DNA of 58,644 bases from a virus, in IMG/VR virus record IMGVR_UViG_3300025652_000075, positions 1 to 58,644 of that record. One strand, 5' to 3'. This document shows, piece after piece, positions 1 to 58,644 of this stretch. Under the pieces are notes generated by a model, which saw only the letters and a list, made by a program, of their open reading frames with translations, did no database searches and was not told where the DNA came from. Made by a program: the position numbers and the translations under genes. Every line of letters begins with the position of its first letter. Within the stretch, counting starts at the first letter, position 1.

Positions 1-1542
1 ATTTGTGTCTCCACCTACTGTTGCCGCTGCTTGTGCGGATTCAATTATATTACCGTTGCCCCCTAATGCAATCGAATTTTGTGCATCTATATCATTTATT
101 AGCGACGTTCCTAAACCAACCACACTACCAGTTCCTCCAATAGCAGAGGTGTATCTAGTGTTTAGAATTGTGTTTATTCCACCTATTGCCGAAGACTCTA
201 GCCCTTTAACTTCTTGGCCGATACCTCCATAACTGACTGAGCCATTCCCGCTTACTACATTTGCAACTCCTCCAATAGACGCACTGCTATTACCAGAGGC
301 TATGTTGTCGTTGACTGGATTAGTTGGATGTAATGTTACAATCCTGCCTACACTAATATCGTTGAGGGTAGTTGCTCCGTTTGTTGTGACTGAATTAAGA
401 GTCGATTGAAACGGTTCTTGCCATGTACCAATACCAGCGGCATCAGTTGTTAATATATAATTTGCCGGTGGTAATGGATCGCTTATTAATTTAAAATCAC
501 CGGATATAGTTAGATCTTGAAGTTCTATTAATTCGTTCTTTGGAATAGAAACTTCGTTACCATTGATTGTAATACCATGCCCGCCAATAAATGAACCTGC
601 ACCAGAGAATTGAATGAAGTGAACTTCGTCAGTTCCAACTGTATTAACAGGTTCAGAAAGAACCCACCCAGTATTATTGTAAGTATCGCCGTGAGTAACA
701 AATACAAAATCACCACCTGCCATTTCTGCTGGGGTATCAAAGTCACTCGCTCTAGTTAAAACGGTGGATGATGTTATCTCATATATTCCATTCTCAAAAG
801 CATTTCCCTGATTAATAACCAATACTCTATTTGTAAGTAAAATATCAGGGTCATTGTCCCATACGATTGGTGATAAAAAGTTAAATTCACCGGCAGAAAC
901 AATAGTAAGTGTGGCACCAACGCCATTGGTTCCATTATCATAACTCACTGTAGAAGGCCCAGCATTTCCATCAATTAAACCGCTTAATTCACTGAGCGCT
1001 AAAGCATGAACTTGATCGTGTGTATGTAAACCCTCTGATAAAGTATCAACGTAACTTTTAGGTACTGCATGATTTGAGTCTGTTGGAGTACCAGAAGGTA
1101 AGAACGGGAAATTGTTAGTAAATGTAGTTTGGCCAGATACAGTTAAACTACCAAGTGTTCCCACTGTAGTAATTGCACCGCTTCCAGGCCAGGTTGATAA
1201 AGCGGTATTTTCTACGCTACCTAAACCAACTTGAGCAGCAGTTACGCTATGAGGATTAGTTGAATCATTAATGTGAGTTGTTAAATCAGATGAATTAGCT
1301 TTAGAACTAAGATCTGTTTCGTTACTATATTTTTCAACATTAAAACCGCCAGCGCCATCATCACCAACGATGTAAATGCCAGCGTCATCACCACTGGCTA
1401 TACTAAGAACTTGACCAAGATATGCAATAGGATTATTATTAACATAGTCTTGAAGATCTATTAATGAATCATATACTGATGATGTATCAAGTGGCCCGAC
1501 AAATTGTCGTGTGAATGAAAGAGGAAATTCTATGGATGCCAT
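1..1542 (-). CDS. Tail fibre/adhesin-like structural protein, C-terminus beyond left edge
   Basis: The frame is open from an ATG at 1542 to the window edge (514 codons, no stop), so the C-terminus is missing. Residues about 85-115 hold one FA-type tail-fibre repeat (NPHSVTAAQVGLGSVENTA), the kind found in many copies in the upstream neighbour. From about residue 425 to the edge there are short G-rich units such as SAIGGINTI, SAIGGTGSV and SIALGGNGN. These resemble the left-handed beta-roll repeats of YadA-like trimeric adhesin heads. The gene starts 14 nt after the stop of the neighbouring fibre gene and has its own late box (1548-1555). A role as a trimeric distal fibre or host-binding protein is inferred from repeats and context; I recognise no full-length homologue. 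Confidence 0.8.
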   Translation of the reverse strand, partial: MASIEFPLSFTRQFVGPLDTSSVYDSLIDLQDYVNNNPIAYLGQVLSIASGDDAGIYIVGDDGAGGFNVEKYSNETDLSSKANSSDLTTHINDSTNPHSVTAAQVGLGSVENTALSTWPGSGAITTVGTLGSLTVSGQTTFTNNFPFLPSGTPTDSNHAVPKSYVDTLSEGLHTHDQVHALALSELSGLIDGNAGPSTVSYDNGTNGVGATLTIVSAGEFNFLSPIVWDNDPDILLTNRVLVINQGNAFENGIYEITSSTVLTRASDFDTPAEMAGGDFVFVTHGDTYNNTGWVLSEPVNTVGTDEVHFIQFSGAGSFIGGHGITINGNEVSIPKNELIELQDLTISGDFKLISDPLPPANYILTTDAAGIGTWQEPFQSTLNSVTTNGATTLNDISVGRIVTLHPTNPVNDNIASGNSSASIGGVANVVSGNGSVSYGGIGQEVKGLESSAIGGINTILNTRYTSAIGGTGSVVGLGTSLINDIDAQNSIALGGNGNIIESAQAAATVGGDTN

Positions 1543-1547
1543 ATTAC

Positions 1548-1555
1548 TATTTATA
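1548..1555 (-). promoter_or_regulatory. T4-type late promoter box
   Basis: A perfect TATAAATA on the minus strand ends 5 nt before the ATG at 1542. In T4 this box, read by gp55 with the sliding clamp, sits at -13 to -6, which would put +1 at the A of the ATG. No Shine-Dalgarno sequence is visible between box and start. Confidence 0.75.
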
Positions 1556-4500
1556 TTAAATTGTTACAGTGTAAGTTGCGCTAGCTTCAAATGGTGAAGG
1601 TGGTGTGAATGAATATACTTTATAAGATATGGCGCTAAATCCATTGGCTCCTTCTACATCAACCAGAGTGGGTGATCCAAAAGATCCCTTAACATCTGCA
1701 TTAAGACCTTCTGCATAAAGAACACTAGTAACATTTCGAAGAGTATTTGGGTAAGAGAAATTAACACTTACTGCACCAGCAGGAATGTTAATTGTGAAAG
1801 ACGAGCCATTCCCTGGGTTTAAAACACTATTAGATAAAGCTCTTATACCAGCACTAGTATTATCACTGAGGTTAGTTCCATAAAAAGCTCTTCGTCTTCC
1901 ATTTACGGTTAGCGACTTCACCACGCTTCCAGCTGGCAGTGGGCTTAAATAATTGCTGCCCACGCTGTCAAGTGGTTGCGGGCCTTCTGCGTAATCAATA
2001 GAAACATTAAAAGTATTAGCACCATCTGTAATTACAACAGCAGGTTGACTTAAAGTAGATCCGCCCTGTGTTGTTGTAATTATAGAAGTTCCACTAAATT
2101 CGTATGAGTTTGCTGCCCCGGCTCTGTTTGCTTGCTTTAGGCCTGGATCCCAAATATTATCAGTGAGAGCTCCGTTAATTGCGCCTGCATTAAAGCCGGC
2201 CGATAGATTAATTCCCGTTGTACCAGCTTCTACTGATGAGGCTAGATTATCAGTAAGGGATGCAGAGGGGTTTACGAAAGTTGGAAAATATGTTTGTTTC
2301 AATAACTGCTCTACAAACTCTTGCAAAGTCGTGCCGCTTGTAACAACATCAGCCGTTGAAATACTTCCAACATTAACATCAGATGTAACATCAGCGGTTA
2401 AATCACCTCCACCCACATCACCTATAGCAGCATCAACTTCTGTTTTAGTATATGTAGTTAATTGATCTGCTTTTAAATTTAAAGCAGTTTGAGTTGCTGT
2501 ACTAACTGGTTTATTAATATCAGATGTATTATTAACATTTCCTAAACCAACTTGAGTAGCAGTTACGGTATGAGGATTAGTTGAATCAGAAACGTGATTA
2601 GATAAATCAGATGAATTTGCCTTTAAATTTAAAGCAGTTTGAGTTGGTACAGATACGGGTTTGGTTGCATCAGATGTATTATCTACGTTACCAAGTCCAA
2701 CTTGAGTAGCAGTTACGGTATGAGGATTAGTTGAATCAGAAACGTGATTAGATAAATCAGATGAATTGGCCTTTGAATTTAAAGCAGTTTGTGTTGCTGT
2801 ACTAACTGGTTTATTAATATCAGATGTATTATCTACGTTACCAAGTCCAACTTGAGTAGCAGTTACGGTATGAGGATTAGTTGAATCAGAAACGTGATTA
2901 GATAAATCAGATGAATTTGCCTTTAAACTTAAAGCAGTTTGTGTTGGTCCAGATACGGGTTTGGTTGAATCGGCCGTATTATCTACGTTGCCTAAACCAA
3001 CTTGAGTAGCAGTTACGGTATGAGGATTGGTTGCATCAGAAACGTGTGCGGTCAACGCGGTTTGATCTGCTTTTAAATCAAAAGTAATATCTGAAATTTC
3101 TTTTACAACTCCAATAATATTTTGAGTTCTATCACCACTAATTTTAGGGCAAATTATATAAAGTTCAGCTGTTGCCTTTGGTATAGAATAAACTTTAGCT
3201 ACATCTATCTGGCCACATATTAAAGTTGTTTTTGAATTATCAGTATTACAGTAAACGGCCATAGTATTACTGCCTATTGGAGATGCAATAATTTCCCCGC
3301 ATGTTATATCAGTTTTTGCATTTCCATCTAAGCCAAATAAGTAAAACGCGAATGAGTTATCGCCTGTAAGATTTACTCTGCCAAAAGTTAAATTACCGTC
3401 TTCATCACTTTGATATCCTTTTGCGTCAGTTGGAATATAAATCTCGCCAATATTTACTTTACACCTGTTAATACTCTGTTCAGACCTAATACCAATGCCA
3501 CCGGTTTGTGAACCGGCTTCACCTCGCATATCTAAAGTATTAGCAGTATAGTAAGAATTTGTTGCATTAACAAAATTAACTAAAGTGGAGCCAGGTGTGT
3601 TTGTGTCGGCATAATGAGTATCAATAACACAGGATGAATTATTACCAATAGTAAGGTTTCCAATAAATGTTGATGTTGGCGCAAACACGTGAATGTTATC
3701 TGAAATGTTTACATTTCCTTCAAAGTATCTGCCACCATCTAAAACATCAATTCTTACACTTCCTACAAACCCTGGTTCAGCTATTAAAGTTTGCGCTGCA
3801 TTCACAGCACTGGTTATTGTTAATTTTGCATCATCAATATTTAAACCCTGGTTAATATTATTACCAGTCTTAGAAACATATATAGAATGAGTTTGGTCAG
3901 TTAATTCTACTGGGCCACCTGTTCCTGTACCACCCTCAATATCTGCAGCTACCCATGTTTGAGAATCTGTATCATAGAGAATACCTTGGCCCTGCGCCGG
4001 CGGATTTGAAAGAAAATCAACATCAATTAACTGTTCTAAAGAAACATCATGCGGATTGGTTTTACTTAAGGCATGACTGTTTAAAGCTGTTATTCCACTT
4101 GAATTACTAGCAATAGCCGAGTTGACAGTAGATGCAAAATTCTCGTCATCGCCAAGAGCCTCAGCCAATTCATTAAGAGTATTTAATGCACCGGGCGCGG
4201 AATCAATTAAATTAGTAACTTTTGTATCAACTTCTGTTTTAGTATATGTAGTTGATTGATCTGCTTTTAAATTTAAAGCAGTTTGAGTTGGTCCAGATAC
4301 GGGTTTGGTTGCGTCGGCTGTATTATCTACGTTGCCTAGTCCAATTTGATCGGGAGCAACTTGATGAGGATTGTCTCTCCTAAGTGCATGCGAATCGGGT
4401 ACTGGATCGGTATTATCGCCCAGCCCCAAGTCCGAAGTCTCACTAATAACACGTGGGCTAACTTCGAAGATACCTTCTAAAACTCTAATTACTGTGCCGC

Positions 4501-4771
4501 TGTCACTGAAAATCTCAGCATCATAATAATACCGCCCGGCCTTCATAGCAGCGGTTTCTTCTGAGGTCAATGATAAACCTATAAGACCATCAGCTTGATC
4601 AATATAATCACATGAAAGGTTTACTCCATATTCGGATTTATAAGTTTTCCTAACTTGTCCTCTAACATTGTAGCCGGTACAATCAAAAGCAGAGCCGTCT
4701 TTGTTTTCAACATTGACGGCTACAGAAAAAGTGCTGCCTTTGTCGGCATGCAAATCGATATTGGTTGACAT
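1556..4771 (-). CDS. Large repeat-containing tail fibre/structural protein (1071 aa)
   Basis: The N-terminal ~110 residues form a compact beta-rich domain (MSTNIDLHADKGSTFSVAV start) seen at the head of structural proteins in marine T4-like phages (family knowledge, not verified here). The rest carries at least five phage tail repeats of the VGLGNVDNT type, at about residues 140-175 and, in tandem, 575-790. A region of about 280 residues without that repeat lies between, and a separate C-terminal domain spans about 800-1071. At DNA level the tandem part repeats with a period near 150 bp. It is probably a trimeric fibre or baseplate-attached structural protein. It has its own late box at 4777-4784 and is followed directly by a second fibre gene. 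Which tip contacts the host cannot be told from sequence. Confidence 0.85.
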   Translation of the reverse strand: MSTNIDLHADKGSTFSVAVNVENKDGSAFDCTGYNVRGQVRKTYKSEYGVNLSCDYIDQADGLIGLSLTSEETAAMKAGRYYYDAEIFSDSGTVIRVLEGIFEVSPRVISETSDLGLGDNTDPVPDSHALRRDNPHQVAPDQIGLGNVDNTADATKPVSGPTQTALNLKADQSTTYTKTEVDTKVTNLIDSAPGALNTLNELAEALGDDENFASTVNSAIASNSSGITALNSHALSKTNPHDVSLEQLIDVDFLSNPPAQGQGILYDTDSQTWVAADIEGGTGTGGPVELTDQTHSIYVSKTGNNINQGLNIDDAKLTITSAVNAAQTLIAEPGFVGSVRIDVLDGGRYFEGNVNISDNIHVFAPTSTFIGNLTIGNNSSCVIDTHYADTNTPGSTLVNFVNATNSYYTANTLDMRGEAGSQTGGIGIRSEQSINRCKVNIGEIYIPTDAKGYQSDEDGNLTFGRVNLTGDNSFAFYLFGLDGNAKTDITCGEIIASPIGSNTMAVYCNTDNSKTTLICGQIDVAKVYSIPKATAELYIICPKISGDRTQNIIGVVKEISDITFDLKADQTALTAHVSDATNPHTVTATQVGLGNVDNTADSTKPVSGPTQTALSLKANSSDLSNHVSDSTNPHTVTATQVGLGNVDNTSDINKPVSTATQTALNSKANSSDLSNHVSDSTNPHTVTATQVGLGNVDNTSDATKPVSVPTQTALNLKANSSDLSNHVSDSTNPHTVTATQVGLGNVNNTSDINKPVSTATQTALNLKADQLTTYTKTEVDAAIGDVGGGDLTADVTSDVNVGSISTADVVTSGTTLQEFVEQLLKQTYFPTFVNPSASLTDNLASSVEAGTTGINLSAGFNAGAINGALTDNIWDPGLKQANRAGAANSYEFSGTSIITTTQGGSTLSQPAVVITDGANTFNVSIDYAEGPQPLDSVGSNYLSPLPAGSVVKSLTVNGRRRAFYGTNLSDNTSAGIRALSNSVLNPGNGSSFTINIPAGAVSVNFSYPNTLRNVTSVLYAEGLNADVKGSFGSPTLVDVEGANGFSAISYKVYSFTPPSPFEASATYTVTI
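2541..3060 (-). repeat. In-gene tandem repeat, ~150-bp unit, about four copies
   Basis: The segment containing acttgagtagcagttacggt recurs at about 2551, 2700, 2850 and 3000 with near-identical flanks. It encodes the 50-residue unit NPHTVTATQVGLGNVDNT plus linker. Diverged copies occur near 4290 and in the neighbouring fibre gene near 1240. Such near-identity allows unequal recombination and copy-number change. Confidence 0.9.
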
Positions 4772-4776
4772 AGTAT

Positions 4777-4784
4777 TATTTATA
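4777..4784 (-). promoter_or_regulatory. T4-type late promoter box
   Basis: Perfect TATAAATA on the minus strand, separated by exactly 5 nt (atact) from the ATG at 4771. The predicted transcript would be leaderless under T4 late-promoter geometry. Confidence 0.75.
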
Positions 4785-4833
4785 TTATAAGTGAATTAAT
4801 ATATCAACGTCACCTTTGATATAATATTATTTA

Positions 4834-5061
4834 TCAAATATAATGTTCCTTCAAACTTTTCATAATAGCTTCAGCTCCAATAATTTTATCACCGTTTATT
4901 AACACTAATGTCGGCACACTTTTAATTTTATTTTCAATAAAAAAGTTTACATCTTCAATAGAATCTTTATATTCTATATCGATACCTTTCTTTTCAAACT
5001 CACTTTTTAAAAGTTTACAAGGACCGCAAAATTTACTTGTTGCTAATATTAAAGTTTTCAT
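4834..5061 (-). CDS. Thioredoxin/glutaredoxin-like protein (75 aa)
   Basis: A short thioredoxin-fold protein. The CGPC redox motif lies at residues 12-15 after a first beta strand (TLILATSKF), and the cis-proline segment SVPTLVLING follows at about 48-58. The CGPC sequence is thioredoxin-like, while the small size is glutaredoxin-like, as for T4 NrdC. It could reduce the phage class I ribonucleotide reductase encoded at 12.4-15.0 kb (inference). Its ATG overlaps the stop region of the 88-aa gene upstream by one base, so the two are co-translated. Confidence 0.88.
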   Translation of the reverse strand: MKTLILATSKFCGPCKLLKSEFEKKGIDIEYKDSIEDVNFFIENKIKSVPTLVLINGDKIIGAEAIMKSLKEHYI

Positions 5062-5327
5062 TACTCTTCTTCCTTTGATTTTATATCTGCTTTGGCTTTA
5101 TTAGCTAAAGTGTTTTGAATACCAACATATGCTTGTTCAATTTGATCGCGTTGCATTTTTGATAAACTACTGGTTTTATTTTTAATGAATTCATATTCAG
5201 CTGAGACATCAATCATTATTTCTTTTTGAAATTCATCTAACTCTTCCTCGCCAACTTCATTTAATATACCAAAAGCTAAGCGACGTTTAAAGTGGTAATC
5301 TGGTTGATTTATATTTGTTTGTTTCAT
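5061..5327 (-). CDS. Hypothetical protein, 88 aa
   Basis: Not recognised. The protein is mostly charged and probably helical, with the acidic stretch NEVGEEELDEFQKEI at about 23-37 and an EAQ-rich C-terminal helix. It overlaps the stop of the ClpP-like gene upstream by one base (ATG at 5327) and the thioredoxin-like start downstream, so it belongs to the same operon. No catalytic motif, signal peptide or membrane segment is visible. Confidence 0.75.
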   Translation of the reverse strand: MKQTNINQPDYHFKRRLAFGILNEVGEEELDEFQKEIMIDVSAEYEFIKNKTSSLSKMQRDQIEQAYVGIQNTLANKAKADIKSKEEE

Positions 5328-6013
5328 TATGATTTCTTTTTAATAGTTTTTCTTTTAGTGGTTTTCTTTTTAGTAGTTTTCTTTTTAGTCTTAATAGGCT
5401 TAACTTCGCCCATTGTTTCTTTTTCTTTTAACCTAGCAATAACAGTTTCGGCATCCATCCAAACATCTTTATCTTCGACAAGCTGTGAAATTTCATTTGT
5501 AGTTAGAAACCCTTCATATGCGTGCCTTAGTAGTTTCTCAGTCCACTTTCTTTCATGCATTACGCCGTGATAAATTTCTGCGCCCTTTCCAACAACTCCA
5601 CCTGAATAGTTATGGAAAAGAAACACACTATGATCGGTTACTGTAAACTCATCACCCATTAAAAATAGAAGAGTCGCAGCTGACATACATGCGCCTTCAA
5701 CACACATAACAACTGTTGCTTTAGTCTCTGAAAGAACTTGCATAAATTGAATCGTTGTAAACAAATCCCCACCTGGGCAATTAATATGAAAGCGAATAAT
5801 ATCAGATTCACGTGCTGCACGAATTCGTTGAAACCAATCAATATAATCTGAGGCTGGTCCGATCTGAGATGAAATATAAAAATCAGAAATTGTACCATAG
5901 TCAGTAACAAATGGATCGTTGCGTCTTTGGACCATCATATCTTTTAACGACGGCTCACTCTCATTTCTTTTATTGTTATCGGGTTGTATCATAATAGTTT
6001 TGTATAGTTTCAA
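5327..6013 (-). CDS. ClpP-like serine protease with lysine-rich C-terminal tail
   Basis: A family S14 (ClpP) fold is supported by the oxyanion-region motif CPGGD at 79-83, the nucleophile in GACMSAATLL (Ser111), the histidine in VFLFHNYSG (His134) and an acidic residue in EDKDVWMDAE (Asp181 or Asp183). Length to residue 203 is that of ordinary ClpP. It then ends with about 25 residues of KKT/KKK repeats, not typical of ClpP. Possible roles are degradation of host proteins with host ClpA/X-like unfoldases or a capsid-associated protease. T4 prohead protease gp21 is a different family (S77) and is not seen in this window. The first ATG overlaps the exonuclease gene by 38 nt; Met8 at 5992 is an alternative start. 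Confidence 0.88.
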   Translation of the reverse strand: MKLYKTIMIQPDNNKRNESEPSLKDMMVQRRNDPFVTDYGTISDFYISSQIGPASDYIDWFQRIRAARESDIIRFHINCPGGDLFTTIQFMQVLSETKATVVMCVEGACMSAATLLFLMGDEFTVTDHSVFLFHNYSGGVVGKGAEIYHGVMHERKWTEKLLRHAYEGFLTTNEISQLVEDKDVWMDAETVIARLKEKETMGEVKPIKTKKKTTKKKTTKRKTIKKKS

Positions 6014-6689
6014 TTAATTGTTTTGTATAGTTATCGCGTTTTTCTTTAAACACGATTGGTGTGGGCGAGTCATCAACTGCCATTAGAATAACTGTTTGTG
6101 TTACGGGGATTCCGGTTCGTTCTTCAAACATAATAGCGTAAGCAGATGCTTGCATGAAGTAACTAGTAATATATTCTTTCTTTTTAGCTTGCCTCGCGGT
6201 TTTAAAATCAATGATTGAAAGCTTGCCATCAAACTCAGCGATACAATCAACACGACCCGCAAGTTTTAAATGATCAGAATAAAGAGCGCCTTCCTGTAAA
6301 TATATATTAGTTACTCTTTCATCAAGAACTGGACGAACCGCATTAAACAATGCTTTAACGTTTGGCATTTCATTTGGCGCAAACCAATCTTCTTCGTTAT
6401 TAAGATATTGCTCAATAGCTTCATGCATTGCAGTTCCTCGAGTGCAAGCATGTTGACAAATTCGATTAGCTTCTTCTTCGCCTACTCGTTTCTTCCAAGC
6501 TTCGATTCCTTCTTTACTTAAGGAACCGAGAACGGTTGTAATACTTGGATATGCCGTGCCTTCTGGAGTTATATATTTTCTACCAGATGTTTTAGTTTCG
6601 CAAACCAAATCGTCATAACCAATTGAAGTAGGCAAATGATTAAAAGTAGTACCTCTAATTGGTTTTGATAATAAAGATCGTAGCGACAT
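5976..6689 (-). CDS. PD-(D/E)XK exonuclease, RecB/Cas4-like
   Basis: The core signature of the PD-(D/E)XK nuclease superfamily is visible: an N-terminal TRGTAMHEAIE helix (about 84-94), LAGRVDCIAEFDG (Asp of motif II), then the IIDFKTA strand (Asp-x-Lys), and a Q-containing helix (FMQASAYAIMFEE). Similar proteins in marine T4-like phages are annotated as exonucleases related to RecB, Cas4 or MGME1. A role in recombination or host DNA degradation is likely. Its stop overlaps the ClpP-like gene, and its start meets the zinc-ribbon gene stop at 6689. Confidence 0.85.
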   Translation of the reverse strand: MSLRSLLSKPIRGTTFNHLPTSIGYDDLVCETKTSGRKYITPEGTAYPSITTVLGSLSKEGIEAWKKRVGEEEANRICQHACTRGTAMHEAIEQYLNNEEDWFAPNEMPNVKALFNAVRPVLDERVTNIYLQEGALYSDHLKLAGRVDCIAEFDGKLSIIDFKTARQAKKKEYITSYFMQASAYAIMFEERTGIPVTQTVILMAVDDSPTPIVFKEKRDNYTKQLIETIQNYYDTTR

Positions 6690-6946
6690 TATTTAGTTTC
6701 AATAGTGGATTTTTTACCTGCTCCCTTTTTAATAGATTTAAGCACGTCATTCCATTCTCCACCAGCTCTTGTAATAGGGCTTTGAAAACCTTCATATGAA
6801 ACACGAACCGCGGTTGGAACTCTTTTAACCTGTCCTTCAACTCCGCATTTTGGGCAAGGTTCGCTTAAAGGGATATCTCTATCATCTACAGGATAACGAG
6901 CATCCCAGCGTTCTTCACAGCTTAAACATGTATATTCATATGTCAT
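6689..6946 (-). CDS. FmdB-type zinc ribbon protein (85 aa)
   Basis: The sequence begins MTYEYTCLSCEERWDA, then has CPKC about 20 residues later: two CxxC knuckles typical of FmdB-family zinc ribbons. The C-terminal half (GFQSPITRAGGEWNDVLKS) matches the arrangement common in T4-like marine phages. I chose the ATG at 6946, one base after the upstream stop, over a TTG at 6958. The function is unknown; a nucleic-acid or regulatory partner is plausible. The C-terminus is Lys-rich. Confidence 0.8.
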   Translation of the reverse strand: MTYEYTCLSCEERWDARYPVDDRDIPLSEPCPKCGVEGQVKRVPTAVRVSYEGFQSPITRAGGEWNDVLKSIKKGAGKKSTIETK

Positions 6947-6947
6947 A

Positions 6948-7409
6948 TTATTCTGCAACTAACTTTAAATTAGGAAATGCCTTTTGAACTGTTGACAAAG
7001 TAATACCTTTATATAGACTTTTAAGATCTTTATCTTTCATTGCAATTAGAATCTCTGCATCTTTTGGATGAACTGATTCCAATAATCTAATAAGGCCTGC
7101 TTCTTTTTTAAAAGTAGGAACTCGTTTATTTTGTGCTACTAGATTTTTTAATGATGAAATTGATTTTTCAATAGATCTATATTGTTGCCCAGGGACATTG
7201 CTTTCATCTTTCTTATAAGGAGGCGCTCCTTCTGGAAAATCAAAAGTAATATCTTCTCTAAAGTTAACTTGAAGAATTGTCTTCAAAGCAAAAGTTGCGT
7301 CTTCTTGTAGGATTTTAACTCGATCTTTAACATTATTAGCCGCCTGAACTTTTTCAAGAGTTTCATACGGTAAACGAGTTACAAATTTTTTCGATGTTTG
7401 GTTTTTCAT
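6948..7409 (-). CDS. Conserved phage protein of unknown function (153 aa)
   Basis: The protein looks mainly helical with a central disordered linker (PPYKKDESNVPGQQ at about 64-77). Proteins of this type sit beside RNase H and zinc-ribbon genes in T4-like marine phages; I think it corresponds to DUF6433, from memory only. It has no recognised catalytic residues. It lies 10 nt downstream of RNase H and immediately upstream of the FmdB-like gene, in the operon that starts at the promoter near 8316-8344. Confidence 0.7.
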   Translation of the reverse strand: MKNQTSKKFVTRLPYETLEKVQAANNVKDRVKILQEDATFALKTILQVNFREDITFDFPEGAPPYKKDESNVPGQQYRSIEKSISSLKNLVAQNKRVPTFKKEAGLIRLLESVHPKDAEILIAMKDKDLKSLYKGITLSTVQKAFPNLKLVAE

Positions 7410-7419
7410 AGTTGTTATA

Positions 7420-8289
7420 TTATTTTATAAAGAATTCATCAGCACAATTTACGAGCTGGTTGCATCTATTTTGAATTAGATAATTCAGTATCTTTGAATT
7501 ATCATTTTTTTGGTTTTCTTCTTTTTGATACTCGGCTTGGATATCTTGCACTACTTCGCTGGGAATCTTTGATAGGTCAATCATAGTTTGGTTACGTATG
7601 TAATTCCTATATGTATTTTCGTCAAGGACATCTTTTAGATCTTTAGTCTTTGATTCTTCATGCCATTTTTTAATCTTAACTTTACTTAAAGGAGTTTGGC
7701 GTTTTGCTGTAACAAAAGTATCATCGCTTGATAGAACGTTTGGAACGCCGTCACCAGCGTCGCCTCTAAGAACATGCTCGAACAAATACATCGCAGGAGA
7801 AGGATCGGTAACTGCTTTCTTTTGGCCTGGGCTAAACTGTTTAACATTTGAATATTTCTGCAATTGAATAAAGTCTTTATCAGAACTAACAATCATTACC
7901 TTTTCATGTTTACCAAACTCCTGAGTGCTTTCAACAAGTGTAGCAATAATATCATCTGCTTCTGCACCATTAACATGAACCACAGGATAAGGGAAAAACT
8001 CTATAAGCTCTTGTTTTACTTTATCAATCATACCAAAAACTTCTGTCCAATCAATATTACTTTTCTCTCTGGTTTTCTTACGGGCCGCTTTATATTCTGG
8101 ATAAACCGATTTGCGCCAGCTTCTATGGTCGCAAGCAATAACCATCTCGCCATATTCTGATCTGTATTTTACATTATACATCCTTAATGAATTAAGAATA
8201 AAGTGGCGAATCATGGATTCATCTAAAGTATTTGCTGGTTGAGAAAATACGGAGGCGATTGATATTGCTGAGAAGTCGATAATTATCAT
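7420..8289 (-). CDS. rnh: RNase H / 5'-3' flap exonuclease, T4 Rnh-like
   Basis: A FEN-1/T4 RNase H family nuclease (289 aa; T4 Rnh is ~305). Visible features are the N-terminal MIIIDFSAISI strand with the first metal-binding Asp, the ACDHRSWRKSVYPEYKAAR segment, GAEADDIIATLV (paired acidic residues near 110), SSDKDFIQL, and the helix-hairpin region GDAGDGVPNVL with further acidic ligands. It removes RNA primers from lagging-strand fragments. The C-terminus DEFFIK resembles a short hydrophobic clamp-binding tail. It is the first gene after a sigma70-type promoter. Confidence 0.92.
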   Translation of the reverse strand: MIIIDFSAISIASVFSQPANTLDESMIRHFILNSLRMYNVKYRSEYGEMVIACDHRSWRKSVYPEYKAARKKTREKSNIDWTEVFGMIDKVKQELIEFFPYPVVHVNGAEADDIIATLVESTQEFGKHEKVMIVSSDKDFIQLQKYSNVKQFSPGQKKAVTDPSPAMYLFEHVLRGDAGDGVPNVLSSDDTFVTAKRQTPLSKVKIKKWHEESKTKDLKDVLDENTYRNYIRNQTMIDLSKIPSEVVQDIQAEYQKEENQKNDNSKILNYLIQNRCNQLVNCADEFFIK

Positions 8290-8315
8290 ATATGGTTAAC
8301 TTTGTTATTAATAAT

Positions 8316-8344
8316 ATTATATACTAAAATTGAGGCTTTGTAAA
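8316..8344 (-). promoter_or_regulatory. Sigma70-type early promoter
   Basis: On the minus strand TTTACA (8339-8344), 17-nt spacer, TATAAT (8316-8321). It faces rnh at 8289 and the operon down to 4834. Confidence 0.8.
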
Positions 8345-8346
8345 TA

Positions 8347-8757
8347 CTATTGTTTCAGTATTTTCACATGAGAATGATGAATACGGCAACTTATTATGCC
8401 ATTGTGATAATCCTCGCGTAATAAAACTTCTCTATCAAATTGTTCCTTTGTTTCCATGTAGGAGAGTTCTCCTGCTCCTTTACATAAGTGCAGTATCTCT
8501 CTTTTGACAGAATCTAAGCCATTCTCTTCTATTAATTCTTTAACAGCTTCACTTGATCCACAGTAAGTTTTCCAATCAGATTCCTTTAAAGATCTGCGCT
8601 TTCTTTTCTTTCCTTTTAACGGAGGACGAGTCACCTTACTCCAAAACCGTTTTTTTCCGATATATTTCATTCCATTATCGAAAGTTACTAGATAAACAAA
8701 TCCAACATAATCCTCGATCATCTCAGTTGTAAATTCTTTATCGTTATATAACCACAT
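8347..8757 (-). CDS. GIY-YIG-like nuclease candidate (136 aa)
   Basis: Residues about 18-36 read GFVYLVTFDNGMKYIGKKR, close to the VYxV...YIGKT/K hairpin of GIY-YIG nucleases. A basic loop follows (PPLKGKKRKRRS) and then a Glu-containing helix (YMETKEQFDREVLL) that could supply the metal-binding Glu. T4 endonuclease II (denA) is also 136 aa and GIY-YIG, but I see no closer resemblance, so I leave the symbol empty. It could be a host-DNA-degrading or mobile nuclease. It is divergent from the plus-strand gene at 8795. Confidence 0.55.
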   Translation of the reverse strand: MWLYNDKEFTTEMIEDYVGFVYLVTFDNGMKYIGKKRFWSKVTRPPLKGKKRKRRSLKESDWKTYCGSSEAVKELIEENGLDSVKREILHLCKGAGELSYMETKEQFDREVLLREDYHNGIISCRIHHSHVKILKQ

Positions 8758-8778
8758 TCTAATTTATATATACAACAT

Positions 8779-8786
8779 TATAAATA
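8779..8786 (+). promoter_or_regulatory. T4-type late promoter box
   Basis: Perfect TATAAATA on the plus strand, 8 nt before the ATG at 8795. It drives the plus-strand cluster 8795-10340. Confidence 0.7.
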
Positions 8787-8794
8787 ACATTAAT

Positions 8795-9169
8795 ATGATC
8801 CCGTTTAAAGATTTTATCAAAGAGGAAGAACAAAAGTTTCAACCACCGGCTGGAGCAGTTGCAGCAGCTAAAAAGGCTATTGAGTGGAAAGAGAAATACC
8901 CCAATGAAGTTAAAGCAATGACTCGCACTGGATGGGTAAGAGCTCGCCAACTTGCTGATGGAGATGAGATCTCTTATGATATATTAAAAAGAATGGCATC
9001 ATTTAATAGGCATAGAAAAAACTCTAAAATTTCCCCTGAAAAGAAAGACCGCCCATGGACAGATAATGGATATATGGCCTGGCTTGGTTGGGGTGGCGAT
9101 CCTGGTGTTGATTGGGCAATAAAAATGTCAAAGAAAACTCGTGAAGCTGCAGATGCTGAAAAGGATTAG
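8795..9169 (+). CDS. Probable capsid-packaged conserved protein (124 aa)
   Basis: It begins MIPFKDFIKEEEQKF, an amphipathic N-terminus like the T4 internal-protein capsid-targeting sequence (MKTYQEFIAE), with I-K-E as a candidate gp21 cut after residue 10. The body has a conserved-looking block: PPAGAVAAAKKA, GWVRARQLADGDEISYD, and NGYMAWLGWGGDPGVDWA. This block is known from several phage and prophage proteins of unknown function. It is under a late promoter and leads a run of three genes that share another N-terminal peptide, which fits a head-internal protein. No enzymatic motif is visible. Confidence 0.72.
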   Translation: MIPFKDFIKEEEQKFQPPAGAVAAAKKAIEWKEKYPNEVKAMTRTGWVRARQLADGDEISYDILKRMASFNRHRKNSKISPEKKDRPWTDNGYMAWLGWGGDPGVDWAIKMSKKTREAADAEKD

Positions 9170-9173
9170 CTTT

Positions 9174-9181
9174 TATAAATA
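9174..9181 (+). promoter_or_regulatory. T4-type late promoter box
   Basis: Perfect TATAAATA 38 nt before the ATG at 9220. A second, imperfect CATAAATA lies about 9 nt before that ATG. Confidence 0.55.
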
Positions 9182-9219
9182 ACTATACATAAATTAACTA
9201 TACATAAATATAATAAACA

Positions 9220-9648
9220 ATGAACCTATCAAATAAAAATGAAGCTTTAGAAAATGTTGCTAAAGCAATTCTCGAAGGCAACACTATTGAAATTGAAGAA
9301 ACTCTTCAAGAAGTTAACGGTGACGCCTATCGTTGGGAAGATATTAATAACGCTCTAATGCAAGCGGGCTTTGGGCCAAAGGTTATCATTAAAGTTTTAA
9401 TGAAGCTTAAAGGTAAAAAGATTAAAGAAGGTGTTGAACTTGATGAAGCTACTAAAATTAAAGCTTGGACTAGTGGCGGAAGAACTGCCAATGAATATGC
9501 TGAACTAACACAATTTGCTGGTCCAAAGGATCTTGAAGATAAAATTGGTACACGTAAAATGGTACAAATTACAATTGGCAAAAAGTATATTGAACTTAAT
9601 ATGTCTGACGTTGACGTTCTACAAAAACTTTTAAATAAGATCAAATGA
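9220..9648 (+). CDS. Probable packaged internal protein, paralogue 1
   Basis: The N-terminus MNLSNKNEALENVAKAILEG is shared with the next two genes and ends in I-L-E, a match to the (L/I)-x-E cleavage rule of the T4 prohead protease. Residues after about 75 (AWTSGGRTANEYAELTQF...GTRKM...NDVDVLQKLL-like) resemble the body of the third paralogue (9987-10340). The middle part (EDINNALMQAGFGPKVI) is specific to this copy. I see no known domain. It follows a late promoter and overlaps the next gene by 4 nt (ATGA). Confidence 0.72.
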   Translation: MNLSNKNEALENVAKAILEGNTIEIEETLQEVNGDAYRWEDINNALMQAGFGPKVIIKVLMKLKGKKIKEGVELDEATKIKAWTSGGRTANEYAELTQFAGPKDLEDKIGTRKMVQITIGKKYIELNMSDVDVLQKLLNKIK

Positions 9649-9983
9649 ACTTATCAAATAGAAATAACAGTCTTGAAGAAGCGGCAAAGGCAATTATGAG
9701 TGAGAATGCAATTATTCATAATGATTTTCTTAATAAGAATCTCGGAAAGGAATTGGATCTTACAATTTCTAGCGTTTCACAAGTTCAAAGATCGCCTGGT
9801 AAGTTTGGTAAAGCCTGGGTTATGACTTTCAAAGGGTATGACAAGAAAAACAAGAGCGGTATGAAAGCCGAATTCGGTTTTGATCCAAAGCTTAGCAAGA
9901 AGTATAAAGCAGGAGATAAAGTTAAAGTAGTTCTAAGTAATAAACCAAACTATCCAAACATTACTTCAATAGAAAAAATTTAA
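9645..9983 (+). CDS. Probable packaged internal protein, paralogue 2
   Basis: It shares the N-terminal peptide (MNLSNRNNSLEEAAKAIMSE), here ending M-S-E rather than I-L-E, but the body differs from the other two. That body is a beta-rich, basic ~90-residue domain (WVMTFKGYDKKNKSG...KAGDKVKVVLSNKPNYPNITSIEKI) which looks like a small OB/SH3-type barrel. The same leader on an unrelated body suggests the leader is a targeting tag rather than part of the fold. ATGA overlap with the preceding gene. Confidence 0.7.
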   Translation: MNLSNRNNSLEEAAKAIMSENAIIHNDFLNKNLGKELDLTISSVSQVQRSPGKFGKAWVMTFKGYDKKNKSGMKAEFGFDPKLSKKYKAGDKVKVVLSNKPNYPNITSIEKI

Positions 9984-9986
9984 TAT

Positions 9987-10340
9987 ATGAATCTATCAAA
10001 TAAAAACAAAAGGCTTGAAGATGCGGCTAAGGCGATTCTTGAGGGTAAACCCATTAAAGAAGAAGCAAAGGTTCTGCTTGAAAAAACCGAATTGGCTGGA
10101 TGGGAAGATGGAGGAACACATGCAAACTCCACATTTAAGCTTCTTGAATTTATTGGCCCTGATGAATTGGAATCAAAGTTAGGCACTCGTAAATGTTTAG
10201 AGATTGAAAAGGTTAGTGAAAGCCGCACATCTGGTTCGGCTCGAAGAACATTCATGAGCTTAAACGCAAATGACATTAATGAATTAAGAGAGTTTTTAGC
10301 AGAATACTCAACAGAAAAAGACGAGCCAAACCTTAAGTAA
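9987..10340 (+). CDS. Probable packaged internal protein, paralogue 3
   Basis: N-terminus MNLSNKNKRLEDAAKAILEG with I-L-E as the candidate cleavage site. The body (GWEDGGTHANSTFKLLEFIGPDELESKLGTRK...SLNANDINELREFL) aligns by eye with the C-terminal half of paralogue 1 (AWTSGGRTANEYAELTQFAGPKDLEDKIGTRK), giving a conserved domain of about 65-70 residues. No known family is recognised. It is the last plus-strand gene before the bidirectional terminator at 10354-10395. Confidence 0.72.
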   Translation: MNLSNKNKRLEDAAKAILEGKPIKEEAKVLLEKTELAGWEDGGTHANSTFKLLEFIGPDELESKLGTRKCLEIEKVSESRTSGSARRTFMSLNANDINELREFLAEYSTEKDEPNLK

Positions 10341-10353
10341 GATATACATTTAG

Positions 10354-10395
10354 AAAAACACCCGCTCTGAATTAAACCAGTGCGGGTGTTTTATT
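10354..10395. terminator. Bidirectional intrinsic terminator
   Basis: An 11-bp perfect stem AAAACACCCGC / GCGGGTGTTTT (10355-10365 with 10382-10392) with T-rich tails on both strands, between convergent transcription units. Confidence 0.9.
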
Positions 10396-10400
10396 TTAAA

Positions 10401-10469
10401 TGGTGGAGGTGCCGGGTATCGCGCCCGGGTCCGTTAGCCGAAACTAGCGTCGAATTCTTTTACACCCCC
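10401..10469 (-). ncRNA. tmRNA-like tRNA-like domain without a message domain (69 nt)
   Basis: On the minus strand a 7-bp acceptor stem pairs GGGGGTG (10469-10463) with CACCTCC, then ACCA to 10401. The third pair is G-U and the base before CCA is A: the G3-U70/A73 signature read by alanyl-tRNA synthetase. After the 5' strand comes an unpaired D-region ending AATTCGACG, like tmRNA's GGATTCGACG. A tiny TAG/CTA hairpin takes the place of helix P2 and the whole message/pseudoknot region. Then come GGAC and a perfect 5-bp T-stem CCGGG/CCCGG with loop CGCGATA. Full tmRNAs are ~350 nt. It sits 3 nt after the 65-aa gene and just before the terminator, so it is probably the 3' end of the operon transcript. 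Confidence 0.7.
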
Positions 10470-10472
10470 TTT

Positions 10473-10670
10473 TTATTTATTTTTCTTTGGTCTAACACGG
10501 AGACTTTCAAGTTCACGAATCTCTTTTAAAATATCAACGAGCTTAGCTTCGCTCTTTTCAAGCTCTGATGATAGCTTTGTGTTTTTATATTTGTAATATT
10601 TTGAATCCCACTTAAGGCATTCCAAACGGTCAAAAATATACTTTTGTTTTAGCTCTTCTATCTTTTCCAT
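10473..10670 (-). CDS. Small coiled-coil protein (65 aa)
   Basis: Almost entirely predicted helix and coiled coil, rich in K/E/L with heptad-like spacing (KLSSELEKSEAKLVDILKEIRELE), ending in the basic tail RVRPKKNK. It is the last protein gene of the early operon that runs from the promoter near 12034, and is followed 3 nt later by the tmRNA-like element. No homologue is recognised. Confidence 0.65.
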   Translation of the reverse strand: MEKIEELKQKYIFDRLECLKWDSKYYKYKNTKLSSELEKSEAKLVDILKEIRELESLRVRPKKNK

Positions 10671-10679
10671 ATTATTATA

Positions 10680-10853
10680 TTAATCTGGAACAACTGCTAA
10701 GATTTCTTCGGTGGCGAATTCGATCTCATCGCCATCACAATCTGTTCCATAAAAGCAGCCGTTTCCGCAATTCTCATTAACGATAATTTGCATACCGTTA
10801 ACCATCACAGAATCACCGGCCTTAATGTTTGTAGTGTAATTTGTTTCTTTCAT
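10680..10853 (-). CDS. Small hypothetical protein (57 aa)
   Basis: ATG at 10851-10853, 58 codons, spacing of 2-9 nt to both neighbours. The protein reads MKETNYTTNIKAGDSVMVNG..., then NENCGNGCFYGTDCDGDEIEF: a small beta-type fold with three cysteines and a cluster of acidic residues, possibly a metal site. Operon position and tight spacing support a real gene. Function unknown. Confidence 0.6.
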   Translation of the reverse strand: MKETNYTTNIKAGDSVMVNGMQIIVNENCGNGCFYGTDCDGDEIEFATEEILAVVPD

Positions 10854-10855
10854 AA

Positions 10856-11074
10856 TTAAAGTTTAATTAGGTCATTCAATACATATTCGTTTCTTCCAAA
10901 CTTGCGTTGGATAAACATGATTCTTGTCTTTGGTGAGTATGTATTCTTAAAAGTGATTCCTGTTTCGCCTACTTTAATAACTGAGCCAAAGTTAGTTTTA
11001 TCTCCCTTTTGAAGTTCAAGTTTAGCAATATTGGCTTTCAGTTTTTCGAATTTAGCGCTGGTTGTTTTTTTCAT
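10856..11074 (-). CDS. Small basic hypothetical protein (72 aa)
   Basis: An N-terminal basic helix (KKTTSAKFEKLKANIAKLELQ) is followed by a beta-rich C-terminus (FGSVIKVGETGITFKNTYSPKTRIMFIQRKFGRNEYVLNDLI). It is in the run of short early genes between the promoter near 12034 and the terminator at 10354. Not recognised. Confidence 0.62.
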   Translation of the reverse strand: MKKTTSAKFEKLKANIAKLELQKGDKTNFGSVIKVGETGITFKNTYSPKTRIMFIQRKFGRNEYVLNDLIKL

Positions 11075-11091
11075 AATATAATTAATGGTTT

Positions 11092-11307
11092 TTATTTTTG
11101 ATTTAGTTTATTTCTTAGTTCTTTACACTCTGTATTTAAATTGTGAATAGCGTAATTGAACTTTTCAATAAGTTCGTTGTGGCTTTTAATTAAGGTCCAA
11201 AAGTTTTCCTCAGTTAGTTCTGGGATACTCTTTACCTTTCCGTCGATTTCAACATTCTGTGAGTGAGGAAACTCAGTTAATAGTTTTTGTAATATTATTG
11301 ATTTCAT
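11092..11307 (-). CDS. Small hypothetical protein (71 aa)
   Basis: Helical, with a likely C-terminal coiled coil (LIEKFNYAIHNLNTECKELRNKLNQK). Its ATG lies 1 nt downstream of the stop of the 28-aa membrane peptide gene at 11309-11395. No family recognised. Confidence 0.6.
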   Translation of the reverse strand: MKSIILQKLLTEFPHSQNVEIDGKVKSIPELTEENFWTLIKSHNELIEKFNYAIHNLNTECKELRNKLNQK

Positions 11308-11308
11308 C

Positions 11309-11395
11309 TTAAAAAATTAGTAATATTAATCTTACTACCCAGTACCAAAAGATGGCGCAGACTATCGTCATAAGGGTGATTCTTATTAAATTCAT
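11309..11395 (-). CDS. 28-aa membrane micropeptide
   Basis: ATG at 11393-11395 and TAA at 11309-11311 give a 28-residue protein with a single hydrophobic segment (TIVCAIFWYWVVRLILLIF) flanked by Arg residues. It fills the gap between two small genes with almost no spare bases, which supports it being translated. A short membrane-active peptide acting on the host envelope is possible (inference). Confidence 0.5.
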   Translation of the reverse strand: MNLIRITLMTIVCAIFWYWVVRLILLIF

Positions 11396-11398
11396 GTC

Positions 11399-11647
11399 TT
11401 ATCGAAAGTAAACGTAAACGTCGCAATGTGAGGCAAGTGAAACTGGGCAGAACGATCGCGTCTGTCCTAGGAAGTTGCAGCTTCTTTTATAATTGGGGTT
11501 ATTCTCACCCCAACGGCCTTGACATTTTACATATTGGTTAGTCCCATAGAATGATTTTCTGAACGTAGCCAGAGATTTCATATCTTCTTCATTGTCCATC
11601 TCTACAGTAAATCTGTAGCAGTGAGTGCGATTTGGTTTTGTTGTCAT
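11399..11647 (-). CDS. Small hypothetical protein (82 aa), Cys-containing
   Basis: The protein has five Cys (THCYRF, VKCQGRW, RSCNFL, SFCPV, SHCDVYVYF) and beta-strand-like ends, possibly a small metal-binding or disulphide-free domain. It is not recognised. It belongs to the early operon and is preceded by the 26-aa membrane peptide gene. Confidence 0.58.
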   Translation of the reverse strand: MTTKPNRTHCYRFTVEMDNEEDMKSLATFRKSFYGTNQYVKCQGRWGENNPNYKRSCNFLGQTRSFCPVSLASHCDVYVYFR

Positions 11648-11667
11648 AATATATTGGTTGGTTGTAG

Positions 11668-11748
11668 TTAGGCTGCGCAGGCGATCAAAAAGATGAATGA
11701 TGCGGCGAGGATGAGAATGGCGGTAAAAAGTTCGGCTATATGAATCAT
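11668..11748 (-). CDS. 26-aa membrane micropeptide
   Basis: ATG at 11746-11748, TAA at 11668-11670. After MIHIAE the peptide is one uninterrupted hydrophobic helix (LFTAILILAASFIFLIACAA). It lies in what would otherwise be a 115-bp gap within a tightly packed operon. It could be a small membrane effector, but no homologue is known to me. Confidence 0.5.
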   Translation of the reverse strand: MIHIAELFTAILILAASFIFLIACAA

Positions 11749-11762
11749 GGTCGTTTTGGTTA

Positions 11763-11987
11763 TTAGTGATCGCGATCGAAAATCACCTTGCCATTGAACT
11801 CCAGCTTTTCGTAGGCCATGATTGGACACCCGCAGGTGCCTTCGAATTTGCGGGAAACGATACCCTTAAGGCTGCATGCCTTCTTTGGGCTTTTTGAGAA
11901 GCAGACGACGGTCTCTGTGCCGCATTCCCAATCGCCTCCAAGTGAAGGGGGATTCTGCTGATGTTCGGTGTAAGTATATTTGTACAT
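11763..11987 (-). CDS. Small hypothetical protein (74 aa), Cys-rich
   Basis: Five or six Cys, including CGTETVVCFSKSPKKAC and GTCGCP, and a beta-rich N-terminus (MYKYTYTEHQQN). It could bind zinc. It is the first gene after the sigma70-type promoter at 12034-12062, so an early protein. Confidence 0.6.
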   Translation of the reverse strand: MYKYTYTEHQQNPPSLGGDWECGTETVVCFSKSPKKACSLKGIVSRKFEGTCGCPIMAYEKLEFNGKVIFDRDH

Positions 11988-12033
11988 TTTGTGGTGGTTG
12001 ATCGGGTTGGTTGGTGTCCCTCTCTGTAGTTAT

Positions 12034-12062
12034 ATTATACCATAAAAAGGCACATTTGTAAA
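12034..12062 (-). promoter_or_regulatory. Sigma70-type early promoter
   Basis: Minus strand TTTACA (12057-12062), 17-nt spacer, TATAAT (12034-12039), facing the run of small genes down to 10401. Confidence 0.8.
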
Positions 12063-12065
12063 TAA

Positions 12066-12180
12066 AATAATTCACAAAATGCACATTTTACTCTACAACT
12101 CCCTTAGAATAAGGGTTTGAAGACCAAAAAATATTGGGATATTATACCCCAGCTTTCCTTAAAATAAGAGGAAAATGCAT
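12066..12180. repeat. Intergenic element, copy 1 (related to 49920-49980)
   Basis: Upstream of the early promoter lies ttcacaaaatgcac...ctctacaactccc...aataagggtttg...gacc. It matches closely a block at about 49924-49985. It contains a perfect short inverted repeat CCCTTA-gaa-TAAGGG (12111-12125 region). A related TTCCTTA...TAAGAGGAA palindrome follows near 12155. No gene is visible here. Confidence 0.55.
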
Positions 12181-12378
12181 TTATTGATCAAAATCACCAA
12201 CCATATCGTCATGAAGGTGAGATCCACAGAATGGGCAATGCTCAGGTTCATGGCATTCGGTTAAGTCATTGATGTCTTCGTCGGTGTCTTCTACTCCTGA
12301 ATAATAGATCTCAGCGTGATCGTCCCAAAAGACGTCATATGAAATTTTACACTTGATGCACCTATATTTGTCTGTCAT
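12181..12378 (-). CDS. Small zinc-ribbon protein (65 aa)
   Basis: CIKCKISY near the N-terminus and CPFCGSH near the C-terminus give two CxxC knuckles, with a very acidic insert between (YYSGVEDTDEDINDL). Its ATG is one base from the nrdA stop at 12380, so it is co-translated with nrdA. A redox or regulatory partner of ribonucleotide reductase is only a guess from position. Confidence 0.65.
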   Translation of the reverse strand: MTDKYRCIKCKISYDVFWDDHAEIYYSGVEDTDEDINDLTECHEPEHCPFCGSHLHDDMVGDFDQ

Positions 12379-12379
12379 A

Positions 12380-14044
12380 TTATCCTTCGCACGTTTTACA
12401 TGTCATCAACGATCTAGCTAGTTCCTGAGCAGGGTTTGCACTTCGTTGATAGTACATACCTTTAATCCCATTCTCCCATGCAAATATCATTAGTTCGTTT
12501 ACGTCCTTAGGTTTCGCTTTAGGGTGAATCATAATATTTAAACTTTGTCCTTGATCAATAAATTGTTGGCGTTGAGCCGCCTGAAGAACAATTTCTCTTT
12601 GGCTAATTTCTCCAAACGTTTTAAACACGTCCTTTTCTTCTTCGGTTAATCCTTCAATATGTTGAACAGATCCACCATGCTCCAAGATATCTTTCCAAAC
12701 TTGAAGAGTATCCATACCTCTTTGCCTTAATAGTTCTTTTAGATGTGGATTCTTATATGTGAATTTACCCTTAGCCAAATCCTTTGTAAAGTAATTACTA
12801 TTAAGTGGTTCAATACTTGGACTTGTTTGTCCAAGAATAAAACTAGAAGAAGTTGTTGGAGCAACCGCCAATGTCGTTGAATTTCTTTTACCATAACCTT
12901 CAAGCAGTTTAGGTTCGCCATATATCTCAGCAAGTTCGGCAGTAGCTTTATCAGCTTTTGTTCGAATTGTTGACCAGACCTGAGTATTATGTAATTGAGC
13001 TTCAAGACTTTCAAATGCAATCATTTTAGATTGAAGATAACTATGCCATCCAAGAACGCCTAATCCAAGAGCTCGTTGGTTTTTAGCAAACCTTCTAGCG
13101 CAATCCATAAATGGCATACCCTCAGTTTTATCAATGAACTCTGTCATTACCGAATCAAGAAAATAGATCAGTGTTTCAATAGCGTCAGTCTCTTGAATCT
13201 CATCCCATTTTTCTAAGTTCAATGAACTAAGGTTGCACACAAAGCTTTCATCCTTATCAGTGCTTAAGTAAATTTCATTACAAAGGTTACTTGCGTGGAT
13301 GCGTTTATCTTTATCTTTATAAACTTGTGGTTTTTGATTTTCTACGTTATCCGTAAAGAAGATATATGGATAACCACTTTCAAAACGTTTCTTAATAACC
13401 AATCCCCAGATACGACGTTTCTCTTTGTCGCCTTCAAGCATTGTTTTCATGAAGTCATCTGATACACAAACGCCAATTGACATATCTTGAATCTCATGAC
13501 CATCACTTCTAATCTTAAGAAACTCTTCAACATCTGGATGATCAATTGGAAGGTATGCCGCAAAGGATCCACGACGGACATTTCCCTGTGATACGACATT
13601 CATCAACTTATCATATAGTTCCATGAAGTGAACGGCTCCTGTGCTTGTCCCTTGATCCTCACCAATCTTAGCTCCTCGTCCACGTAATGCGCCAAAGTAA
13701 GCAGAAGTTCCTCCGCCATGTTTTGTCATCATGGAGATTTCAGCAAGCTTATGGCCTGTTATAGATTCAAGAGTATCTTCAATATAAGATCCAAAACAAC
13801 TAATAGGTAAACCACGAGTTCTTCCAAAGTTACTCCAAATAGGGCTCGAAAGAGAATAAAATCCTTTATGTAAGTAATCTTCAAATTTAAGAGCAAACCC
13901 TTTAATACCTAAAAGTGTTTCAGCGTGAGTAGAAATATCACGCATCCTTTGCTCTGGTGTTTCGCCCTCAATTAAGTAACCTCTTTCAAGAAATTTACGA
14001 GAATCTTTATTAAGCCAATCGATGTTTAATTCGTTATCAATCAT
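12380..14044 (-). CDS. nrdA: Ribonucleotide reductase, large (alpha) subunit, short form
   Basis: A class I NrdA of 554 aa; T4 NrdA is ~750. The catalytic set is complete: Cys83 (PISCFGS), NLCNEI with the radical-bearing Cys and Glu near 258, VCNLSS with the second redox Cys, the radical-transfer pair MYYQRS, and the C-terminal CKTCEG tail. What is missing is the N-terminal ATP-cone, so dATP overall-activity inhibition is not expected. Its product makes dNDPs with NrdB (14066-15049), located 21 nt upstream. The thioredoxin-like protein at 4834 could reduce it. Confidence 0.95.
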   Translation of the reverse strand: MIDNELNIDWLNKDSRKFLERGYLIEGETPEQRMRDISTHAETLLGIKGFALKFEDYLHKGFYSLSSPIWSNFGRTRGLPISCFGSYIEDTLESITGHKLAEISMMTKHGGGTSAYFGALRGRGAKIGEDQGTSTGAVHFMELYDKLMNVVSQGNVRRGSFAAYLPIDHPDVEEFLKIRSDGHEIQDMSIGVCVSDDFMKTMLEGDKEKRRIWGLVIKKRFESGYPYIFFTDNVENQKPQVYKDKDKRIHASNLCNEIYLSTDKDESFVCNLSSLNLEKWDEIQETDAIETLIYFLDSVMTEFIDKTEGMPFMDCARRFAKNQRALGLGVLGWHSYLQSKMIAFESLEAQLHNTQVWSTIRTKADKATAELAEIYGEPKLLEGYGKRNSTTLAVAPTTSSSFILGQTSPSIEPLNSNYFTKDLAKGKFTYKNPHLKELLRQRGMDTLQVWKDILEHGGSVQHIEGLTEEEKDVFKTFGEISQREIVLQAAQRQQFIDQGQSLNIMIHPKAKPKDVNELMIFAWENGIKGMYYQRSANPAQELARSLMTCKTCEG

Positions 14045-14065
14045 TTGTTAAATTATATATACATA

Positions 14066-15049
14066 TTAAAACAAGTCATCTTCATCAAAAGATTGGCTCT
14101 TTTTAGAATATTCAACAGGTCTGCTATGGAAGAAGTCAGTCATATTATTACCATGAAGTTCTTCTTCAAACCACATAGTAGATTCAAGCAATTTTTCGTC
14201 AATTTCAAATGGCTTTTGAAAACCAATATCGCCCATGCTTGCATTAATTCTATTCTTAATAAACTCTTTTAGAATTGGAGCAGATAAACCTTCTTCGTCA
14301 ATACCATTAACGACCCAATCAATAATTTTGGATTCGGCTTTAAACGCTTCATGCGCTGCAGCAACAATACGCTCTTCAAGTTCATCATCAAATAACTCAG
14401 GAAGCTCTTCACGAATGGTATTAATAATTTTCATACCAACCATTGCGTGGATACGCTCTTCATTACGAGTATATTTTACTTGTTGATCAGTGTCTTTTAA
14501 AACGTTTCTATAACGAGCAAACCAGTTAATAACGTAGAATTGAGAAAACAACGAAACGTTCTCAACAAACAAAGTAAATAATGTAATAGCATATAAGTAT
14601 TGCTTCTTACTATCTTTATAGAACCGGTGAGTATATTTCTTAAGATAATTAACTCGGCCTTGAATAAAATCCAATTTAAGATTCTCTTCAAACACATCCT
14701 CCATATCTAAAATAGAAATAAGACGTTCATAAGCATTGTTATGAATAACTTCAGTGTTGGCCATAACATACCCAAGATCTTGAAGTGATGGGTGTGGAAG
14801 GTTCTCTCCAAGCTTAGCCCAAAATGTTTTTACAGCAACTTCAATTTGACCAATCGCGCTTAGATCACGAATAATAATTTGTTGTTCTTGTTCGGTTAGG
14901 ACTGTTTTAAATTGATGGATATCACTTTTAAAACTAAATTCTTTGTCGGTCCAAAAGCCGTTGTGCATGCTTTCAATAAAGGCTTCGGTCCATGGATAAT
15001 GATTAGGTTTTCTGCTTACCTGCTCATCAAAGATTGTGGGATTGCTCAT
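14066..15049 (-). CDS. nrdB: Ribonucleotide reductase, small (beta) subunit
   Basis: A ferritin-like R2 protein of 327 aa. Visible metal-ligand helices include NTEVIHNNAYERLI (E..H), EERIHAMVGMKII (E..H), and acidic residues in the N-terminal helix DLSAIGQIEVAV. It provides the tyrosyl or metal radical to NrdA. The C-terminal tail SQSFDEDDLF is acidic, as expected for the R2 peptide that docks on NrdA. First gene after the promoter at 15118-15145; nrdA and the zinc-ribbon gene follow. Confidence 0.95.
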   Translation of the reverse strand: MSNPTIFDEQVSRKPNHYPWTEAFIESMHNGFWTDKEFSFKSDIHQFKTVLTEQEQQIIIRDLSAIGQIEVAVKTFWAKLGENLPHPSLQDLGYVMANTEVIHNNAYERLISILDMEDVFEENLKLDFIQGRVNYLKKYTHRFYKDSKKQYLYAITLFTLFVENVSLFSQFYVINWFARYRNVLKDTDQQVKYTRNEERIHAMVGMKIINTIREELPELFDDELEERIVAAAHEAFKAESKIIDWVVNGIDEEGLSAPILKEFIKNRINASMGDIGFQKPFEIDEKLLESTMWFEEELHGNNMTDFFHSRPVEYSKKSQSFDEDDLF

Positions 15050-15117
15050 TTAGGTTACTATAGTTTTGTGGTTTTGTGCTTATTACAGGCACGGGTTGAT
15101 TTCGTTATGATAGTATA

Positions 15118-15145
15118 ATTATATCATAACTAAGCGATTTGTAAA
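15118..15145 (-). promoter_or_regulatory. Sigma70-type promoter upstream of nrdB
   Basis: Minus strand TTTACA (15140-15145), 16-nt spacer, TATAAT (15118-15123), about 70 nt before the nrdB ATG at 15049. Confidence 0.75.
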
Positions 15146-15162
15146 TAACAAACTGTGGTTAT

Positions 15163-15495
15163 TTACAGACCGTTACTAGAACGACGTCGAATTGCTCGAA
15201 GTGCGCCTGATTCTGAACAGCGTAAAACTATAGTATTTTTTGAATGCTTTGACGCATAATCATAAATTGATTTGTGTGTTTCGTTGTCCATGTTTAAAAA
15301 GCGGGCCCATCTTTCGAACTTCTTACGTCCACTTCTAAATTTTTCAAAGCAATCCGTATCAACATCAAAAATTTTCCAATTATCACCTTGGTTGTATTGA
15401 TTATATGAGCCTTTCTTAGAAGGTCCTCCGTTGGTTGTTGCTGTAGTAGATGTCGTCATGCTTGGCGTATCTTCGTTTGTCTCGTTAATATCCAT
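15163..15495 (-). CDS. Conserved phage protein, unknown (110 aa)
   Basis: The N-terminal 35 residues are low complexity (STTATTNGGPSKKGSYNQYN). They are followed by a compact basic domain (WKIFDVDTDCFEKFRSGRKKFERWARFL ... then NTIVLRCSESGALRAIRRR). I do not recognise a family. It sits immediately before the nrd promoter at the end of the head-gene run and 1 nt from the gp21-inhibitor-like gene, so it may be a late protein. Confidence 0.65.
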   Translation of the reverse strand: MDINETNEDTPSMTTSTTATTNGGPSKKGSYNQYNQGDNWKIFDVDTDCFEKFRSGRKKFERWARFLNMDNETHKSIYDYASKHSKNTIVLRCSESGALRAIRRRSSNGL

Positions 15496-15496
15496 T

Positions 15497-16078
15497 TTAT
15501 ATTTTTGTTATGTTGTTAGTGGTAACCAAAACGAATTGGTTGGTTTTATTATCCTTTGCTTTATAAATTGGAATATTAAATATAGTTCCAATCATATTAG
15601 TAGAGTTTTCATTAATTGTTAATGTTGTATTACCAACCGGTGTAAGCATATTACCATTTGCAAAAAACAAATCTTCACCTAAAAAATAATTACCAGATTG
15701 AATACGGGTGTCTTCAATATCTTCATTTAAATCAATATCAGTTGCTGGATTATAACCAAACGCTTCTTCTAGGAGCTCTCCCATTAATAGCTCAGACATT
15801 CCGGTATGTTCCTTAATCAAATATAATCCGGCGGCGTAACTAGCAAGCGTTGATTTACCAAATGGGATTTTATTTAATAACCGTTTAATATTAAAAACCA
15901 ATTTATGAAACAAGTTATACACTTCCTTTTCCTTAGGAGTCTCTGGCTTTTTAATTACCTTACCATTTTTGTCTATAATACCATTTTCAAAAGCGCCAGT
16001 TTTAGTCCAAGGCATGGTTAATAACCTTAAAAATCGTAAGGCAAAAAATGTATCGGCCGCTTTGAATAGGAATCCCAC
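15497..16078 (-). CDS. Prohead-protease inhibitor-like protein (193 aa)
   Basis: The N-terminus GFLFKAADTFFALRFLRLL and the block FHKLVFNIKRLLNKIPFG...LASYAAGLYLIKEH match proteins of T4-like cyanophages that are annotated as inhibitors of the prohead protease (T4 Inh-type). This is knowledge of annotations, not a direct test. The start codon is GTG at 16078, chosen because the conserved N-terminus begins there. The context fits: it lies beside the polyprotein and the set of proteins bearing likely protease-cleaved leaders. Confidence 0.7.
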   Translation of the reverse strand: MGFLFKAADTFFALRFLRLLTMPWTKTGAFENGIIDKNGKVIKKPETPKEKEVYNLFHKLVFNIKRLLNKIPFGKSTLASYAAGLYLIKEHTGMSELLMGELLEEAFGYNPATDIDLNEDIEDTRIQSGNYFLGEDLFFANGNMLTPVGNTTLTINENSTNMIGTIFNIPIYKAKDNKTNQFVLVTTNNITKI

Positions 16079-16083
16079 TTGTT

Positions 16084-16455
16084 TTATATTTTATTTAGTT
16101 TTTTTACAACGTATAGATCACATGGAATATTTATAAATTCGCGCTCCTGAATATAGTTTAAGTATAACAAGAACGTTTTTAACGCAGGATGAGATTCTTC
16201 GTCCATTTTAAAGAAGCACATTTTAGTTGCAGCCTCGATGTTAAAAACATTATATATTGAAATTATATGATTTAATATTAATCTTTCTTTTAAGTCGCCA
16301 GAGTTTTTATATTTGGTAAATAGTTTCTTTACATATTTAAATTTATTCAAATCTTCATAAAATTCGTCAACGTTTAATACTCTTGGATTAGTATAATGCT
16401 GCGCTGCATATAATGAGAAATTGTTTAAATTTAATTTTTTATTTTCCTTTGTCAT
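16084..16455 (-). CDS. Conserved phage protein, unknown (123 aa)
   Basis: Helical protein with LNNFSLYAAQHYTNPRVLNVDEFYEDL and a central ERLILNHIISIYNVFN segment. Similar short proteins accompany head genes in marine T4-like phages, but I cannot assign a function. It is 5 nt upstream of the GTG start of the inhibitor-like gene. Confidence 0.68.
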   Translation of the reverse strand: MTKENKKLNLNNFSLYAAQHYTNPRVLNVDEFYEDLNKFKYVKKLFTKYKNSGDLKERLILNHIISIYNVFNIEAATKMCFFKMDEESHPALKTFLLYLNYIQEREFINIPCDLYVVKKLNKI

Positions 16456-16493
16456 ATTAACCTTATATAATTATATATAAGGATTATTAAAGA

Positions 16494-18374
16494 TTAACCA
16501 ACGATGTCGTTAAGGTCTTTACCGCCCTTTAAAAAGTGGTTGATAGATTCACCAAGTGCCGCAGACTTTAAAGCGGTTACTAACTCAGATTCTTTATTAA
16601 AGATAGTAGTTCCAGATGGATCAACCACGAAATATTTACCATCTTCGGTAGAACCAACAAAGATATCAGCCCACTTACCAGCTCGCATTGATATACCAAA
16701 CAGTTGAGTCAGTTTAAGTTTTTTACCAGAAAGAGAATTAACAACCTTTGTTGTTGTATTATCTACTGGAGCTTCTTTAAAACCGACCTTCTTTAGAATG
16801 GAAAGTGTTGAACCAGAAACAGCTTCTTCAATAGATTCTGTAAAAGTTAAATCTAAATCTTTATCTTTAATAGCAGAATGGAACATATTGCCTTTCTTAC
16901 CATTAACACTTAGAGAATCAAAACTTCCAAGCACAGTTGGTGTACCGGCTTTATCAGAAACGTGGAACATTGCTTTACTCTTATCTTTAAATGTCAGATG
17001 GTGTGTTACATTCTTGAATGTAACTTTACCAATATCATCAAGCTTTACTTTTACTTTACCTCTTTTAACATAATCAGCTTCAAGCTTAGCATATTTCTTT
17101 TGATCAATTTGAGCTTTACCGCCTAACTTATACCAAAAGGTTTGAGCCATGTTTAGAGTATGGGATACGCTTAAACCAAGATCGGTATACTTGTCTTCAT
17201 CAAGAGGCTCTCCTTCAAACGAGGTATCTTCAAACTTCTTTTTGTTATCAACATAATATTCAGCGCTTGCAATTACTCCACCGTTCTTCTTCACATACTT
17301 TGAAGCAGCGTCATATGATTTAACATACGTAACCTTCTTAGTATTTAAATCAACGACAACCCAATCACCTCCAGCTTCTTCAATAGATTCAACCATTTTG
17401 GCCCAATCTTTACCATATTTTTTAATAAGCTTTTGTCGAGCAACTTTTAGTTTTTGACCATAAGTAACGCTGACCCTTTCATCTTCGCTCTTGATAATTT
17501 CCTGTGCGAGCTTAGTATCTTCAGGCGACATCTTAGCTTCTTCAATAGATTCGCGAGGGTAGTCTGTGTCTAAGTCCGCTTCAATGTCATCCCACATTTT
17601 AACAAGAGGAGCAACCAATTTTTGCATCTTCTTAAATTCTGCAGTATAATTACCCTCAGCGGTCTTTTCAACTAACCTGTGAATAGGGCTGTTAGGACGT
17701 AGTTGTCTTTCAACTGCAGCAAGGTTATGGAATAAATCAGTAAGCCCTTGGTTTCGACGTTTTGCTTCTTCAATAGATTCTTTTTTATATTGAAAACTAA
17801 CAGGAACCTCTTCAGGCTTATTGAATTTCTTAACTTCCTTCTTAGCGCTTTGTAATATCTTAATGATTTTATTAAGCTCTTTCATATTAACATCATTACC
17901 ATTTTGCAAACCCTTAATAAAAGTATTAAGATCTCGTTCTACTCCATATAATTCGTTATTAATAAAATGGCCAGGCAAACGTAAGAATGCTTCTGATAAC
18001 TCATCAGTCGCTTCATTTAATAGATCATCTAAACTAATACGGAAATCTTCATCCATTTCAATGTCACCCATATCAAAATCAGATCTAAAGATATCATACT
18101 TATCATCAAACATAGCATATAACTCATCAAGAGAATTATATGTGGATTCAACAGTATCAGCAGTTTCCTTATCAATCTCTTCAAGAGAAGATGCAGTATC
18201 ATATAAGTCGTCTGACATTGAAATCATATCTGATAGTCTTGAAAGAACAATACCAACATCAGTATTTTCTGGCGGTTTTGCATCGGCTTCGTTTAATAGG
18301 ATTTCTAAGCTAGCGTCGCTATTCTCGTCTAAGATAACATTTTTGTTTTCTAAAATATCTGTTAGTTTTTTCAT
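16494..18374 (-). CDS. Probable head-internal polyprotein with repeated prohead-protease sites (626 aa)
   Basis: The N-terminus MKKLTDILENKNVILDEN is like a capsid-targeting leader, with L-D-E as a candidate cut. Four copies of ESIEEA occur with Ala at 204, 280, 334 and 518, each giving I-E-E|A. Two LLNEA sites (Ala30, Ala122) also fit the T4 gp21 rule (L/I)-x-E. Cutting at the ESIEEA sites alone gives pieces of 203, 76, 54, 184 and 109 residues. The first piece is very acidic. The 184-residue piece holds DWVVVDLNTKKVTYVKSYDAA and a VTFKNVTHHLTFKD beta-rich domain. The 17 nt encoding ESIEEA are identical in all four copies. It could be a scaffold/core or a carrier of several packaged peptides. 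The domain families are unknown to me. Confidence 0.75.
   Translation of the reverse strand: MKKLTDILENKNVILDENSDASLEILLNEADAKPPENTDVGIVLSRLSDMISMSDDLYDTASSLEEIDKETADTVESTYNSLDELYAMFDDKYDIFRSDFDMGDIEMDEDFRISLDDLLNEATDELSEAFLRLPGHFINNELYGVERDLNTFIKGLQNGNDVNMKELNKIIKILQSAKKEVKKFNKPEEVPVSFQYKKESIEEAKRRNQGLTDLFHNLAAVERQLRPNSPIHRLVEKTAEGNYTAEFKKMQKLVAPLVKMWDDIEADLDTDYPRESIEEAKMSPEDTKLAQEIIKSEDERVSVTYGQKLKVARQKLIKKYGKDWAKMVESIEEAGGDWVVVDLNTKKVTYVKSYDAASKYVKKNGGVIASAEYYVDNKKKFEDTSFEGEPLDEDKYTDLGLSVSHTLNMAQTFWYKLGGKAQIDQKKYAKLEADYVKRGKVKVKLDDIGKVTFKNVTHHLTFKDKSKAMFHVSDKAGTPTVLGSFDSLSVNGKKGNMFHSAIKDKDLDLTFTESIEEAVSGSTLSILKKVGFKEAPVDNTTTKVVNSLSGKKLKLTQLFGISMRAGKWADIFVGSTEDGKYFVVDPSGTTIFNKESELVTALKSAALGESINHFLKGGKDLNDIVG
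16822..17780 (-). repeat. Four identical 17-nt repeats inside the polyprotein gene
   Basis: gcttcttcaatagattc (plus strand) occurs at 16822-16838, 17374-17390, 17536-17552 and 17764-17780, always in the same frame, encoding ESIEEA with identical codons. Confidence 0.95.
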
Positions 18375-18386
18375 TTTATTTGTTTG

Positions 18387-18530
18387 TTAAAGTTTCCATT
18401 TAAGGTTTAAAGTTGTTTCTAATTCTTCGGCTGGAAGTTGTTCCATTTGCAGGTTTATTGAGTGAGGACGAACACACGACGTCCCAATAAAAATATAGCT
18501 AGATAAAATTATAAGTTTAAGGGTTTTCAT
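18387..18530 (-). CDS. Small putative lipoprotein (47 aa)
   Basis: The ATG at 18528-18530 overlaps the end of the adenylyltransferase gene by 14 nt. MKTLKLIILSSYIFIGTSC is a classical short signal peptide with a Cys at 19 in lipobox position (the -3 residue is Gly, so the box is imperfect). The 28-residue remainder is acidic/polar. It could be an outer-membrane-anchored phage peptide, for example spanin-like or exclusion-related (inference). No homologue recognised. Confidence 0.5.
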   Translation of the reverse strand: MKTLKLIILSSYIFIGTSCVRPHSINLQMEQLPAEELETTLNLKWKL

Positions 18531-19320
18531 TAATAGGGATTATATCTGTTATAAAAAACTTTTTAATAGTGGTGCCATCAGCTGCGCTAACGTAATTACT
18601 AAAGCGCTCTTTAATAGTATAAGTTTTATTATCCTTTATACTTATAACTTTATCATTTTCATTAAAGATTTCCTTATTGAAAAAACGCTCACGCGCTTCA
18701 TTTGGATTTATATCAATATGTTTGCGGAAGTTGGTAGATTCTTTTAAACCCATTCCTTTCCTTACTGCATTAAATAACTTTTCAACTTCTTTAAATGTTT
18801 TAGGAAGATTTTTAGCAAAGGTTGCAAGGTCATTATTTTCTACAGACTTTCTCATAAGAGTGGCGCTTGAAATCCTTTTACCCTTTCCAGTATCAACAAT
18901 TTCAATACCGGCAGGAAAATAAAATATACCGCCTTCTTTGTTATATTTCAATAACATATCTTTAAATTCGTTCGCACGATCTGGCCCAACCGCAATAACA
19001 AGTTTCTCATAACCATCTGCATAAGCTTGTTTAGCAACATCAAATGGGTTTTTAACCTTTTTGTCTAAGTAAATACTACGAGCGTGTTGAGGAAAAAGCT
19101 TTCTAAGAAATTTAATTTTTTCTTCATATCCTAATGGATTCCTTTTAGCGTCCTGCGACTGCGAAGAGTAAATTCTATAATCCGCTTTTTCTTTTTTAGC
19201 TGCTGCTGCTAACTCTTTAAAGTTTACGGCGTGTCCAACATGTGGCGGGTTAAAACGGCCAAAGGTAGTCACCAATGTTTTGACTTCCTTTTCTTTAATA
19301 AATGTTTTAAATGATTTCAT
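18517..19320 (-). CDS. Cytidylyl/adenylyl-transferase-like enzyme with capsid-targeting-like N-terminus
   Basis: After MKSFKTFIKE comes a nucleotidyltransferase-fold core. TFGRFNPPHVGH holds the HxGH motif at 27-30, and GKRISSATLMR near 150 matches the ISSTxxR phosphate-binding motif. The family includes NMN adenylyltransferases and phosphopantetheine/cytidylyltransferases; the substrate cannot be read from sequence. The first ten residues resemble the T4 internal-protein leader MKTYQEFIAE, with I-K-E a match to the gp21 cut rule. That suggests packaging into the head. It is one base from the upstream basic-protein gene. Confidence 0.78.
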   Translation of the reverse strand: MKSFKTFIKEKEVKTLVTTFGRFNPPHVGHAVNFKELAAAAKKEKADYRIYSSQSQDAKRNPLGYEEKIKFLRKLFPQHARSIYLDKKVKNPFDVAKQAYADGYEKLVIAVGPDRANEFKDMLLKYNKEGGIFYFPAGIEIVDTGKGKRISSATLMRKSVENNDLATFAKNLPKTFKEVEKLFNAVRKGMGLKESTNFRKHIDINPNEARERFFNKEIFNENDKVISIKDNKTYTIKERFSNYVSAADGTTIKKFFITDIIPINENP

Positions 19321-20015
19321 TATTTCTTTTCTGCTGCTTTTTTAGCGCGCTTCTCTTTTTCCTTTTGGATTAATTTTGGTAAAATCTTTTTAGCAATCGC
19401 TTTGATCTTACCTTGTTTTTTTGATAGAACCTTTTCAATTCTAGATCTTTCAGAAAAGCTCAACTCATCTTTTGATCGTTGACCCGCCAACTTTTTAAAT
19501 AAAAGGTTCCTAGCAGCTTTCAAAGCTCTATTCTTCATTACCTTAAGTGTTGGTTTTTTCTTTTCAGAACGACGTCGTCCACGAGCAATAGCCGCTTTGC
19601 TTTTACGCATTATCGCTCTACGCTTAATTCGTTGAATAGCAGTTAGCGCTTCACTATAGCATTCGTCTTCGGAATCTTCAGTAACATACGAATTATGACG
19701 TTTCATATATCGACGATTTAAGAAGCCCATTTCATCGCCCCAACTGCCATCGGTTGGATCAACAACTTCAAGGTCACGTAAGCGTAAATCCTTTTCTGCT
19801 TCTTCAATTTCTGCATCGATTTTTTTTCTCACTTCAGCAGATAATTCTTTATAATGATATAAGTAAACACTATTTTTATCATGCGTCTTACCAGTCATTA
19901 TTTGACCATTATGCGCATGCTGATCTCCAGCCCACTCTTTACCATCTGCGGTATAGTGTCCTATAGATTTCCATGAGCGGCCTTCAGCCATATCGTTTTT
20001 TTGAAATTCTTCCAT
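19320..20015 (-). CDS. Highly basic conserved phage protein (231 aa)
   Basis: Residues 1-110 are mixed/acidic; from about 120 on the protein is a long Lys/Arg-rich helical region (IQRIKRRAIMRKSKAAIARG, KVMKNRALKAARNLLFKKL, KIKAIAKKILPKLIQKEK). The pattern is that of a conserved hypothetical family in T4-like marine phages. A DNA-condensing or head-internal role is plausible from charge and location among packaged-protein candidates. The N-terminus holds DMAEGRS, a near match to the protease rule. Function unknown. Confidence 0.68.
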   Translation of the reverse strand: MEEFQKNDMAEGRSWKSIGHYTADGKEWAGDQHAHNGQIMTGKTHDKNSVYLYHYKELSAEVRKKIDAEIEEAEKDLRLRDLEVVDPTDGSWGDEMGFLNRRYMKRHNSYVTEDSEDECYSEALTAIQRIKRRAIMRKSKAAIARGRRRSEKKKPTLKVMKNRALKAARNLLFKKLAGQRSKDELSFSERSRIEKVLSKKQGKIKAIAKKILPKLIQKEKEKRAKKAAEKK

Positions 20016-20028
20016 CGTTTGTTATATG

Positions 20029-20934
20029 TTATATATATTTGGCCATTTGCTTCGGAATAGGGAAGCCTTTCTTTTGTATAGATTCGGATGCAGCTTTTAA
20101 AATAGTCTTCCTTTGTTTCTTATAAGGAAAATCATTACTCATAATAGCATTAAGAGCATCATCAAAAGTTAAAATATCTCTTGCTTTATATTTCTCTCCA
20201 TATAGGAACTTAACAATATCATCAGGCTCATCAGAAATATCGTTTTTTGTTAACGGTCTAGTGCCTTTTACAATTTTACCAGTTTTTGCACTTAATCGAG
20301 TTTGTGTTCCTTTACTTAAGCCTCGTTTAATATCCCACCAAAAGCGCTGCCATGTAACGGCTTCTTTGCTTTCTTTGTCTCTTTCAGTTACTTTAAATCC
20401 AGCATATTTAGCGACAGCAAAGTTTAATTCGTTTCTATATAAACCCTTTAGATTGGACTCAAGATATGAAGGACTGTGAAAAGCCCATGTTGCATGTTTA
20501 AGATTTTCAACAACCATAAAGTCTACTTGAACAAGTTTATCTGCTTGTAACTTATCGTCATTAACAATTGGATATGCAATACTAACAATACCAATACTAC
20601 GCATATCTTTATAATCATATCCTAAAGATTTAACTGTAACAACAATAAAATCCATTAGATCTGCATATGTGTCAATCTTATTTGATTTTAAAAGCTCGGT
20701 AGCATCAAGAGCAATATCAATATCGCCTGAGGTTTGCTTTGGTCCTTTTTTACCAGTAGAGCCAAGACTCGCTACATGTTTATCTTTAAGTTTAAGCTTT
20801 GGCAAAAACTCACTAAGAATTTTATTATATGTAGGAATAGAATTCTCTTGATTAATCGGTCCGACTCCTTTAACAGCATTACCACCTTCAGACAGCTGCC
20901 GTTTATTTTCTAAAAATTGTTTATATGCAAGCAT
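20029..20934 (-). CDS. Nucleotidyltransferase (pol-beta superfamily) with capsid-targeting-like leader
   Basis: The NTase signature is visible: SLGSTGKKG (GS motif, about 57-65), GDIDIALD with two catalytic Asp near 70, and the third carboxylate in LVQVDFMV near 136. The rest is helical and basic. The leader MLAYKQFLENKRQLSEGG contains L-S-E|G. The substrate (tRNA 3' end, RNA tail, other) is not deducible. It is preceded by an AATAAATA late-type box and follows the ligase-like gene, so both are likely late and possibly packaged. Confidence 0.75.
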   Translation of the reverse strand: MLAYKQFLENKRQLSEGGNAVKGVGPINQENSIPTYNKILSEFLPKLKLKDKHVASLGSTGKKGPKQTSGDIDIALDATELLKSNKIDTYADLMDFIVVTVKSLGYDYKDMRSIGIVSIAYPIVNDDKLQADKLVQVDFMVVENLKHATWAFHSPSYLESNLKGLYRNELNFAVAKYAGFKVTERDKESKEAVTWQRFWWDIKRGLSKGTQTRLSAKTGKIVKGTRPLTKNDISDEPDDIVKFLYGEKYKARDILTFDDALNAIMSNDFPYKKQRKTILKAASESIQKKGFPIPKQMAKYI

Positions 20935-20942
20935 TGTATTAG

Positions 20943-20950
20943 TATTTATT
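20943..20950 (-). promoter_or_regulatory. Late-type box (AATAAATA)
   Basis: One mismatch from TATAAATA on the minus strand, 8 nt before the ATG at 20934, just after the ligase-like gene stop. Confidence 0.45.
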
Positions 20951-21872
20951 AACGGTTTTTATCAAAGGTTGTGTTCTTAAACTTGTCAGAAATAATTTTA
21001 ATTAAGGAACCGTCACTTAGTTTAATTACAATTCCTTCGAAATCTTTTCCTAACAGACCGCCATCAACATATGAAAGTATTTTAGCAGCAAGCTTTCGTT
21101 GTAGCAGCAAAATCTCATCTTTGATTTTTGTTTTTAACTCACGATCTATATGCTTCCTTGATACCAATACATCATTTAAATTTTTATATTTCTTAACAAG
21201 ATCGTTGTTTACAATACTCAAATCCGTTTTAATATTAATGTCTTTATCCTTTAAAACAACGGTATTGACATATTTACGTTTAGAATTTGATATCTTGTAT
21301 AGTTCTTTAAAGATTTCTTTTTCTTTTGGATGTATGTTATTTTCATTATCCATAACGTAAAAAGGAACGAAGGTATAATCAGAACCAAGTTTTTTCTTCT
21401 CATAATCAATACGAATAAATCGCATTTTATCAAGTAAATCAATACCAAGCGGAGGATACATAATCTCTCCAACAACCTTAATACCGTTTTTAGTATTATA
21501 CTTTTTAAGAATGGCATTAACCTTGGAGTCACTCTTTATCATTTTAAAAATATCATCCCACTTGTCTCCCATAAGTGCGGCTTCTTCACCATGCTTAGAA
21601 AAACGCTTTCTAAAATCGCCAAAGTTAAAAAATGAAGGCGATGTAGAAGTTTGAGCAAAGAATCGCCCCTTCTCATCTAAACCAATACGAAGAGCTGAAC
21701 CATCCATCTTCTCTCTGATCTCAGCATTATCCTTTGAAAGAACTCCGCCCATTTCTTTATCAAGGCGTTTTGCAAGTTCAAGAAATTTGAGTGGTGGCAT
21801 TTTATCAAGGTGAGCAATGAACTGCTTTTGTGTTTTAGCAGCTTCACCAATATATTCTTTAAAGGACTTCAT
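20949..21872 (-). CDS. ATP-dependent DNA/RNA ligase-like enzyme with capsid-targeting-like leader
   Basis: Covalent nucleotidyltransferase motifs: EKMDGSALR with the AMP-accepting Lys55 (motif I KxDG), a following GRFFAQTSTS strand, VVGEIMYPP (motif III), FEGIVIKLSDG (motif IV) and LIKIISDKF (motif V). At 307 aa it is close to minimal ligases. The N-terminus MKSFKEYIGEAAK resembles T4 MKTYQEFIAE|A, with I-G-E|A as a clean cut site. A ligase injected with the genome could repair or circularise DNA, or repair RNA (inference). A perfect late box lies 8 nt upstream. Confidence 0.82.
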   Translation of the reverse strand: MKSFKEYIGEAAKTQKQFIAHLDKMPPLKFLELAKRLDKEMGGVLSKDNAEIREKMDGSALRIGLDEKGRFFAQTSTSPSFFNFGDFRKRFSKHGEEAALMGDKWDDIFKMIKSDSKVNAILKKYNTKNGIKVVGEIMYPPLGIDLLDKMRFIRIDYEKKKLGSDYTFVPFYVMDNENNIHPKEKEIFKELYKISNSKRKYVNTVVLKDKDINIKTDLSIVNNDLVKKYKNLNDVLVSRKHIDRELKTKIKDEILLLQRKLAAKILSYVDGGLLGKDFEGIVIKLSDGSLIKIISDKFKNTTFDKNR

Positions 21873-21880
21873 TTATTTAG

Positions 21881-21888
21881 TATTTATA
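21881..21888 (-). promoter_or_regulatory. T4-type late promoter box
   Basis: Perfect TATAAATA on the minus strand 8 nt before the ATG of the ligase-like gene at 21872. Confidence 0.7.
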
Positions 21889-22318
21889 ATTGTCTTTTAT
21901 TGACAATATGTTTGTTATATAGAATTTTTTCATATTGAGTTGCTTCCCTTTCCCATGGAAGAGTTTCGTATTTAGCTCCATGGTAATATACGGTCCCTTG
22001 CCAAACATCAAATTTAGTTAAGAATTTTAATTCTCCAACTGAGAATTGTTTAACGTGTACAAATTCATGAGCAAGTGTTTTAAAAATATTTTCCTTTGTT
22101 TGAGATCCGTCGATCTTAACTGTATATTCATTACGAGACCATGACCAGCATTCTCCAAAGGATCCTACTTTTTTAGATAAACCTGAAGATATTGTTATTG
22201 TTATATCATACTTGCGTTTACGTGGTAAAAGATCTTGAATAAAAAGAGACGCAGCTTCACGTATTTCTTTTTTTAACTTAGGTTTGTCCAAACAACCATA
22301 TACCCGTATCCTCTTCAT
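21884..22318 (-). CDS. SprT-like zinc metallopeptidase (144 aa)
   Basis: LAHEFVHVKQ at 83-91 provides the HExxH zinc motif, and PWEREATQYE about 35 residues later supplies a plausible third ligand Glu. The overall size and the WEREA segment resemble SprT/Wss1-type phage metallopeptidases. It could cleave DNA-bound or structural proteins; the target is unknown. It is divergently oriented to the plus-strand structural gene at 22347, with late-type boxes between and around. Confidence 0.75.
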   Translation of the reverse strand: MKRIRVYGCLDKPKLKKEIREAASLFIQDLLPRKRKYDITITISSGLSKKVGSFGECWSWSRNEYTVKIDGSQTKENIFKTLAHEFVHVKQFSVGELKFLTKFDVWQGTVYYHGAKYETLPWEREATQYEKILYNKHIVNKRQL

Positions 22319-22333
22319 AAAGTTATTTATTTG

Positions 22334-22341
22334 TATAAATA
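22334..22341 (+). promoter_or_regulatory. T4-type late promoter box
   Basis: Perfect TATAAATA on the plus strand, exactly 5 nt (aaggt) before the ATG at 22347. The five bases look Shine-Dalgarno-like, but would lie upstream of +1 under T4 geometry. Confidence 0.75.
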
Positions 22342-22346
22342 AAGGT

Positions 22347-23927
22347 ATGGCTCAGTGGAATAGAACTTCTCAAAATTATCTTAATGATAATACCTCGCTT
22401 TTTGAGGCGTCATTAGCGGTTGATGAATATGGTAATCCAGTTAAAACATCAAGCGCTTCAGCAGTAAGCGCATTTGGAGAACATGTAAGTGTTCCTATTA
22501 CGCCGGTATTTCAATTGGATGGTTTATATGGTTTAGATGAAAGACTATTTGAGTCTTATGAATCTGAGAGTGGATCTGCAATAGCCTCAAACACTTTACT
22601 AGAATGTAGAACCGGAACTTCATTGGGTGGTTATGGCGTTATTAGATCAAAAAGATCAGTAAGATATAGACCAGGGCAGGGCGCGTTAACACGGTTCACT
22701 GCTCAATTTACAGAAGGAGCCATCGGTTATACTCAAAGAGCGGGATTCTTTGCGCAAGAGCAAGCTATACAGGTTGGCTTTGATGGTGATAAATTTGGAG
22801 TTCTTTTACAGAATAAGGGTAAAGCTCATATTCATAATATCGTTATTAGTAATTCAGTCACGACACCTGGAAATATTACCGTAACATTAAATGATGAAGA
22901 TTTTGTTATTGCGGTCTTAGCAGGAGATACTGTCAATGATGTGGCAAGAAAAATACATCATGCTATTATAAGTGATTTTTGGATTTTAGAATATGCTGTT
23001 GATAAAGTTTGTTTTTTATCAACCGGGGTTGGGCCTAAAACCGGAACATTTTCTTTTTCTGATACAGATTCAACTGGCGTTACTGCTACTCTTTCAGTTC
23101 TTCAAGGTGGCGTAAATCATATTAATAATTGGACATACCAAGAAGACTTTAATGGTGATACTCTTGATGGGAACGGTTTTAGTGGAGCAACATTAAATCC
23201 AACTAAATTAAACGTTTTTCAAATTAATTTTAGATGGCTTGGTGCTGGGCAAATTAGATTCTCTATTGAAAACCCGTTAAATGGAGACATGATTGTTTTC
23301 CATGAAATAAAATATGCAAATAATTATGATGATGTTCACGTTGATAACCCATCGTTAAAAGTCGGTTGGATCGCGGCAAGTTTAGGCGGAACTGGAACTG
23401 ATATTTATGTATCAGGCGGTTCTATGTTAGGTGCAATTGAAGGTTTAATAGAAAATACAAAACTGCCAACTGCTGCATCAATTACATATGATGAAAACCC
23501 TAACTTATCTGCAGATGATTATCATCATGTATTAACTTTACATAATAGATTAATTTATAAGAATAAAATTAATACTAGAGAAGTTTTATTAAAAACTGTT
23601 AATGCGGCTTTCAAAACAAACCCAAGTGGAACGCCTGTACTTGTAGCAATATATTATAATTTTAATGAATTACCTGAGCTTGAGTATAAAACAAGAAGCG
23701 AGGAAAATTCATCTGTATATTATTCAGATACTATAGGAAATGTAAGCACAGAAGTTGACAGTAATCTACCCATTTACATGTTTGAAATCCCTGGCGGGGG
23801 AAGTTCTTCGATTAATCTTGAGGATCTAAGAATTGTAGTTCCACCAAATAGCAGCATTTCATTTGTCGCGCAATCGACTGAAAGTCTTGCTCGAGTATCT
23901 TTGGCCGCGGTTTGGGTCGAAGATTAA
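22347..23927 (+). CDS. Phage structural protein (tail/fibre-associated, 526 aa)
   Basis: I start at MAQWNRTSQNYL (22347), directly behind the late box, rather than an upstream non-ATG start. The sequence is rich in G/S/T/N and beta strands. The opening block with SASAVSAFGEHVSVPITPV, followed by RYRPGQGALTRFTAQFTEG, is typical of T4-like marine phage virion proteins that build large structural assemblies. The C-terminal ~100 residues form a separate beta domain. The precise location in the virion is unknown. It is the only plus-strand gene of this region. Confidence 0.75.
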   Translation: MAQWNRTSQNYLNDNTSLFEASLAVDEYGNPVKTSSASAVSAFGEHVSVPITPVFQLDGLYGLDERLFESYESESGSAIASNTLLECRTGTSLGGYGVIRSKRSVRYRPGQGALTRFTAQFTEGAIGYTQRAGFFAQEQAIQVGFDGDKFGVLLQNKGKAHIHNIVISNSVTTPGNITVTLNDEDFVIAVLAGDTVNDVARKIHHAIISDFWILEYAVDKVCFLSTGVGPKTGTFSFSDTDSTGVTATLSVLQGGVNHINNWTYQEDFNGDTLDGNGFSGATLNPTKLNVFQINFRWLGAGQIRFSIENPLNGDMIVFHEIKYANNYDDVHVDNPSLKVGWIAASLGGTGTDIYVSGGSMLGAIEGLIENTKLPTAASITYDENPNLSADDYHHVLTLHNRLIYKNKINTREVLLKTVNAAFKTNPSGTPVLVAIYYNFNELPELEYKTRSEENSSVYYSDTIGNVSTEVDSNLPIYMFEIPGGGSSSINLEDLRIVVPPNSSISFVAQSTESLARVSLAAVWVED

Positions 23928-24017
23928 TTAATGCCCAATCATACACTCAGGAGGTGCGAGACCGCATGAGGTGAGTGCTAGTGCTATAGCTATTAGTATG
24001 AATGTTAGTAGCTTCAT
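23928..24017 (-). CDS. 29-aa putative lipoprotein
   Basis: ATG at 24015-24017, TAA at 23928-23930, abutting the convergent structural gene. MKLLTFILIAIALALTSC is a textbook lipoprotein signal with lipobox L-T-S-C; the mature part would be about 12 residues (CGLAPPECMIGH). Very short outer-membrane lipopeptides exist among phage lysis and exclusion proteins, but this one is unrecognised. Confidence 0.5.
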   Translation of the reverse strand: MKLLTFILIAIALALTSCGLAPPECMIGH

Positions 24018-24067
24018 TTGATACTAATAAAAGGATTTTTCTTTTTACTTCCAGGCTTAATAGAATA

Positions 24068-25450
24068 TTATTTCTCTTTTAAAATAATATACGCGCTGGA
24101 ATCTGAAGTAGAACTACCAGCGTAATTAATTATCTGAGTAATAAACTTATTTGCCTTTTGGCCGCCTTTTGAAATTAGTTCTAATACATAAAGGCCACCT
24201 AGTTTACCGTGGATCCAAATATCAGAGTTCTTACCAAGAGCTGCCAATTTCTCTGTTACTTCTGCATTAGATATGTTCTTATCAGTGATTTGTAATAACT
24301 TAGTAAAGTTTTGAACTGCGCGCTTATCGCCAGAAGCAATCTGCTGGGCTTCCTTTTTTATTTTTGTATTCTTAGGAAGTTCTTTTCTATAAATGCGTTT
24401 TGCCGCATCTGACATAACACCCCAAGATGCGCCACCGCCTCGAGCGCCTTTGCCTTTAATTTCAACTTTATGAGATCCAAAGCCACTGTTTGCTCTTATA
24501 TCAAGTTGACCACCAATGTAAGTAATATAATTAGTTTTACTAGTATACCATTCACCTCTAACTAAAGCTTTAATATGAGCTCCTACAAATTTATAATCTT
24601 CAGTTTCTGGAGGCCGCGAAACATTTTTTTCAACGCCCTTTACTCCTTTAGAAACTTTCTTTAATGAAATACCAACAAGTCTACGTTGTAAATATAAATC
24701 AAGAATGTCGTCATTAAAATGTTCAACCGTATGAGTTTTTAATTCCGATACTTTAAAATCGTCGTCTGCTACCCAGATATCGCCAGGATTCCATTTATCA
24801 TCAGTCAATGGTTTAAAATCGTTATTCTTAAAAGCATTATTCTTAGCGCTATAAATGGCTTTCATAAGAGAATCATCTCTGTGAAAGGACATGCCCTTTT
24901 CAATAATACGATCTTTAATTGCATATTGAGCAGTTAAGTAAGAAGACGTTTTCCAACTTTCATCAATACTTAAAATTTCCTTTAAGGAGGTTTTACCAAC
25001 ACTTACTTTTTTAAATGCTTTAGTTAATACCTCGTCAGTAAAACTTTCCATTGGTTTATCATAACCAATATCAAGCATTGCTGCCATCCATACGCATTGA
25101 GCAGATTCGCCAATGGCAGTATTCTTTGTGCCACCGCCTGCGCCAGAACCACCACCAAATTCAGGAGTTTTTAATAAATCTGAAGAAGAAACCTTAGTTC
25201 CGCCTTTCCCAATTAATTCAAATGCCTTACCGTCTTTTCTAAATTGCTCAATAGAAGCTAAAGCTCCAACAGAGTCAACCACTTCAAACTTACTACCATT
25301 TGATAATGTTAGTGGTTCCTGTTTTCTAATTTTATTAGCAAGTATTTCGGTACGAGCCACTCCTGCGTTTAGTCCGCCCGTTGCAGGCTTCTTTAATTCG
25401 CGCGGAGTTAATTTAGTTCCCTCAATGAGGAATGTTTGAAATGATTTCAT
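24068..25450 (-). CDS. Unknown 460-aa protein with capsid-targeting-like leader
   Basis: The leader MKSFQTFLIEGTKL carries L-I-E|G. The body has a Gly-rich linker (FGGGSGAGGGTKNTAIGES at about 98-116), then a domain with SAQCVWMAAMLDIGYDKP and PGDIWVADDDF, and a basic Gly-rich patch (GKGARGGGASWGVMSD). I recall similar phage proteins (linker plus QCVWxAA block) without known function. The conserved D/E and K residues in the latter half could form a nuclease-like site, but I cannot place a motif confidently. It is 8 nt downstream of the AAA ATPase gene. Confidence 0.65.
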   Translation of the reverse strand: MKSFQTFLIEGTKLTPRELKKPATGGLNAGVARTEILANKIRKQEPLTLSNGSKFEVVDSVGALASIEQFRKDGKAFELIGKGGTKVSSSDLLKTPEFGGGSGAGGGTKNTAIGESAQCVWMAAMLDIGYDKPMESFTDEVLTKAFKKVSVGKTSLKEILSIDESWKTSSYLTAQYAIKDRIIEKGMSFHRDDSLMKAIYSAKNNAFKNNDFKPLTDDKWNPGDIWVADDDFKVSELKTHTVEHFNDDILDLYLQRRLVGISLKKVSKGVKGVEKNVSRPPETEDYKFVGAHIKALVRGEWYTSKTNYITYIGGQLDIRANSGFGSHKVEIKGKGARGGGASWGVMSDAAKRIYRKELPKNTKIKKEAQQIASGDKRAVQNFTKLLQITDKNISNAEVTEKLAALGKNSDIWIHGKLGGLYVLELISKGGQKANKFITQIINYAGSSTSDSSAYIILKEK

Positions 25451-25458
25451 TTATTTTA

Positions 25459-27012
25459 TTAAGCGTATAGCTCAATCATACGAGCTAGTTCTTTATCAGC
25501 TACAGCAACTCCTGCTTTTAAAGCTCCAGCGGCCATATTTAAACCACGGGATAGCTTACGAAGGTTTGATGATTGTTTACTCTTTCCTTTTCTTAATAGA
25601 TTAACTACTCGTTTACGTTCTGTTAAATCAAGATTAAGCCCGTCTTCTAAAGTAATCTTACCGACGATCTTATCCATGAAGTCGTAAATTTCGCCTTCGG
25701 TTGGATCAATATCAATAATAAATGCGCGGGTTCTTAGTGCGCCATCAGGATCAAGTTTGTTCATCTTAAGGTTAGAGATAAAGATGATCTTACCAGTAAA
25801 TTCAAAGTAACGTGGAATTAATCCAGCATCAAGGATTTCATCGTCAGTCATTTCATCAGGCTCTGCAACATTCTTACCCATCTTGTTCCAAACGAGTTTA
25901 CGAATCTTTTTGGTATCGGTTGCAGCTTTTAAAAGGTTACGGCTTTCTTGGTCTTTAAGAGCATCGTCAGAATCATCAAAGAAGATAATATCATTCTTAT
26001 ATTTAAATAAGAGGGAATACATACCAGCGGCAGAAGCAGAACCAGTGTTCTTAAAGTAACCAGCTCCATCTCTATAACCCATTTCACCAAGAATCTTTTC
26101 TGTAGTAAACGTTTTACCAACTCCGCCACGCCCAGCAATAAAGATTGCGTTCGCTGCGCCATTAATGGTTAGTTTCAATAGATTCTCAAGATCTTCTAAC
26201 TGAGCTTCAAAACTTAATCGTTCTCTATCATTTAAAAGCTCATCTGCATTTGAATTATCAGCATATGTTTCTTTAGCACTCCCTTTAGTTACTTTACCTT
26301 CGTTAGCGCCAATCATTTCAAGAATTTTAGATTTATCTTTCTTGATCTTTTGTACTTCTGCAGGCTTACCGCTAAATACATATTTAACGCCTTGCTTGGT
26401 AATGTTCTTTGGATATACTTCTTCAAGAGCTTCGAATACTTTAACTCCAGCACTTTTATATTTCCTATAGATCTTCCCTTTTGAAAAGTTAGGAGTAACA
26501 ATCATATCAACAATATCATCAAACATTGCTGGAACATCATTACCAGCGGCTTCTTTTAAAAGAATGGAATCCGTTCCATATGCGTATCCTTCATTTAAAG
26601 GAACTCCATCTGGAATAGTATAAACTACTTTACTGTTTGAACCTTTGTTATTAATGATTTCAGCAACAATAGGAAGGATTTTAACAACGCTTGTCATATT
26701 AGCAAACTCAACTCGTGTTGATGGTTTACCGTCTCCTAACCAAACATCAAATCCGGTTAATGCATTCGTTTGAGCTCTTGTTGAAGAGAAGTTTAATCGA
26801 ACAGAGATTCCATTCTTATTAGCGAACAAACGTAAACCAAATCCTTTACCAGCAGATCCTTTATATTGCTCTAGCTCTGGCATTGCGAAAAGGTTTAAAC
26901 CCGTCTTCTTTTTTAAATACTTAATCATTAAAAAGGTAGCTTTCTCAATAGAGCCTGATGAAATACCTTCGGTTAATACGAAATCCTTGAATCCTAGTTT
27001 GTTAATATCCAT
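25459..27012 (-). CDS. AAA-type P-loop ATPase with capsid-targeting-like leader (517 aa)
   Basis: The leader MDINKLGFKDFVLTEGISSG contains L-T-E|G. The C-terminal half holds AIFIAGRGGVGKTFTTEK (Walker A, about residue 294), DIIFFDDSDDAL (Walker B), and GKIIFISNLKMN with sensor-like Asn, then an arginine-rich segment: an AAA+ core. The N-terminal ~230 residues form an unrecognised domain repeated in theme (KVVYTIPDGVPLNEGYAYG). If packaged, it would enter the cell with the DNA. A late box lies 22 nt upstream of the ATG. Confidence 0.75.
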   Translation of the reverse strand: MDINKLGFKDFVLTEGISSGSIEKATFLMIKYLKKKTGLNLFAMPELEQYKGSAGKGFGLRLFANKNGISVRLNFSSTRAQTNALTGFDVWLGDGKPSTRVEFANMTSVVKILPIVAEIINNKGSNSKVVYTIPDGVPLNEGYAYGTDSILLKEAAGNDVPAMFDDIVDMIVTPNFSKGKIYRKYKSAGVKVFEALEEVYPKNITKQGVKYVFSGKPAEVQKIKKDKSKILEMIGANEGKVTKGSAKETYADNSNADELLNDRERLSFEAQLEDLENLLKLTINGAANAIFIAGRGGVGKTFTTEKILGEMGYRDGAGYFKNTGSASAAGMYSLLFKYKNDIIFFDDSDDALKDQESRNLLKAATDTKKIRKLVWNKMGKNVAEPDEMTDDEILDAGLIPRYFEFTGKIIFISNLKMNKLDPDGALRTRAFIIDIDPTEGEIYDFMDKIVGKITLEDGLNLDLTERKRVVNLLRKGKSKQSSNLRKLSRGLNMAAGALKAGVAVADKELARMIELYA

Positions 27013-27034
27013 TTAGTGTAATAGTAATTTTAGT

Positions 27035-27042
27035 TATTTATA
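27035..27042 (-). promoter_or_regulatory. T4-type late promoter box
   Basis: Perfect TATAAATA on the minus strand, 22 nt before the ATG at 27012, the only late box here with conventional leader spacing. Confidence 0.65.
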
Positions 27043-27047
27043 AAGTT

Positions 27048-28445
27048 TCAAACTTTAAAACCAGAGAAGTCTGCGTTCTTACCAATGTTATGCATGGCAT
27101 CACTATTACCAACTTGTGCTCCTGCTATTTTAGAATCATCTAATATATCTTGAGTTGGGTCAGCAACATCATATAAACGCATCTTAGATTTATCTACTCC
27201 AACGACAAACCGTTTATTATTACTTGGATCATTATAACGATTCTTCAATTGCTTTACCATTATTTGATTCATTCCTTCTAACTGTTCATTACTAATTAAA
27301 GCAATCATTAAGTCAGCTGTGGCAGGTAAGCCGAAACTTTCTGATGTATCAGTTAAGTCAACATCGGAATTATTAAACCCAGAACGAGTAACCTGAGTAG
27401 CACTCCAAATTGGAACATTACACTCAACTGCTAAACCACGAATTTCTTCAGCAATACTTTTAATTAAAGAATATGTATTAACGCCTCCGCTTAAACCTTT
27501 AATTCTACTACTAGCACAAATGTTTAGATAATCAATAAAGATAACATCTGGTACAAATTGTTTCTTCATTTTAAGCTCTGTTATCAAAGCTCTGAAGTGA
27601 CCAACATGAGCTCCAGCAGTTGGGTATTCTTTAATAATCAACTGACCTTTAACTTTATCAGAAACTTTCTTTATTTTAGAATTAAAGTTTTCACGGGAAA
27701 GCGTATCAAGTTGATCAATCCTTACATCAAACAAATTAGCATCAATACGTTCAGCGATACGCTCTTCAGCCATTTCCATTGTTATATAAAGAACATTCTT
27801 TCCTTGAGAAATTCCATCTGCAGCAAGGTGGCACATAGCCAAACTCTTACCAACACCAGTTCCTGCAAGGATAATGTTTAATGTTTTATTAGGTAAACCA
27901 CCGCCGGTGATTTCATTAAACATTGTTAAATCAAATGGTAGCTTTTCTTCATCTCTATTATAAAAATCAAATCGAGAGTCAGCATCGCCAATATAATCAT
28001 GGCCAACAGCCGTATCAAATGTTACTGAAAGAGCTTTACTTAAAATCTCTGGAATAATACCTTCGTTTTTATCTGGGCTCTTTCCATCAATAATAGAAAT
28101 ACTTTCCATTACTGCATTATGAACTGCTCGATCTTTACACCATGTTTCAGTACTTTCTAACAACCAATCTTCATCGCTATTATCAGCTTGTTCTAAATTA
28201 GTAATTGTTTGATATATTTCATTTACATCGCTACGATTACTATATTCAGAATTCTGAAGTTCAATTAAAAGAACGTTACTTGTTGGTAGTTTGTTATACT
28301 TAGAAATAAAGTTAACGATTAAATCATAAACTGCTTTTTCTTGGTTATCAAAATATTCTGATTTAATATGAGGTAATGATTTTCTACAAAACTTCTCATT
28401 ATTAATTAAATTTGTTAATATAATTTCCTCGAAAGATTTATTCAT
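27048..28445 (-). CDS. 41: Replicative DNA helicase, DnaB-like (T4 gp41)
   Basis: RecA-fold hexameric helicase of 465 aa (T4 gp41 475). The N-terminal helical domain is followed by NIILAGTGVGKSLAMCHLA (Walker A, about 190-210), then VLYITMEMAEERIAERID, the Walker B strand PDVIFIDYLNIC, and the arginine-finger region LKNRYNDPSNNKRFVVGVDK. It unwinds the fork on the lagging strand. Gene order uvsX - small protein - 41 matches T4, and an 8-nt overlap links it to the small gene upstream. Confidence 0.95.
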   Translation of the reverse strand: MNKSFEEIILTNLINNEKFCRKSLPHIKSEYFDNQEKAVYDLIVNFISKYNKLPTSNVLLIELQNSEYSNRSDVNEIYQTITNLEQADNSDEDWLLESTETWCKDRAVHNAVMESISIIDGKSPDKNEGIIPEILSKALSVTFDTAVGHDYIGDADSRFDFYNRDEEKLPFDLTMFNEITGGGLPNKTLNIILAGTGVGKSLAMCHLAADGISQGKNVLYITMEMAEERIAERIDANLFDVRIDQLDTLSRENFNSKIKKVSDKVKGQLIIKEYPTAGAHVGHFRALITELKMKKQFVPDVIFIDYLNICASSRIKGLSGGVNTYSLIKSIAEEIRGLAVECNVPIWSATQVTRSGFNNSDVDLTDTSESFGLPATADLMIALISNEQLEGMNQIMVKQLKNRYNDPSNNKRFVVGVDKSKMRLYDVADPTQDILDDSKIAGAQVGNSDAMHNIGKNADFSGFKV

Positions 28446-28740
28446 GCTTATCTGTTTGACCTTGTTCTATTAATATTTTATCTAATATAGTTCCAATATA
28501 AGATGTAAAATATTGGTCTTTTTCTAAGGTTTCTTTTTCTATTGTTTCAGGATGTTTATCAATTTCATAAATGAACTTTAATACTGGCAGTTCCATACCA
28601 TCAACGTCCTTTAATTCAAATGAGATTTTCCCATAACTATATTGGACGCCTTCATATTCTCCTTTAAGAATTTTAATTGAAGCATGGTCTTTAATTTTAC
28701 CATGGGAAACAATTTCATAGTCTGATCCTTCTTCAAGCAT
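28438..28740 (-). CDS. Conserved small protein between uvsX and 41 (100 aa)
   Basis: It occupies the position of T4 gene 40, but I cannot confirm homology. Start chosen at ATG 28740, which overlaps the uvsX stop by 8 nt (ATGCTTGA), instead of an upstream non-ATG codon. The fold is beta-rich (YEIVSHGKIKDHASIKIL, VQYSYGKISFELKDVDG) with an acidic C-terminal helix. Such proteins between uvsX and 41 are common in T4-like marine phages. Confidence 0.7.
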   Translation of the reverse strand: MLEEGSDYEIVSHGKIKDHASIKILKGEYEGVQYSYGKISFELKDVDGMELPVLKFIYEIDKHPETIEKETLEKDQYFTSYIGTILDKILIEQGQTDKHE

Positions 28741-29821
28741 CTTCTTCAATAGTTTCAGTTTCAAGAGCGGCATCTACAACCACTTCAGCTTCATCACCTG
28801 ACATATCATGTAAACCAATCGTAAATTTGTTTTTAATAAAATCGGCAAAGTCAGTTTTCTCAAAGATAGGTTCCCAAAACTCTTTATTAAGAGTGTCGGC
28901 GGCACGACGGTTAACAGGATGCAGTTCTTCACCCGTCTCTGGGTTATTTGCCATGTACCATCCGTTCTTTGGTTTTGTAGCATAACCTCCGTCAATCGCA
29001 ACATCAAGCAGGCCACTCCATTTTTGAATTCCACCTTCCCAACTCACTGTAATTGGAATACGGCTTTTCTCTTTAACGAATCGGCTTTTCTCAACTACAA
29101 CGTTAAAGTGATAACCCTGAATCTCTGTTCCTTTTTTATCTTGTGAACGACCAATAATCCAAATGGTATCTGCCGAATAATAAATTCCGGTTCCTCCAGA
29201 TACAACCGCTCTTGGAAACAACCCCATCTCTTGATATGTATGGTTAACTGCAATCAGAGGAATGTCTTTCATTGTTAAGTAAGGAGTAGCCATTCGGAAT
29301 AAACCCTTAATGGATTTTGCTCGGCTCATATCAGCGACACTCTTTTCGTTAATAGCGTCGTCCATCTCCTTCTTAGATGCAAGGTTACCAATCGAATCAA
29401 TAATAACAATAACTTTATCTTTGCGATCTAGATCTTCAAATTGGTTAATCATATCGAACTTCAGTTCTTCGACATTCTTAATAGGAATATGAAGTACTCG
29501 GTTAATATCAATACCAAAGCTTTCAAAGTATGCTTGCGGAGAACCAAACTCTGAATCATAAAACATTAGAACCGCGTCCTTATGTTGTTTTAAATAAGCA
29601 CTTGCCATTAGTAGAGCAAATGAAGTTTTAAAGTGTTTAGAAGGCCCAGCCAATACGGTTAACCCGCTTGTTAAACCCCCATCCATTTTTCCACTAAGCG
29701 CGACGTTAATCATCGGCACTGGTGTTGGAATCATATCCTTCTCCGCGTAAAATTGGCTATCGGCTAGGACGTCGGCTTCTTTTACTCGGCAGTTCTTTTT
29801 TAGTTTATCTAGTAATGACAT
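28733..29821 (-). CDS. uvsX: UvsX recombinase (RecA-like)
   Basis: 362 aa, similar to T4 UvsX (~390). The Walker A loop is LAGPSKHFKTSFALL (about 58-72), with the Walker B strand KVIVIIDSIGN, and LAVNHTYQEMG with the polar residue before loop 2. It catalyses strand exchange in recombination-dependent replication with UvsY (56836-57285). The acidic C-terminus (TETIEEDA) is typical. It is the first gene behind the sigma70-type promoter at 29847-29875. Confidence 0.96.
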   Translation of the reverse strand: MSLLDKLKKNCRVKEADVLADSQFYAEKDMIPTPVPMINVALSGKMDGGLTSGLTVLAGPSKHFKTSFALLMASAYLKQHKDAVLMFYDSEFGSPQAYFESFGIDINRVLHIPIKNVEELKFDMINQFEDLDRKDKVIVIIDSIGNLASKKEMDDAINEKSVADMSRAKSIKGLFRMATPYLTMKDIPLIAVNHTYQEMGLFPRAVVSGGTGIYYSADTIWIIGRSQDKKGTEIQGYHFNVVVEKSRFVKEKSRIPITVSWEGGIQKWSGLLDVAIDGGYATKPKNGWYMANNPETGEELHPVNRRAADTLNKEFWEPIFEKTDFADFIKNKFTIGLHDMSGDEAEVVVDAALETETIEEDA

Positions 29822-29846
29822 ATAGTTTTATTTTGTTGCTGTTAAT

Positions 29847-29875
29847 ATTATAATCTATTTTTTAATGAATGTAAA
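29847..29875 (-). promoter_or_regulatory. Sigma70-type early promoter upstream of uvsX
   Basis: Minus strand TTTACA (29870-29875), 17-nt spacer, TATAAT (29847-29852). Confidence 0.8.
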
Positions 29876-29891
29876 TCATTAAATATTATTA

Positions 29892-31106
29892 TTATGTGAA
29901 GTCTTCTAATGAAGCAGTCACGTGATTTTTTTCGGCTTCCCACAGTTTTCGTTTATTATCCTGTAAGACATAAGTCGTATCAATCTTATCAAGTTCGCCT
30001 TGTAAATATTTTACTACCTGGTTCATCATGTCTTCCGCTGTTTTAATTGGAACGTTTTGGCAAATATGATTCCACTTTTTAGTATTAAGTAACTGAAAGT
30101 CATTTGGTAAATACATAATTTCCATACACTCACGAACTGTTAAGTAACGATCTTCTGTTGGGTGAGTAAGGAATAGAGGAAGATGTCCAACAAAAGCTCC
30201 AATATAATCCTTGGGCCAAGTAATAGTTCTTCTCATTACGCCTTTACCAACTTTAAGTTTATCATTCATTCGCCCAACGGTATTAGCCCAACGTTCATGA
30301 CCTCGCTCTTTTAACCAAGGGATTAGTTTTTCATATGAATCATGTTCTTCAATATAAAGAAAGGCGTTAGTTGATTTTGGAAGTTGCTCAACAAATTCTG
30401 CATGAGAAATACCACCATGAATTTCTTTAAGGATATATTCATATAGACAAAACTCAGATGGGGTGTCTTTATTAATCACTTGATTCATTGGGTCGTCTTT
30501 AGTATGCTCAACTCCATTTAGTAGATCTTCGATTTTTTGGTGTGGGCGATGAATAAAATCAAACAAAGGAACGGCTTCGTCTTTCCAATAGAAATAGAAA
30601 GTCCTATCACGAACTTGAGAGAAACCTTGAACCAAAGACTTGGTTTTGTAAATACTAAATGTATAACCATGCTTCTTTGCAATTTCTTTTAGCTTAGCGA
30701 CAACAGGCACTCCAGTTGACATAGCAAGACGTGGCGCGTTCTCACCCCAGAATACTTTTGGTTTAACTTTCTCAAGAATGTATTCAGATGTATGATATAA
30801 CCAATCGTTTGTTGCAGATTCTGCAGAAGATGTTGTTGATAAAGATGAAAGGCCTGCACAAGGACAAACCGTATTAACTACGTCAACCTGCTTAGGCGCA
30901 TAACTAGTGTCTTCATCAAGAAATACATAATCTCCTTCATACCCTTGGTTTCTAATATGATTCATATAATGAGAATCGTTTTCTTCAAACGCTCTATAAG
31001 ATATTACCCACTCAGGGTGTTTATCATTTAATACGTTTTGTATCGCTAAACTTTCGCCACCAATAAGAGGTACGATTGAACCATATGTTATATCTTCTTT
31101 TTTCAT
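29892..31106 (-). CDS. C5-cytosine DNA methyltransferase-like protein
   Basis: Dcm-type motifs in order: a motif-I-like SIVPLIGGESLA near the N-terminus; VNTVCPCAGLSS (motif IV, catalytic Cys in PCAG, about 82); GENAPRL (motif VI, ENV-like, about 120); GFSQVRDRTFYF (motif VIII, QxRxR, about 164); and RYLTVRECMEIMYLPNDF (motif X, about 324). The motif I glycines are atypical. It ends in ASLEDFT, very like the gp43 C-terminus ASLEDFFGQV, so it may bind the sliding clamp. It overlaps the kinase gene by 4 nt at the end of the modification island. Confidence 0.82.
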   Translation of the reverse strand: MKKEDITYGSIVPLIGGESLAIQNVLNDKHPEWVISYRAFEENDSHYMNHIRNQGYEGDYVFLDEDTSYAPKQVDVVNTVCPCAGLSSLSTTSSAESATNDWLYHTSEYILEKVKPKVFWGENAPRLAMSTGVPVVAKLKEIAKKHGYTFSIYKTKSLVQGFSQVRDRTFYFYWKDEAVPLFDFIHRPHQKIEDLLNGVEHTKDDPMNQVINKDTPSEFCLYEYILKEIHGGISHAEFVEQLPKSTNAFLYIEEHDSYEKLIPWLKERGHERWANTVGRMNDKLKVGKGVMRRTITWPKDYIGAFVGHLPLFLTHPTEDRYLTVRECMEIMYLPNDFQLLNTKKWNHICQNVPIKTAEDMMNQVVKYLQGELDKIDTTYVLQDNKRKLWEAEKNHVTASLEDFT

Positions 31107-32602
31107 TTATTTTGTTTTAATGTTTTACTTACGTATTTTGATATTCTTTTTTGTCTATCAGAGTCATCATAGTGTAATGGTAGGCATGTTGCTAATAACA
31201 ACAAGCCGCCGTCTACTATATCATTTATGGGAAGTTTATATTCTTTTAACTTCTCAATAAAAACTTTCTTTACAATTTTGTTTTGTTTAACATTTGCAAC
31301 AATCGCCGAATAGCCATGATAAAGATCATGAGCCAATTTACACCAATCATAATAGTTATCGCCAAGTGTTGAGATTACTCCTCCGTAATTACCTCTTGGA
31401 TCAATTAATTTAAATTGGTTTGTATAATGGTTGTAAAGAACATTTCCAAAATGTAAATCGCCATGGTGAGTTTGAACAGGAGTTGTATTGCGATGTATTT
31501 TTATCGCAATCTCATTTAAAGTTTCGCGCTCTTTTTTGTCAAAGGTAGTTTGATCTAAACGTTCTTCTGTTTTATCTATCCAGATGATTTTAGCAAGTGT
31601 ACTAAAATCATCTTCTAAAACTCTGTTAAGTGGTTCTGAAAAGTATTTTAATTTAATACGAAACAGTTTATCAATAATAAAACTCCAATTAGATTCTGAT
31701 AAGTTTTCATATAACATTAAGTCTGATAATAATGAGCCTGACTCATAAGACATTATTAAATCATTCTCATGCGGAATTACTCTAGGAACCAGCAATGACT
31801 GTTCGGCTGTTATATTTTTATACCATAACCGCTCTGAGTTAAGTGTATCAACAGAATGCTTGTCATGATAGTCTGGAGATTTAGTAACGGTTCCAAGTTC
31901 GTCGTTAAATGATATGTTATTAAAAGCTCGGCTTTTTAGCCTCAATAGTTTTCCACAAGTTTCATGATATACACTAAGAGTTCCAATATCATACCATTCA
32001 TTAGTAAGAACTCTTTGAAAACGTTTTATATGTTTATCCGTATAGTTTTCTAAAGCGTCTGAAATATCATATGAGTTAACAGATTGAAACGAATACTTTG
32101 CTTGTTCGCCATCTGAAAAAGAATACAAACCAACAAGAGCTACGCTATCATTAACGGTTTGATCTGGCTTATTATAATAATCAGAGCCATCCCACATACA
32201 CCATGATGAATGGTTGTCAACCTGTTTACATAAAAGAAAATCTTCGCCAAGTGGTAAATTATCTTCAAGAATAATTGCATCGCCTAACCATACGACAGTT
32301 GGGAGATCGTTTTCAATTTTAGTAAAACCTAAAGCAATAGCTGGACGAGGTCCATTCAGGTTTTCTTGTTTAATGAAAGAAACCTCTGGATGTTTAAGAG
32401 AGCAATATTCACGAACATCATCAAACTTTCCATCAACAATAACAATCTCTTGAACATCTCCGAGTTTATTAGCTTGTTCAATAATATAATCAAGGCAGGG
32501 TTTACCATTAACCCTAACCATAATTTTAGAAGTATTATTAGACAGTGGTTTTAGCCTAGTGGCTTCTCCAGCTGCAGGTATTATTAAATTAATTTTATTC
32601 AT
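31103..32602 (-). CDS. Bifunctional sugar nucleotidyltransferase / APH-like kinase
   Basis: The N-terminal ~230 residues are a sugar-1-phosphate nucleotidyltransferase: IIPAAGEATRLKPLSNNTSK with the G-rich pyrophosphorylase loop and downstream VVWLGDAII (metal Asp). The C-terminal ~230 residues form an aminoglycoside-phosphotransferase/choline-kinase fold: THHGDLHFGNVLY (catalytic HGD, about 382) and KLIDPRGNYGG (metal Asp, about 400). Fusion of the two suggests kinase then NDP-transfer on one substrate. The ATG at 32602 overlaps the HAD gene by 8 nt (ATGAATAA). It likely makes the activated donor for the adjacent glycosyltransferase (inference). Confidence 0.85.
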   Translation of the reverse strand: MNKINLIIPAAGEATRLKPLSNNTSKIMVRVNGKPCLDYIIEQANKLGDVQEIVIVDGKFDDVREYCSLKHPEVSFIKQENLNGPRPAIALGFTKIENDLPTVVWLGDAIILEDNLPLGEDFLLCKQVDNHSSWCMWDGSDYYNKPDQTVNDSVALVGLYSFSDGEQAKYSFQSVNSYDISDALENYTDKHIKRFQRVLTNEWYDIGTLSVYHETCGKLLRLKSRAFNNISFNDELGTVTKSPDYHDKHSVDTLNSERLWYKNITAEQSLLVPRVIPHENDLIMSYESGSLLSDLMLYENLSESNWSFIIDKLFRIKLKYFSEPLNRVLEDDFSTLAKIIWIDKTEERLDQTTFDKKERETLNEIAIKIHRNTTPVQTHHGDLHFGNVLYNHYTNQFKLIDPRGNYGGVISTLGDNYYDWCKLAHDLYHGYSAIVANVKQNKIVKKVFIEKLKEYKLPINDIVDGGLLLLATCLPLHYDDSDRQKRISKYVSKTLKQNK

Positions 32603-32957
32603 TATAGTTCCATTTTTCAAAATGATCTAGCGTCATAGCTTTATCATCTACATAGTATGTATTGGCATAAGGTTTTCCAAAATGTAATTCATCGTAAGGT
32701 ACTTCATGTTGGTCTAACCAATCAATAGTTATTTTTCCAATGTCTGCAACGATCGCGCTAACGTTACCGTTATGAGTTGCCATTCGTCGAGCAGAAGAAA
32801 TAATAATATGCCAGCCATCTTTTTTCATAGCTTGCATCTTGTCAATAATAGATTGATTTGGTTTAGCCAAACCATACTTTTTATAGCTGTCGCTTTGGTC
32901 ATGATTAGGATAACAAATAGTGTCATCTAAATCAAATACAATCGATTTTAATTTCAT
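32595..32957 (-). CDS. HAD-superfamily phosphatase (120 aa)
   Basis: The HAD motifs are clear: VFDLDDTIC (motif I), IISSARR (motif II Ser), a Lys in HFGKPYANTYYVDDKAM (motifs III-IV, DDK). There is no large cap domain, so it would act on small sugar phosphates or similar. It overlaps the glycosyltransferase gene by 26 nt and the NTase-kinase by 8 nt, so the three form one translational unit, probably one sugar-activation pathway. Confidence 0.85.
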   Translation of the reverse strand: MKLKSIVFDLDDTICYPNHDQSDSYKKYGLAKPNQSIIDKMQAMKKDGWHIIISSARRMATHNGNVSAIVADIGKITIDWLDQHEVPYDELHFGKPYANTYYVDDKAMTLDHFEKWNYNE

Positions 32958-34209
32958 ATAGTCCGTTTATTAATAAGTTGTTCATATAAGATCCGTCGTA
33001 ATACTCTTCTTTGAGCATTTCATCTAACCGATCGCGAAGTTCAGCATAAGCCTTAGGGTTTTCCTCAAGGAATTTAATTTTATTAAAAAGATCTTTTGAA
33101 TCTTTTACTCTAATAAAGTCAGGAACGTCTAAATGTTTCTGATCATCGTATGTAGGGTGTAAGAATGGTATAATTCCATAATGAGCCATTTCCCAAAACT
33201 TTGCGGTAACCCATCCTTTTTTAATTGGGATACAAAATGTGTATTTAACTCTTGGCAACATCTGCATTAGGTCGTTGAACTTTTTAGGTCCTTTAAACCT
33301 ATGATCATCACCAACCGTTTTAGGATTCCATTGGCCGTAAATATTTACATCTTGAACATGCTCAAGAATATATTTTTTCAAATCAGGATAGCGCGATGGT
33401 TTGCCTTCATTACAAACAATCATAAAGTTAATATCTTTTTCAGTTGTCTTTTCTTCAGCTTCGCCAAAGAAACTATCTAATGTGGTTGGTGCTTCTTGAA
33501 TTGATTTACCTTTCTCTTTACCAATTAGAAATGTGGTTTCAATACCTTTATATAGTTGATCTATTTCAGTCTGTTCCCTAACAGAGCTATCATATTCAAG
33601 ACTATTAAGATGCAAACATTTTCTATTATATTGAGAGTATATCTTCCTAGGAGGATTCATTAAATCTCTCATCTTCCCAGGATAAAGGCGAGGATCGTTT
33701 AATAACATAAGCCATGGTACTTCTTTATACTTATTAAGATAATGAATTGTTGGTCCTGCGTACTTTCGTTGAACATCAAGTGGCTTTGCTAATTGAGTAT
33801 GATCAGTTTGTTTACGAGCCCAACCCCCAACATTAGTAGTTGAAACTTGACCGCACATAAAAACACCAGCATCAATTTCAAATTTTGGATTTGGAATAAT
33901 AATATTTTCCATAAACTCTTGCCTATCATTTGAAGGATGCTGAGCTTTAGATCTATCCCATTGATTTTTTCGCCATTCGGAAAACCCAGAGAAAGCATAT
34001 ATGAAATTACCATGAACATTAATTCGTTCTTGCTCGGCAATAGATAACCTGTCAAAGTCACTAGCACCAAGCATAACAAAAGTATGCTCAGGGTTTTGTG
34101 TTATTAGGTGTTCATATAAAATAGGAGCTTCATTGTCACCGCCAACGGCGCCCCAATTTTTACTATTGAATAATACAGACTTACCGATCTTACCGATACC
34201 AATTCTCAT
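32932..34209 (-). CDS. GT-B-like glycosyltransferase, candidate DNA glycosyltransferase
   Basis: The C-terminal half has IKKGWVTAKFWEMAHYGIIPFLHPTYD (GT-B donor-binding region, about 325-350), resembling phage glycosyltransferases that modify hydroxymethylated bases. The N-terminus GKIGKSVLFNSKNWGAVGGD fits the first Rossmann domain. An internal TTLDSFFGEAEE near 245 resembles the clamp-binding peptides of gp43 and gp55; T4 alpha-glucosyltransferase is known to contact gp45. Position next to sugar-activation enzymes and near gp42 supports DNA glycosylation. A surface-glycan enzyme is the alternative. Confidence 0.75.
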   Translation of the reverse strand: MRIGIGKIGKSVLFNSKNWGAVGGDNEAPILYEHLITQNPEHTFVMLGASDFDRLSIAEQERINVHGNFIYAFSGFSEWRKNQWDRSKAQHPSNDRQEFMENIIIPNPKFEIDAGVFMCGQVSTTNVGGWARKQTDHTQLAKPLDVQRKYAGPTIHYLNKYKEVPWLMLLNDPRLYPGKMRDLMNPPRKIYSQYNRKCLHLNSLEYDSSVREQTEIDQLYKGIETTFLIGKEKGKSIQEAPTTLDSFFGEAEEKTTEKDINFMIVCNEGKPSRYPDLKKYILEHVQDVNIYGQWNPKTVGDDHRFKGPKKFNDLMQMLPRVKYTFCIPIKKGWVTAKFWEMAHYGIIPFLHPTYDDQKHLDVPDFIRVKDSKDLFNKIKFLEENPKAYAELRDRLDEMLKEEYYDGSYMNNLLINGLYEIKIDCI

Positions 34210-34216
34210 AATATAT

Positions 34217-34564
34217 CTATTTGTTTTCGTTTCGATTTAAAAAATCTTTATTAACATCTTGGCCATCTATACCATGTCTCATATAAGCTACTAGGAATGA
34301 TGCATAGTTAATAAGATCTTTACCAGAATCTTCAAGAGATTCAAAGTTTGGCTCATATCCAGTATCAGATTCCATAGCTTCTAGAACCGAATACATTCTA
34401 AGAGTTTTGGCGTAAATAATATCTAAGATAGATGCGATGCCTCGTGGATAATAATCAGCTTGTTTAATTCGGCTGTTAGGATTTTGATAATCTCTTGATT
34501 TAGCAGTTTGTAATTCGGCACACTCTCGTAATACCTTAATACTTTCTTTAGCTTCCTTATTCAT
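34217..34564 (-). CDS. DUF1599-like (nucleotide-modification associated) protein (115 aa)
   Basis: The block AKSRDYQNPNSRIKQADYYP, then IYAKTLRMYSVLEAM and SLEDSGKDLINYASFLVAYM, follows the conserved pattern of the DUF1599/Nmad1 family found with base-modification systems (family recall, moderate certainty). Helical. It is the first gene after its own sigma70-type promoter and 7 nt upstream of the glycosyltransferase gene. Confidence 0.65.
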   Translation of the reverse strand: MNKEAKESIKVLRECAELQTAKSRDYQNPNSRIKQADYYPRGIASILDIIYAKTLRMYSVLEAMESDTGYEPNFESLEDSGKDLINYASFLVAYMRHGIDGQDVNKDFLNRNENK

Positions 34565-34571
34565 ATGATTA

Positions 34572-34600
34572 ATTATATCACATTTTATAGGGAATGTAAA
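34572..34600 (-). promoter_or_regulatory. Sigma70-type early promoter of the modification island
   Basis: Minus strand TTTACA (34595-34600), 17-nt spacer, TATAAT (34572-34577), immediately before the ATG at 34564. Confidence 0.8.
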
Positions 34601-34618
34601 TCTTTTTATTTAGTTATT

Positions 34619-35368
34619 TTACGGCTCATCTTCAAGATAATCGCAAAATGTTTCAATCTCAAATTGCTCATCTTGTGTCGGATTATTATCCATAAGAGAC
34701 ATAAGCTTTGCTAACTTAACGACCCAAGCTAAATTATTTTCTTTTAATCTGTTAACATACTGTTGATATGTTTCAAAATAACCAATTTCAATTTCTTCAA
34801 TAGCATTAAGCATTCTTTTAGTTACCCAAGATTGCTCTAATAAAAATTCACTTGTGTAAGAAGTGGTTGAAATAACGTCGTGTAACCATGCAACAATAAT
34901 TGCTTCAGCGGTGTTGCTATTACTATTAGATTTAATTATGTTAACAACATCTTCAATATGATGAATGTAAGGGTTTCCATTATGGCGAGTTTGACCAATA
35001 TGGGCGCGGCGAGCTAGCTCTTCCGCTTCTCTGCATATTCTTTCAGAGTATGATTCTTCTTTATATCTAGGCGAAATGCTTACATCTAAATTTAAGTTAT
35101 TCAGCATTTCCAAAATTTCATTTTCTGCTAATGTTAAATTTTCAGAGTCATCGCTATGTTTTTTGATATCTTTTTTTATATGTTTATTAACATTAGAAGA
35201 TGCTTCCCCATTTTTAATTTTTTCATTAATTTTTTTGATTCTTGTTTTAAAAGAATACCATTCATCAAATGATAAATTGTTTTTTTCCACATCTCTGGTT
35301 TTATATTCTAAGAAAGCATCAAGCGCGTCATTCCAATCGTCATATCCTAGTTTTTTAATACTGTACAT
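34619..35368 (-). CDS. HD-domain protein, RelA/SpoT hydrolase-like (249 aa)
   Basis: Residues 112-200 read like the HD hydrolase of SpoT/MESH1: AEELARRAHIGQTRHNGNPY, IHHIEDVV (His136/137) and VAWLHDVISTT (His163, Asp164). Ordinary alarmone hydrolases have HDxxED at the last site; here E and D are replaced by S and T (167-168). The later ADR motif is also replaced (KLAKLMSLMDN). Activity on ppGpp is therefore doubtful; another phosphate substrate or a binding-only role is possible. The first 100 residues are a charged, coiled extension. It is 16 nt from gp42. Confidence 0.75.
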   Translation of the reverse strand: MYSIKKLGYDDWNDALDAFLEYKTRDVEKNNLSFDEWYSFKTRIKKINEKIKNGEASSNVNKHIKKDIKKHSDDSENLTLAENEILEMLNNLNLDVSISPRYKEESYSERICREAEELARRAHIGQTRHNGNPYIHHIEDVVNIIKSNSNSNTAEAIIVAWLHDVISTTSYTSEFLLEQSWVTKRMLNAIEEIEIGYFETYQQYVNRLKENNLAWVVKLAKLMSLMDNNPTQDEQFEIETFCDYLEDEP

Positions 35369-35384
35369 ATTGGGTGGTGGGTTT

Positions 35385-36083
35385 TTAGAGGTTGTTATTA
35401 TATTGTTTTTTAGTAATCTCGTGTTCTCCTGTTTTTAAATAATGGTCTAGTAGGTAGAATTGATTTTCATATACGTGTAAGCTACCAGCATTCCAATGAA
35501 TGTTACCTTCTTTGCAATTTAGGTCTTTTGCTAACTTGTTAAGAACATATTTCTGCCAAGCGTAATCGTTTCTATAACCGGCCCAAGCATCGTTTGATCT
35601 CATTTGGACAATTGCAGACAATTTGTTTTTACGAATAACATATTGAACAGTATTTGTACAAACAAAATCTGTCATACCTTTCCTTTTAAATTGAGTATGC
35701 ATTTTAGGATTTGTATAAATCATTATTGCTCTGCGCGAGTTAGGATCCTTCTTAAGAGTTTCTAATACATTCTTGTATTGGTAATAGTTATCTTTGTGAT
35801 TTATTAGATATCCATAATTTGAATTTATCTCTCCTTTTGGCGATGAAACAATTTCCCAGATCTTTGGAACCTTACCTTTAATATCATTTACATTACGAGA
35901 CATACTTCTATACCACATTAATTCTCGATCAATATAATCTTCATTGGCCAAACCAAATATAGAATCAGTATTTGCTATGAAAGATGCTCCAATAATTTCA
36001 ACAGTTAATTGTTTATTAACTATGACATATTCTTTATTTTTATGGAGATTTGCTAAGGTGTCTCTTACGGATTTAATGTTCAT
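35385..36083 (-). CDS. 42: dCMP hydroxymethylase (T4 gp42)
   Basis: Thymidylate-synthase fold, 232 aa (T4 gp42 246). Strong match to remembered T4 gp42 blocks: VEIIGASFIANTDSIFGL, GEINSNYGYLI, DSRRAIMIYT-like NSRRAIMIYT, DFVCTNTVQYVIR with catalytic Cys142, VQMRSND, and YRNDYAWQKYVL, with Asp173 where thymidylate synthases have Asn (cytosine versus uracil choice). It makes 5-hydroxymethyl-dCMP, implying hmC-DNA. First gene after its promoter at 36116-36144; the glycosylation genes follow. Confidence 0.93.
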   Translation of the reverse strand: MNIKSVRDTLANLHKNKEYVIVNKQLTVEIIGASFIANTDSIFGLANEDYIDRELMWYRSMSRNVNDIKGKVPKIWEIVSSPKGEINSNYGYLINHKDNYYQYKNVLETLKKDPNSRRAIMIYTNPKMHTQFKRKGMTDFVCTNTVQYVIRKNKLSAIVQMRSNDAWAGYRNDYAWQKYVLNKLAKDLNCKEGNIHWNAGSLHVYENQFYLLDHYLKTGEHEITKKQYNNNL

Positions 36084-36115
36084 ATTGTAATGTTAGTATA
36101 ATTATGTATAAAGAT

Positions 36116-36144
36116 ATTATACCATATTTTACCAAGTTTGTAAA
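36116..36144 (-). promoter_or_regulatory. Sigma70-type early promoter upstream of gene 42
   Basis: Minus strand TTTACA (36139-36144), 17-nt spacer, TATAAT (36116-36121). Confidence 0.8.
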
Positions 36145-36150
36145 TAACAA

Positions 36151-36183
36151 ATATGGCTTCTAGAAAAATACTAGAAGCCATAT
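36151..36183 (-). terminator. Intrinsic terminator
   Basis: Perfect 13-bp stem ATATGGCTTCTAG / CTAGAAGCCATAT (36151-36163 with 36171-36183), 7-nt loop. The minus-strand tail is T-rich (TTTGTTATTT). It ends the late unit of the 77-aa gene just before the gene 42 promoter. Confidence 0.85.
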
Positions 36184-36208
36184 CATGGTTTAATTATTTA
36201 CGTGAATA

Positions 36209-36442
36209 TTAATAACGTCCTTTAAATTTATTTTTAAACTGGCTACCCCATTCGCCTTTTAATTTCTTAATCTGGCCCGGAGTTAGTTTTTTAGGGCCTG
36301 ACGCTTTAGCTGGTGCTTTAGCTGGTGCTTCTTTAGGTGGTTGAGCATCTTCTGCAAAGGCTTCATTAATATCAGGAGTGCTTGGATCATCTCCAACAAA
36401 CTGGCCTTCTTCGTCACGAGCTCTTTTGTTTTTCTTTTTCAT
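36209..36442 (-). CDS. Small Ala/Pro/Lys-rich protein (77 aa)
   Basis: Basic at both ends (MKKKNKRARDEEGQFVGDDP, KKLTPGQIKKLKGEW, KNKFKGRY) with a disordered APAKAPAKA linker. Proteins opening KRARDExGxF are frequent in T4-like marine phages but uncharacterised. A late box 7 nt upstream and a strong terminator downstream make it a late monocistron or the end of a late unit. It might be a DNA- or capsid-associated peptide (inference from charge). Confidence 0.65.
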   Translation of the reverse strand: MKKKNKRARDEEGQFVGDDPSTPDINEAFAEDAQPPKEAPAKAPAKASGPKKLTPGQIKKLKGEWGSQFKNKFKGRY

Positions 36443-36449
36443 ATAAATT

Positions 36450-36457
36450 TATTTATA
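36450..36457 (-). promoter_or_regulatory. T4-type late promoter box
   Basis: Perfect TATAAATA, 7 nt before the ATG at 36442. Confidence 0.7.
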
Positions 36458-36469
36458 ATGTTTAGAGTT

Positions 36470-36802
36470 TTATTTCTTGTTTCGTATTGCTTTTGTTTTT
36501 GTTAATATACGAACGGCGCCGTAAAATACATATGCCATTAATATCCAAAAATCGTTGCGGCCTGCTTGTTCTTTAGCGTTTTTAAGGAACATGCGATCGG
36601 CTTCTTTATAATCAATAACACCTGAAACATGATGAATATCATGTAGCATACAACTGCTATTGAATCGTTTACTAAGAATCTTACGCAAACCTTTTGGCCA
36701 TTTATATAAACCACAATAATACTCATAGTCAGCTGGAAGTTTTACACCAGTATCCTTTTGTATTTTATTAAACTGGCGTTTCAGTTTGGTTTCAATCTTC
36801 AT
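36470..36802 (-). CDS. Phospholipase A2-like/DUF1353-like small protein (110 aa)
   Basis: The segment SSCMLHDIHHVSGVIDYKEADRMFLKN resembles the His-Asp active-site helix of compact PLA2-like (DUF1353-type) proteins, in which a Cys-containing xHDxxH helix is followed by an AD..F helix. The C-terminal part is hydrophobic (FWILMAYVFYGAVRIL), suggesting membrane contact. A role in lysis or envelope alteration late in infection is possible. A late-type box (AATAAATA) ends 5 nt before the ATG. Confidence 0.6.
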   Translation of the reverse strand: MKIETKLKRQFNKIQKDTGVKLPADYEYYCGLYKWPKGLRKILSKRFNSSCMLHDIHHVSGVIDYKEADRMFLKNAKEQAGRNDFWILMAYVFYGAVRILTKTKAIRNKK

Positions 36803-36807
36803 AATAT

Positions 36808-36815
36808 TATTTATT
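36808..36815 (-). promoter_or_regulatory. Late-type box (AATAAATA)
   Basis: One mismatch to TATAAATA; exactly 5 nt (atatt) before the ATG at 36802. Confidence 0.5.
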
Positions 36816-36817
36816 AA

Positions 36818-37756
36818 TTACGCATTTTGAAGTGCAAAGGTTAATGCGCGTTCTGCTTCAATATCTAATGGCCTATTTTTATACCAGCATCCAGTATCCA
36901 TATCAATATCTTTAGCAAGCTTTACAATTTCATTAACAGTAATTGGGTATCCTTTATGTATTGCGGATCCGGCAATACTAACCATAATTGAATATAATTT
37001 AGAATACCAACCAGTTTCTGAAATAACACGATATTCATTTACTAATTGTTTATTTACAAATGGGCAATCTCTATATGAAGACCAAGTAATAGATGTGTTG
37101 TTAAGTTGATTAGATTTATACTTCATCAGCTTAATTTTCATTTCTTCACTTAGTTTACTTCTAAATGAATTTTCTTGAGGTACTATAAACGGATGCTTTT
37201 TCATTATTAAATCAACATCTAAAAAGTCGGCGTCATCGTTACAATGAATGAATGAATAAGCACCTGGATATTGTGCTGGGACGTAATACATCCTTGATAG
37301 ATCCTTCGTTTGTGGATCGCCTAATGAATTAAACTCTTTATTCAGAGCAAACCATAAATGCTTTATATCATCCTTTTCTATAGTCTTTGTGAATGGTATA
37401 ATAACTCTGAACTTTGGCTTTTCTTTTGTCGAGCTTGCGCTATTATAAACAACACATTTGATATCTTTAAAAACAACCAACGCTTGTTCGAAATTACACT
37501 CATAATCGTCAACGTCAATTGCAGCCCAACCACCCCAACATAAAACATTTACATTTCTTCGCTTTTCATCTTTATCATATACTGCTGGGCTGATAAGAGG
37601 TGAACCATCTTTTCTTTCGTCTTTCTTTGGTTTATAACCATCTTCTTTACTAAGGTTTAAAAGAAGTTCTTTAAACTCATCCCAACCGTCAAAGGACATC
37701 TTACGATGAGTCGAATTATCAAAGATTGATTTAAATATAGTTAATGAATATTTCAT
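36818..37756 (-). CDS. Primase-polymerase-like (AEP superfamily) protein (312 aa)
   Basis: Features of the archaeo-eukaryotic primase fold: WAAIDVDDYE (DxD metal motif, about 85-94), KCVVYNSASSTKEKPKFRVIIP (S/T-rich loop then the conserved RxxIP strand) and KDLSRMYYVPAQY (Arg/Tyr strand). This arrangement is shared by plasmid and phage PrimPol-like proteins. T4 uses a DnaG-type primase (gp61), not seen in this window, so this could replace or supplement it. It overlaps the Imm-like gene by 4 nt. Confidence 0.7.
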   Translation of the reverse strand: MKYSLTIFKSIFDNSTHRKMSFDGWDEFKELLLNLSKEDGYKPKKDERKDGSPLISPAVYDKDEKRRNVNVLCWGGWAAIDVDDYECNFEQALVVFKDIKCVVYNSASSTKEKPKFRVIIPFTKTIEKDDIKHLWFALNKEFNSLGDPQTKDLSRMYYVPAQYPGAYSFIHCNDDADFLDVDLIMKKHPFIVPQENSFRSKLSEEMKIKLMKYKSNQLNNTSITWSSYRDCPFVNKQLVNEYRVISETGWYSKLYSIMVSIAGSAIHKGYPITVNEIVKLAKDIDMDTGCWYKNRPLDIEAERALTFALQNA

Positions 37757-37956
37757 ACTTTATTTTCTGCTCTAAACTCTTTAAGTATAGCAAAGATTAA
37801 TAGAGCGGCCCATCCCACAACCGTAACGCCAAAGAATAGGTTAGCTATAAAAATAGGAAGAGCGTATTTATGTTTATTTACGACCGCCACAAAAGTGGGT
37901 ATTAAGTAGCAAAGTGCTGCTACTATTAAAAGCATGATGAATAGAAGTAAATCCAT
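37753..37956 (-). CDS. Superinfection immunity (Imm-like) membrane protein (67 aa)
   Basis: Two hydrophobic helices (FIMLLIVAALCYLIPTFVAVV and ANLFFGVTVVGWAALLIFAIL) separated by a short basic loop. The pattern xYLIPTxVAxxxxH...NLFxGxTVxGWxxAL is that of the superinfection immunity protein family, which includes T4 Imm. It would sit in the inner membrane and block DNA entry of related phages. It is the first gene behind the promoter at 37964-37992 and therefore early, which fits the role. Confidence 0.82.
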   Translation of the reverse strand: MDLLLFIMLLIVAALCYLIPTFVAVVNKHKYALPIFIANLFFGVTVVGWAALLIFAILKEFRAENKV

Positions 37957-37963
37957 AATTAAT

Positions 37964-37992
37964 ATTATATACTATATTTACTAAAATGTAAA
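37964..37992 (-). promoter_or_regulatory. Sigma70-type early promoter
   Basis: Minus strand TTTACA (37987-37992), 17-nt spacer, TATAAT (37964-37969), facing the Imm-like and PrimPol-like genes. Confidence 0.8.
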
Positions 37993-37996
37993 TCTT

Positions 37997-38527
37997 TTAT
38001 TCGTTTAATTTAGGAAGAAACCCGTGATTATCAGAATGATCTGGCGCGACCCACCCTTTAGGCTTTACTAAATCTGGAAGACCTAGTGGATTGTCTCGAC
38101 CTTCTTTAACGCCGACTTCCTTATTCATATTAGCGTTATGAACTGCTTCCCACGCTTTATGTTCGTCAACTCCAAACGCATTTAACGTTCCAATAGCGAC
38201 AACGCAAAGATCAATTAAACCATCAACCACTTCTTCGCAATCAACGTCATCACAATGTAGTTTACCAACTGCATTTTTTGTTTCAGTAAGTTCTTCTTCT
38301 AGGAAGTCTAAACGAAAGTTTAGAAATTCTCTTAGGTCTTTACTATCTAACTTTTTAAGCGCGCAATGAACGCCATACTTATTATGCATGTTATCAATAT
38401 CGCTTGGCCAATCGGTAGATGATGCTTGCCATGTTAGAGAGTCATTTTTAGGAACAAGCGTTACCCAATCATCAAGTGTTTCTGGAATTAGTTTTACCAC
38501 GTCTTCTACTGTTTTATTATTTTCCAT
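37997..38527 (-). CDS. All-alpha NTP pyrophosphatase (MazG/dCTPase-type, 176 aa)
   Basis: The metal-binding helices of the MazG/dUTPase superfamily are visible: RLDFLEEELTETKNA (ExxE, about 72-86) and CEEVVDGLIDLCVVAIGTL (ExxxD, about 97-115), followed by the conserved NANMNKEVG and LPDLVKPKGWVAPDHS blocks common to T4-like marine phages. In T4 gp56 (dCTPase-dUTPase) removes dCTP so that only hmC is incorporated. With gp42 present this gene is a candidate for the same job, although MazG-type activity is also possible. Confidence 0.78.
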   Translation of the reverse strand: MENNKTVEDVVKLIPETLDDWVTLVPKNDSLTWQASSTDWPSDIDNMHNKYGVHCALKKLDSKDLREFLNFRLDFLEEELTETKNAVGKLHCDDVDCEEVVDGLIDLCVVAIGTLNAFGVDEHKAWEAVHNANMNKEVGVKEGRDNPLGLPDLVKPKGWVAPDHSDNHGFLPKLNE

Positions 38528-38708
38528 ATATTTTAATTTCTTTTAGAATGTCTCTGCTTTTATTAGACAAAGGAGTTTCCTCTGTCGTGTGAAAGTAATT
38601 GTTAATCGCATTAAGAACTTCGATGGTTCTTACGGTATCATCAAACTTTAAATAGTCTTGTTGTAATTCGTTAATAACGTTTGTCAGGTTTCTGTTTAGT
38701 TGGTTCAT
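38517..38708 (-). CDS. Small helical protein (63 aa)
   Basis: Helical protein (MNQLNRNLTNVINELQQDYLKFDD...VLNAINNYFHTTEE) with a basic C-terminus. It overlaps the pyrophosphatase gene by 11 nt and follows gp43 by 38 nt, so it belongs to the gp43 transcription unit. Unknown function. Confidence 0.6.
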   Translation of the reverse strand: MNQLNRNLTNVINELQQDYLKFDDTVRTIEVLNAINNYFHTTEETPLSNKSRDILKEIKIYGK

Positions 38709-38746
38709 TTGTTTTTTATTGTGTGAGTGTCATACCTTTGTTTTAT

Positions 38747-41275
38747 CTATACTTGCCCAAAGAAGTCTTCCAAACTAGCTTGAGGTTCTGCCGACCAACT
38801 AATAGCATGTAAGATAAGATTAATTGGATCAAGGAAAGCTTTTTGGAATTGAGTTTCATAATCAATGAACTTATCTAAACCAAATTCGTGTGGCAACTTA
38901 TCAATAAACCCAATTACGTTTTCTCCAGTTGGGTTATGCTTTTTAAGAAATACAAACTTAATTTTATTGCCGCCTTGGATTTCCCTATACTTATTAGTTA
39001 AGTTAAACTTCTTTAACTGATCGTTATATACTAAGGCCGCGCGGCAATGCATTGGTGTTCCTTTACAATATAGAGTTTGTGAATCATAATATTTTGTAAC
39101 ATTATTAATTCCACGAGGACTTGCGATTTCATGGGCCGGCAAAGAATTAAAGTGGTTATGAAAGAAAGCGATCGCTTTTTGAGTTTTATCTTCATCCCCG
39201 CTCATCATTACTTTAAACATTTCCTTCATAGCGCCTCGACATACTTTTGGAGTAGAACTCTTAATAGCTTCAATTCCCATGATCTTAATCTTAGGCTCGG
39301 CATATTGAACACCTTCGTTATTAAGAACATTTAGAATATATCGTTTCTTGGCGGTCCATATAGCTTTATCAGCAATAGCTTCTCGCGCCATCACCATCGT
39401 ATTCTTATATGAATTTGTAATACCGCCTAACTTATTAAAAGCTTTTTCCAATGCAGGAACCATTCCTTCTTCAGCAAACTTATCAAGAAACTCGACTGGG
39501 TTATTTGGATTAAGCTTATCAATTACATCTTGAACATTAACGTAAATGGAGTCAGTGTCTGCTGCTATAACTCTATCAACTGGCTTCTCATCTTTAAGGA
39601 ATGAAGATAACCATTTGTTTGCATGTTGTTCTGCCCAACGAATAACAAGTTGACCTGTAAGAGTAATTCCTTCAGCAACAAGAAGATCAAAGTAACGGAA
39701 CCATCTGTTAGCCAAAGCTCCATACAGGCTGTTCATTAGAATCTTGATCGCCATTTGTTCAGTTTCAAGTCTGGCGATTTCTGAGTCTAGTATCTTACTT
39801 TTTTGCTTTTCATTCTCTTTCTTTTTATCTAGCATTTCTGCTTTAATCTTCTTACGCTTATTATAAAGCTCTTCAATAATCTCTGGTAGAAACCCTTGCT
39901 TATGTCTACTAAATGTTGCGCCATTTGCGGCAACCGCCAAATTACTGTCAGGGGATATGTTTGTTTGATCTTCGAGTACTCGATCAGGTGTAATATTAGG
40001 CACTGTAGAATGCCTTACGAGGGTCTCAGGACTCATATTATATTGTATAATAAGGTTAGGATACAAGCTGTTTAGATCGAAGCTCATTACCCAATCATAC
40101 ATCCCTGGCACGACTGGCTTAACAAACCCTCCAGCATATTCTGCTTTGGCACTTGGATTTGATGGAGGAATCGCTATTTTCTTTTTAGCAAGATTCCTAA
40201 AGATAATGCTATCCCATATAGAAACAGTACCAAGCGTATCTGTATAATTAACTCCGCCAAAATATGCTAGTGTGAATACCAAATCAATTAAGCCAAGTTT
40301 CTTTTCAAACAGTTCAATCAATTCAACATCAACGATATTATAATCAACAAACTTCTGAAAATCTTGTTCATATAATTCTTTTAGATCTCCTTCAAAAGCT
40401 AGCTTCTTTTGTTCAAGAACAACCTCGGCAATATTATCTAGCTTATATGATTCTTGTTGGCCATAAGTATTAAGAGTAAACTTTTTAAATAAGTCAAGGT
40501 AATCGAGTTGTTGAATACCCATAATGTTATAGCTGGTTTGCTCACGGCCAAATACATTTACGGTTCTATCTGTAATTTTTTTCCAAGGAGATAATCGCTT
40601 GGTTGCATCGTTGCCCAACATACGAGCCATTCTATTAACGATGTAAGGAATATCAAAGAACTCTGTATTCCAACCAGTGATAACATCTGGAGTATTAATA
40701 GGATCACTCCACCAATCTAGAAAATCATTTAAGAGTTCGGTTTCAGTATCAAACTGGCGATACTCTTTTCTAAGATGTGGCACTTCACTTTTAGAAAGGT
40801 CATAATCCTTTAGTCCCCAGATGATATAAGTATCACACCGGCTACTCTTTACTGCGATTGTAAGAATCTCTTGTTCTGCTCGCATTGGTTCTGGAAAGCC
40901 TGTACCAATAGCAGTTTCAATATCGATGTAAAGAATGTCGACCATCTTTTTATCATACTCAATTTCACCAGGCCACTGGCTTTGAATAAATGCTGGAACA
41001 TGTTTTTCATTTCCATATATTTTAAACGAAGGAACATCTTCGTAATGTTTACAGAACTGGCGACATTCGCTCATAGTGCCAAACTGCATTGGGCCTACAG
41101 GAGTTCCATCAATCGCTTTCCATTCTGAATTACGGTCTTTGCTATTTACATAAAGCGTTGGTCGATATTTAAATGAATCATATATTTTTTTGCCATCATG
41201 ATCGTATCCTCGATACTTAATCATGTTCATGTGTCTATCGACGCTGGTGTAGAATCCACTAATGCTGTTCTTCAT
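38747..41275 (-). CDS. 43: DNA polymerase, family B (T4 gp43)
   Basis: 842 aa (T4 898). Exonuclease motifs: ILYIDIETAIG (ExoI), GWNTEFFDIPYI (ExoII), VDYNIVDVELIELF (ExoIII). Polymerase motifs: SFDLNSLYPNLI (A), KILMNSLYGALAN (B), IAADTDSIYVN (C) and KKRYILNV (KKRY). The C-terminus QASLEDFFGQV is a clamp-binding peptide. It replicates the phage genome with clamp gp45. It is a single gene behind a strong sigma70-type promoter; RegA, its classical translational repressor in T4, is encoded at 42904. Confidence 0.97.
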   Translation of the reverse strand: MKNSISGFYTSVDRHMNMIKYRGYDHDGKKIYDSFKYRPTLYVNSKDRNSEWKAIDGTPVGPMQFGTMSECRQFCKHYEDVPSFKIYGNEKHVPAFIQSQWPGEIEYDKKMVDILYIDIETAIGTGFPEPMRAEQEILTIAVKSSRCDTYIIWGLKDYDLSKSEVPHLRKEYRQFDTETELLNDFLDWWSDPINTPDVITGWNTEFFDIPYIVNRMARMLGNDATKRLSPWKKITDRTVNVFGREQTSYNIMGIQQLDYLDLFKKFTLNTYGQQESYKLDNIAEVVLEQKKLAFEGDLKELYEQDFQKFVDYNIVDVELIELFEKKLGLIDLVFTLAYFGGVNYTDTLGTVSIWDSIIFRNLAKKKIAIPPSNPSAKAEYAGGFVKPVVPGMYDWVMSFDLNSLYPNLIIQYNMSPETLVRHSTVPNITPDRVLEDQTNISPDSNLAVAANGATFSRHKQGFLPEIIEELYNKRKKIKAEMLDKKKENEKQKSKILDSEIARLETEQMAIKILMNSLYGALANRWFRYFDLLVAEGITLTGQLVIRWAEQHANKWLSSFLKDEKPVDRVIAADTDSIYVNVQDVIDKLNPNNPVEFLDKFAEEGMVPALEKAFNKLGGITNSYKNTMVMAREAIADKAIWTAKKRYILNVLNNEGVQYAEPKIKIMGIEAIKSSTPKVCRGAMKEMFKVMMSGDEDKTQKAIAFFHNHFNSLPAHEIASPRGINNVTKYYDSQTLYCKGTPMHCRAALVYNDQLKKFNLTNKYREIQGGNKIKFVFLKKHNPTGENVIGFIDKLPHEFGLDKFIDYETQFQKAFLDPINLILHAISWSAEPQASLEDFFGQV

Positions 41276-41281
41276 GTATAT

Positions 41282-41310
41282 ATTATATCATCTTTTACTA
41301 TAGATGTAAA
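41282..41310 (-). promoter_or_regulatory. Sigma70-type early promoter upstream of gene 43
   Basis: Minus strand TTTACA (41305-41310), 17-nt spacer, TATAAT (41282-41287), only 6 nt from the ATG at 41275; +1 would fall at or next to the start codon. Confidence 0.8.
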
Positions 41311-41321
41311 TACTAAAGTTA

Positions 41322-41363
41322 ATAATAAAAGGGTTCCCCATCTCTGAAGAACCCTTTTATTAT
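41322..41363 (-). terminator. Intrinsic terminator after the Hsp20 gene
   Basis: 15-bp perfect stem ATAATAAAAGGGTTC / GAACCCTTTTATTAT (41322-41336 with 41349-41363). The stem ends supply the U-rich tract on the minus strand. Confidence 0.85.
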
Positions 41364-41385
41364 GTTTAAACATAAAGTTTAATAT

Positions 41386-41811
41386 TCAGACGCTATAGTT
41401 GGGAAGAATAGTAAACTCCTTTGGTTTCATTTCTTCAGGAATTTCTTTCTTTAGTAGAACTGAAAGTATACCATCAACAAGCGCTACTTGCTCGACACGA
41501 ATGTGATCGGCTAATGTAAACTTCTTGATGAAACTTCGAGTAGCAATTCCTTTGTGAAGATATTCTTTATCTCCATTTAGATCGACACAATCTGCTTCAA
41601 CGATAAGTTGATCTCCGTCTTGTTTGACGGAAAGATCTTTATCACTGAAGCCTGCGACTGCTAGTGCGATTTCAAACTCATCTTCACCATGCTTCACAAT
41701 ATTGTGAGGAGGATAAGATGCTTTCTCTCTTGATTCTAATCTGTCAAAGATTGAATCGAACCCAACCGCGAAAGAACGCGGTAACGAATTTAATGTATTT
41801 GTTAATGTCAT
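41386..41811 (-). CDS. Small heat-shock protein, Hsp20/IbpA-like (141 aa)
   Basis: Alpha-crystallin domain: NIVKHGEDEFEIALAVAGF, DLSVKQDGDQLIVEAD, LHKGIATRSFIKKFTLADH, and VALVDGILSVLLKKEIPEE. The N-terminus TNTLNSLPRSFAVGFDSIFDRL matches the IbpA-like start. Hsp20 genes are common in T4-like cyanophages and other marine T4-like phages, where the chaperone probably assists folding of virion or replication proteins. It precedes a strong terminator. The ~100-bp leader holds a small CGATACAA/TTGTATCG hairpin. Confidence 0.9.
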   Translation of the reverse strand: MTLTNTLNSLPRSFAVGFDSIFDRLESREKASYPPHNIVKHGEDEFEIALAVAGFSDKDLSVKQDGDQLIVEADCVDLNGDKEYLHKGIATRSFIKKFTLADHIRVEQVALVDGILSVLLKKEIPEEMKPKEFTILPNYSV

Positions 41812-41913
41812 TTTGTTTTATTTTGAACTCCTTATAAAAGCGAGTTATATTTTAGTAATTCGAGATCCTTTCGGCATCTCTACGATACAAAAACTTATTG
41901 TATCGAAATCTAT

Positions 41914-42168
41914 TTATACTCGAATACCGAGTTTTTTTAAATATTCTTCAGCGTCATCTTCAGAATCAAACAGAGGACCTTCCATTCTACCTTTAACAAA
42001 GATAGCGTGACCGCCTCGGCTTTGAGCCCATCTAATTGAAATCTTTCCAGCTTTAAACTTTTTCTTAAGATCTGAATTCATCGCATTTGTCCTTTTATCC
42101 ATCGCTTTTTGTTGAGCTGGAGTATAAGCAATACGCAATCCCTCTAAATATTGTTTAAAACTTTTCAT
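41914..42168 (-). CDS. Small packaged-protein candidate with MKSF leader (84 aa)
   Basis: MKSFKQYLEGLRIAYTPAQQ begins like the T4 capsid-targeting sequence. The candidate cut is less clean here (Y-L-E|G: the residue three before the bond is Tyr). The mature part is basic (LKKKFKAGKISIRWAQSRGG) with a beta-hairpin and acidic helix (DSEDDAEEYLKKLG). It follows two genes with a different shared leader and late boxes. Function unknown. Confidence 0.65.
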   Translation of the reverse strand: MKSFKQYLEGLRIAYTPAQQKAMDKRTNAMNSDLKKKFKAGKISIRWAQSRGGHAIFVKGRMEGPLFDSEDDAEEYLKKLGIRV

Positions 42169-42170
42169 TT

Positions 42171-42512
42171 CTAATAATCAAATGGTGGTGTGGTAATCTT
42201 GCTATTTTGTGTAGCATACCAAGTACCTTTTACCATCCAATAATGATGCTTATCAGTTACTAGCACCCAGAATTCTCCTTTAGGAATAGGTGCTGTAGCT
42301 TTCTTAAATGTCTTCGTAACAGGTGCTCCACTTGGCCAATTATCAGAAGCCTTTTCTGCAGGACTGACTGAGTTCTCTCCATTATTAATAGCAATTACAA
42401 GTTTCGAACCTTTGTAATCAGTTTGAAAATCAAGGTACTCGGCCGGAGCTTTCTTTGATACTTCTGTTAAAGCCTGCCTTTGATTAGGAAGTAAATATTT
42501 CTCAGTACTCAT
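42171..42512 (-). CDS. Packaged-protein candidate, MSTEKYLLPN leader, copy 1 (113 aa)
   Basis: Begins MSTEKYLLPNQRQALTEVSK, sharing 10 identical residues with the next gene; L-T-E|V fits the protease rule. The body (EYLDFQTDYKGSKLVIAIN...KGEFWVLVTDKHHYWMVKGTWY) is a beta-rich domain unrelated to the neighbour's body. A perfect late box lies exactly 5 nt before the ATG. Function unknown. Confidence 0.68.
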   Translation of the reverse strand: MSTEKYLLPNQRQALTEVSKKAPAEYLDFQTDYKGSKLVIAINNGENSVSPAEKASDNWPSGAPVTKTFKKATAPIPKGEFWVLVTDKHHYWMVKGTWYATQNSKITTPPFDY

Positions 42513-42517
42513 ACTAT

Positions 42518-42525
42518 TATTTATA
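42518..42525 (-). promoter_or_regulatory. T4-type late promoter box
   Basis: Perfect TATAAATA, exactly 5 nt (atagt) before the ATG at 42512. Confidence 0.75.
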
Positions 42526-42536
42526 TTTATTAAAGA

Positions 42537-42887
42537 TTAATTATCATTGCTACCTTGAGTATATAAATTAGTAAAGAACCAGTACGCTAATGTATCTTTT
42601 TTAAATGGATTCTTTGGTTCTTTATCACCATTATATCCAGCGCTATATGCTTTATCATATGGTTTTTTATACATTAAATCTTCAAGTGGACCTACTAAAG
42701 AAGTGGCTATTTTGTTCCATAGATTATTGGTATCTTTAGAGGTTGCTTTTGTTTTAGGAGCATCATTAATTAGTTTCAGAACCTCTTCTTTTTTCTTTGG
42801 AATTGTAATTGATTCTTTAATAGATTCGGTTTTAGATTCATCTAAACGCTTCTTCTCATTAGGCAGTAAATATTTTTCAGTGCTCAT
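42537..42887 (-). CDS. Packaged-protein candidate, MSTEKYLLPN leader, copy 2 (116 aa)
   Basis: Begins MSTEKYLLPNEKKRLDESK with L-D-E|S fitting the protease rule, followed by TESIKESITIP, which echoes the ESIEEA sites of the polyprotein at 16.5-18.4 kb. The body (LWNKIATSLVGPLEDLMYKK...KDTLAYWFFTNLY) is helical and different from copy 1. A perfect late box lies exactly 5 nt before the ATG. Not recognised. Confidence 0.68.
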   Translation of the reverse strand: MSTEKYLLPNEKKRLDESKTESIKESITIPKKKEEVLKLINDAPKTKATSKDTNNLWNKIATSLVGPLEDLMYKKPYDKAYSAGYNGDKEPKNPFKKDTLAYWFFTNLYTQGSNDN

Positions 42888-42892
42888 GCTAT

Positions 42893-42900
42893 TATTTATA
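42893..42900 (-). promoter_or_regulatory. T4-type late promoter box
   Basis: Perfect TATAAATA, exactly 5 nt (atagc) before the ATG at 42887, just after the regA stop. Confidence 0.75.
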
Positions 42901-42903
42901 ATA

Positions 42904-43329
42904 TTACTTCTTTACGTTGCCAATATTATATTTTGAGTTAAGAGTCCAATTCTTCTTTTCTTTAAATGGTACAATTTTAATTTTTTTTAAGTTAGTCTTT
43001 TCACTAGCCTTTGTATAGTTTGCTAATTCAAGCAAACCCCAATCAGATAAGAGAGTTGTAATAGTGTTCCTTCTTTTAAAATCTTCAATAGTAAACGTTG
43101 ACGGTTTACCATCAAGTAGAAACAATTCTTTAAAGTGTAGAATAAAGTATCGCCCTTGCTTATGAAGAATATGACAGCTTTGAAATAAAGTGTTTTGGTC
43201 TTTTTGAGAAGAGACTCCAATTCGAGTAAGAGTTTCTTTTACTTTAAGAAAATCGTCTGGCTCAGCCAAATAGATCTCAAGCATATGATCAGGAGACCAG
43301 CTCATTATTTTTTCATTATCAGTATTCAT
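42904..43329 (-). CDS. regA: Translational repressor RegA
   Basis: 141 aa. Near-identity by eye to T4 RegA blocks: DDFLKVKETLTRIGVSS, FQSCHILHKQGRYFILHFKELF, SDWGLLEL and the C-terminal WTLNSKYNIGN. RegA binds start regions of early mRNAs and blocks initiation. The protein has a 17-residue N-terminal extension relative to T4 (Met1 at 43329; a later start at Met8 or Met15 is possible). Order 45-44-62-regA matches T4. A late-type AATAAATA (43336-43343) precedes it. Confidence 0.94.
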   Translation of the reverse strand: MNTDNEKIMSWSPDHMLEIYLAEPDDFLKVKETLTRIGVSSQKDQNTLFQSCHILHKQGRYFILHFKELFLLDGKPSTFTIEDFKRRNTITTLLSDWGLLELANYTKASEKTNLKKIKIVPFKEKKNWTLNSKYNIGNVKK

Positions 43330-43335
43330 TATAGT

Positions 43336-43343
43336 TATTTATT
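43336..43343 (-). promoter_or_regulatory. Late-type box (AATAAATA) before regA
   Basis: One mismatch to TATAAATA, 6 nt before the ATG at 43329. It could be chance in this AT-rich setting, since regA is normally co-transcribed with 45-44-62. Confidence 0.35.
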
Positions 43344-43782
43344 ATGCTTTTCCGCCCTTATCATGATGACGGTGTAGAGCTTTTAACTCTTCTTTATTAA
43401 ATAAATCCAACACATCTCGCGCTTTTTCAGAACTATATCCATAATGATCCATGATAATTTTAATATCATCGCTGTCAGGAATTGCTTTAAACCATTTACT
43501 AAATCTTTTACGAGGACGTAATACGTTCTTATAAAAATCGTATTGCATTCTAGCAGGGAGATGATAATTCATATTCATCTCATTAGCAAATAGAATAGTA
43601 TCATTAAACTGAGATAACCCTCGGTTAATCATAAATGGAGTATAAGCTTTCTCAGGACTATCAGGGTCTGGTAAAGATTCACTAGAATCAGCAGTTACAC
43701 CTTTAAGAATATCCGGAGCTTTAGAACCTGCATTAATATTATTTAAAATATCAAAGAAGGAAAGTTTTTTAACTTTGCTCAT
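43342..43782 (-). CDS. 62: Clamp-loader small subunit (T4 gp62)
   Basis: 146 aa from the ATG at 43782, which overlaps the gene 44 stop as TAATG; an in-frame ATG 9 nt upstream lies inside gene 44. Recognisable blocks are KKLSFFDILNNI, YTPFMINRGLSQFNDTILFANEMN and PRKRFSKWFK. T4 gp62 (187 aa) forms the loader with four gp44. Function rests on position and these conserved blocks. Confidence 0.9.
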   Translation of the reverse strand: MSKVKKLSFFDILNNINAGSKAPDILKGVTADSSESLPDPDSPEKAYTPFMINRGLSQFNDTILFANEMNMNYHLPARMQYDFYKNVLRPRKRFSKWFKAIPDSDDIKIIMDHYGYSSEKARDVLDLFNKEELKALHRHHDKGGKA

Positions 43783-44717
43783 TACTTCCATTTAATGTTT
43801 GCCATTAACTCTACTAAACAGGCAACCATGTTGATTTCTTTATCACCACAGAACGCTGCTTTGTAACTATAATCGGCAATGATTAAAACCGCAGAAGGAA
43901 TAGATGAAGGATCCGCATAATCATATAATGAATCGTATATCTTTCTAAATACAACAGTACTATCAAGAGATGTATTATTGCATACCCATCCTCGCATTCC
44001 TTTAAAGTCTTTTGACTTTAAGAAAGTAATAACCTCAGAAATATTAGAATCAGATACTCCAAGCAAAACAGTTGGGGGAATCTCACCGCTCGCTCCATAT
44101 CGTTGGCACTCACCAATAATCCTTCTCCAATCTGGAGCATATCTAATAATAAGTTCGGCTAGTATTTTATCTTCATACTTAACGCCTTCCTTATCTAATA
44201 TAGTTTTTAAACGCGATAGGAACTTACCAGCAAGTGCGGCAAGATCCTTTTTGTTTGTATTAAACTCAATGACTGAACACCTGCTATGCAACGGCTCAAT
44301 GATTCGATTCTTAAAATTGCAAGTTAAGATAAACCTACAGTTATTAGAGAACTCCTCAATGAAACCGCGCAAAGCAGGCTGTGTACTTTGAGCGTTAAGG
44401 TAATCTGCTTCATCTAGAATGATTACCTTTAAACCGCCGCCAAGACTAACACTACTAGCAAACTGTTTAATCTTATTTCTCAATACGTCAATACCAGATT
44501 CTTCCGAACCGTTAATCAGCATATAGTCAAGATTAAGTTGATTGCATAATGCTTTTGCTACAGTTGTTTTTCCAAGACCAGCTGTGCCGGTCAATAACAT
44601 GTTGTGAACCTCTCCTGATTTTACAATAGAATTAAATGTTTTCTTTAATTCGTTAGGAAGGATACAATCGTCAATCGTGGTTGGGCGATACTTTTCGCAC
44701 CAAAGTGTTTCAGTCAT
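43782..44717 (-). CDS. 44: Clamp-loader ATPase (T4 gp44)
   Basis: AAA+ clamp loader, 311 aa (T4 319). LLTGTAGLGKTTVAKAL (Walker A, about 40-56), KVIILDEADYLN (Walker B), FILTCNFKNRI (sensor 1), EPLHSRCSVIEF (SRC arginine finger) and APDWRRIIGECQRY (sensor 2). It opens and loads gp45. Stop and gp62 start overlap (TAATG), favouring coupled translation; T4 has the same arrangement. Confidence 0.97.
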   Translation of the reverse strand: MTETLWCEKYRPTTIDDCILPNELKKTFNSIVKSGEVHNMLLTGTAGLGKTTVAKALCNQLNLDYMLINGSEESGIDVLRNKIKQFASSVSLGGGLKVIILDEADYLNAQSTQPALRGFIEEFSNNCRFILTCNFKNRIIEPLHSRCSVIEFNTNKKDLAALAGKFLSRLKTILDKEGVKYEDKILAELIIRYAPDWRRIIGECQRYGASGEIPPTVLLGVSDSNISEVITFLKSKDFKGMRGWVCNNTSLDSTVVFRKIYDSLYDYADPSSIPSAVLIIADYSYKAAFCGDKEINMVACLVELMANIKWK

Positions 44718-44743
44718 AATATAAATTTAAGTCAATTTTTAGT

Positions 44744-45019
44744 TTAGGCTTTTGCCGGCTCAAGAATGTCTGAGGTAGCTTCTTCGGTTTCTTCAGCAGA
44801 AACTTCTCCAGTTGCTTCTTCGGCTTCAGGAGCGGCTTCAGGTGCAGGAAGGAATGCGCGCATATAATCAAATACTTGACCAACGGTTGACATTTCTTCT
44901 GCTTTAATCGCACCACGCTCTGTGCATGCTGCGATTACTCGACATACCATTGCTACTGCTCCAAGGTTAATTTCGACAGTTTCAGGTGTTTCCGTTGCGG
45001 TATTTTCTTCGTTTTCCAT
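44744..45019 (-). CDS. Conserved small protein between 45 and 44 (91 aa)
   Basis: A short helical core (INLGAVAMVCRVIAACTERGAIKAEEMSTVGQVFDYMRAF) between acidic, Ala/Glu-rich low-complexity ends. Similar proteins sit between 45 and 44 in T4-like marine phages, including cyanophages; function unknown. T4 has the RNA-polymerase-binding RpbA close to 45, but I see no resemblance. Confidence 0.68.
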   Translation of the reverse strand: MENEENTATETPETVEINLGAVAMVCRVIAACTERGAIKAEEMSTVGQVFDYMRAFLPAPEAAPEAEEATGEVSAEETEEATSDILEPAKA

Positions 45020-45058
45020 AATTATGTTTTGTTGTTTTGTTGTTTTTACTTTACTAGT

Positions 45059-45730
45059 TTAGTTATAAGTTGATGTTTTTTCAAGGGCGATGTAGTATTT
45101 TACAGGCACCGATGTATTTATCCACTCACTGATTAGCTTCGAACTAACTTTTACATTATAGTCTCCGCTAAGAACTTTTAAATTCGCGATGAGGAACTGC
45201 AGATCAAAAGATGATTTACATTCGTTATCTTCATCGAGAATAATTGAAAATGTATTTGCTGATGGGTTCTTTGGATCAACCACGGCTAAAGTAACTACGC
45301 CGTCTTCGCCTTTGAGCGAAACGATAGCATGATTCATTACACGAGCTGCGCTCCTAATTTGAGTTAAAGTATTACCACTAATTGATACACTTACTTCAGT
45401 TGATGGCATTGTGATTTCGTTTTGAGGCGAAGTAAGAATGCTTTCATCGGCGAAGCGATAAGATGCTTTAGCTTTTCCATTTTGTAGAGTTACTGATTCG
45501 CCGTTAAAGGAAAGCTCAGGCTCATCTACCAAGTTAACTACATTGATAAATTCGTTAAGATCATAGATTCCAAATTGAGAATCAAATGTTTCTGTAATTT
45601 CAGCTACGGCAAAAATATTCTTTGCTTCGGCAATTGTGCTTAGAGAATTCCCAGGCTTAACAACCAAATTTGGATTGATATCTGAAAAGTTCTTTAGGAT
45701 GTTTAAGGTGTCGTTTGATAACGTTGTCAT
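45059..45730 (-). CDS. 45: Sliding clamp (T4 gp45)
   Basis: 223 aa (T4 228), two repeated PCNA-type domains. Recognisable blocks: LSNDTLNILKNFSDINPNLVV, FGIYDLNEFINVVNL, KASYRFADESIL and the C-terminal SVPVKYYIALEKTS. It tethers gp43 and is the mobile activator of gp55-dependent late transcription. First gene of 45-(small)-44-62-regA behind its own sigma70-type promoter. Confidence 0.96.
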   Translation of the reverse strand: MTTLSNDTLNILKNFSDINPNLVVKPGNSLSTIAEAKNIFAVAEITETFDSQFGIYDLNEFINVVNLVDEPELSFNGESVTLQNGKAKASYRFADESILTSPQNEITMPSTEVSVSISGNTLTQIRSAARVMNHAIVSLKGEDGVVTLAVVDPKNPSANTFSIILDEDNECKSSFDLQFLIANLKVLSGDYNVKVSSKLISEWINTSVPVKYYIALEKTSTYN

Positions 45731-45736
45731 AATGAT

Positions 45737-45765
45737 ATTATATTCTAATTGCAGTGATTTGTAAA
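45737..45765 (-). promoter_or_regulatory. Sigma70-type early promoter upstream of gene 45
   Basis: Minus strand TTTACA (45760-45765), 17-nt spacer, TATAAT (45737-45742), 6 nt from the ATG at 45730, so the leader would be almost absent. Confidence 0.8.
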
Positions 45766-45776
45766 TAAAAAAAGTA

Positions 45777-45809
45777 ACCGTGCCAGGACCACCACAACCC
45801 TGGCACGGT
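45777..45809 (-). terminator. Intrinsic terminator
   Basis: 11-bp GC-rich stem ACCGTGCCAGG / CCTGGCACGGT (45777-45787 with 45799-45809), followed on the minus strand by TACTTTTTTTA. It ends the MoxR/VWA operon. Confidence 0.92.
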
Positions 45810-45826
45810 ACTATTATTACCGTCTA

Positions 45827-46084
45827 TTAACGTTTTGCCTTAGGACTAACTAGGGTGTATCGCTTAACGGTAGTACCGCCGCGTAGGCGGTGAGAGTTAG
45901 AGTAAATCTTAACACCTCGCTCTGTGCGAAGGCGATTTACGACACGGCGGGGATCGCCAATGCCAGCCATTTTTGCATCTTCAACTGAGAACTCTTCGCC
46001 TCGGTTAAGACATTCGGCAACGGCGTCTGATTGACTGTTGCGTTTAACGAGCGTGCGGAATTTGGCAATTTGTTGTTTATTCAT
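45827..46084 (-). CDS. Small basic, probably DNA-binding protein (85 aa)
   Basis: I start at ATG 46084 (MNKQQIAKFRTLVK); an in-frame GTG at 46150 would add a TTK-rich stretch and overlap the MoxR gene. The sequence SDAVAECLNRGEEFSVEDAKMAGIGDPRRVVNRLRTERGV reads like a winged helix-turn-helix with recognition helix, then a basic wing (YSNSHRLRGGTTVKRYTL). Possibly a transcriptional regulator. Last gene of its operon. Confidence 0.65.
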   Translation of the reverse strand: MNKQQIAKFRTLVKRNSQSDAVAECLNRGEEFSVEDAKMAGIGDPRRVVNRLRTERGVKIYSNSHRLRGGTTVKRYTLVSPKAKR

Positions 46085-46130
46085 ATTTGTTGTTTTTGTT
46101 GTTTTTGTTGTTATAGCCGTTTGTTGTTTA

Positions 46131-47351
46131 TTAGTGTTGGCTAGTATCACTAGAGTTTTCGTCAGTTGAGTTTTCGTCAGTCGTGAAATTCATATCTCTG
46201 TCAATTTGATTTGTATCAATCTTGGTATAGAGATCGAGGAAAGCTTCCTTAGTCTCATCTTCGAATCGAGTGATACACATCTTAATTGCTTCTAGGCGAT
46301 TATTAAAGATTGAGAGAGCTTTAACAATGTGGCATAGTCGGCGAGTTGAGATCAATTCGTCAACGCCCTCGCTTTCGTAAGTCTTACGGATAACTGCGCC
46401 CCAGCTGACGAGTTTATCGGCAAAATCATCGTGCCCTCTGACATCGCATGAAGTCATATGCTTCTTAATAATTTTTAGTTCGACATTATATGCGGGGAAG
46501 GGCTGATCGATACTTGCTACGAATCGTTCTACGAAAGCATCATCAATGATTTGTGCGGCAGAGTATCGTCCATCATCGGCACCCCGCCCCTTAGTATTCG
46601 CCGTTGCAATAACGTTGAACCCAGGAGCGGGGTGAACTACGCCACCCGTTTTCTTTACCATCACCGGCTTACCTTCCAAGACGCCTTGGAGACACATGAT
46701 CTTATTTGAACCTCGGTCCATTTCGTCGATCAATAGTATACATCCAGCTTCCATGGCTTTTAGTACCGGTCCTTTTTGGAATACAGTCTCACCATTGATG
46801 AGACGAAAACCACCAATCAGATCGTCTTCATCAGTTTCTGGTGATATCTGTACTCGAACATATTCGCGCTTTGCCTTTGCGCAGGCTTGTTCAACCATCA
46901 TTGTTTTCCCGTTTCCTGACATTCCACTAATGTACAGAGGGAAAAATTGTTTTGAGTCGATAATCTTCTTAATCTTTGAGAAGTCGCCCCATGAAATAAA
47001 GTTAGGATCTACCTCTGGGATATAAACATCGTCATTGGAAACCGATTGGACCGAAGTGGCAAATTTGAAATTCTCATCAGCAGAGTTACTTTGCTGAGGT
47101 TGAGCCACCGAAGCTTTCTTTTGCGTAGGCTTAGTTAGGCAGACATTGCGCATGTCCCATTCACCTCGCTTTGGGCCGGAGTGCATAAAGGTTTCTTTGG
47201 CACTATTGTAACTATAACCGTGGGCTCTAGCGTGTGTGTAAATATCCTTCGTTTTAACGATTGGATATGTTGAGACTGCTTGTTCTAATTCTGACATTAC
47301 AGTGTCATAGTTGGACTCAGGCTTCTGCGTATTTGTGGTGTCTTTTTTCAT
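46131..47351 (-). CDS. MoxR-type AAA+ ATPase (annotated CobS in related phages)
   Basis: AAA+ core: PLYISGMSGNGKTMMVEQA (Walker A, about 140-158), ETDEDDLIGGFRLING (MoxR insert), ILLIDEMDRGSNKIM (Walker B), NVIATANTKGRGADDGRYS (sensor 1) and DDAFVERFVASID (arginine finger). The N-terminus holds a small HTH-like domain. MoxR ATPases act with VWA proteins to remodel or insert metals into partners. The VWA gene lies directly upstream (47486-49843) in the same orientation. Confidence 0.9.
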   Translation of the reverse strand: MKKDTTNTQKPESNYDTVMSELEQAVSTYPIVKTKDIYTHARAHGYSYNSAKETFMHSGPKRGEWDMRNVCLTKPTQKKASVAQPQQSNSADENFKFATSVQSVSNDDVYIPEVDPNFISWGDFSKIKKIIDSKQFFPLYISGMSGNGKTMMVEQACAKAKREYVRVQISPETDEDDLIGGFRLINGETVFQKGPVLKAMEAGCILLIDEMDRGSNKIMCLQGVLEGKPVMVKKTGGVVHPAPGFNVIATANTKGRGADDGRYSAAQIIDDAFVERFVASIDQPFPAYNVELKIIKKHMTSCDVRGHDDFADKLVSWGAVIRKTYESEGVDELISTRRLCHIVKALSIFNNRLEAIKMCITRFEDETKEAFLDLYTKIDTNQIDRDMNFTTDENSTDENSSDTSQH

Positions 47352-47412
47352 AATGTAATTTGATGGTGTAATGGGAGGTACTTAGCGAATCCGTTCCCTT
47401 CCTTGTAGATAT

Positions 47413-47441
47413 ATTATAAACTAAATCTTAGTGAATGTAAA
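47413..47441 (-). promoter_or_regulatory. Sigma70-type early promoter upstream of the MoxR-like gene
   Basis: Minus strand TTTACA (47436-47441), 17-nt spacer, TATAAT (47413-47418). Confidence 0.8.
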
Positions 47442-47485
47442 TAGAATAATGATAGAAAATGCATTTATTTTCACATTTTTTCCTA

Positions 47486-49843
47486 TTAAATCACCGTGTC
47501 AATGAATTTATTAAGGAAAATTCGACTCTGTCGTTTAGTGGTATTAAACTTCTTAAAGGAGGTTGCCAATTTACTTCTATTCGCGGCTTTGTTAAGATCT
47601 TCAGTATCAACGGTGTCTGGCACTTGAAATTCTTCTTCATCATTTATTTTTAAGGATTTAAGGTTATCAATAACGAAATAGGTATCATAGTTATATCCAT
47701 TTTCAATAGCATAACAGTTGCTTTTTAGTTTCTTAGCTTCATTTTTACACTTGTCAATATATTCCCACTTACGTAGATTTTTAATATGAGCCAATGCGCC
47801 GAATGAATGATTTCTGCCATTTGCCGGACTTGAAGTTAAGAAGAATCCAATCATCTTAGAGCCGGTGTCCTTCTTAATACTTTTTACAACGTCAGAATAT
47901 GCATTCGGGTTTTGGCGACTAATATCAACAGTATCTTTTCCTATTTTAATATATCGGTAATTTCCCCAAGGGTCTTTAGAATTTGAATACATTTGAGTTT
48001 CTTCATCCTCTACTTTTGGCTCGGTAGAATGAGAGTGAGGAGTTTGGCCTTCGCCATCTGTTAAAAATACAGTTGTCATTTTTTCAACATTATGCGTTTT
48101 CCTGAAATTTTTGATAAGGCCGTGAGCCATGATTAAAGTTTCAATAAGAGGAGTGCCGCCCATCTCTTCTAATTCAGAATTCATACAGTTATGTTCCAAA
48201 TATAGGTTAGTCTGATATGTTCTAGTGCCATACGGTTGATTTATTTGAATGGATAGCTTATCATATTTATCTCCATCTGAAAATATTGCACCGCTTTGAA
48301 TATATAATTCTTTTAAAGCAGTTTCATATTTAGATTTCTTTAAAGAGGAATTCATTAACTCACAAACCTCGGTAGTAAAGATATCAAGGTTATTTCCGTA
48401 TTGGAAATTATTTCTAAAGAAGTCGTTTTTATTTTCGTATTTTCTAATATACTTACCATTTTCCAAAAAGGCTCTACCGGATTTACTGGTGAAACTATAA
48501 ACAGAGAACGGAATATCAACCGTCTTACAAAACATAACCAATTGAATAGTCTGCTTAATAACATCGCTGATGCAATTACCCATGCTTCCTGAGTTGTCAA
48601 TAAAAATATTCATTCCGTGGTTTTTAGAATCAGCAAGGTTGGTTACCGATTTAAAAATCTGATCATCATATTGGTAACTATGCAATTTGTTTACATTGAT
48701 GGCTCCGGTTCTAGCTTGTGTAGATCTTGAATATGAATGCGCAGCTTTTCGCCTTTCAAATTCTTTACAAAGGATATTTACATTTTTCTTTGTAGAATTC
48801 TTAAACAAGGCCCACTTTTCGTGAACCATTGGATCATTCATAATAGTATCATAATGAATGCATGCTTTACGCGCCGTGCGAACGTCATCGAGGGAGTGTA
48901 CTAAATTTCCCACATTTTTTTCAGGAAATTTATTTAGGATAGTTTCATTGGATGCCATTTCACCAAGATCCTCAAGGTGTTTATCCAATGAATCTTGAGT
49001 TTCTGATTTAAACGCTTCTGAGGTTTCTTCTTCTTTACTGTGAAGCTGTCCTCCAGAGTTTCCACCATGTGATGTATTAGTATCTGGAGATGAGTTTTTA
49101 TCTTCTGAGGATTTTGAAGAGGAATCGCCATCATCATCTTCTGATTCTAAATCATCGTCACCTGATTCTGAATCGTTAGACATTTGGTTATCCTCGCCGT
49201 CATCAGAAGGCTGTTTTGCCTTTTCTTTGGGGTTTTTCTCTTCCTCTTTCTCAATAAAATCAGCAAGCTCTTGAATAACGTCCAATACATCATCATAGGT
49301 TTTACAACGGTTAACCTTATCAAATAATACGGTTTCCTCATCTGAGAATTGGACATCAATAAGATCTCTTAATTTACCTTTAAGGTTAATACGATCAATG
49401 AATCCTAAAGCATTCACATCCTTATCTTTAATTTCAAAAAGGTCGTTTTCTTTAAAATAAGAATAGCCATCATTAAAGGATTTAATAAGGCCAGGATATT
49501 TAAATTGGATCATCTTCTCAATCCTAATATCTTCAACAATGTTGGCAATATCAAAAGGGAGTTTTGGATAACGCTCTTTAAATTTAGTAATTCCATCCTC
49601 AGGAGTAAATAGAGCATGACCAACTTCATGGCCAACAAGCAGGTCGGAAACTTCTTTAGTATCGGTATTCCACGCAGGCAATCCAAGAACTCGATTTTTA
49701 ACATCAAAATAGGCTGTCTTAAAATTACCGACAGTCACTTGAATATCTTCAGTGGCTAATAATTTGGCAAGCTGTTTCTGAGCGTCTATATTAATAATAG
49801 TGCGGTCAGGCTTTGGTTTAATAACTTGTGGTTCTTTAATCAT
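47486..49843 (-). CDS. VWA-domain metallopeptidase-like protein (785 aa), CobT-like
   Basis: The N-terminal domain has LLVGHEVGHALFTPEDG (HExxH zinc motif, about residue 72) with NIVEDIRIEKMI downstream as a possible third ligand. An acidic low-complexity linker (about 200-260, DDDLESEDDDGDSSSK) follows. The C-terminal VWA domain has MNIFIDNSGSMGN (MIDAS, about 412-424) and TVFLTDGEG. It pairs with the MoxR ATPase. Similar genes in T4-like cyanophages are called CobT-like peptidase. The target is unknown. Own promoter at 49888-49916. Confidence 0.88.
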   Translation of the reverse strand: MIKEPQVIKPKPDRTIINIDAQKQLAKLLATEDIQVTVGNFKTAYFDVKNRVLGLPAWNTDTKEVSDLLVGHEVGHALFTPEDGITKFKERYPKLPFDIANIVEDIRIEKMIQFKYPGLIKSFNDGYSYFKENDLFEIKDKDVNALGFIDRINLKGKLRDLIDVQFSDEETVLFDKVNRCKTYDDVLDVIQELADFIEKEEEKNPKEKAKQPSDDGEDNQMSNDSESGDDDLESEDDDGDSSSKSSEDKNSSPDTNTSHGGNSGGQLHSKEEETSEAFKSETQDSLDKHLEDLGEMASNETILNKFPEKNVGNLVHSLDDVRTARKACIHYDTIMNDPMVHEKWALFKNSTKKNVNILCKEFERRKAAHSYSRSTQARTGAINVNKLHSYQYDDQIFKSVTNLADSKNHGMNIFIDNSGSMGNCISDVIKQTIQLVMFCKTVDIPFSVYSFTSKSGRAFLENGKYIRKYENKNDFFRNNFQYGNNLDIFTTEVCELMNSSLKKSKYETALKELYIQSGAIFSDGDKYDKLSIQINQPYGTRTYQTNLYLEHNCMNSELEEMGGTPLIETLIMAHGLIKNFRKTHNVEKMTTVFLTDGEGQTPHSHSTEPKVEDEETQMYSNSKDPWGNYRYIKIGKDTVDISRQNPNAYSDVVKSIKKDTGSKMIGFFLTSSPANGRNHSFGALAHIKNLRKWEYIDKCKNEAKKLKSNCYAIENGYNYDTYFVIDNLKSLKINDEEEFQVPDTVDTEDLNKAANRSKLATSFKKFNTTKRQSRIFLNKFIDTVI

Positions 49844-49887
49844 GATATAGTGGTGGTTGGCTATTCTCGTGCCGTCCTTGTAGATAT

Positions 49888-49916
49888 ATTATACTCTAAA
49901 AAGCATAGAATGTAAA
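49888..49916 (-). promoter_or_regulatory. Sigma70-type early promoter upstream of the VWA gene
   Basis: Minus strand TTTACA (49911-49916), 17-nt spacer, TATAAT (49888-49893). Confidence 0.8.
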
Positions 49917-49919
49917 TAA

Positions 49920-50111
49920 TATATTTCACAAATATGCATTTTTCTCTACAACCCCCGTAAAATAAGGGTTTGTCGTAGAAAAGACCGTTTAAAGAGCAAT
50001 TTTAAAACAGTTTGACGTATATATTATAGGAAATAAGAAGAATTGCTCTCTAATGCCCTTTTTACGTTATTATCACGTTTTATGCATTTCAACCTATTAA
50101 CCATTAACGAG
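49920..50111. repeat. Intergenic element, copy 2, with inverted repeat
   Basis: Positions 49924-49985 (ttcacaaatatgcat...ctctacaaccccc...aataagggtttg...agacc) match the element at 12070-12123. Downstream, AGAGCAATT (49993-50001) and AATTGCTCT (50041-50049) form a 9-bp perfect inverted repeat around a 39-nt AT-rich segment. I see no gene in this stretch. Confidence 0.55.
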
Positions 50112-51833
50112 TTACGTGATAGATTTTATGCTTGTAAAGTTTTGGCGTCTTTGAAACTCAATCTTACGATCAAATTTTCCTTCAAGGAGGTCTTGCTTAT
50201 GGCTAATAACGAAAACACGAGTTTCATCATCAAGCGAATGCATTATCTTTAACAAATTATCAATGCCGTCAAAATCAAGACTGGCATCAAACACTTCGTC
50301 CAATATAAGAAGGTTTGTATTTGCTGAGTTTTTCATTTTGGCAATTTGTCGCCATGCAAATAAAAGACTTAAGTCAATTCGTTGTTTCTCTCCTTCACTG
50401 AATGATGCATAACTAAAGTCATCACGATGGCGACTTCGAATAGTTTCATTGAAGTTTTCATCCAATTCAAAACTAACAAAGAAGTCAAGCAACTGCAGAT
50501 AGTTATTAATTAACTTATTCATCGGGGGAAGGTATTGACGAATGATCTTCGTTTTAATACCAGTATCCTTTAGCAGTTCGCCGATAACATCATTATAATG
50601 TTTTTCTTCAATTTGATTTGATTTTAAATCGCTAAGGTTATCCCTAGTAGTTTGCATATCAAGTAATTCATTCTGCGATTTCTTTAAATCATTATCATCT
50701 GCGATTTCATTCTTTTGAGTACTTAATTCAGATATCCGCTTTGAAAAGTTTTTAATCAAAACATTATTACTAGTCATTTCATTATTAAGTTTAAACAACT
50801 CTTGCATTTCCTGATTAGTGGTTTGTAGTTGTTCGCCGGTAGATTTAATGTTATTCTGTAATTTTTCGAAACCTTCAGTCAATTCGTCTTGTTTACACCC
50901 ACAGGATTCGAGTTTCTCATCACGTATAACAATATCAATAGCTTGAGAACATGTTGGGCAAGCTGAGTTAGACTTGTAAAAATCGGCTTCCTTTTCAATA
51001 GCATTCATTTTACTTTTAATCTGAGATTCAAATGATTTCATTTTATTCAAACTGCGATTTAAAGTATTAAGCTTCTTTTCAGTATCACTATGCTCTGCTT
51101 TGTAACGAACCAAGATTTTTTCGTTACTTTCAATTAAAACGTTTTGTTCTGATTGAATATCTGCAATCTCTGATTCATATTTAACTCGATTAGATTCACT
51201 GATATCTGATAACTTATCAATATGCTTACGCTGTAAAATAATCTTTTCTTTAATCAACTTCCACTGATATTCATTATCTTTAATTTGATCTTTCAGCTTA
51301 GCATTATTATCTTTAAGAATAGTATTCATCTTAGAAAATATACTAATATCCAAAAGATCTTCAATAACATTGCGCCTTTCATATTGGCGCATCTGCATGA
51401 ATGGAACAAAATTGCCATTACCTAATACAACAACTTGGTGAAAACTCTTATGGTTTAATTTAAGAATGTTTGTCTCAAGTAACTTTTGAAAATCGCGGGA
51501 ATGAGATTCTTGGTTAATCATTTCACCATTAACCCATATCTCAAAAATGTTTGGTTTAAGTCCTCGGACGATTTTGTAATTCTTATTACCAACCGAAAAG
51601 GTTATTTCTACTAAACACTTTTTACCATTGATACTATTAATTAATTGAGGCTTATTAATAGCTCGGTGTGGTTTACCAAACAAAGCAAAGCTAAGAGCAT
51701 CTAGCATTAAACTCTTACCAGATCCATTATGGCCAACAATTAATGTTGATTTAGTTGCTTCAAAATCAATAGTGATTGGTGTATCTCCAACTGAGAGAAA
51801 ATTTGAATATGTTAAGGTATGGAATTCTATCAT
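50112..51833 (-). CDS. 46: Recombination exonuclease subunit, Rad50/SbcC-like (T4 gp46)
   Basis: 573 aa (T4 560). LIVGHNGSGKSLMLDAL (Walker A), long coiled-coil arms, zinc-hook CPTCSQA (near 295), signature ASFSEGEKQRIDLSLLF and Walker B NLLILDEVFDASLD. With gp47 it resects DNA ends for recombination-dependent replication and degrades host DNA. It lies 6 nt downstream of gene 47. Confidence 0.96.
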   Translation of the reverse strand: MIEFHTLTYSNFLSVGDTPITIDFEATKSTLIVGHNGSGKSLMLDALSFALFGKPHRAINKPQLINSINGKKCLVEITFSVGNKNYKIVRGLKPNIFEIWVNGEMINQESHSRDFQKLLETNILKLNHKSFHQVVVLGNGNFVPFMQMRQYERRNVIEDLLDISIFSKMNTILKDNNAKLKDQIKDNEYQWKLIKEKIILQRKHIDKLSDISESNRVKYESEIADIQSEQNVLIESNEKILVRYKAEHSDTEKKLNTLNRSLNKMKSFESQIKSKMNAIEKEADFYKSNSACPTCSQAIDIVIRDEKLESCGCKQDELTEGFEKLQNNIKSTGEQLQTTNQEMQELFKLNNEMTSNNVLIKNFSKRISELSTQKNEIADDNDLKKSQNELLDMQTTRDNLSDLKSNQIEEKHYNDVIGELLKDTGIKTKIIRQYLPPMNKLINNYLQLLDFFVSFELDENFNETIRSRHRDDFSYASFSEGEKQRIDLSLLFAWRQIAKMKNSANTNLLILDEVFDASLDFDGIDNLLKIMHSLDDETRVFVISHKQDLLEGKFDRKIEFQRRQNFTSIKSIT

Positions 51834-51839
51834 AATATT

Positions 51840-52922
51840 TTATAGTGCGTCTGAAGATTGAGCTTCAACAAAAAGTTCTTGCAGTTTTAATTTTATTCGG
51901 TCAGAGTCTAATTCAGTTTCAACAGAATCAACATATGTATTCAATAAGCTGACAGTATCAGTTATTTCAATCTTTTCATCTTCAACATTTTCTGAAAGAT
52001 ATTCATCAAAGTTTTCTACAATCTTTAAATCAAAGGGCTCTTTATTAATTATCTCATCAATATATTTGTCAAAAAGAAACGGGTTCTTCTTATTAATAAC
52101 AATTACTTTTACATATGAATCTGGTACACAACTAAAATTACACGACTTAATCTCTGTGATAATATCATCAGACGCTTTACTATCATCATATACTAGTTTA
52201 TTATAAATTGTAAGCGGGTTACGAATTGGCATTAGCTCACGTGTCTCTGTATCAATAACATGGAAAAACTTTGGATCATTACAATCTGCCCAGGTTAATT
52301 CAAAGGGAGTTCCAAGATAATGAATATTTCCTTTATTGCTTTTTGTATGAAAGTGGCCGCTCATTACAATTTCAAATCGAGAAAAGATATCAGACTTCAT
52401 AGCTCCAGAACTAGCTTGAACTCCTTTCATCATATCAAATCCTTGAAGTTCTAAATGCCCACCTAAGAATGGAGCTTTTACATTTTTAACAAAGTCAGTT
52501 ACTTCATCGTAATTCTCAGAATTTATCCAAGGGATTAATGCAATATCCAAACTACCATAACTCACGACGGTTGGTTCCATGTGTAGATTTACAACATCTT
52601 TATAATGTTGAAGAATCTCTTCGCAACTTGATAATGAATTTGTATTTTTATAAAATACGTCGTGGTTTCCTGGAATAAGATCCATGGTCATTCCATGTTC
52701 TCTTAACTTATCAAGAAACATTTTCTTATTCCTACTAAGAACTTTAAAATTTACCACTCTTCGATGATCAAAATAATCACCAAGATGAAGTATCTTAGTT
52801 ATACCATTTTCTAAACAATAAGGAAAGAAAACCTTATCATAAAATCTTTCAGAATAATCTAAGAAGATATCACTACCATTTTTAACACCCGCATGAGTGT
52901 CTGTTATTACAACTAACTTCAT
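51840..52922 (-). CDS. 47: Recombination nuclease, Mre11/SbcD-like (T4 gp47)
   Basis: 360 aa (T4 339). Metallophosphoesterase motifs: VITDTHAG (motif I), HLGDYFDHRR (II), DLIPGNHDVF (III), FLGGHLEL and VMSGHFHTKS (IV-V). It partners gp46. One base separates it from the gp55 stop, so 55-47-46 are co-transcribed from the promoter at 53619-53647. Confidence 0.96.
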   Translation of the reverse strand: MKLVVITDTHAGVKNGSDIFLDYSERFYDKVFFPYCLENGITKILHLGDYFDHRRVVNFKVLSRNKKMFLDKLREHGMTMDLIPGNHDVFYKNTNSLSSCEEILQHYKDVVNLHMEPTVVSYGSLDIALIPWINSENYDEVTDFVKNVKAPFLGGHLELQGFDMMKGVQASSGAMKSDIFSRFEIVMSGHFHTKSNKGNIHYLGTPFELTWADCNDPKFFHVIDTETRELMPIRNPLTIYNKLVYDDSKASDDIITEIKSCNFSCVPDSYVKVIVINKKNPFLFDKYIDEIINKEPFDLKIVENFDEYLSENVEDEKIEITDTVSLLNTYVDSVETELDSDRIKLKLQELFVEAQSSDAL

Positions 52923-52923
52923 A

Positions 52924-53610
52924 TTACTTATCGAAAAAATCAGTTAAAGGACCGTTCTTAGCTTTCTTAGCAGGACGTCTTCCTCTACGCTTTGGAGGTA
53001 ACTCAACTTCTTCAGGAGTTGGGCCCTTTTCTTCTTTAAAGAATGGGTTTGTATTTCTCATCCTGTTAATTACTCCTTCACCAATTTGAGCAGAGTCTCC
53101 ACTAAAGTCAGCAAATACATCAACAGCAGATGTACTGATTATTTTTTGTTTGATCTCAGTTTGTTTCTTTTCTTTAGCAATCCTTCTTAGAAAAGCAAAC
53201 CAACTAATTTGTGTAAAGTAACTAAACGCGTTTGGCTTTCCTGTTCGCGTAGGTTTATCAATATCATAATTATTAACATACTTAATACAATTCTCAACTG
53301 CATCCATAACCATATCCTCTCGATATGTATAGTTAATAAAATTACCACTATGAGAAAGACCTTCTGCAATATTCAAAAAACATTTACCAACATAATCAGT
53401 AATACCTCTTGGATCTATACCATTTTCAATATCTTCTTTAACACCTTTAACATGTTCAGATACGGCTTGCCCGAATAAAGCGTTATCAATATAATGTGGG
53501 CCACGTTTCTTCGCAGTCTTCTTCTTAGCAGTTTTCTTTTTTGCCGTCTTCTTCTTAACGGCTTTCTTATTGACTACTTCATCTGATGTAGGTTTATCTT
53601 TATCCTTCAT
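52924..53610 (-). CDS. 55: Late sigma factor gp55 with KKT-repeat N-terminal extension
   Basis: The core (about 40-170) matches T4 gp55: CFLNIAEGLSHSGNFINYTYREDMVMDAVENCIKYVNNYD, then AFSYFTQISWFAFLRRIAKEKK. These are the sigma-2-like segments that recognise TATAAATA. The C-terminus PLTDFFDK is the expected clamp-binding tail. Unlike T4 (185 aa), it carries an N-terminal extension with three KKKTA repeats and a basic PPKRRGRRPAKKAK stretch before the tail. These may increase DNA affinity (inference). The late boxes listed here are its likely targets. Confidence 0.92.
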   Translation of the reverse strand: MKDKDKPTSDEVVNKKAVKKKTAKKKTAKKKTAKKRGPHYIDNALFGQAVSEHVKGVKEDIENGIDPRGITDYVGKCFLNIAEGLSHSGNFINYTYREDMVMDAVENCIKYVNNYDIDKPTRTGKPNAFSYFTQISWFAFLRRIAKEKKQTEIKQKIISTSAVDVFADFSGDSAQIGEGVINRMRNTNPFFKEEKGPTPEEVELPPKRRGRRPAKKAKNGPLTDFFDK

Positions 53611-53618
53611 ATGTATAT

Positions 53619-53647
53619 ATTATACCATAGATTTAGTCTAATGTATA
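53619..53647 (-). promoter_or_regulatory. Sigma70-type promoter upstream of gene 55
   Basis: Minus strand TATACA (53642-53647), 17-nt spacer, TATAAT (53619-53624), 8 nt from the ATG at 53610. Confidence 0.7.
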
Positions 53648-53691
53648 TAACAAAATGCTATCAATCTTTTTTATTATTATGAATTTTATTA

Positions 53692-53720
53692 TTTACATAC
53701 TATTGATCTTATAGTATAAT
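53692..53720 (+). promoter_or_regulatory. Orphan plus-strand sigma70-type promoter
   Basis: Plus strand TTTACA (53692-53697), 17-nt spacer, TATAAT (53715-53720). No plus-strand gene follows. Divergent from the gene 55 promoter, it would transcribe antisense to the 3' end of the 128-aa gene. Confidence 0.65.
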
Positions 53721-53746
53721 ATTCTATAGAATAACAAAAACAATAA

Positions 53747-54133
53747 TCAATTAAACCTATTCCTCCAATTAAATAAGGTATCATCATTAGTATCCTTATT
53801 TTTTTTATTGATTTTTTTTGGAAAGTTAGATTCAATATCCATTAAAGTATTACCTAAACAATGTTGAATGTAATTACTTAAAGTTGATTCACTATTAACT
53901 GGTGTTTCAGTTTCAATAATCTTATCATATAAAGTTATTATTGATGTATTCATTATTGAATCTTGATGTATGGGAACCATCCCTTCGGGATTAGAAGGGT
54001 CCATTAAAAATACATTTTCTAATTCAACTCCAATATCCGATACATTAATAAGTTCTCCAATTAAGACTCTTCCAGAAATAGTAGTAAAGATTCTAACATC
54101 AAGTTTGTTTGATATGTCGTTATTGTATTTCAT
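53747..54133 (-). CDS. Conserved phage protein, Sm-like N-terminus (128 aa)
   Basis: Residues 10-45 (LDVRIFTTISGRVLIGELINVSDIGVELENVFLM) read like a short Sm/Hfq-type beta barrel. The rest is helical with a Lys/Asn-rich tail (KKINKKNKDTNDD). It overlaps the uvsW 3' fragment by 14 nt, so the two are in one unit. Similar small proteins follow uvsW in marine T4-like phages. Function unknown. Confidence 0.65.
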   Translation of the reverse strand: MKYNNDISNKLDVRIFTTISGRVLIGELINVSDIGVELENVFLMDPSNPEGMVPIHQDSIMNTSIITLYDKIIETETPVNSESTLSNYIQHCLGNTLMDIESNFPKKINKKNKDTNDDTLFNWRNRFN

Positions 54134-54455
54134 CTAAACTTAATGGTATTTCGAAGATCTTGTATTTGAATCCCTCTTTATTATATATACGGATTCTTTC
54201 CTGAGCATGTTTAAACGTATAGTTTTTCTTTTTACGCCAACTAAGGTTATCAGAAATATCAAATACAATAGTTTTTCTTCCATCATCTGATTTTCTCAAT
54301 CCACGACCAATACTTTGAAGAACTTTAATTTGAGATTTTGTTGGACTAGCGAATATAATATTATGTAAGTTCTTAATATTAATTCCTGTTGAAAACACAC
54401 CAGTACTTGCCACAATAATTGCTCCGCTTGTGCTTGTTATTTTATCTGGTTTCAT
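54120..54455 (-). pseudogene. uvsW: UvsW C-terminal fragment (111 aa)
   Basis: Contains GAIIVASTGVFSTGINIKNLHN and VLQSIGRGLRKSDDGRKT, helicase motifs V and VI, which belong to the C-terminal RecA-like domain of UvsW. It has its own ATG at 54455 (MKPDKITSTSG), but no promoter is seen, and it is separated from the main uvsW frame by about 330 bp of foreign-looking sequence. It could be expressed as a split protein and complement the N-terminal part, or be a relic. It overlaps the 128-aa gene. Confidence 0.85.
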
Positions 54456-54775
54456 ATAAATTGTTTTCTTTTTTTAATATTAATCTTTTTCTATATTCTG
54501 AATAACTTATCTTATCTAAATCATCCATTCCTTCATTATTAAAATCTATGTCCTTCTTATTATAACCCTCCCAGGTACACCAGAACATCCAAGTCTTTTT
54601 ACTTTTATATTCCCGCTTCACGCCATCGAGTCATTACCCAATTTTCTAATATATCATCATCAATTGTTATTTCACACGCTAATTTTTCAGATCCATCTGT
54701 TAATGGAACTTTTACGTTTTGCCCGACAGTGATCTTTTTTAAACCAAATTTCATTGTAGTTGTTAAGGGATTAGT
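54432..54775 (-). other. Insertion interrupting uvsW, with frameshifted coding remnant
   Basis: UvsW homology stops at about ENIRSIVD (54776) and resumes at TSGAIIV (about 54432). The insert reads TTTMKFGLKKITVGQN...ENWVMTRWREAGI to a stop at 54605. After a frame change it continues KSKKTWMFWCTWEGYN...DDLDKISYSEYRKRL up to about 54460. That looks like one ~105-residue protein segment broken by a frameshift. I found no group I intron core and no intein N-terminal Cys or C-terminal HN. Confidence 0.7.
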
Positions 54776-55978
54776 ATCAACAATACTTCGAATGTTTTCT
54801 CTGTCATCCGCTTTTACTTCTCCACTAACATAAAAGATATTATCTTTATCATCTGCGCTGTCTTGAATCATTTTAAACAAAGGTTTACCATGTTTCTTAA
54901 CGAGATTAAAAAGAACAAGTGTATTACCATTTTGATCAAGCGCTAACTTTGATATAAATTTATTTCGGTTTGGGTGTTCAACAATTGTTGCAATTTCACT
55001 TTGATAATCCATTTTAACAACTGCTTTCTTTAGAGCATCATCATGGTTGCATACAATACATTTAATCTCAAGATCAGCAAGTGTCTTTGAATCAATTAAT
55101 TTCTTAGTTGAAATTACGTTAAACGTTGGACCAAAGTTTCCAATTAAAACCAATTCATTACAAAGACTTCCATCAAGAGTTCCAGTAGTACCAATTCTAT
55201 AAGGCGCATTAACTAACATCCCCATAATCTTATTAAGACTCTTGGCTTTAAAGAGGTGCGCTTCGTCTCCAATGATCATTCCATATTGTTCGAACCATTC
55301 AGGACGAAGGTTTATAGCGCTTTGCCATGTTGAAATAATAACACGAGCATCAAAGTTTTCTTTTTCTTTGCCGGAATATATTTTATGTATTTCAAGATCA
55401 GCATCAAACGAATCATCGTGTGAACTATAATCGGCAAAGTCTTTACTCATTTGTTCAACCAATGAAGTAGTTGGAACAATGATTAAAACATTATCATCAT
55501 GATTTTCTATATACCATTTGATATACATGTAAATTATTAAACTCTTACCAGAACCAGTTGGTGAAACAATTAATGATCTGCCCTCAGTAATTCCATGAAT
55601 AAATGCGTCATACTGATAATCACGAAGCTCAATTTTTTTTCCTCCAGCTCTTAGCTCTTGAGAATTTGCAAATTTATCAAGGTCATCTTTATCTATAACC
55701 TCTTTGTTTTTAAGAGTAGAGCAAAGGTTAATTCCATATCCACTATTCTTTGCAAAACTGAGTGTCTTTGGTAATAAACCATATGGCAACGTATGATTGC
55801 GCATATTCAGTAAACGAATTTTTCCATCCCAACTTTTATTACGAAACGCGGGCATGAATTTGTGCCCGTCAACATAAAAAGTATAATGCTCGCTAAGATC
55901 CATCATAGCACCAGAATCATCCGACTTAATATGAATTAAGGTTTCATCAACGTGGCTTATGTCATATGTGCTACTCAT
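54605..55978 (-). CDS. uvsW: UvsW helicase, N-terminal ~400 residues (C-terminus displaced)
   Basis: SF2 helicase involved in recombination and R-loop unwinding. Motifs: LRDYQYDAFIHGI (Q-like), LIVSPTGSGKSLIIYMY (I), VPTTSLVEQMSKDF (Ia), MIIGDEAHLFKAKS (II, DEAH), YRIGTTGTLDG (III), then FYVSGEVKADDRENIRSIVD (IV region). The last 56 residues are not UvsW-like, and motifs V-VI are in the separate frame at 54120-54455. Its first 21 codons are duplicated at 56768-56833 across a homing-endonuclease-like gene. Confidence 0.9.
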   Translation of the reverse strand: MSSTYDISHVDETLIHIKSDDSGAMMDLSEHYTFYVDGHKFMPAFRNKSWDGKIRLLNMRNHTLPYGLLPKTLSFAKNSGYGINLCSTLKNKEVIDKDDLDKFANSQELRAGGKKIELRDYQYDAFIHGITEGRSLIVSPTGSGKSLIIYMYIKWYIENHDDNVLIIVPTTSLVEQMSKDFADYSSHDDSFDADLEIHKIYSGKEKENFDARVIISTWQSAINLRPEWFEQYGMIIGDEAHLFKAKSLNKIMGMLVNAPYRIGTTGTLDGSLCNELVLIGNFGPTFNVISTKKLIDSKTLADLEIKCIVCNHDDALKKAVVKMDYQSEIATIVEHPNRNKFISKLALDQNGNTLVLFNLVKKHGKPLFKMIQDSADDKDNIFYVSGEVKADDRENIRSIVDTNPLTTTMKFGLKKITVGQNVKVPLTDGSEKLACEITIDDDILENWVMTRWREAGI

Positions 55979-55993
55979 TCTCTATAGTATATA

Positions 55994-56551
55994 TCAAGCT
56001 TTATTTTTACAGTTTTCAAAGTGCCACCGTTTCATATTACCAACATTCCCTTTAGCTTTACAATGTGGACAAACTGCAATCTTTTTATTTAAAGCAGAAA
56101 TGTTATCAACATTGTTCCAATTCTCTTTACCGATTGGTTCATACTTCTTCCACTTATCTTTATAATCTGGATTTTGTTTTCTCCACTTAATCCAAGATTC
56201 TTTTCTCTTCTCACTAATTATAGGCATCTTTTTACCTTTATTATTATTAACACACCCCTTTTTAAATCGAGTATCTTTTAGATCATCTCTAGTAAAATTA
56301 AAAGTATCACCGTGTTCTTTAACAAGATTACTTATTGTACCAGCTGAAACTTTTAAATCGCGTGCTGCATCCTTTTGAGCTTTATACTTGACGCCGTTTA
56401 TAGTAACTACTTTGGAATCATTACCACCAAAATCAAACTTACCATGTTTGAGTAACTCTTCCCGAGTTGGAGCTTCGATTATTAATCCGTCGTTTAAACC
56501 TAATCGTTCAATGTCTGCTTGAGACATTATATATACATTGTTGCTGTTCAT
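55994..56551 (-). CDS. Homing-endonuclease-like protein (185 aa)
   Basis: INGVKYKAQKDAARDLKVSAGTISNLVK (about 72-100) is a NUMOD-type DNA-binding helix-turn-helix seen in phage homing enzymes. The C-terminal CPHCKAKGNVGNMKRWHFENC is the zinc-type motif that ends many T4-family Seg/Mob homing endonucleases. The middle is Lys/Trp-rich. No GIY-YIG or complete HNH catalytic motif is visible, so the nuclease part may be divergent or lost. It lies between two copies of the uvsW start, as expected after homing. Confidence 0.75.
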   Translation of the reverse strand: MNSNNVYIMSQADIERLGLNDGLIIEAPTREELLKHGKFDFGGNDSKVVTINGVKYKAQKDAARDLKVSAGTISNLVKEHGDTFNFTRDDLKDTRFKKGCVNNNKGKKMPIISEKRKESWIKWRKQNPDYKDKWKKYEPIGKENWNNVDNISALNKKIAVCPHCKAKGNVGNMKRWHFENCKNKA

Positions 56552-56619
56552 CGTGTTCTTTAGTTGGAATTGAATAGTGCCGGTGGGAATTCGTACTTCC
56601 GTGATCGGCCTTAACTTTT
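56552..56619 (-). promoter_or_regulatory. Hairpin upstream of the homing-endonuclease-like gene
   Basis: On the minus strand GCCG..GGAA..TTCC..CGGC (about 56574-56611) can form a stem interrupted by internal loops, 20-30 nt before the start at 56551. T4 homing-endonuclease genes often have a structure that limits early translation; that role is inferred here. Confidence 0.35.
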
Positions 56620-56775
56620 TTATTTATCATTAAGCCTTTTTAAAGAGGCTTTCTTTTCTTTGAGCTCAACTTCTTTTAAATGCTCAACTAATTCTTCAAC
56701 CGTTTGGTTATTAACATAACCACGAGCTATAAGGTAACTCGCTTTCTTAAAGAATTTTTCTTCTTGGTCAGTCAT
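56620..56775 (-). CDS. Small helical protein (51 aa), uvsY/uvsW spacer gene
   Basis: ATG at 56773-56775 overlaps the stop of the duplicated uvsW start (ATGACTGA). The protein MTDQEEKFFKKASYLIARGY...VEELVEHLKEVELKEKK is helical and charged. T4 has several tiny genes between uvsY and uvsW, but I cannot match it to one. It is too compact to assign a function. Confidence 0.5.
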   Translation of the reverse strand: MTDQEEKFFKKASYLIARGYVNNQTVEELVEHLKEVELKEKKASLKRLNDK

Positions 56776-56833
56776 CCGACTTAATATGAATTAAGGTTTC
56801 ATCTACATGTGATATGTCATACGTACTACTCAT
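56768..56833 (-). pseudogene. Duplicated uvsW 5' end (21 codons then stop)
   Basis: MSSTYDISHVDETLIHIKSDD then TGA: the protein is identical to the first 21 residues of UvsW (55978). At DNA level the codons 3' of about codon 11 are identical, while the earlier ones differ only synonymously, including a Ser AGC/TCA swap. It starts 2 nt after the uvsY stop, the natural place for uvsW to begin. Confidence 0.92.
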
Positions 56834-56835
56834 TT

Positions 56836-57285
56836 TTAATTTCCAGATACAAACTGGCGATGCGCGATTATATTCTTAATAGTTAAATGTCTAAAACGAA
56901 CATTATCAATTATATCTTTACAAGTATCGCAATAGGTTTTTAAGTATTCAACTCTCATTTCCATCTCAACTTTATTTGGGTCAGCATCATAAAATTTATT
57001 CATGTCGCCTTTAAGCGGTTTGGCCATTCCATTAAAAGGATCGTAATTCCAACTTAACGTATCCATTTCTTCTTTAGTCATTTTACCATTGTAATATAAC
57101 CAAAGGTCTTTATTCAAAACCGCTAATTCTAATTCTTTTTTCTTTAGTCTTAGTTTAGCGTGCGAATGTAACTCAAGATATTTACTATGCAGCTTTGCAC
57201 TGTTAATACTTGTATCATCTAAATTAACATCGTCAATTTTAGAATCGGTTTCCCACAGTTTTAGTAGTGATTCTAGATCCATCAT
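56836..57285 (-). CDS. uvsY: UvsY recombination mediator
   Basis: 149 aa (T4 137). It starts MMDLESLLKLWETDSKIDD, comparable to T4 RLEDLQEELKKDVFID. It contains HSKYLELHSHAKLRLKKKELE and a C-terminal VRFRHLTIKNIIAHRQF resembling T4 SRGFAIKHIQDMRAFE. UvsY loads UvsX onto gp32-covered ssDNA. The start could be the first or second Met (57285 or 57282). Confidence 0.9.
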   Translation of the reverse strand: MMDLESLLKLWETDSKIDDVNLDDTSINSAKLHSKYLELHSHAKLRLKKKELELAVLNKDLWLYYNGKMTKEEMDTLSWNYDPFNGMAKPLKGDMNKFYDADPNKVEMEMRVEYLKTYCDTCKDIIDNVRFRHLTIKNIIAHRQFVSGN

Positions 57286-57303
57286 ATAATTTATATATAA
57301 TGC

Positions 57304-57795
57304 TTATTTCCTAAACTCAAAAGTATCATATCTAAACGATACTTGGAATACCGCATATACTGGTTCGCCTTCTGCTTGTATATTAAAATCAACACCACCA
57401 AGCGATGTTGGAAACGCATCTTTAAAATGTAATTGCTTATTTAAATTATTATGGCTTGATTTAATATTAATTGTAATATCTTTAAAATCAATTAAACTGG
57501 CGTTTTGATCATTGGAATCTTTGTTTGGATTATTATTATCATTCATCCAATTATAAATTTCTTCATAAGCTGTCATATCTTCGTCGCAAATAAACGAGAT
57601 GGCCAACGGCTCTTTACTTGTTGTTTCAGAAACAGAAAATCCAGGCATATTTAAATAAGGAGTACTAATCTCATTATTGGTTATAGCAGGTAAAGAAAAA
57701 GAAACAATACTTCTATTTAAAACAGATTTGCTTCCACGTTCTCCTATATGAACAGTAAAGTTATCGGTTGTTGGTAAAAAGTTATTCTCAATCAT
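57304..57795 (-). CDS. Tail-tube-like protein (T4 gp19 family, 163 aa)
   Basis: Same length as T4 gp19. SFSLPAITNNEISTPYLNMPGF near the N-terminus, EPLAISFICDEDMTAYEEIYNWM in the middle, and LHFKDAFPTSLGGVDFNIQ...FQVSFRYDTFEF at the end match the tube-fold pattern (FPTSLGG followed by a xFxYDxxE strand). It may be the tube protein itself or a related tail component. A late box lies 8 nt before the ATG, and the gene follows gp23 after a terminator. Confidence 0.78.
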   Translation of the reverse strand: MIENNFLPTTDNFTVHIGERGSKSVLNRSIVSFSLPAITNNEISTPYLNMPGFSVSETTSKEPLAISFICDEDMTAYEEIYNWMNDNNNPNKDSNDQNASLIDFKDITINIKSSHNNLNKQLHFKDAFPTSLGGVDFNIQAEGEPVYAVFQVSFRYDTFEFRK

Positions 57796-57803
57796 ATTAT
57801 TAT

Positions 57804-57811
57804 TATTTATA
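57804..57811 (-). promoter_or_regulatory. T4-type late promoter box
   Basis: Perfect TATAAATA, 8 nt before the ATG at 57795, directly behind the gp23 terminator. Confidence 0.7.
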
Positions 57812-57850
57812 ACAAAAAATGAGGGACCGCCATTTCTGACAGCCCCTCAT
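57812..57850 (-). terminator. Intrinsic terminator after the capsid gene
   Basis: ATGAGGG / CCCTCAT stem (57819-57825 with 57844-57850), loop 18 nt. The minus-strand tail is TTTTTTGTT. Confidence 0.85.
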
Positions 57851-57898
57851 CGGGTTTGTGTCGTCCTAAGGTAGTGGACGAAAATTAGTTTTTACTAA

Positions 57899-58644
57899 TT
57901 AAACAACTGGCGTAGTGCCATTGATGTTAGTAACAAGGAACCTACGGAAGTAAGGGTTGTTAGCAGTACCGGCTGGCTTACTGGTTGGTCCACTAATAGG
58001 ATCATGAGCCATTGGGTTAGCAGCAAGACCATAACGAGTCTTAAAGCCGATCTTAGGCTGGAAGCTGTTCTCGTCAACGGCGCGAACCATTGTAAGAGGA
58101 ACGTATGGGCAGTAGTAAATACCAGCATCATACGAGTTAGCACCTTTGTAACCAACGGTAGCGTAATCATCAATTGCATATGGATCAACATATACCTTAA
58201 TGCGGCCATTGATAAGACCAGCGAATGTGTTACCGGTTGTGTCAACGTTTAAGTTGGACGCGATAGCTGGAGCATAGTCGAGAACGCCTGCAGCTGCAAG
58301 AGCAGAAGCAACGTTTGAAGAGCAGATAACATAGTTACCTTTTCCACGACGAGTACCTTTAGCAATCTCATTGGATTCAAGCTCAAGTTGGAAGAGAAGT
58401 GATTTGAACTTCTCAACAGCCCAACGGCCATCAGCATCGGTATCTAAATCAAAAGTACCGTCAGCACCGCCAACGTCATTTTGGAAACCTTGAACCGCCG
58501 CGGTATTAATTGAATCAATAACTTCGCGGTTGATTTCAGCAAGGATCTCAGTGCTAAGAATATTAGCAAGTTCTGCTTCAGCATCAAGACCGTGAATGGC
58601 CTTGAGGTCTTGAGCGAGTTCCATTGAGTACTCAGCTTTAAGAG
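57899..58644 (-). CDS. 23: Major capsid protein gp23, C-terminal part (runs off right edge)
   Basis: The frame is open to the right edge (LKAEYSMELAQDLKAIHGLDAEAELANILSTEI...), so this is the C-terminal ~247 residues of gp23 (T4 521). Conserved blocks: TEILAEINREVIDSI, KGNYVICSSNVASALAA, VYVDPYA-like KVYVDPYAIDDYATVGYKG, and KTRYGLAANPM. The C-terminus YFRRFLVTNI matches the family. It is cleaved by the prohead protease in T4, whose rule applies to the leader candidates listed above. Confidence 0.97.
   Translation of the reverse strand, partial: LKAEYSMELAQDLKAIHGLDAEAELANILSTEILAEINREVIDSINTAAVQGFQNDVGGADGTFDLDTDADGRWAVEKFKSLLFQLELESNEIAKGTRRGKGNYVICSSNVASALAAAGVLDYAPAIASNLNVDTTGNTFAGLINGRIKVYVDPYAIDDYATVGYKGANSYDAGIYYCPYVPLTMVRAVDENSFQPKIGFKTRYGLAANPMAHDPISGPTSKPAGTANNPYFRRFLVTNINGTTPVV

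Follow-up and report, generated by a model that had tools for sequence, protein, structure and literature searches.

The stretch of DNA analysed here (the window, 58,644 nt) is a fragment of a T4-like phage, and on its minus strand (10469-10401) it encodes a 69-nt RNA that resembles tmRNA reduced to its tRNA-like domain (TLD). tmRNA is the bacterial RNA that rescues stuck ribosomes. We suggest that the phage RNA is probably a host-alanylated, SmpB-binding competitor of host tmRNA that blocks or diverts tagging. The case for its identity as a TLD-only tmRNA-like RNA is strong, and its function we infer. TLD-only tmRNA is a known kind, named from one phage (DS6A) and two plastid genes in the portions of the literature found. 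New here are a divergent member, the window RNA, and a phage family far larger than any we found described. The parts of the locus, in window coordinates, are as follows.

10401..10469, minus strand: TLD-only tmRNA-like RNA, 69 nt (Rfam tmRNA, model R1, conserved in relatives)
10463..10469, minus strand: acceptor 5' arm GGGGGUG, in which G3 pairs with U70 (sequence; family G3-U70)
10449..10454, minus strand: D-region UUCGAC, with AGAA before it (sequence; covariation with T-loop position 55)
10432..10449, minus strand: reduced P2 helix CGCUAG-UUUCGG-CUAACG with one C.A mismatch (sequence; family P2 pairing)
10429..10432, minus strand: GGAC, its A being the equivalent of E. coli tmRNA A334 (family conservation; PMC8363625)
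10412..10428, minus strand: T-arm CCGGG-CGCGAUA-CCCGG (sequence; compensatory C-G to U-A in L012)
10401..10411, minus strand: acceptor 3' arm CACCUCC, A73 and encoded CCA (sequence)
10355..10392, no strand assigned: hairpin terminator (-22 kcal/mol, z -6.6), between the RNA and converging plus-strand genes
10473..10670, minus strand: 65-aa ORF ending 3 nt before the RNA (no PHROG match; absent here in L012)

The RNA (GGGGGUGUAAAAGAAUUCGACGCUAGUUUCGGCUAACGGACCCGGGCGCGAUACCCGGCACCUCCACCA) reads, segment by segment, GGGGGUG UAAAAGAAUUCGACG CUAGUUUCGGCUAAC GGAC CCGGG CGCGAUA CCCGG CACCUCC ACCA, and the first C of the CCGGG that follows GGAC opens the T-stem. A first-pass annotation of this DNA had described a 7-bp acceptor with G3-U70, A73 and an encoded CCA, a tmRNA-like D-region, and GGAC followed by a perfect T-stem. 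All of these are present, with GGGGGUG/CACCUCC as the acceptor, AUUCGACG as the D-region and 5 bp in the T-stem. The T-loop that it called unusual, CGCGAUA, does depart from the normal tmRNA UUCRANY. It had also reported that the message domain is absent. This holds in that the RNA has neither a tag reading frame nor pseudoknots, and only 15 nt lie between UUCGACG and GGAC. However, those 15 nt are not structureless. Together with flanking bases they form a reduced P2 (C-G, G-C, C.A, U-A, A-U, G-C, loop UUUCGG) that spans the stretch between UUCGA and GAC. In the window lineage the T-loop is odd at C54, G55 and A60, and the D-region has one extra base. The computed tRNA-like form, at -20.7 kcal/mol, lies 5 kcal/mol above the minimum of -25.8 kcal/mol. 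The median gap in the family is 5 kcal/mol too, as would be expected if contacts between D-loop and T-loop, together with protein, stabilise the fold.

The RNA aligns over its full length with the Rfam tmRNA model (RF00023), from model position 1 to 374 with about 308 of these skipped (E 3.2e-13), and no other family of the same Rfam clan fits better. The first-pass annotation had proposed this covariance search. Because the score (35.2 and 46.2 bits in two runs) is below the gathering score of 47 bits, a default Rfam scan is empty. Shared with canonical tmRNA are the G3-U70 acceptor, A73, the CCA end, UUCGAC without a D stem, and GGAC before the T-arm; the UUCRANY T-loop, tag frame, pseudoknots and an Rfam gathering score are missing. 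As in a TLD-only phage RNA, both tmRNA ends are joined with no tag frame or pseudoknots between them, in a T4-like phage. A covariance model, R1, was made from 27 phage-family sequences, none of the window's lineage. In the window it finds this RNA as its sole match (48.3 bits, E 4e-9), far beyond chance, and the window RNA and its sisters have the lowest R1 scores in the family among the matches listed. The R1 background is at most about 40 bits for ordinary tRNAs, and at most 36 bits in four bacterial genomes. Across 200 Bacillota genomes R1 gave four matches: one true member (L471, 63 bits, with a tRNA array and a gene resembling a prophage sigma factor next to it), two at full-length tmRNA genes and one degenerate. 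The identity of tRNA-Ala was rejected, since the sequence has neither a D stem nor an anticodon arm and ARAGORN reports 0 genes in it. Permuted tmRNA (RF04321) was rejected as well, since the RNA runs 5' to 3' in one 69-nt unit and the permuted model matches over its first 84 positions only. A separate observation is that L158 and L159 (15723-15800) carry a tRNA with anticodon CAU whose D-region, GAAUUUCGACUUGG, gives it a tmRNA-like score.

The element is maintained in related phages. No homologue of the window sequence came up among phage records when the locus and the element were searched by BLASTN, and structure-type patterns were used for this reason. Three sister contigs (L113, L107, L018) are about 94% identical over the locus and identical in the element. 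In a more distant sister, L012, the flanks have 75-89% identity and the element keeps 66 of its 69 bases. Two of the three differences are a compensatory change of a T-stem pair from C-G to U-A, and the third falls in the P2 1x1 mismatch. Random mutation of the stems in a relative had been named as the observation that would count against the element; in L012 the stems are kept. The upstream 65-aa ORF is missing at the locus in L012, where the RNA follows another gene. The related T4-like L201 and L205 (RNR 74%, other window proteins 45-60% identity) have a TLD-only RNA at a different genome place, with the same GUUUCGGC P2 loop and an ordinary UUCGAUU T-loop; its P2, acceptor and T stems are rebuilt relative to the window RNA. 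Near RNR homologues of 72-80% identity no TLD-only RNA was found at the same place.

Structure-type patterns in IMG/VR recovered at least 142 distinct TLD-only RNAs with G3-U70, 60-86 nt long up to A73 and falling into at least about 70 clusters below 80% identity. Since the scan for the pooled candidate set demanded acceptor and T-stem pairing, this pairing is excluded as evidence, and the invariance of UUCGAC is no evidence because UUCGAC is in every search seed. To avoid circularity, an acceptor-blind pattern left the acceptor and CCA free. Among the matches listed for it, a perfect 7-bp acceptor occurs in 68 of 72 distinct hits, and these perfect-acceptor members have G3-U70 in 67 of 68 and A73 in all 68. 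Acceptor positions 4-7 vary in this set, and neighbouring acceptor pairs are G-U in 0-3%. An encoded CCA, present in the window RNA, is rare (1/68). The P2 helix, never demanded by the searches, is 94% paired across the family. For 74 distinct sequences, pairing holds in 97.1% of cells. Double-changed cells number 401 (shuffles: 117), and the covariation score is 0.709 compared with 0.130 after shuffling; sliding the partner by one base lowers pairing to 55%. Pairing was also assessed on a MAFFT alignment (A2) alone. The A of GGA is A in 142/142 members among the matches listed, undemanded by any pattern. By our own count from the E. coli sequence it corresponds to tmRNA A334, which contacts SmpB (PMC8363625).

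T-loop position 55 changes together with the D-region base that precedes G19: GG goes with UU or UC, and AG with UG or CG (20/3 versus 0/55 over all distinct sequences). After 80% dereplication, which removes relatedness only in part, the counts are 6/2 versus 0/29 (p 1.2e-5). The window RNA has the AG/G55 combination, which accounts in part for its odd T-loop; among the matches listed, G55 recurs in 18/142 members and C54 is peculiar to the window lineage.

Many members are located in phage tRNA arrays. They include those of the Streptomyces phages LuckySocke (L443 3001-3078) and BRock (L444 1991-2068), both within such arrays; Stenotrophomonas phage Jojan60 has one at L445 2001-2080. These three score 61-67 bits and none is annotated there as an RNA gene. 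Since 39 of 44 family records pass the Rfam tmRNA cut-off, TLD-only RNAs can easily end up with a tmRNA annotation though tagless. Among the matches listed, six TLD-only RNAs (L200-L205), which came from a pattern with one N fewer between T-arm and acceptor in viral contigs, have an acceptor and T-stem stack one bp shorter (6+5 or 7+4). The same pattern in genome contigs gave four hits, all unrelated and rejected. Also rejected was L218 216-276 (minus strand), which holds a 3' piece of tmRNA directly upstream of a full-length tmRNA gene, as left by element integration at ssrA.

The carrier phage has a major head protein with 68.5% identity to that of Stenotrophomonas phage DLP_6 and 67% to that of the marine methylophage Melnitz, and it encodes a UvsX-like recombinase and a UvsW-type helicase. 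The terminator beyond the RNA has its inner part in opposite orientations in sister lineages (CACUGGUUUAAUUCAGAG for the window, CUCUGAAUUAAACCAGGG for L009, L018 and L113). A ClpP-like ATP-dependent protease (5327-6013, minus strand, phrog_1827), possibly linked to tag-dependent degradation, is kept in L201 and L205, which carry their own TLD-only RNA. The neighbouring plus-strand ORFs 9220-9648, 9645-9983 and 9987-10340 have a common N-terminus, MNLSNKN/RN..LE..AKAI, and the window ORFs 8795, 18517, 20949 and 24068 start with MKSFK-F-I-E or similar, much like the capsid-targeting leaders of T4 internal proteins. The 1071-aa tail-fibre-like protein at 1556-4771 (minus strand) has several repeat copies around NPHTVTATQVGLGNVDNT and matches itself in BLAST. 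A search for an SmpB gene found none in 48 records (44 family records, the window and three sister contigs), which are partly fragments; one of the sister contigs is 170,716 bp long with four tRNAs. Thus, the RNA would rely on host SmpB, AlaRS and EF-Tu.

Known systems suggest how such an RNA could act. All known tmRNA partners except S1 bind the TLD, and AlaRS is directed by G3-U70 and A73 (PMC3968760). With bacterial one-piece tmRNA (RF00023) the window RNA has in common the G3-U70 acceptor, A73, D-region, GGAC and T-arm, whereas it is without the approximately 305 nt that make up the tag frame, pseudoknots and most of P2. The closest likeness, by description, is mycobacteriophage DS6A, whose 'TLD only' tmRNA (Mao et al. 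2009, as cited in PMC4131195 and PMC11915505) is a phage gene of little beyond the tRNA-like domain, with no tag frame or pseudoknots. In contrast to DS6A, the window RNA belongs to a different phage group (T4-like marine) and has the unusual T-loop. Also alike by description are organellar RNAs: the CDS-less plastid tmRNAs of Mallomonadaceae (~65 bp, PMC11915505), cut to about the tRNA-like domain, and mitochondrial tmRNA (RF02544), which has no tag frame. The related T4-like marine phage Melnitz has a tmRNA gene that is complete, two-piece and permuted (PMC9004378), whereas the window RNA is unpermuted and tagless. A related guess on role has been made for the tmRNA of phage Lacusarx (PMC5648845). 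Finally, the alanyl-TLD of a crystal structure (Neubauer et al. 2012, as described in PMC3968760) is of the same kind, a TLD without message domain that binds and enters stalled ribosomes with SmpB and EF-Tu. That molecule is a laboratory construct and the window RNA is a natural gene; the phage RNA may thus be a natural version of it.

On these grounds we favor the following course of events. RNase P and 3' trimming would cut the RNA out of a minus-strand transcript, host AlaRS would charge it with alanine through G3-U70/A73, and host SmpB and EF-Tu would bind the charged form. Host tmRNA would then face a rival for both SmpB and the ribosomes that stall on cut mRNAs. Without a tag frame the phage RNA would add no degradation tag, so that trans-translation tagging would be blocked or diverted during the phage's takeover of translation, presumably to the benefit of the phage. 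The structure of the RNA, its conservation with compensatory changes and the retention of the bases for alanine identity and SmpB contact are established directly. That it would inhibit tmRNA is argued by analogy: in E. coli, tmRNA is strongly inhibited by an RNA similar to the DS6A form, whether or not that RNA can be charged, perhaps through SmpB titration, as reported in PMC4131195 and PMC11915505. Because this published inhibition needed no charging, SmpB titration alone leaves the strictness of G3-U70 unexplained. The strict conservation suggests that charging matters, and a charged, ribosome-entering competitor is thus likelier than SmpB titration alone.

The same conservation could point to rescue without a tag, in which the alanylated RNA enters the stalled ribosome with SmpB and adds alanine to the nascent chain without a template; a hydrolase or release factor would then free the ribosome, and the phage would recycle ribosomes and spare its own unfinished proteins. 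Pure SmpB titration would not require the nearly exceptionless G3-U70 and A73, and mitochondrial tmRNA is likewise tagless and co-occurs with SmpB (PMC11915505). However, nothing would place a codon or release factor after translocation, and in E. coli the similar RNA was inhibitory (PMC4131195), so we regard this reading as unlikely though worth keeping in mind. Its general form, that phages widely encode an alanylated, SmpB-dependent RNA for tagless, template-free rescue replacing host trans-translation, with the window RNA among the most reduced and derived forms, is a similarly doubtful proposition. It is improbable that the RNA works outside trans-translation, as a sponge or carrier for some other protein that handles tRNA (AlaRS, EF-Tu, RNase P, a tRNA nuclease or another defence factor). 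The acceptor/T half is what all of these proteins recognise, and tRNA arrays do hold many of the family, but a plain acceptor/T mimic would have no use for the tmRNA-specific D-region and the A334 equivalent, which are both kept (the D-region was in the search seed, the A was not).

We give still less weight to a dead remnant of a captured full tmRNA gene. The atypical T-loop and the lowest score in the family would fit decay, whereas the element is identical in sisters about 6% diverged, changes by a compensatory pair in L012 against the more diverged flanks, and has the same architecture in the many clusters of the family. With an ORF ending 3 nt ahead of the RNA and a terminator directly behind it, the element might serve only as the tRNA-like 3' terminus of the upstream mRNA, stabilising that mRNA or aiding its 3' processing, and never act as a separate RNA. 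This we consider very improbable, since L012 has the RNA behind another gene and since alanine and SmpB determinants would be superfluous there. The first-pass annotation had offered either a decoy or regulator of trans-translation or a 3' end for one early mRNA; the former gains a precedent, by analogy, in DS6A and the E. coli inhibitor, and the latter is set aside because in relatives the RNA follows other genes or is part of a tRNA array. That the element is a tRNA, degenerate or armless, and not derived from tmRNA hardly deserves consideration. The tRNA-CAU of L158, with a chance UUCGAC, does reach 39.8 bits on R1, but the window RNA has no 5-bp/7-nt anticodon arm (the P2 loop is 6 nt), and the ARAGORN and Rfam clan results speak against it. 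A competitor of host tmRNA is the reading that we retain.

In the literature search, which covered sources other than subscription papers such as Mao et al. 2009, there was no report that TLD-only tmRNA is spread among phages. The findings also carry a warning, in that Rfam labels these RNAs tmRNA although they are incapable of tagging. A large and diverse phage family strictly keeps the alanine-charging pair and the SmpB-contact base. Interference with trans-translation thereby becomes a strategy of phages that is general and open to test, and the isolated phages LuckySocke, BRock and Jojan60 carry members.
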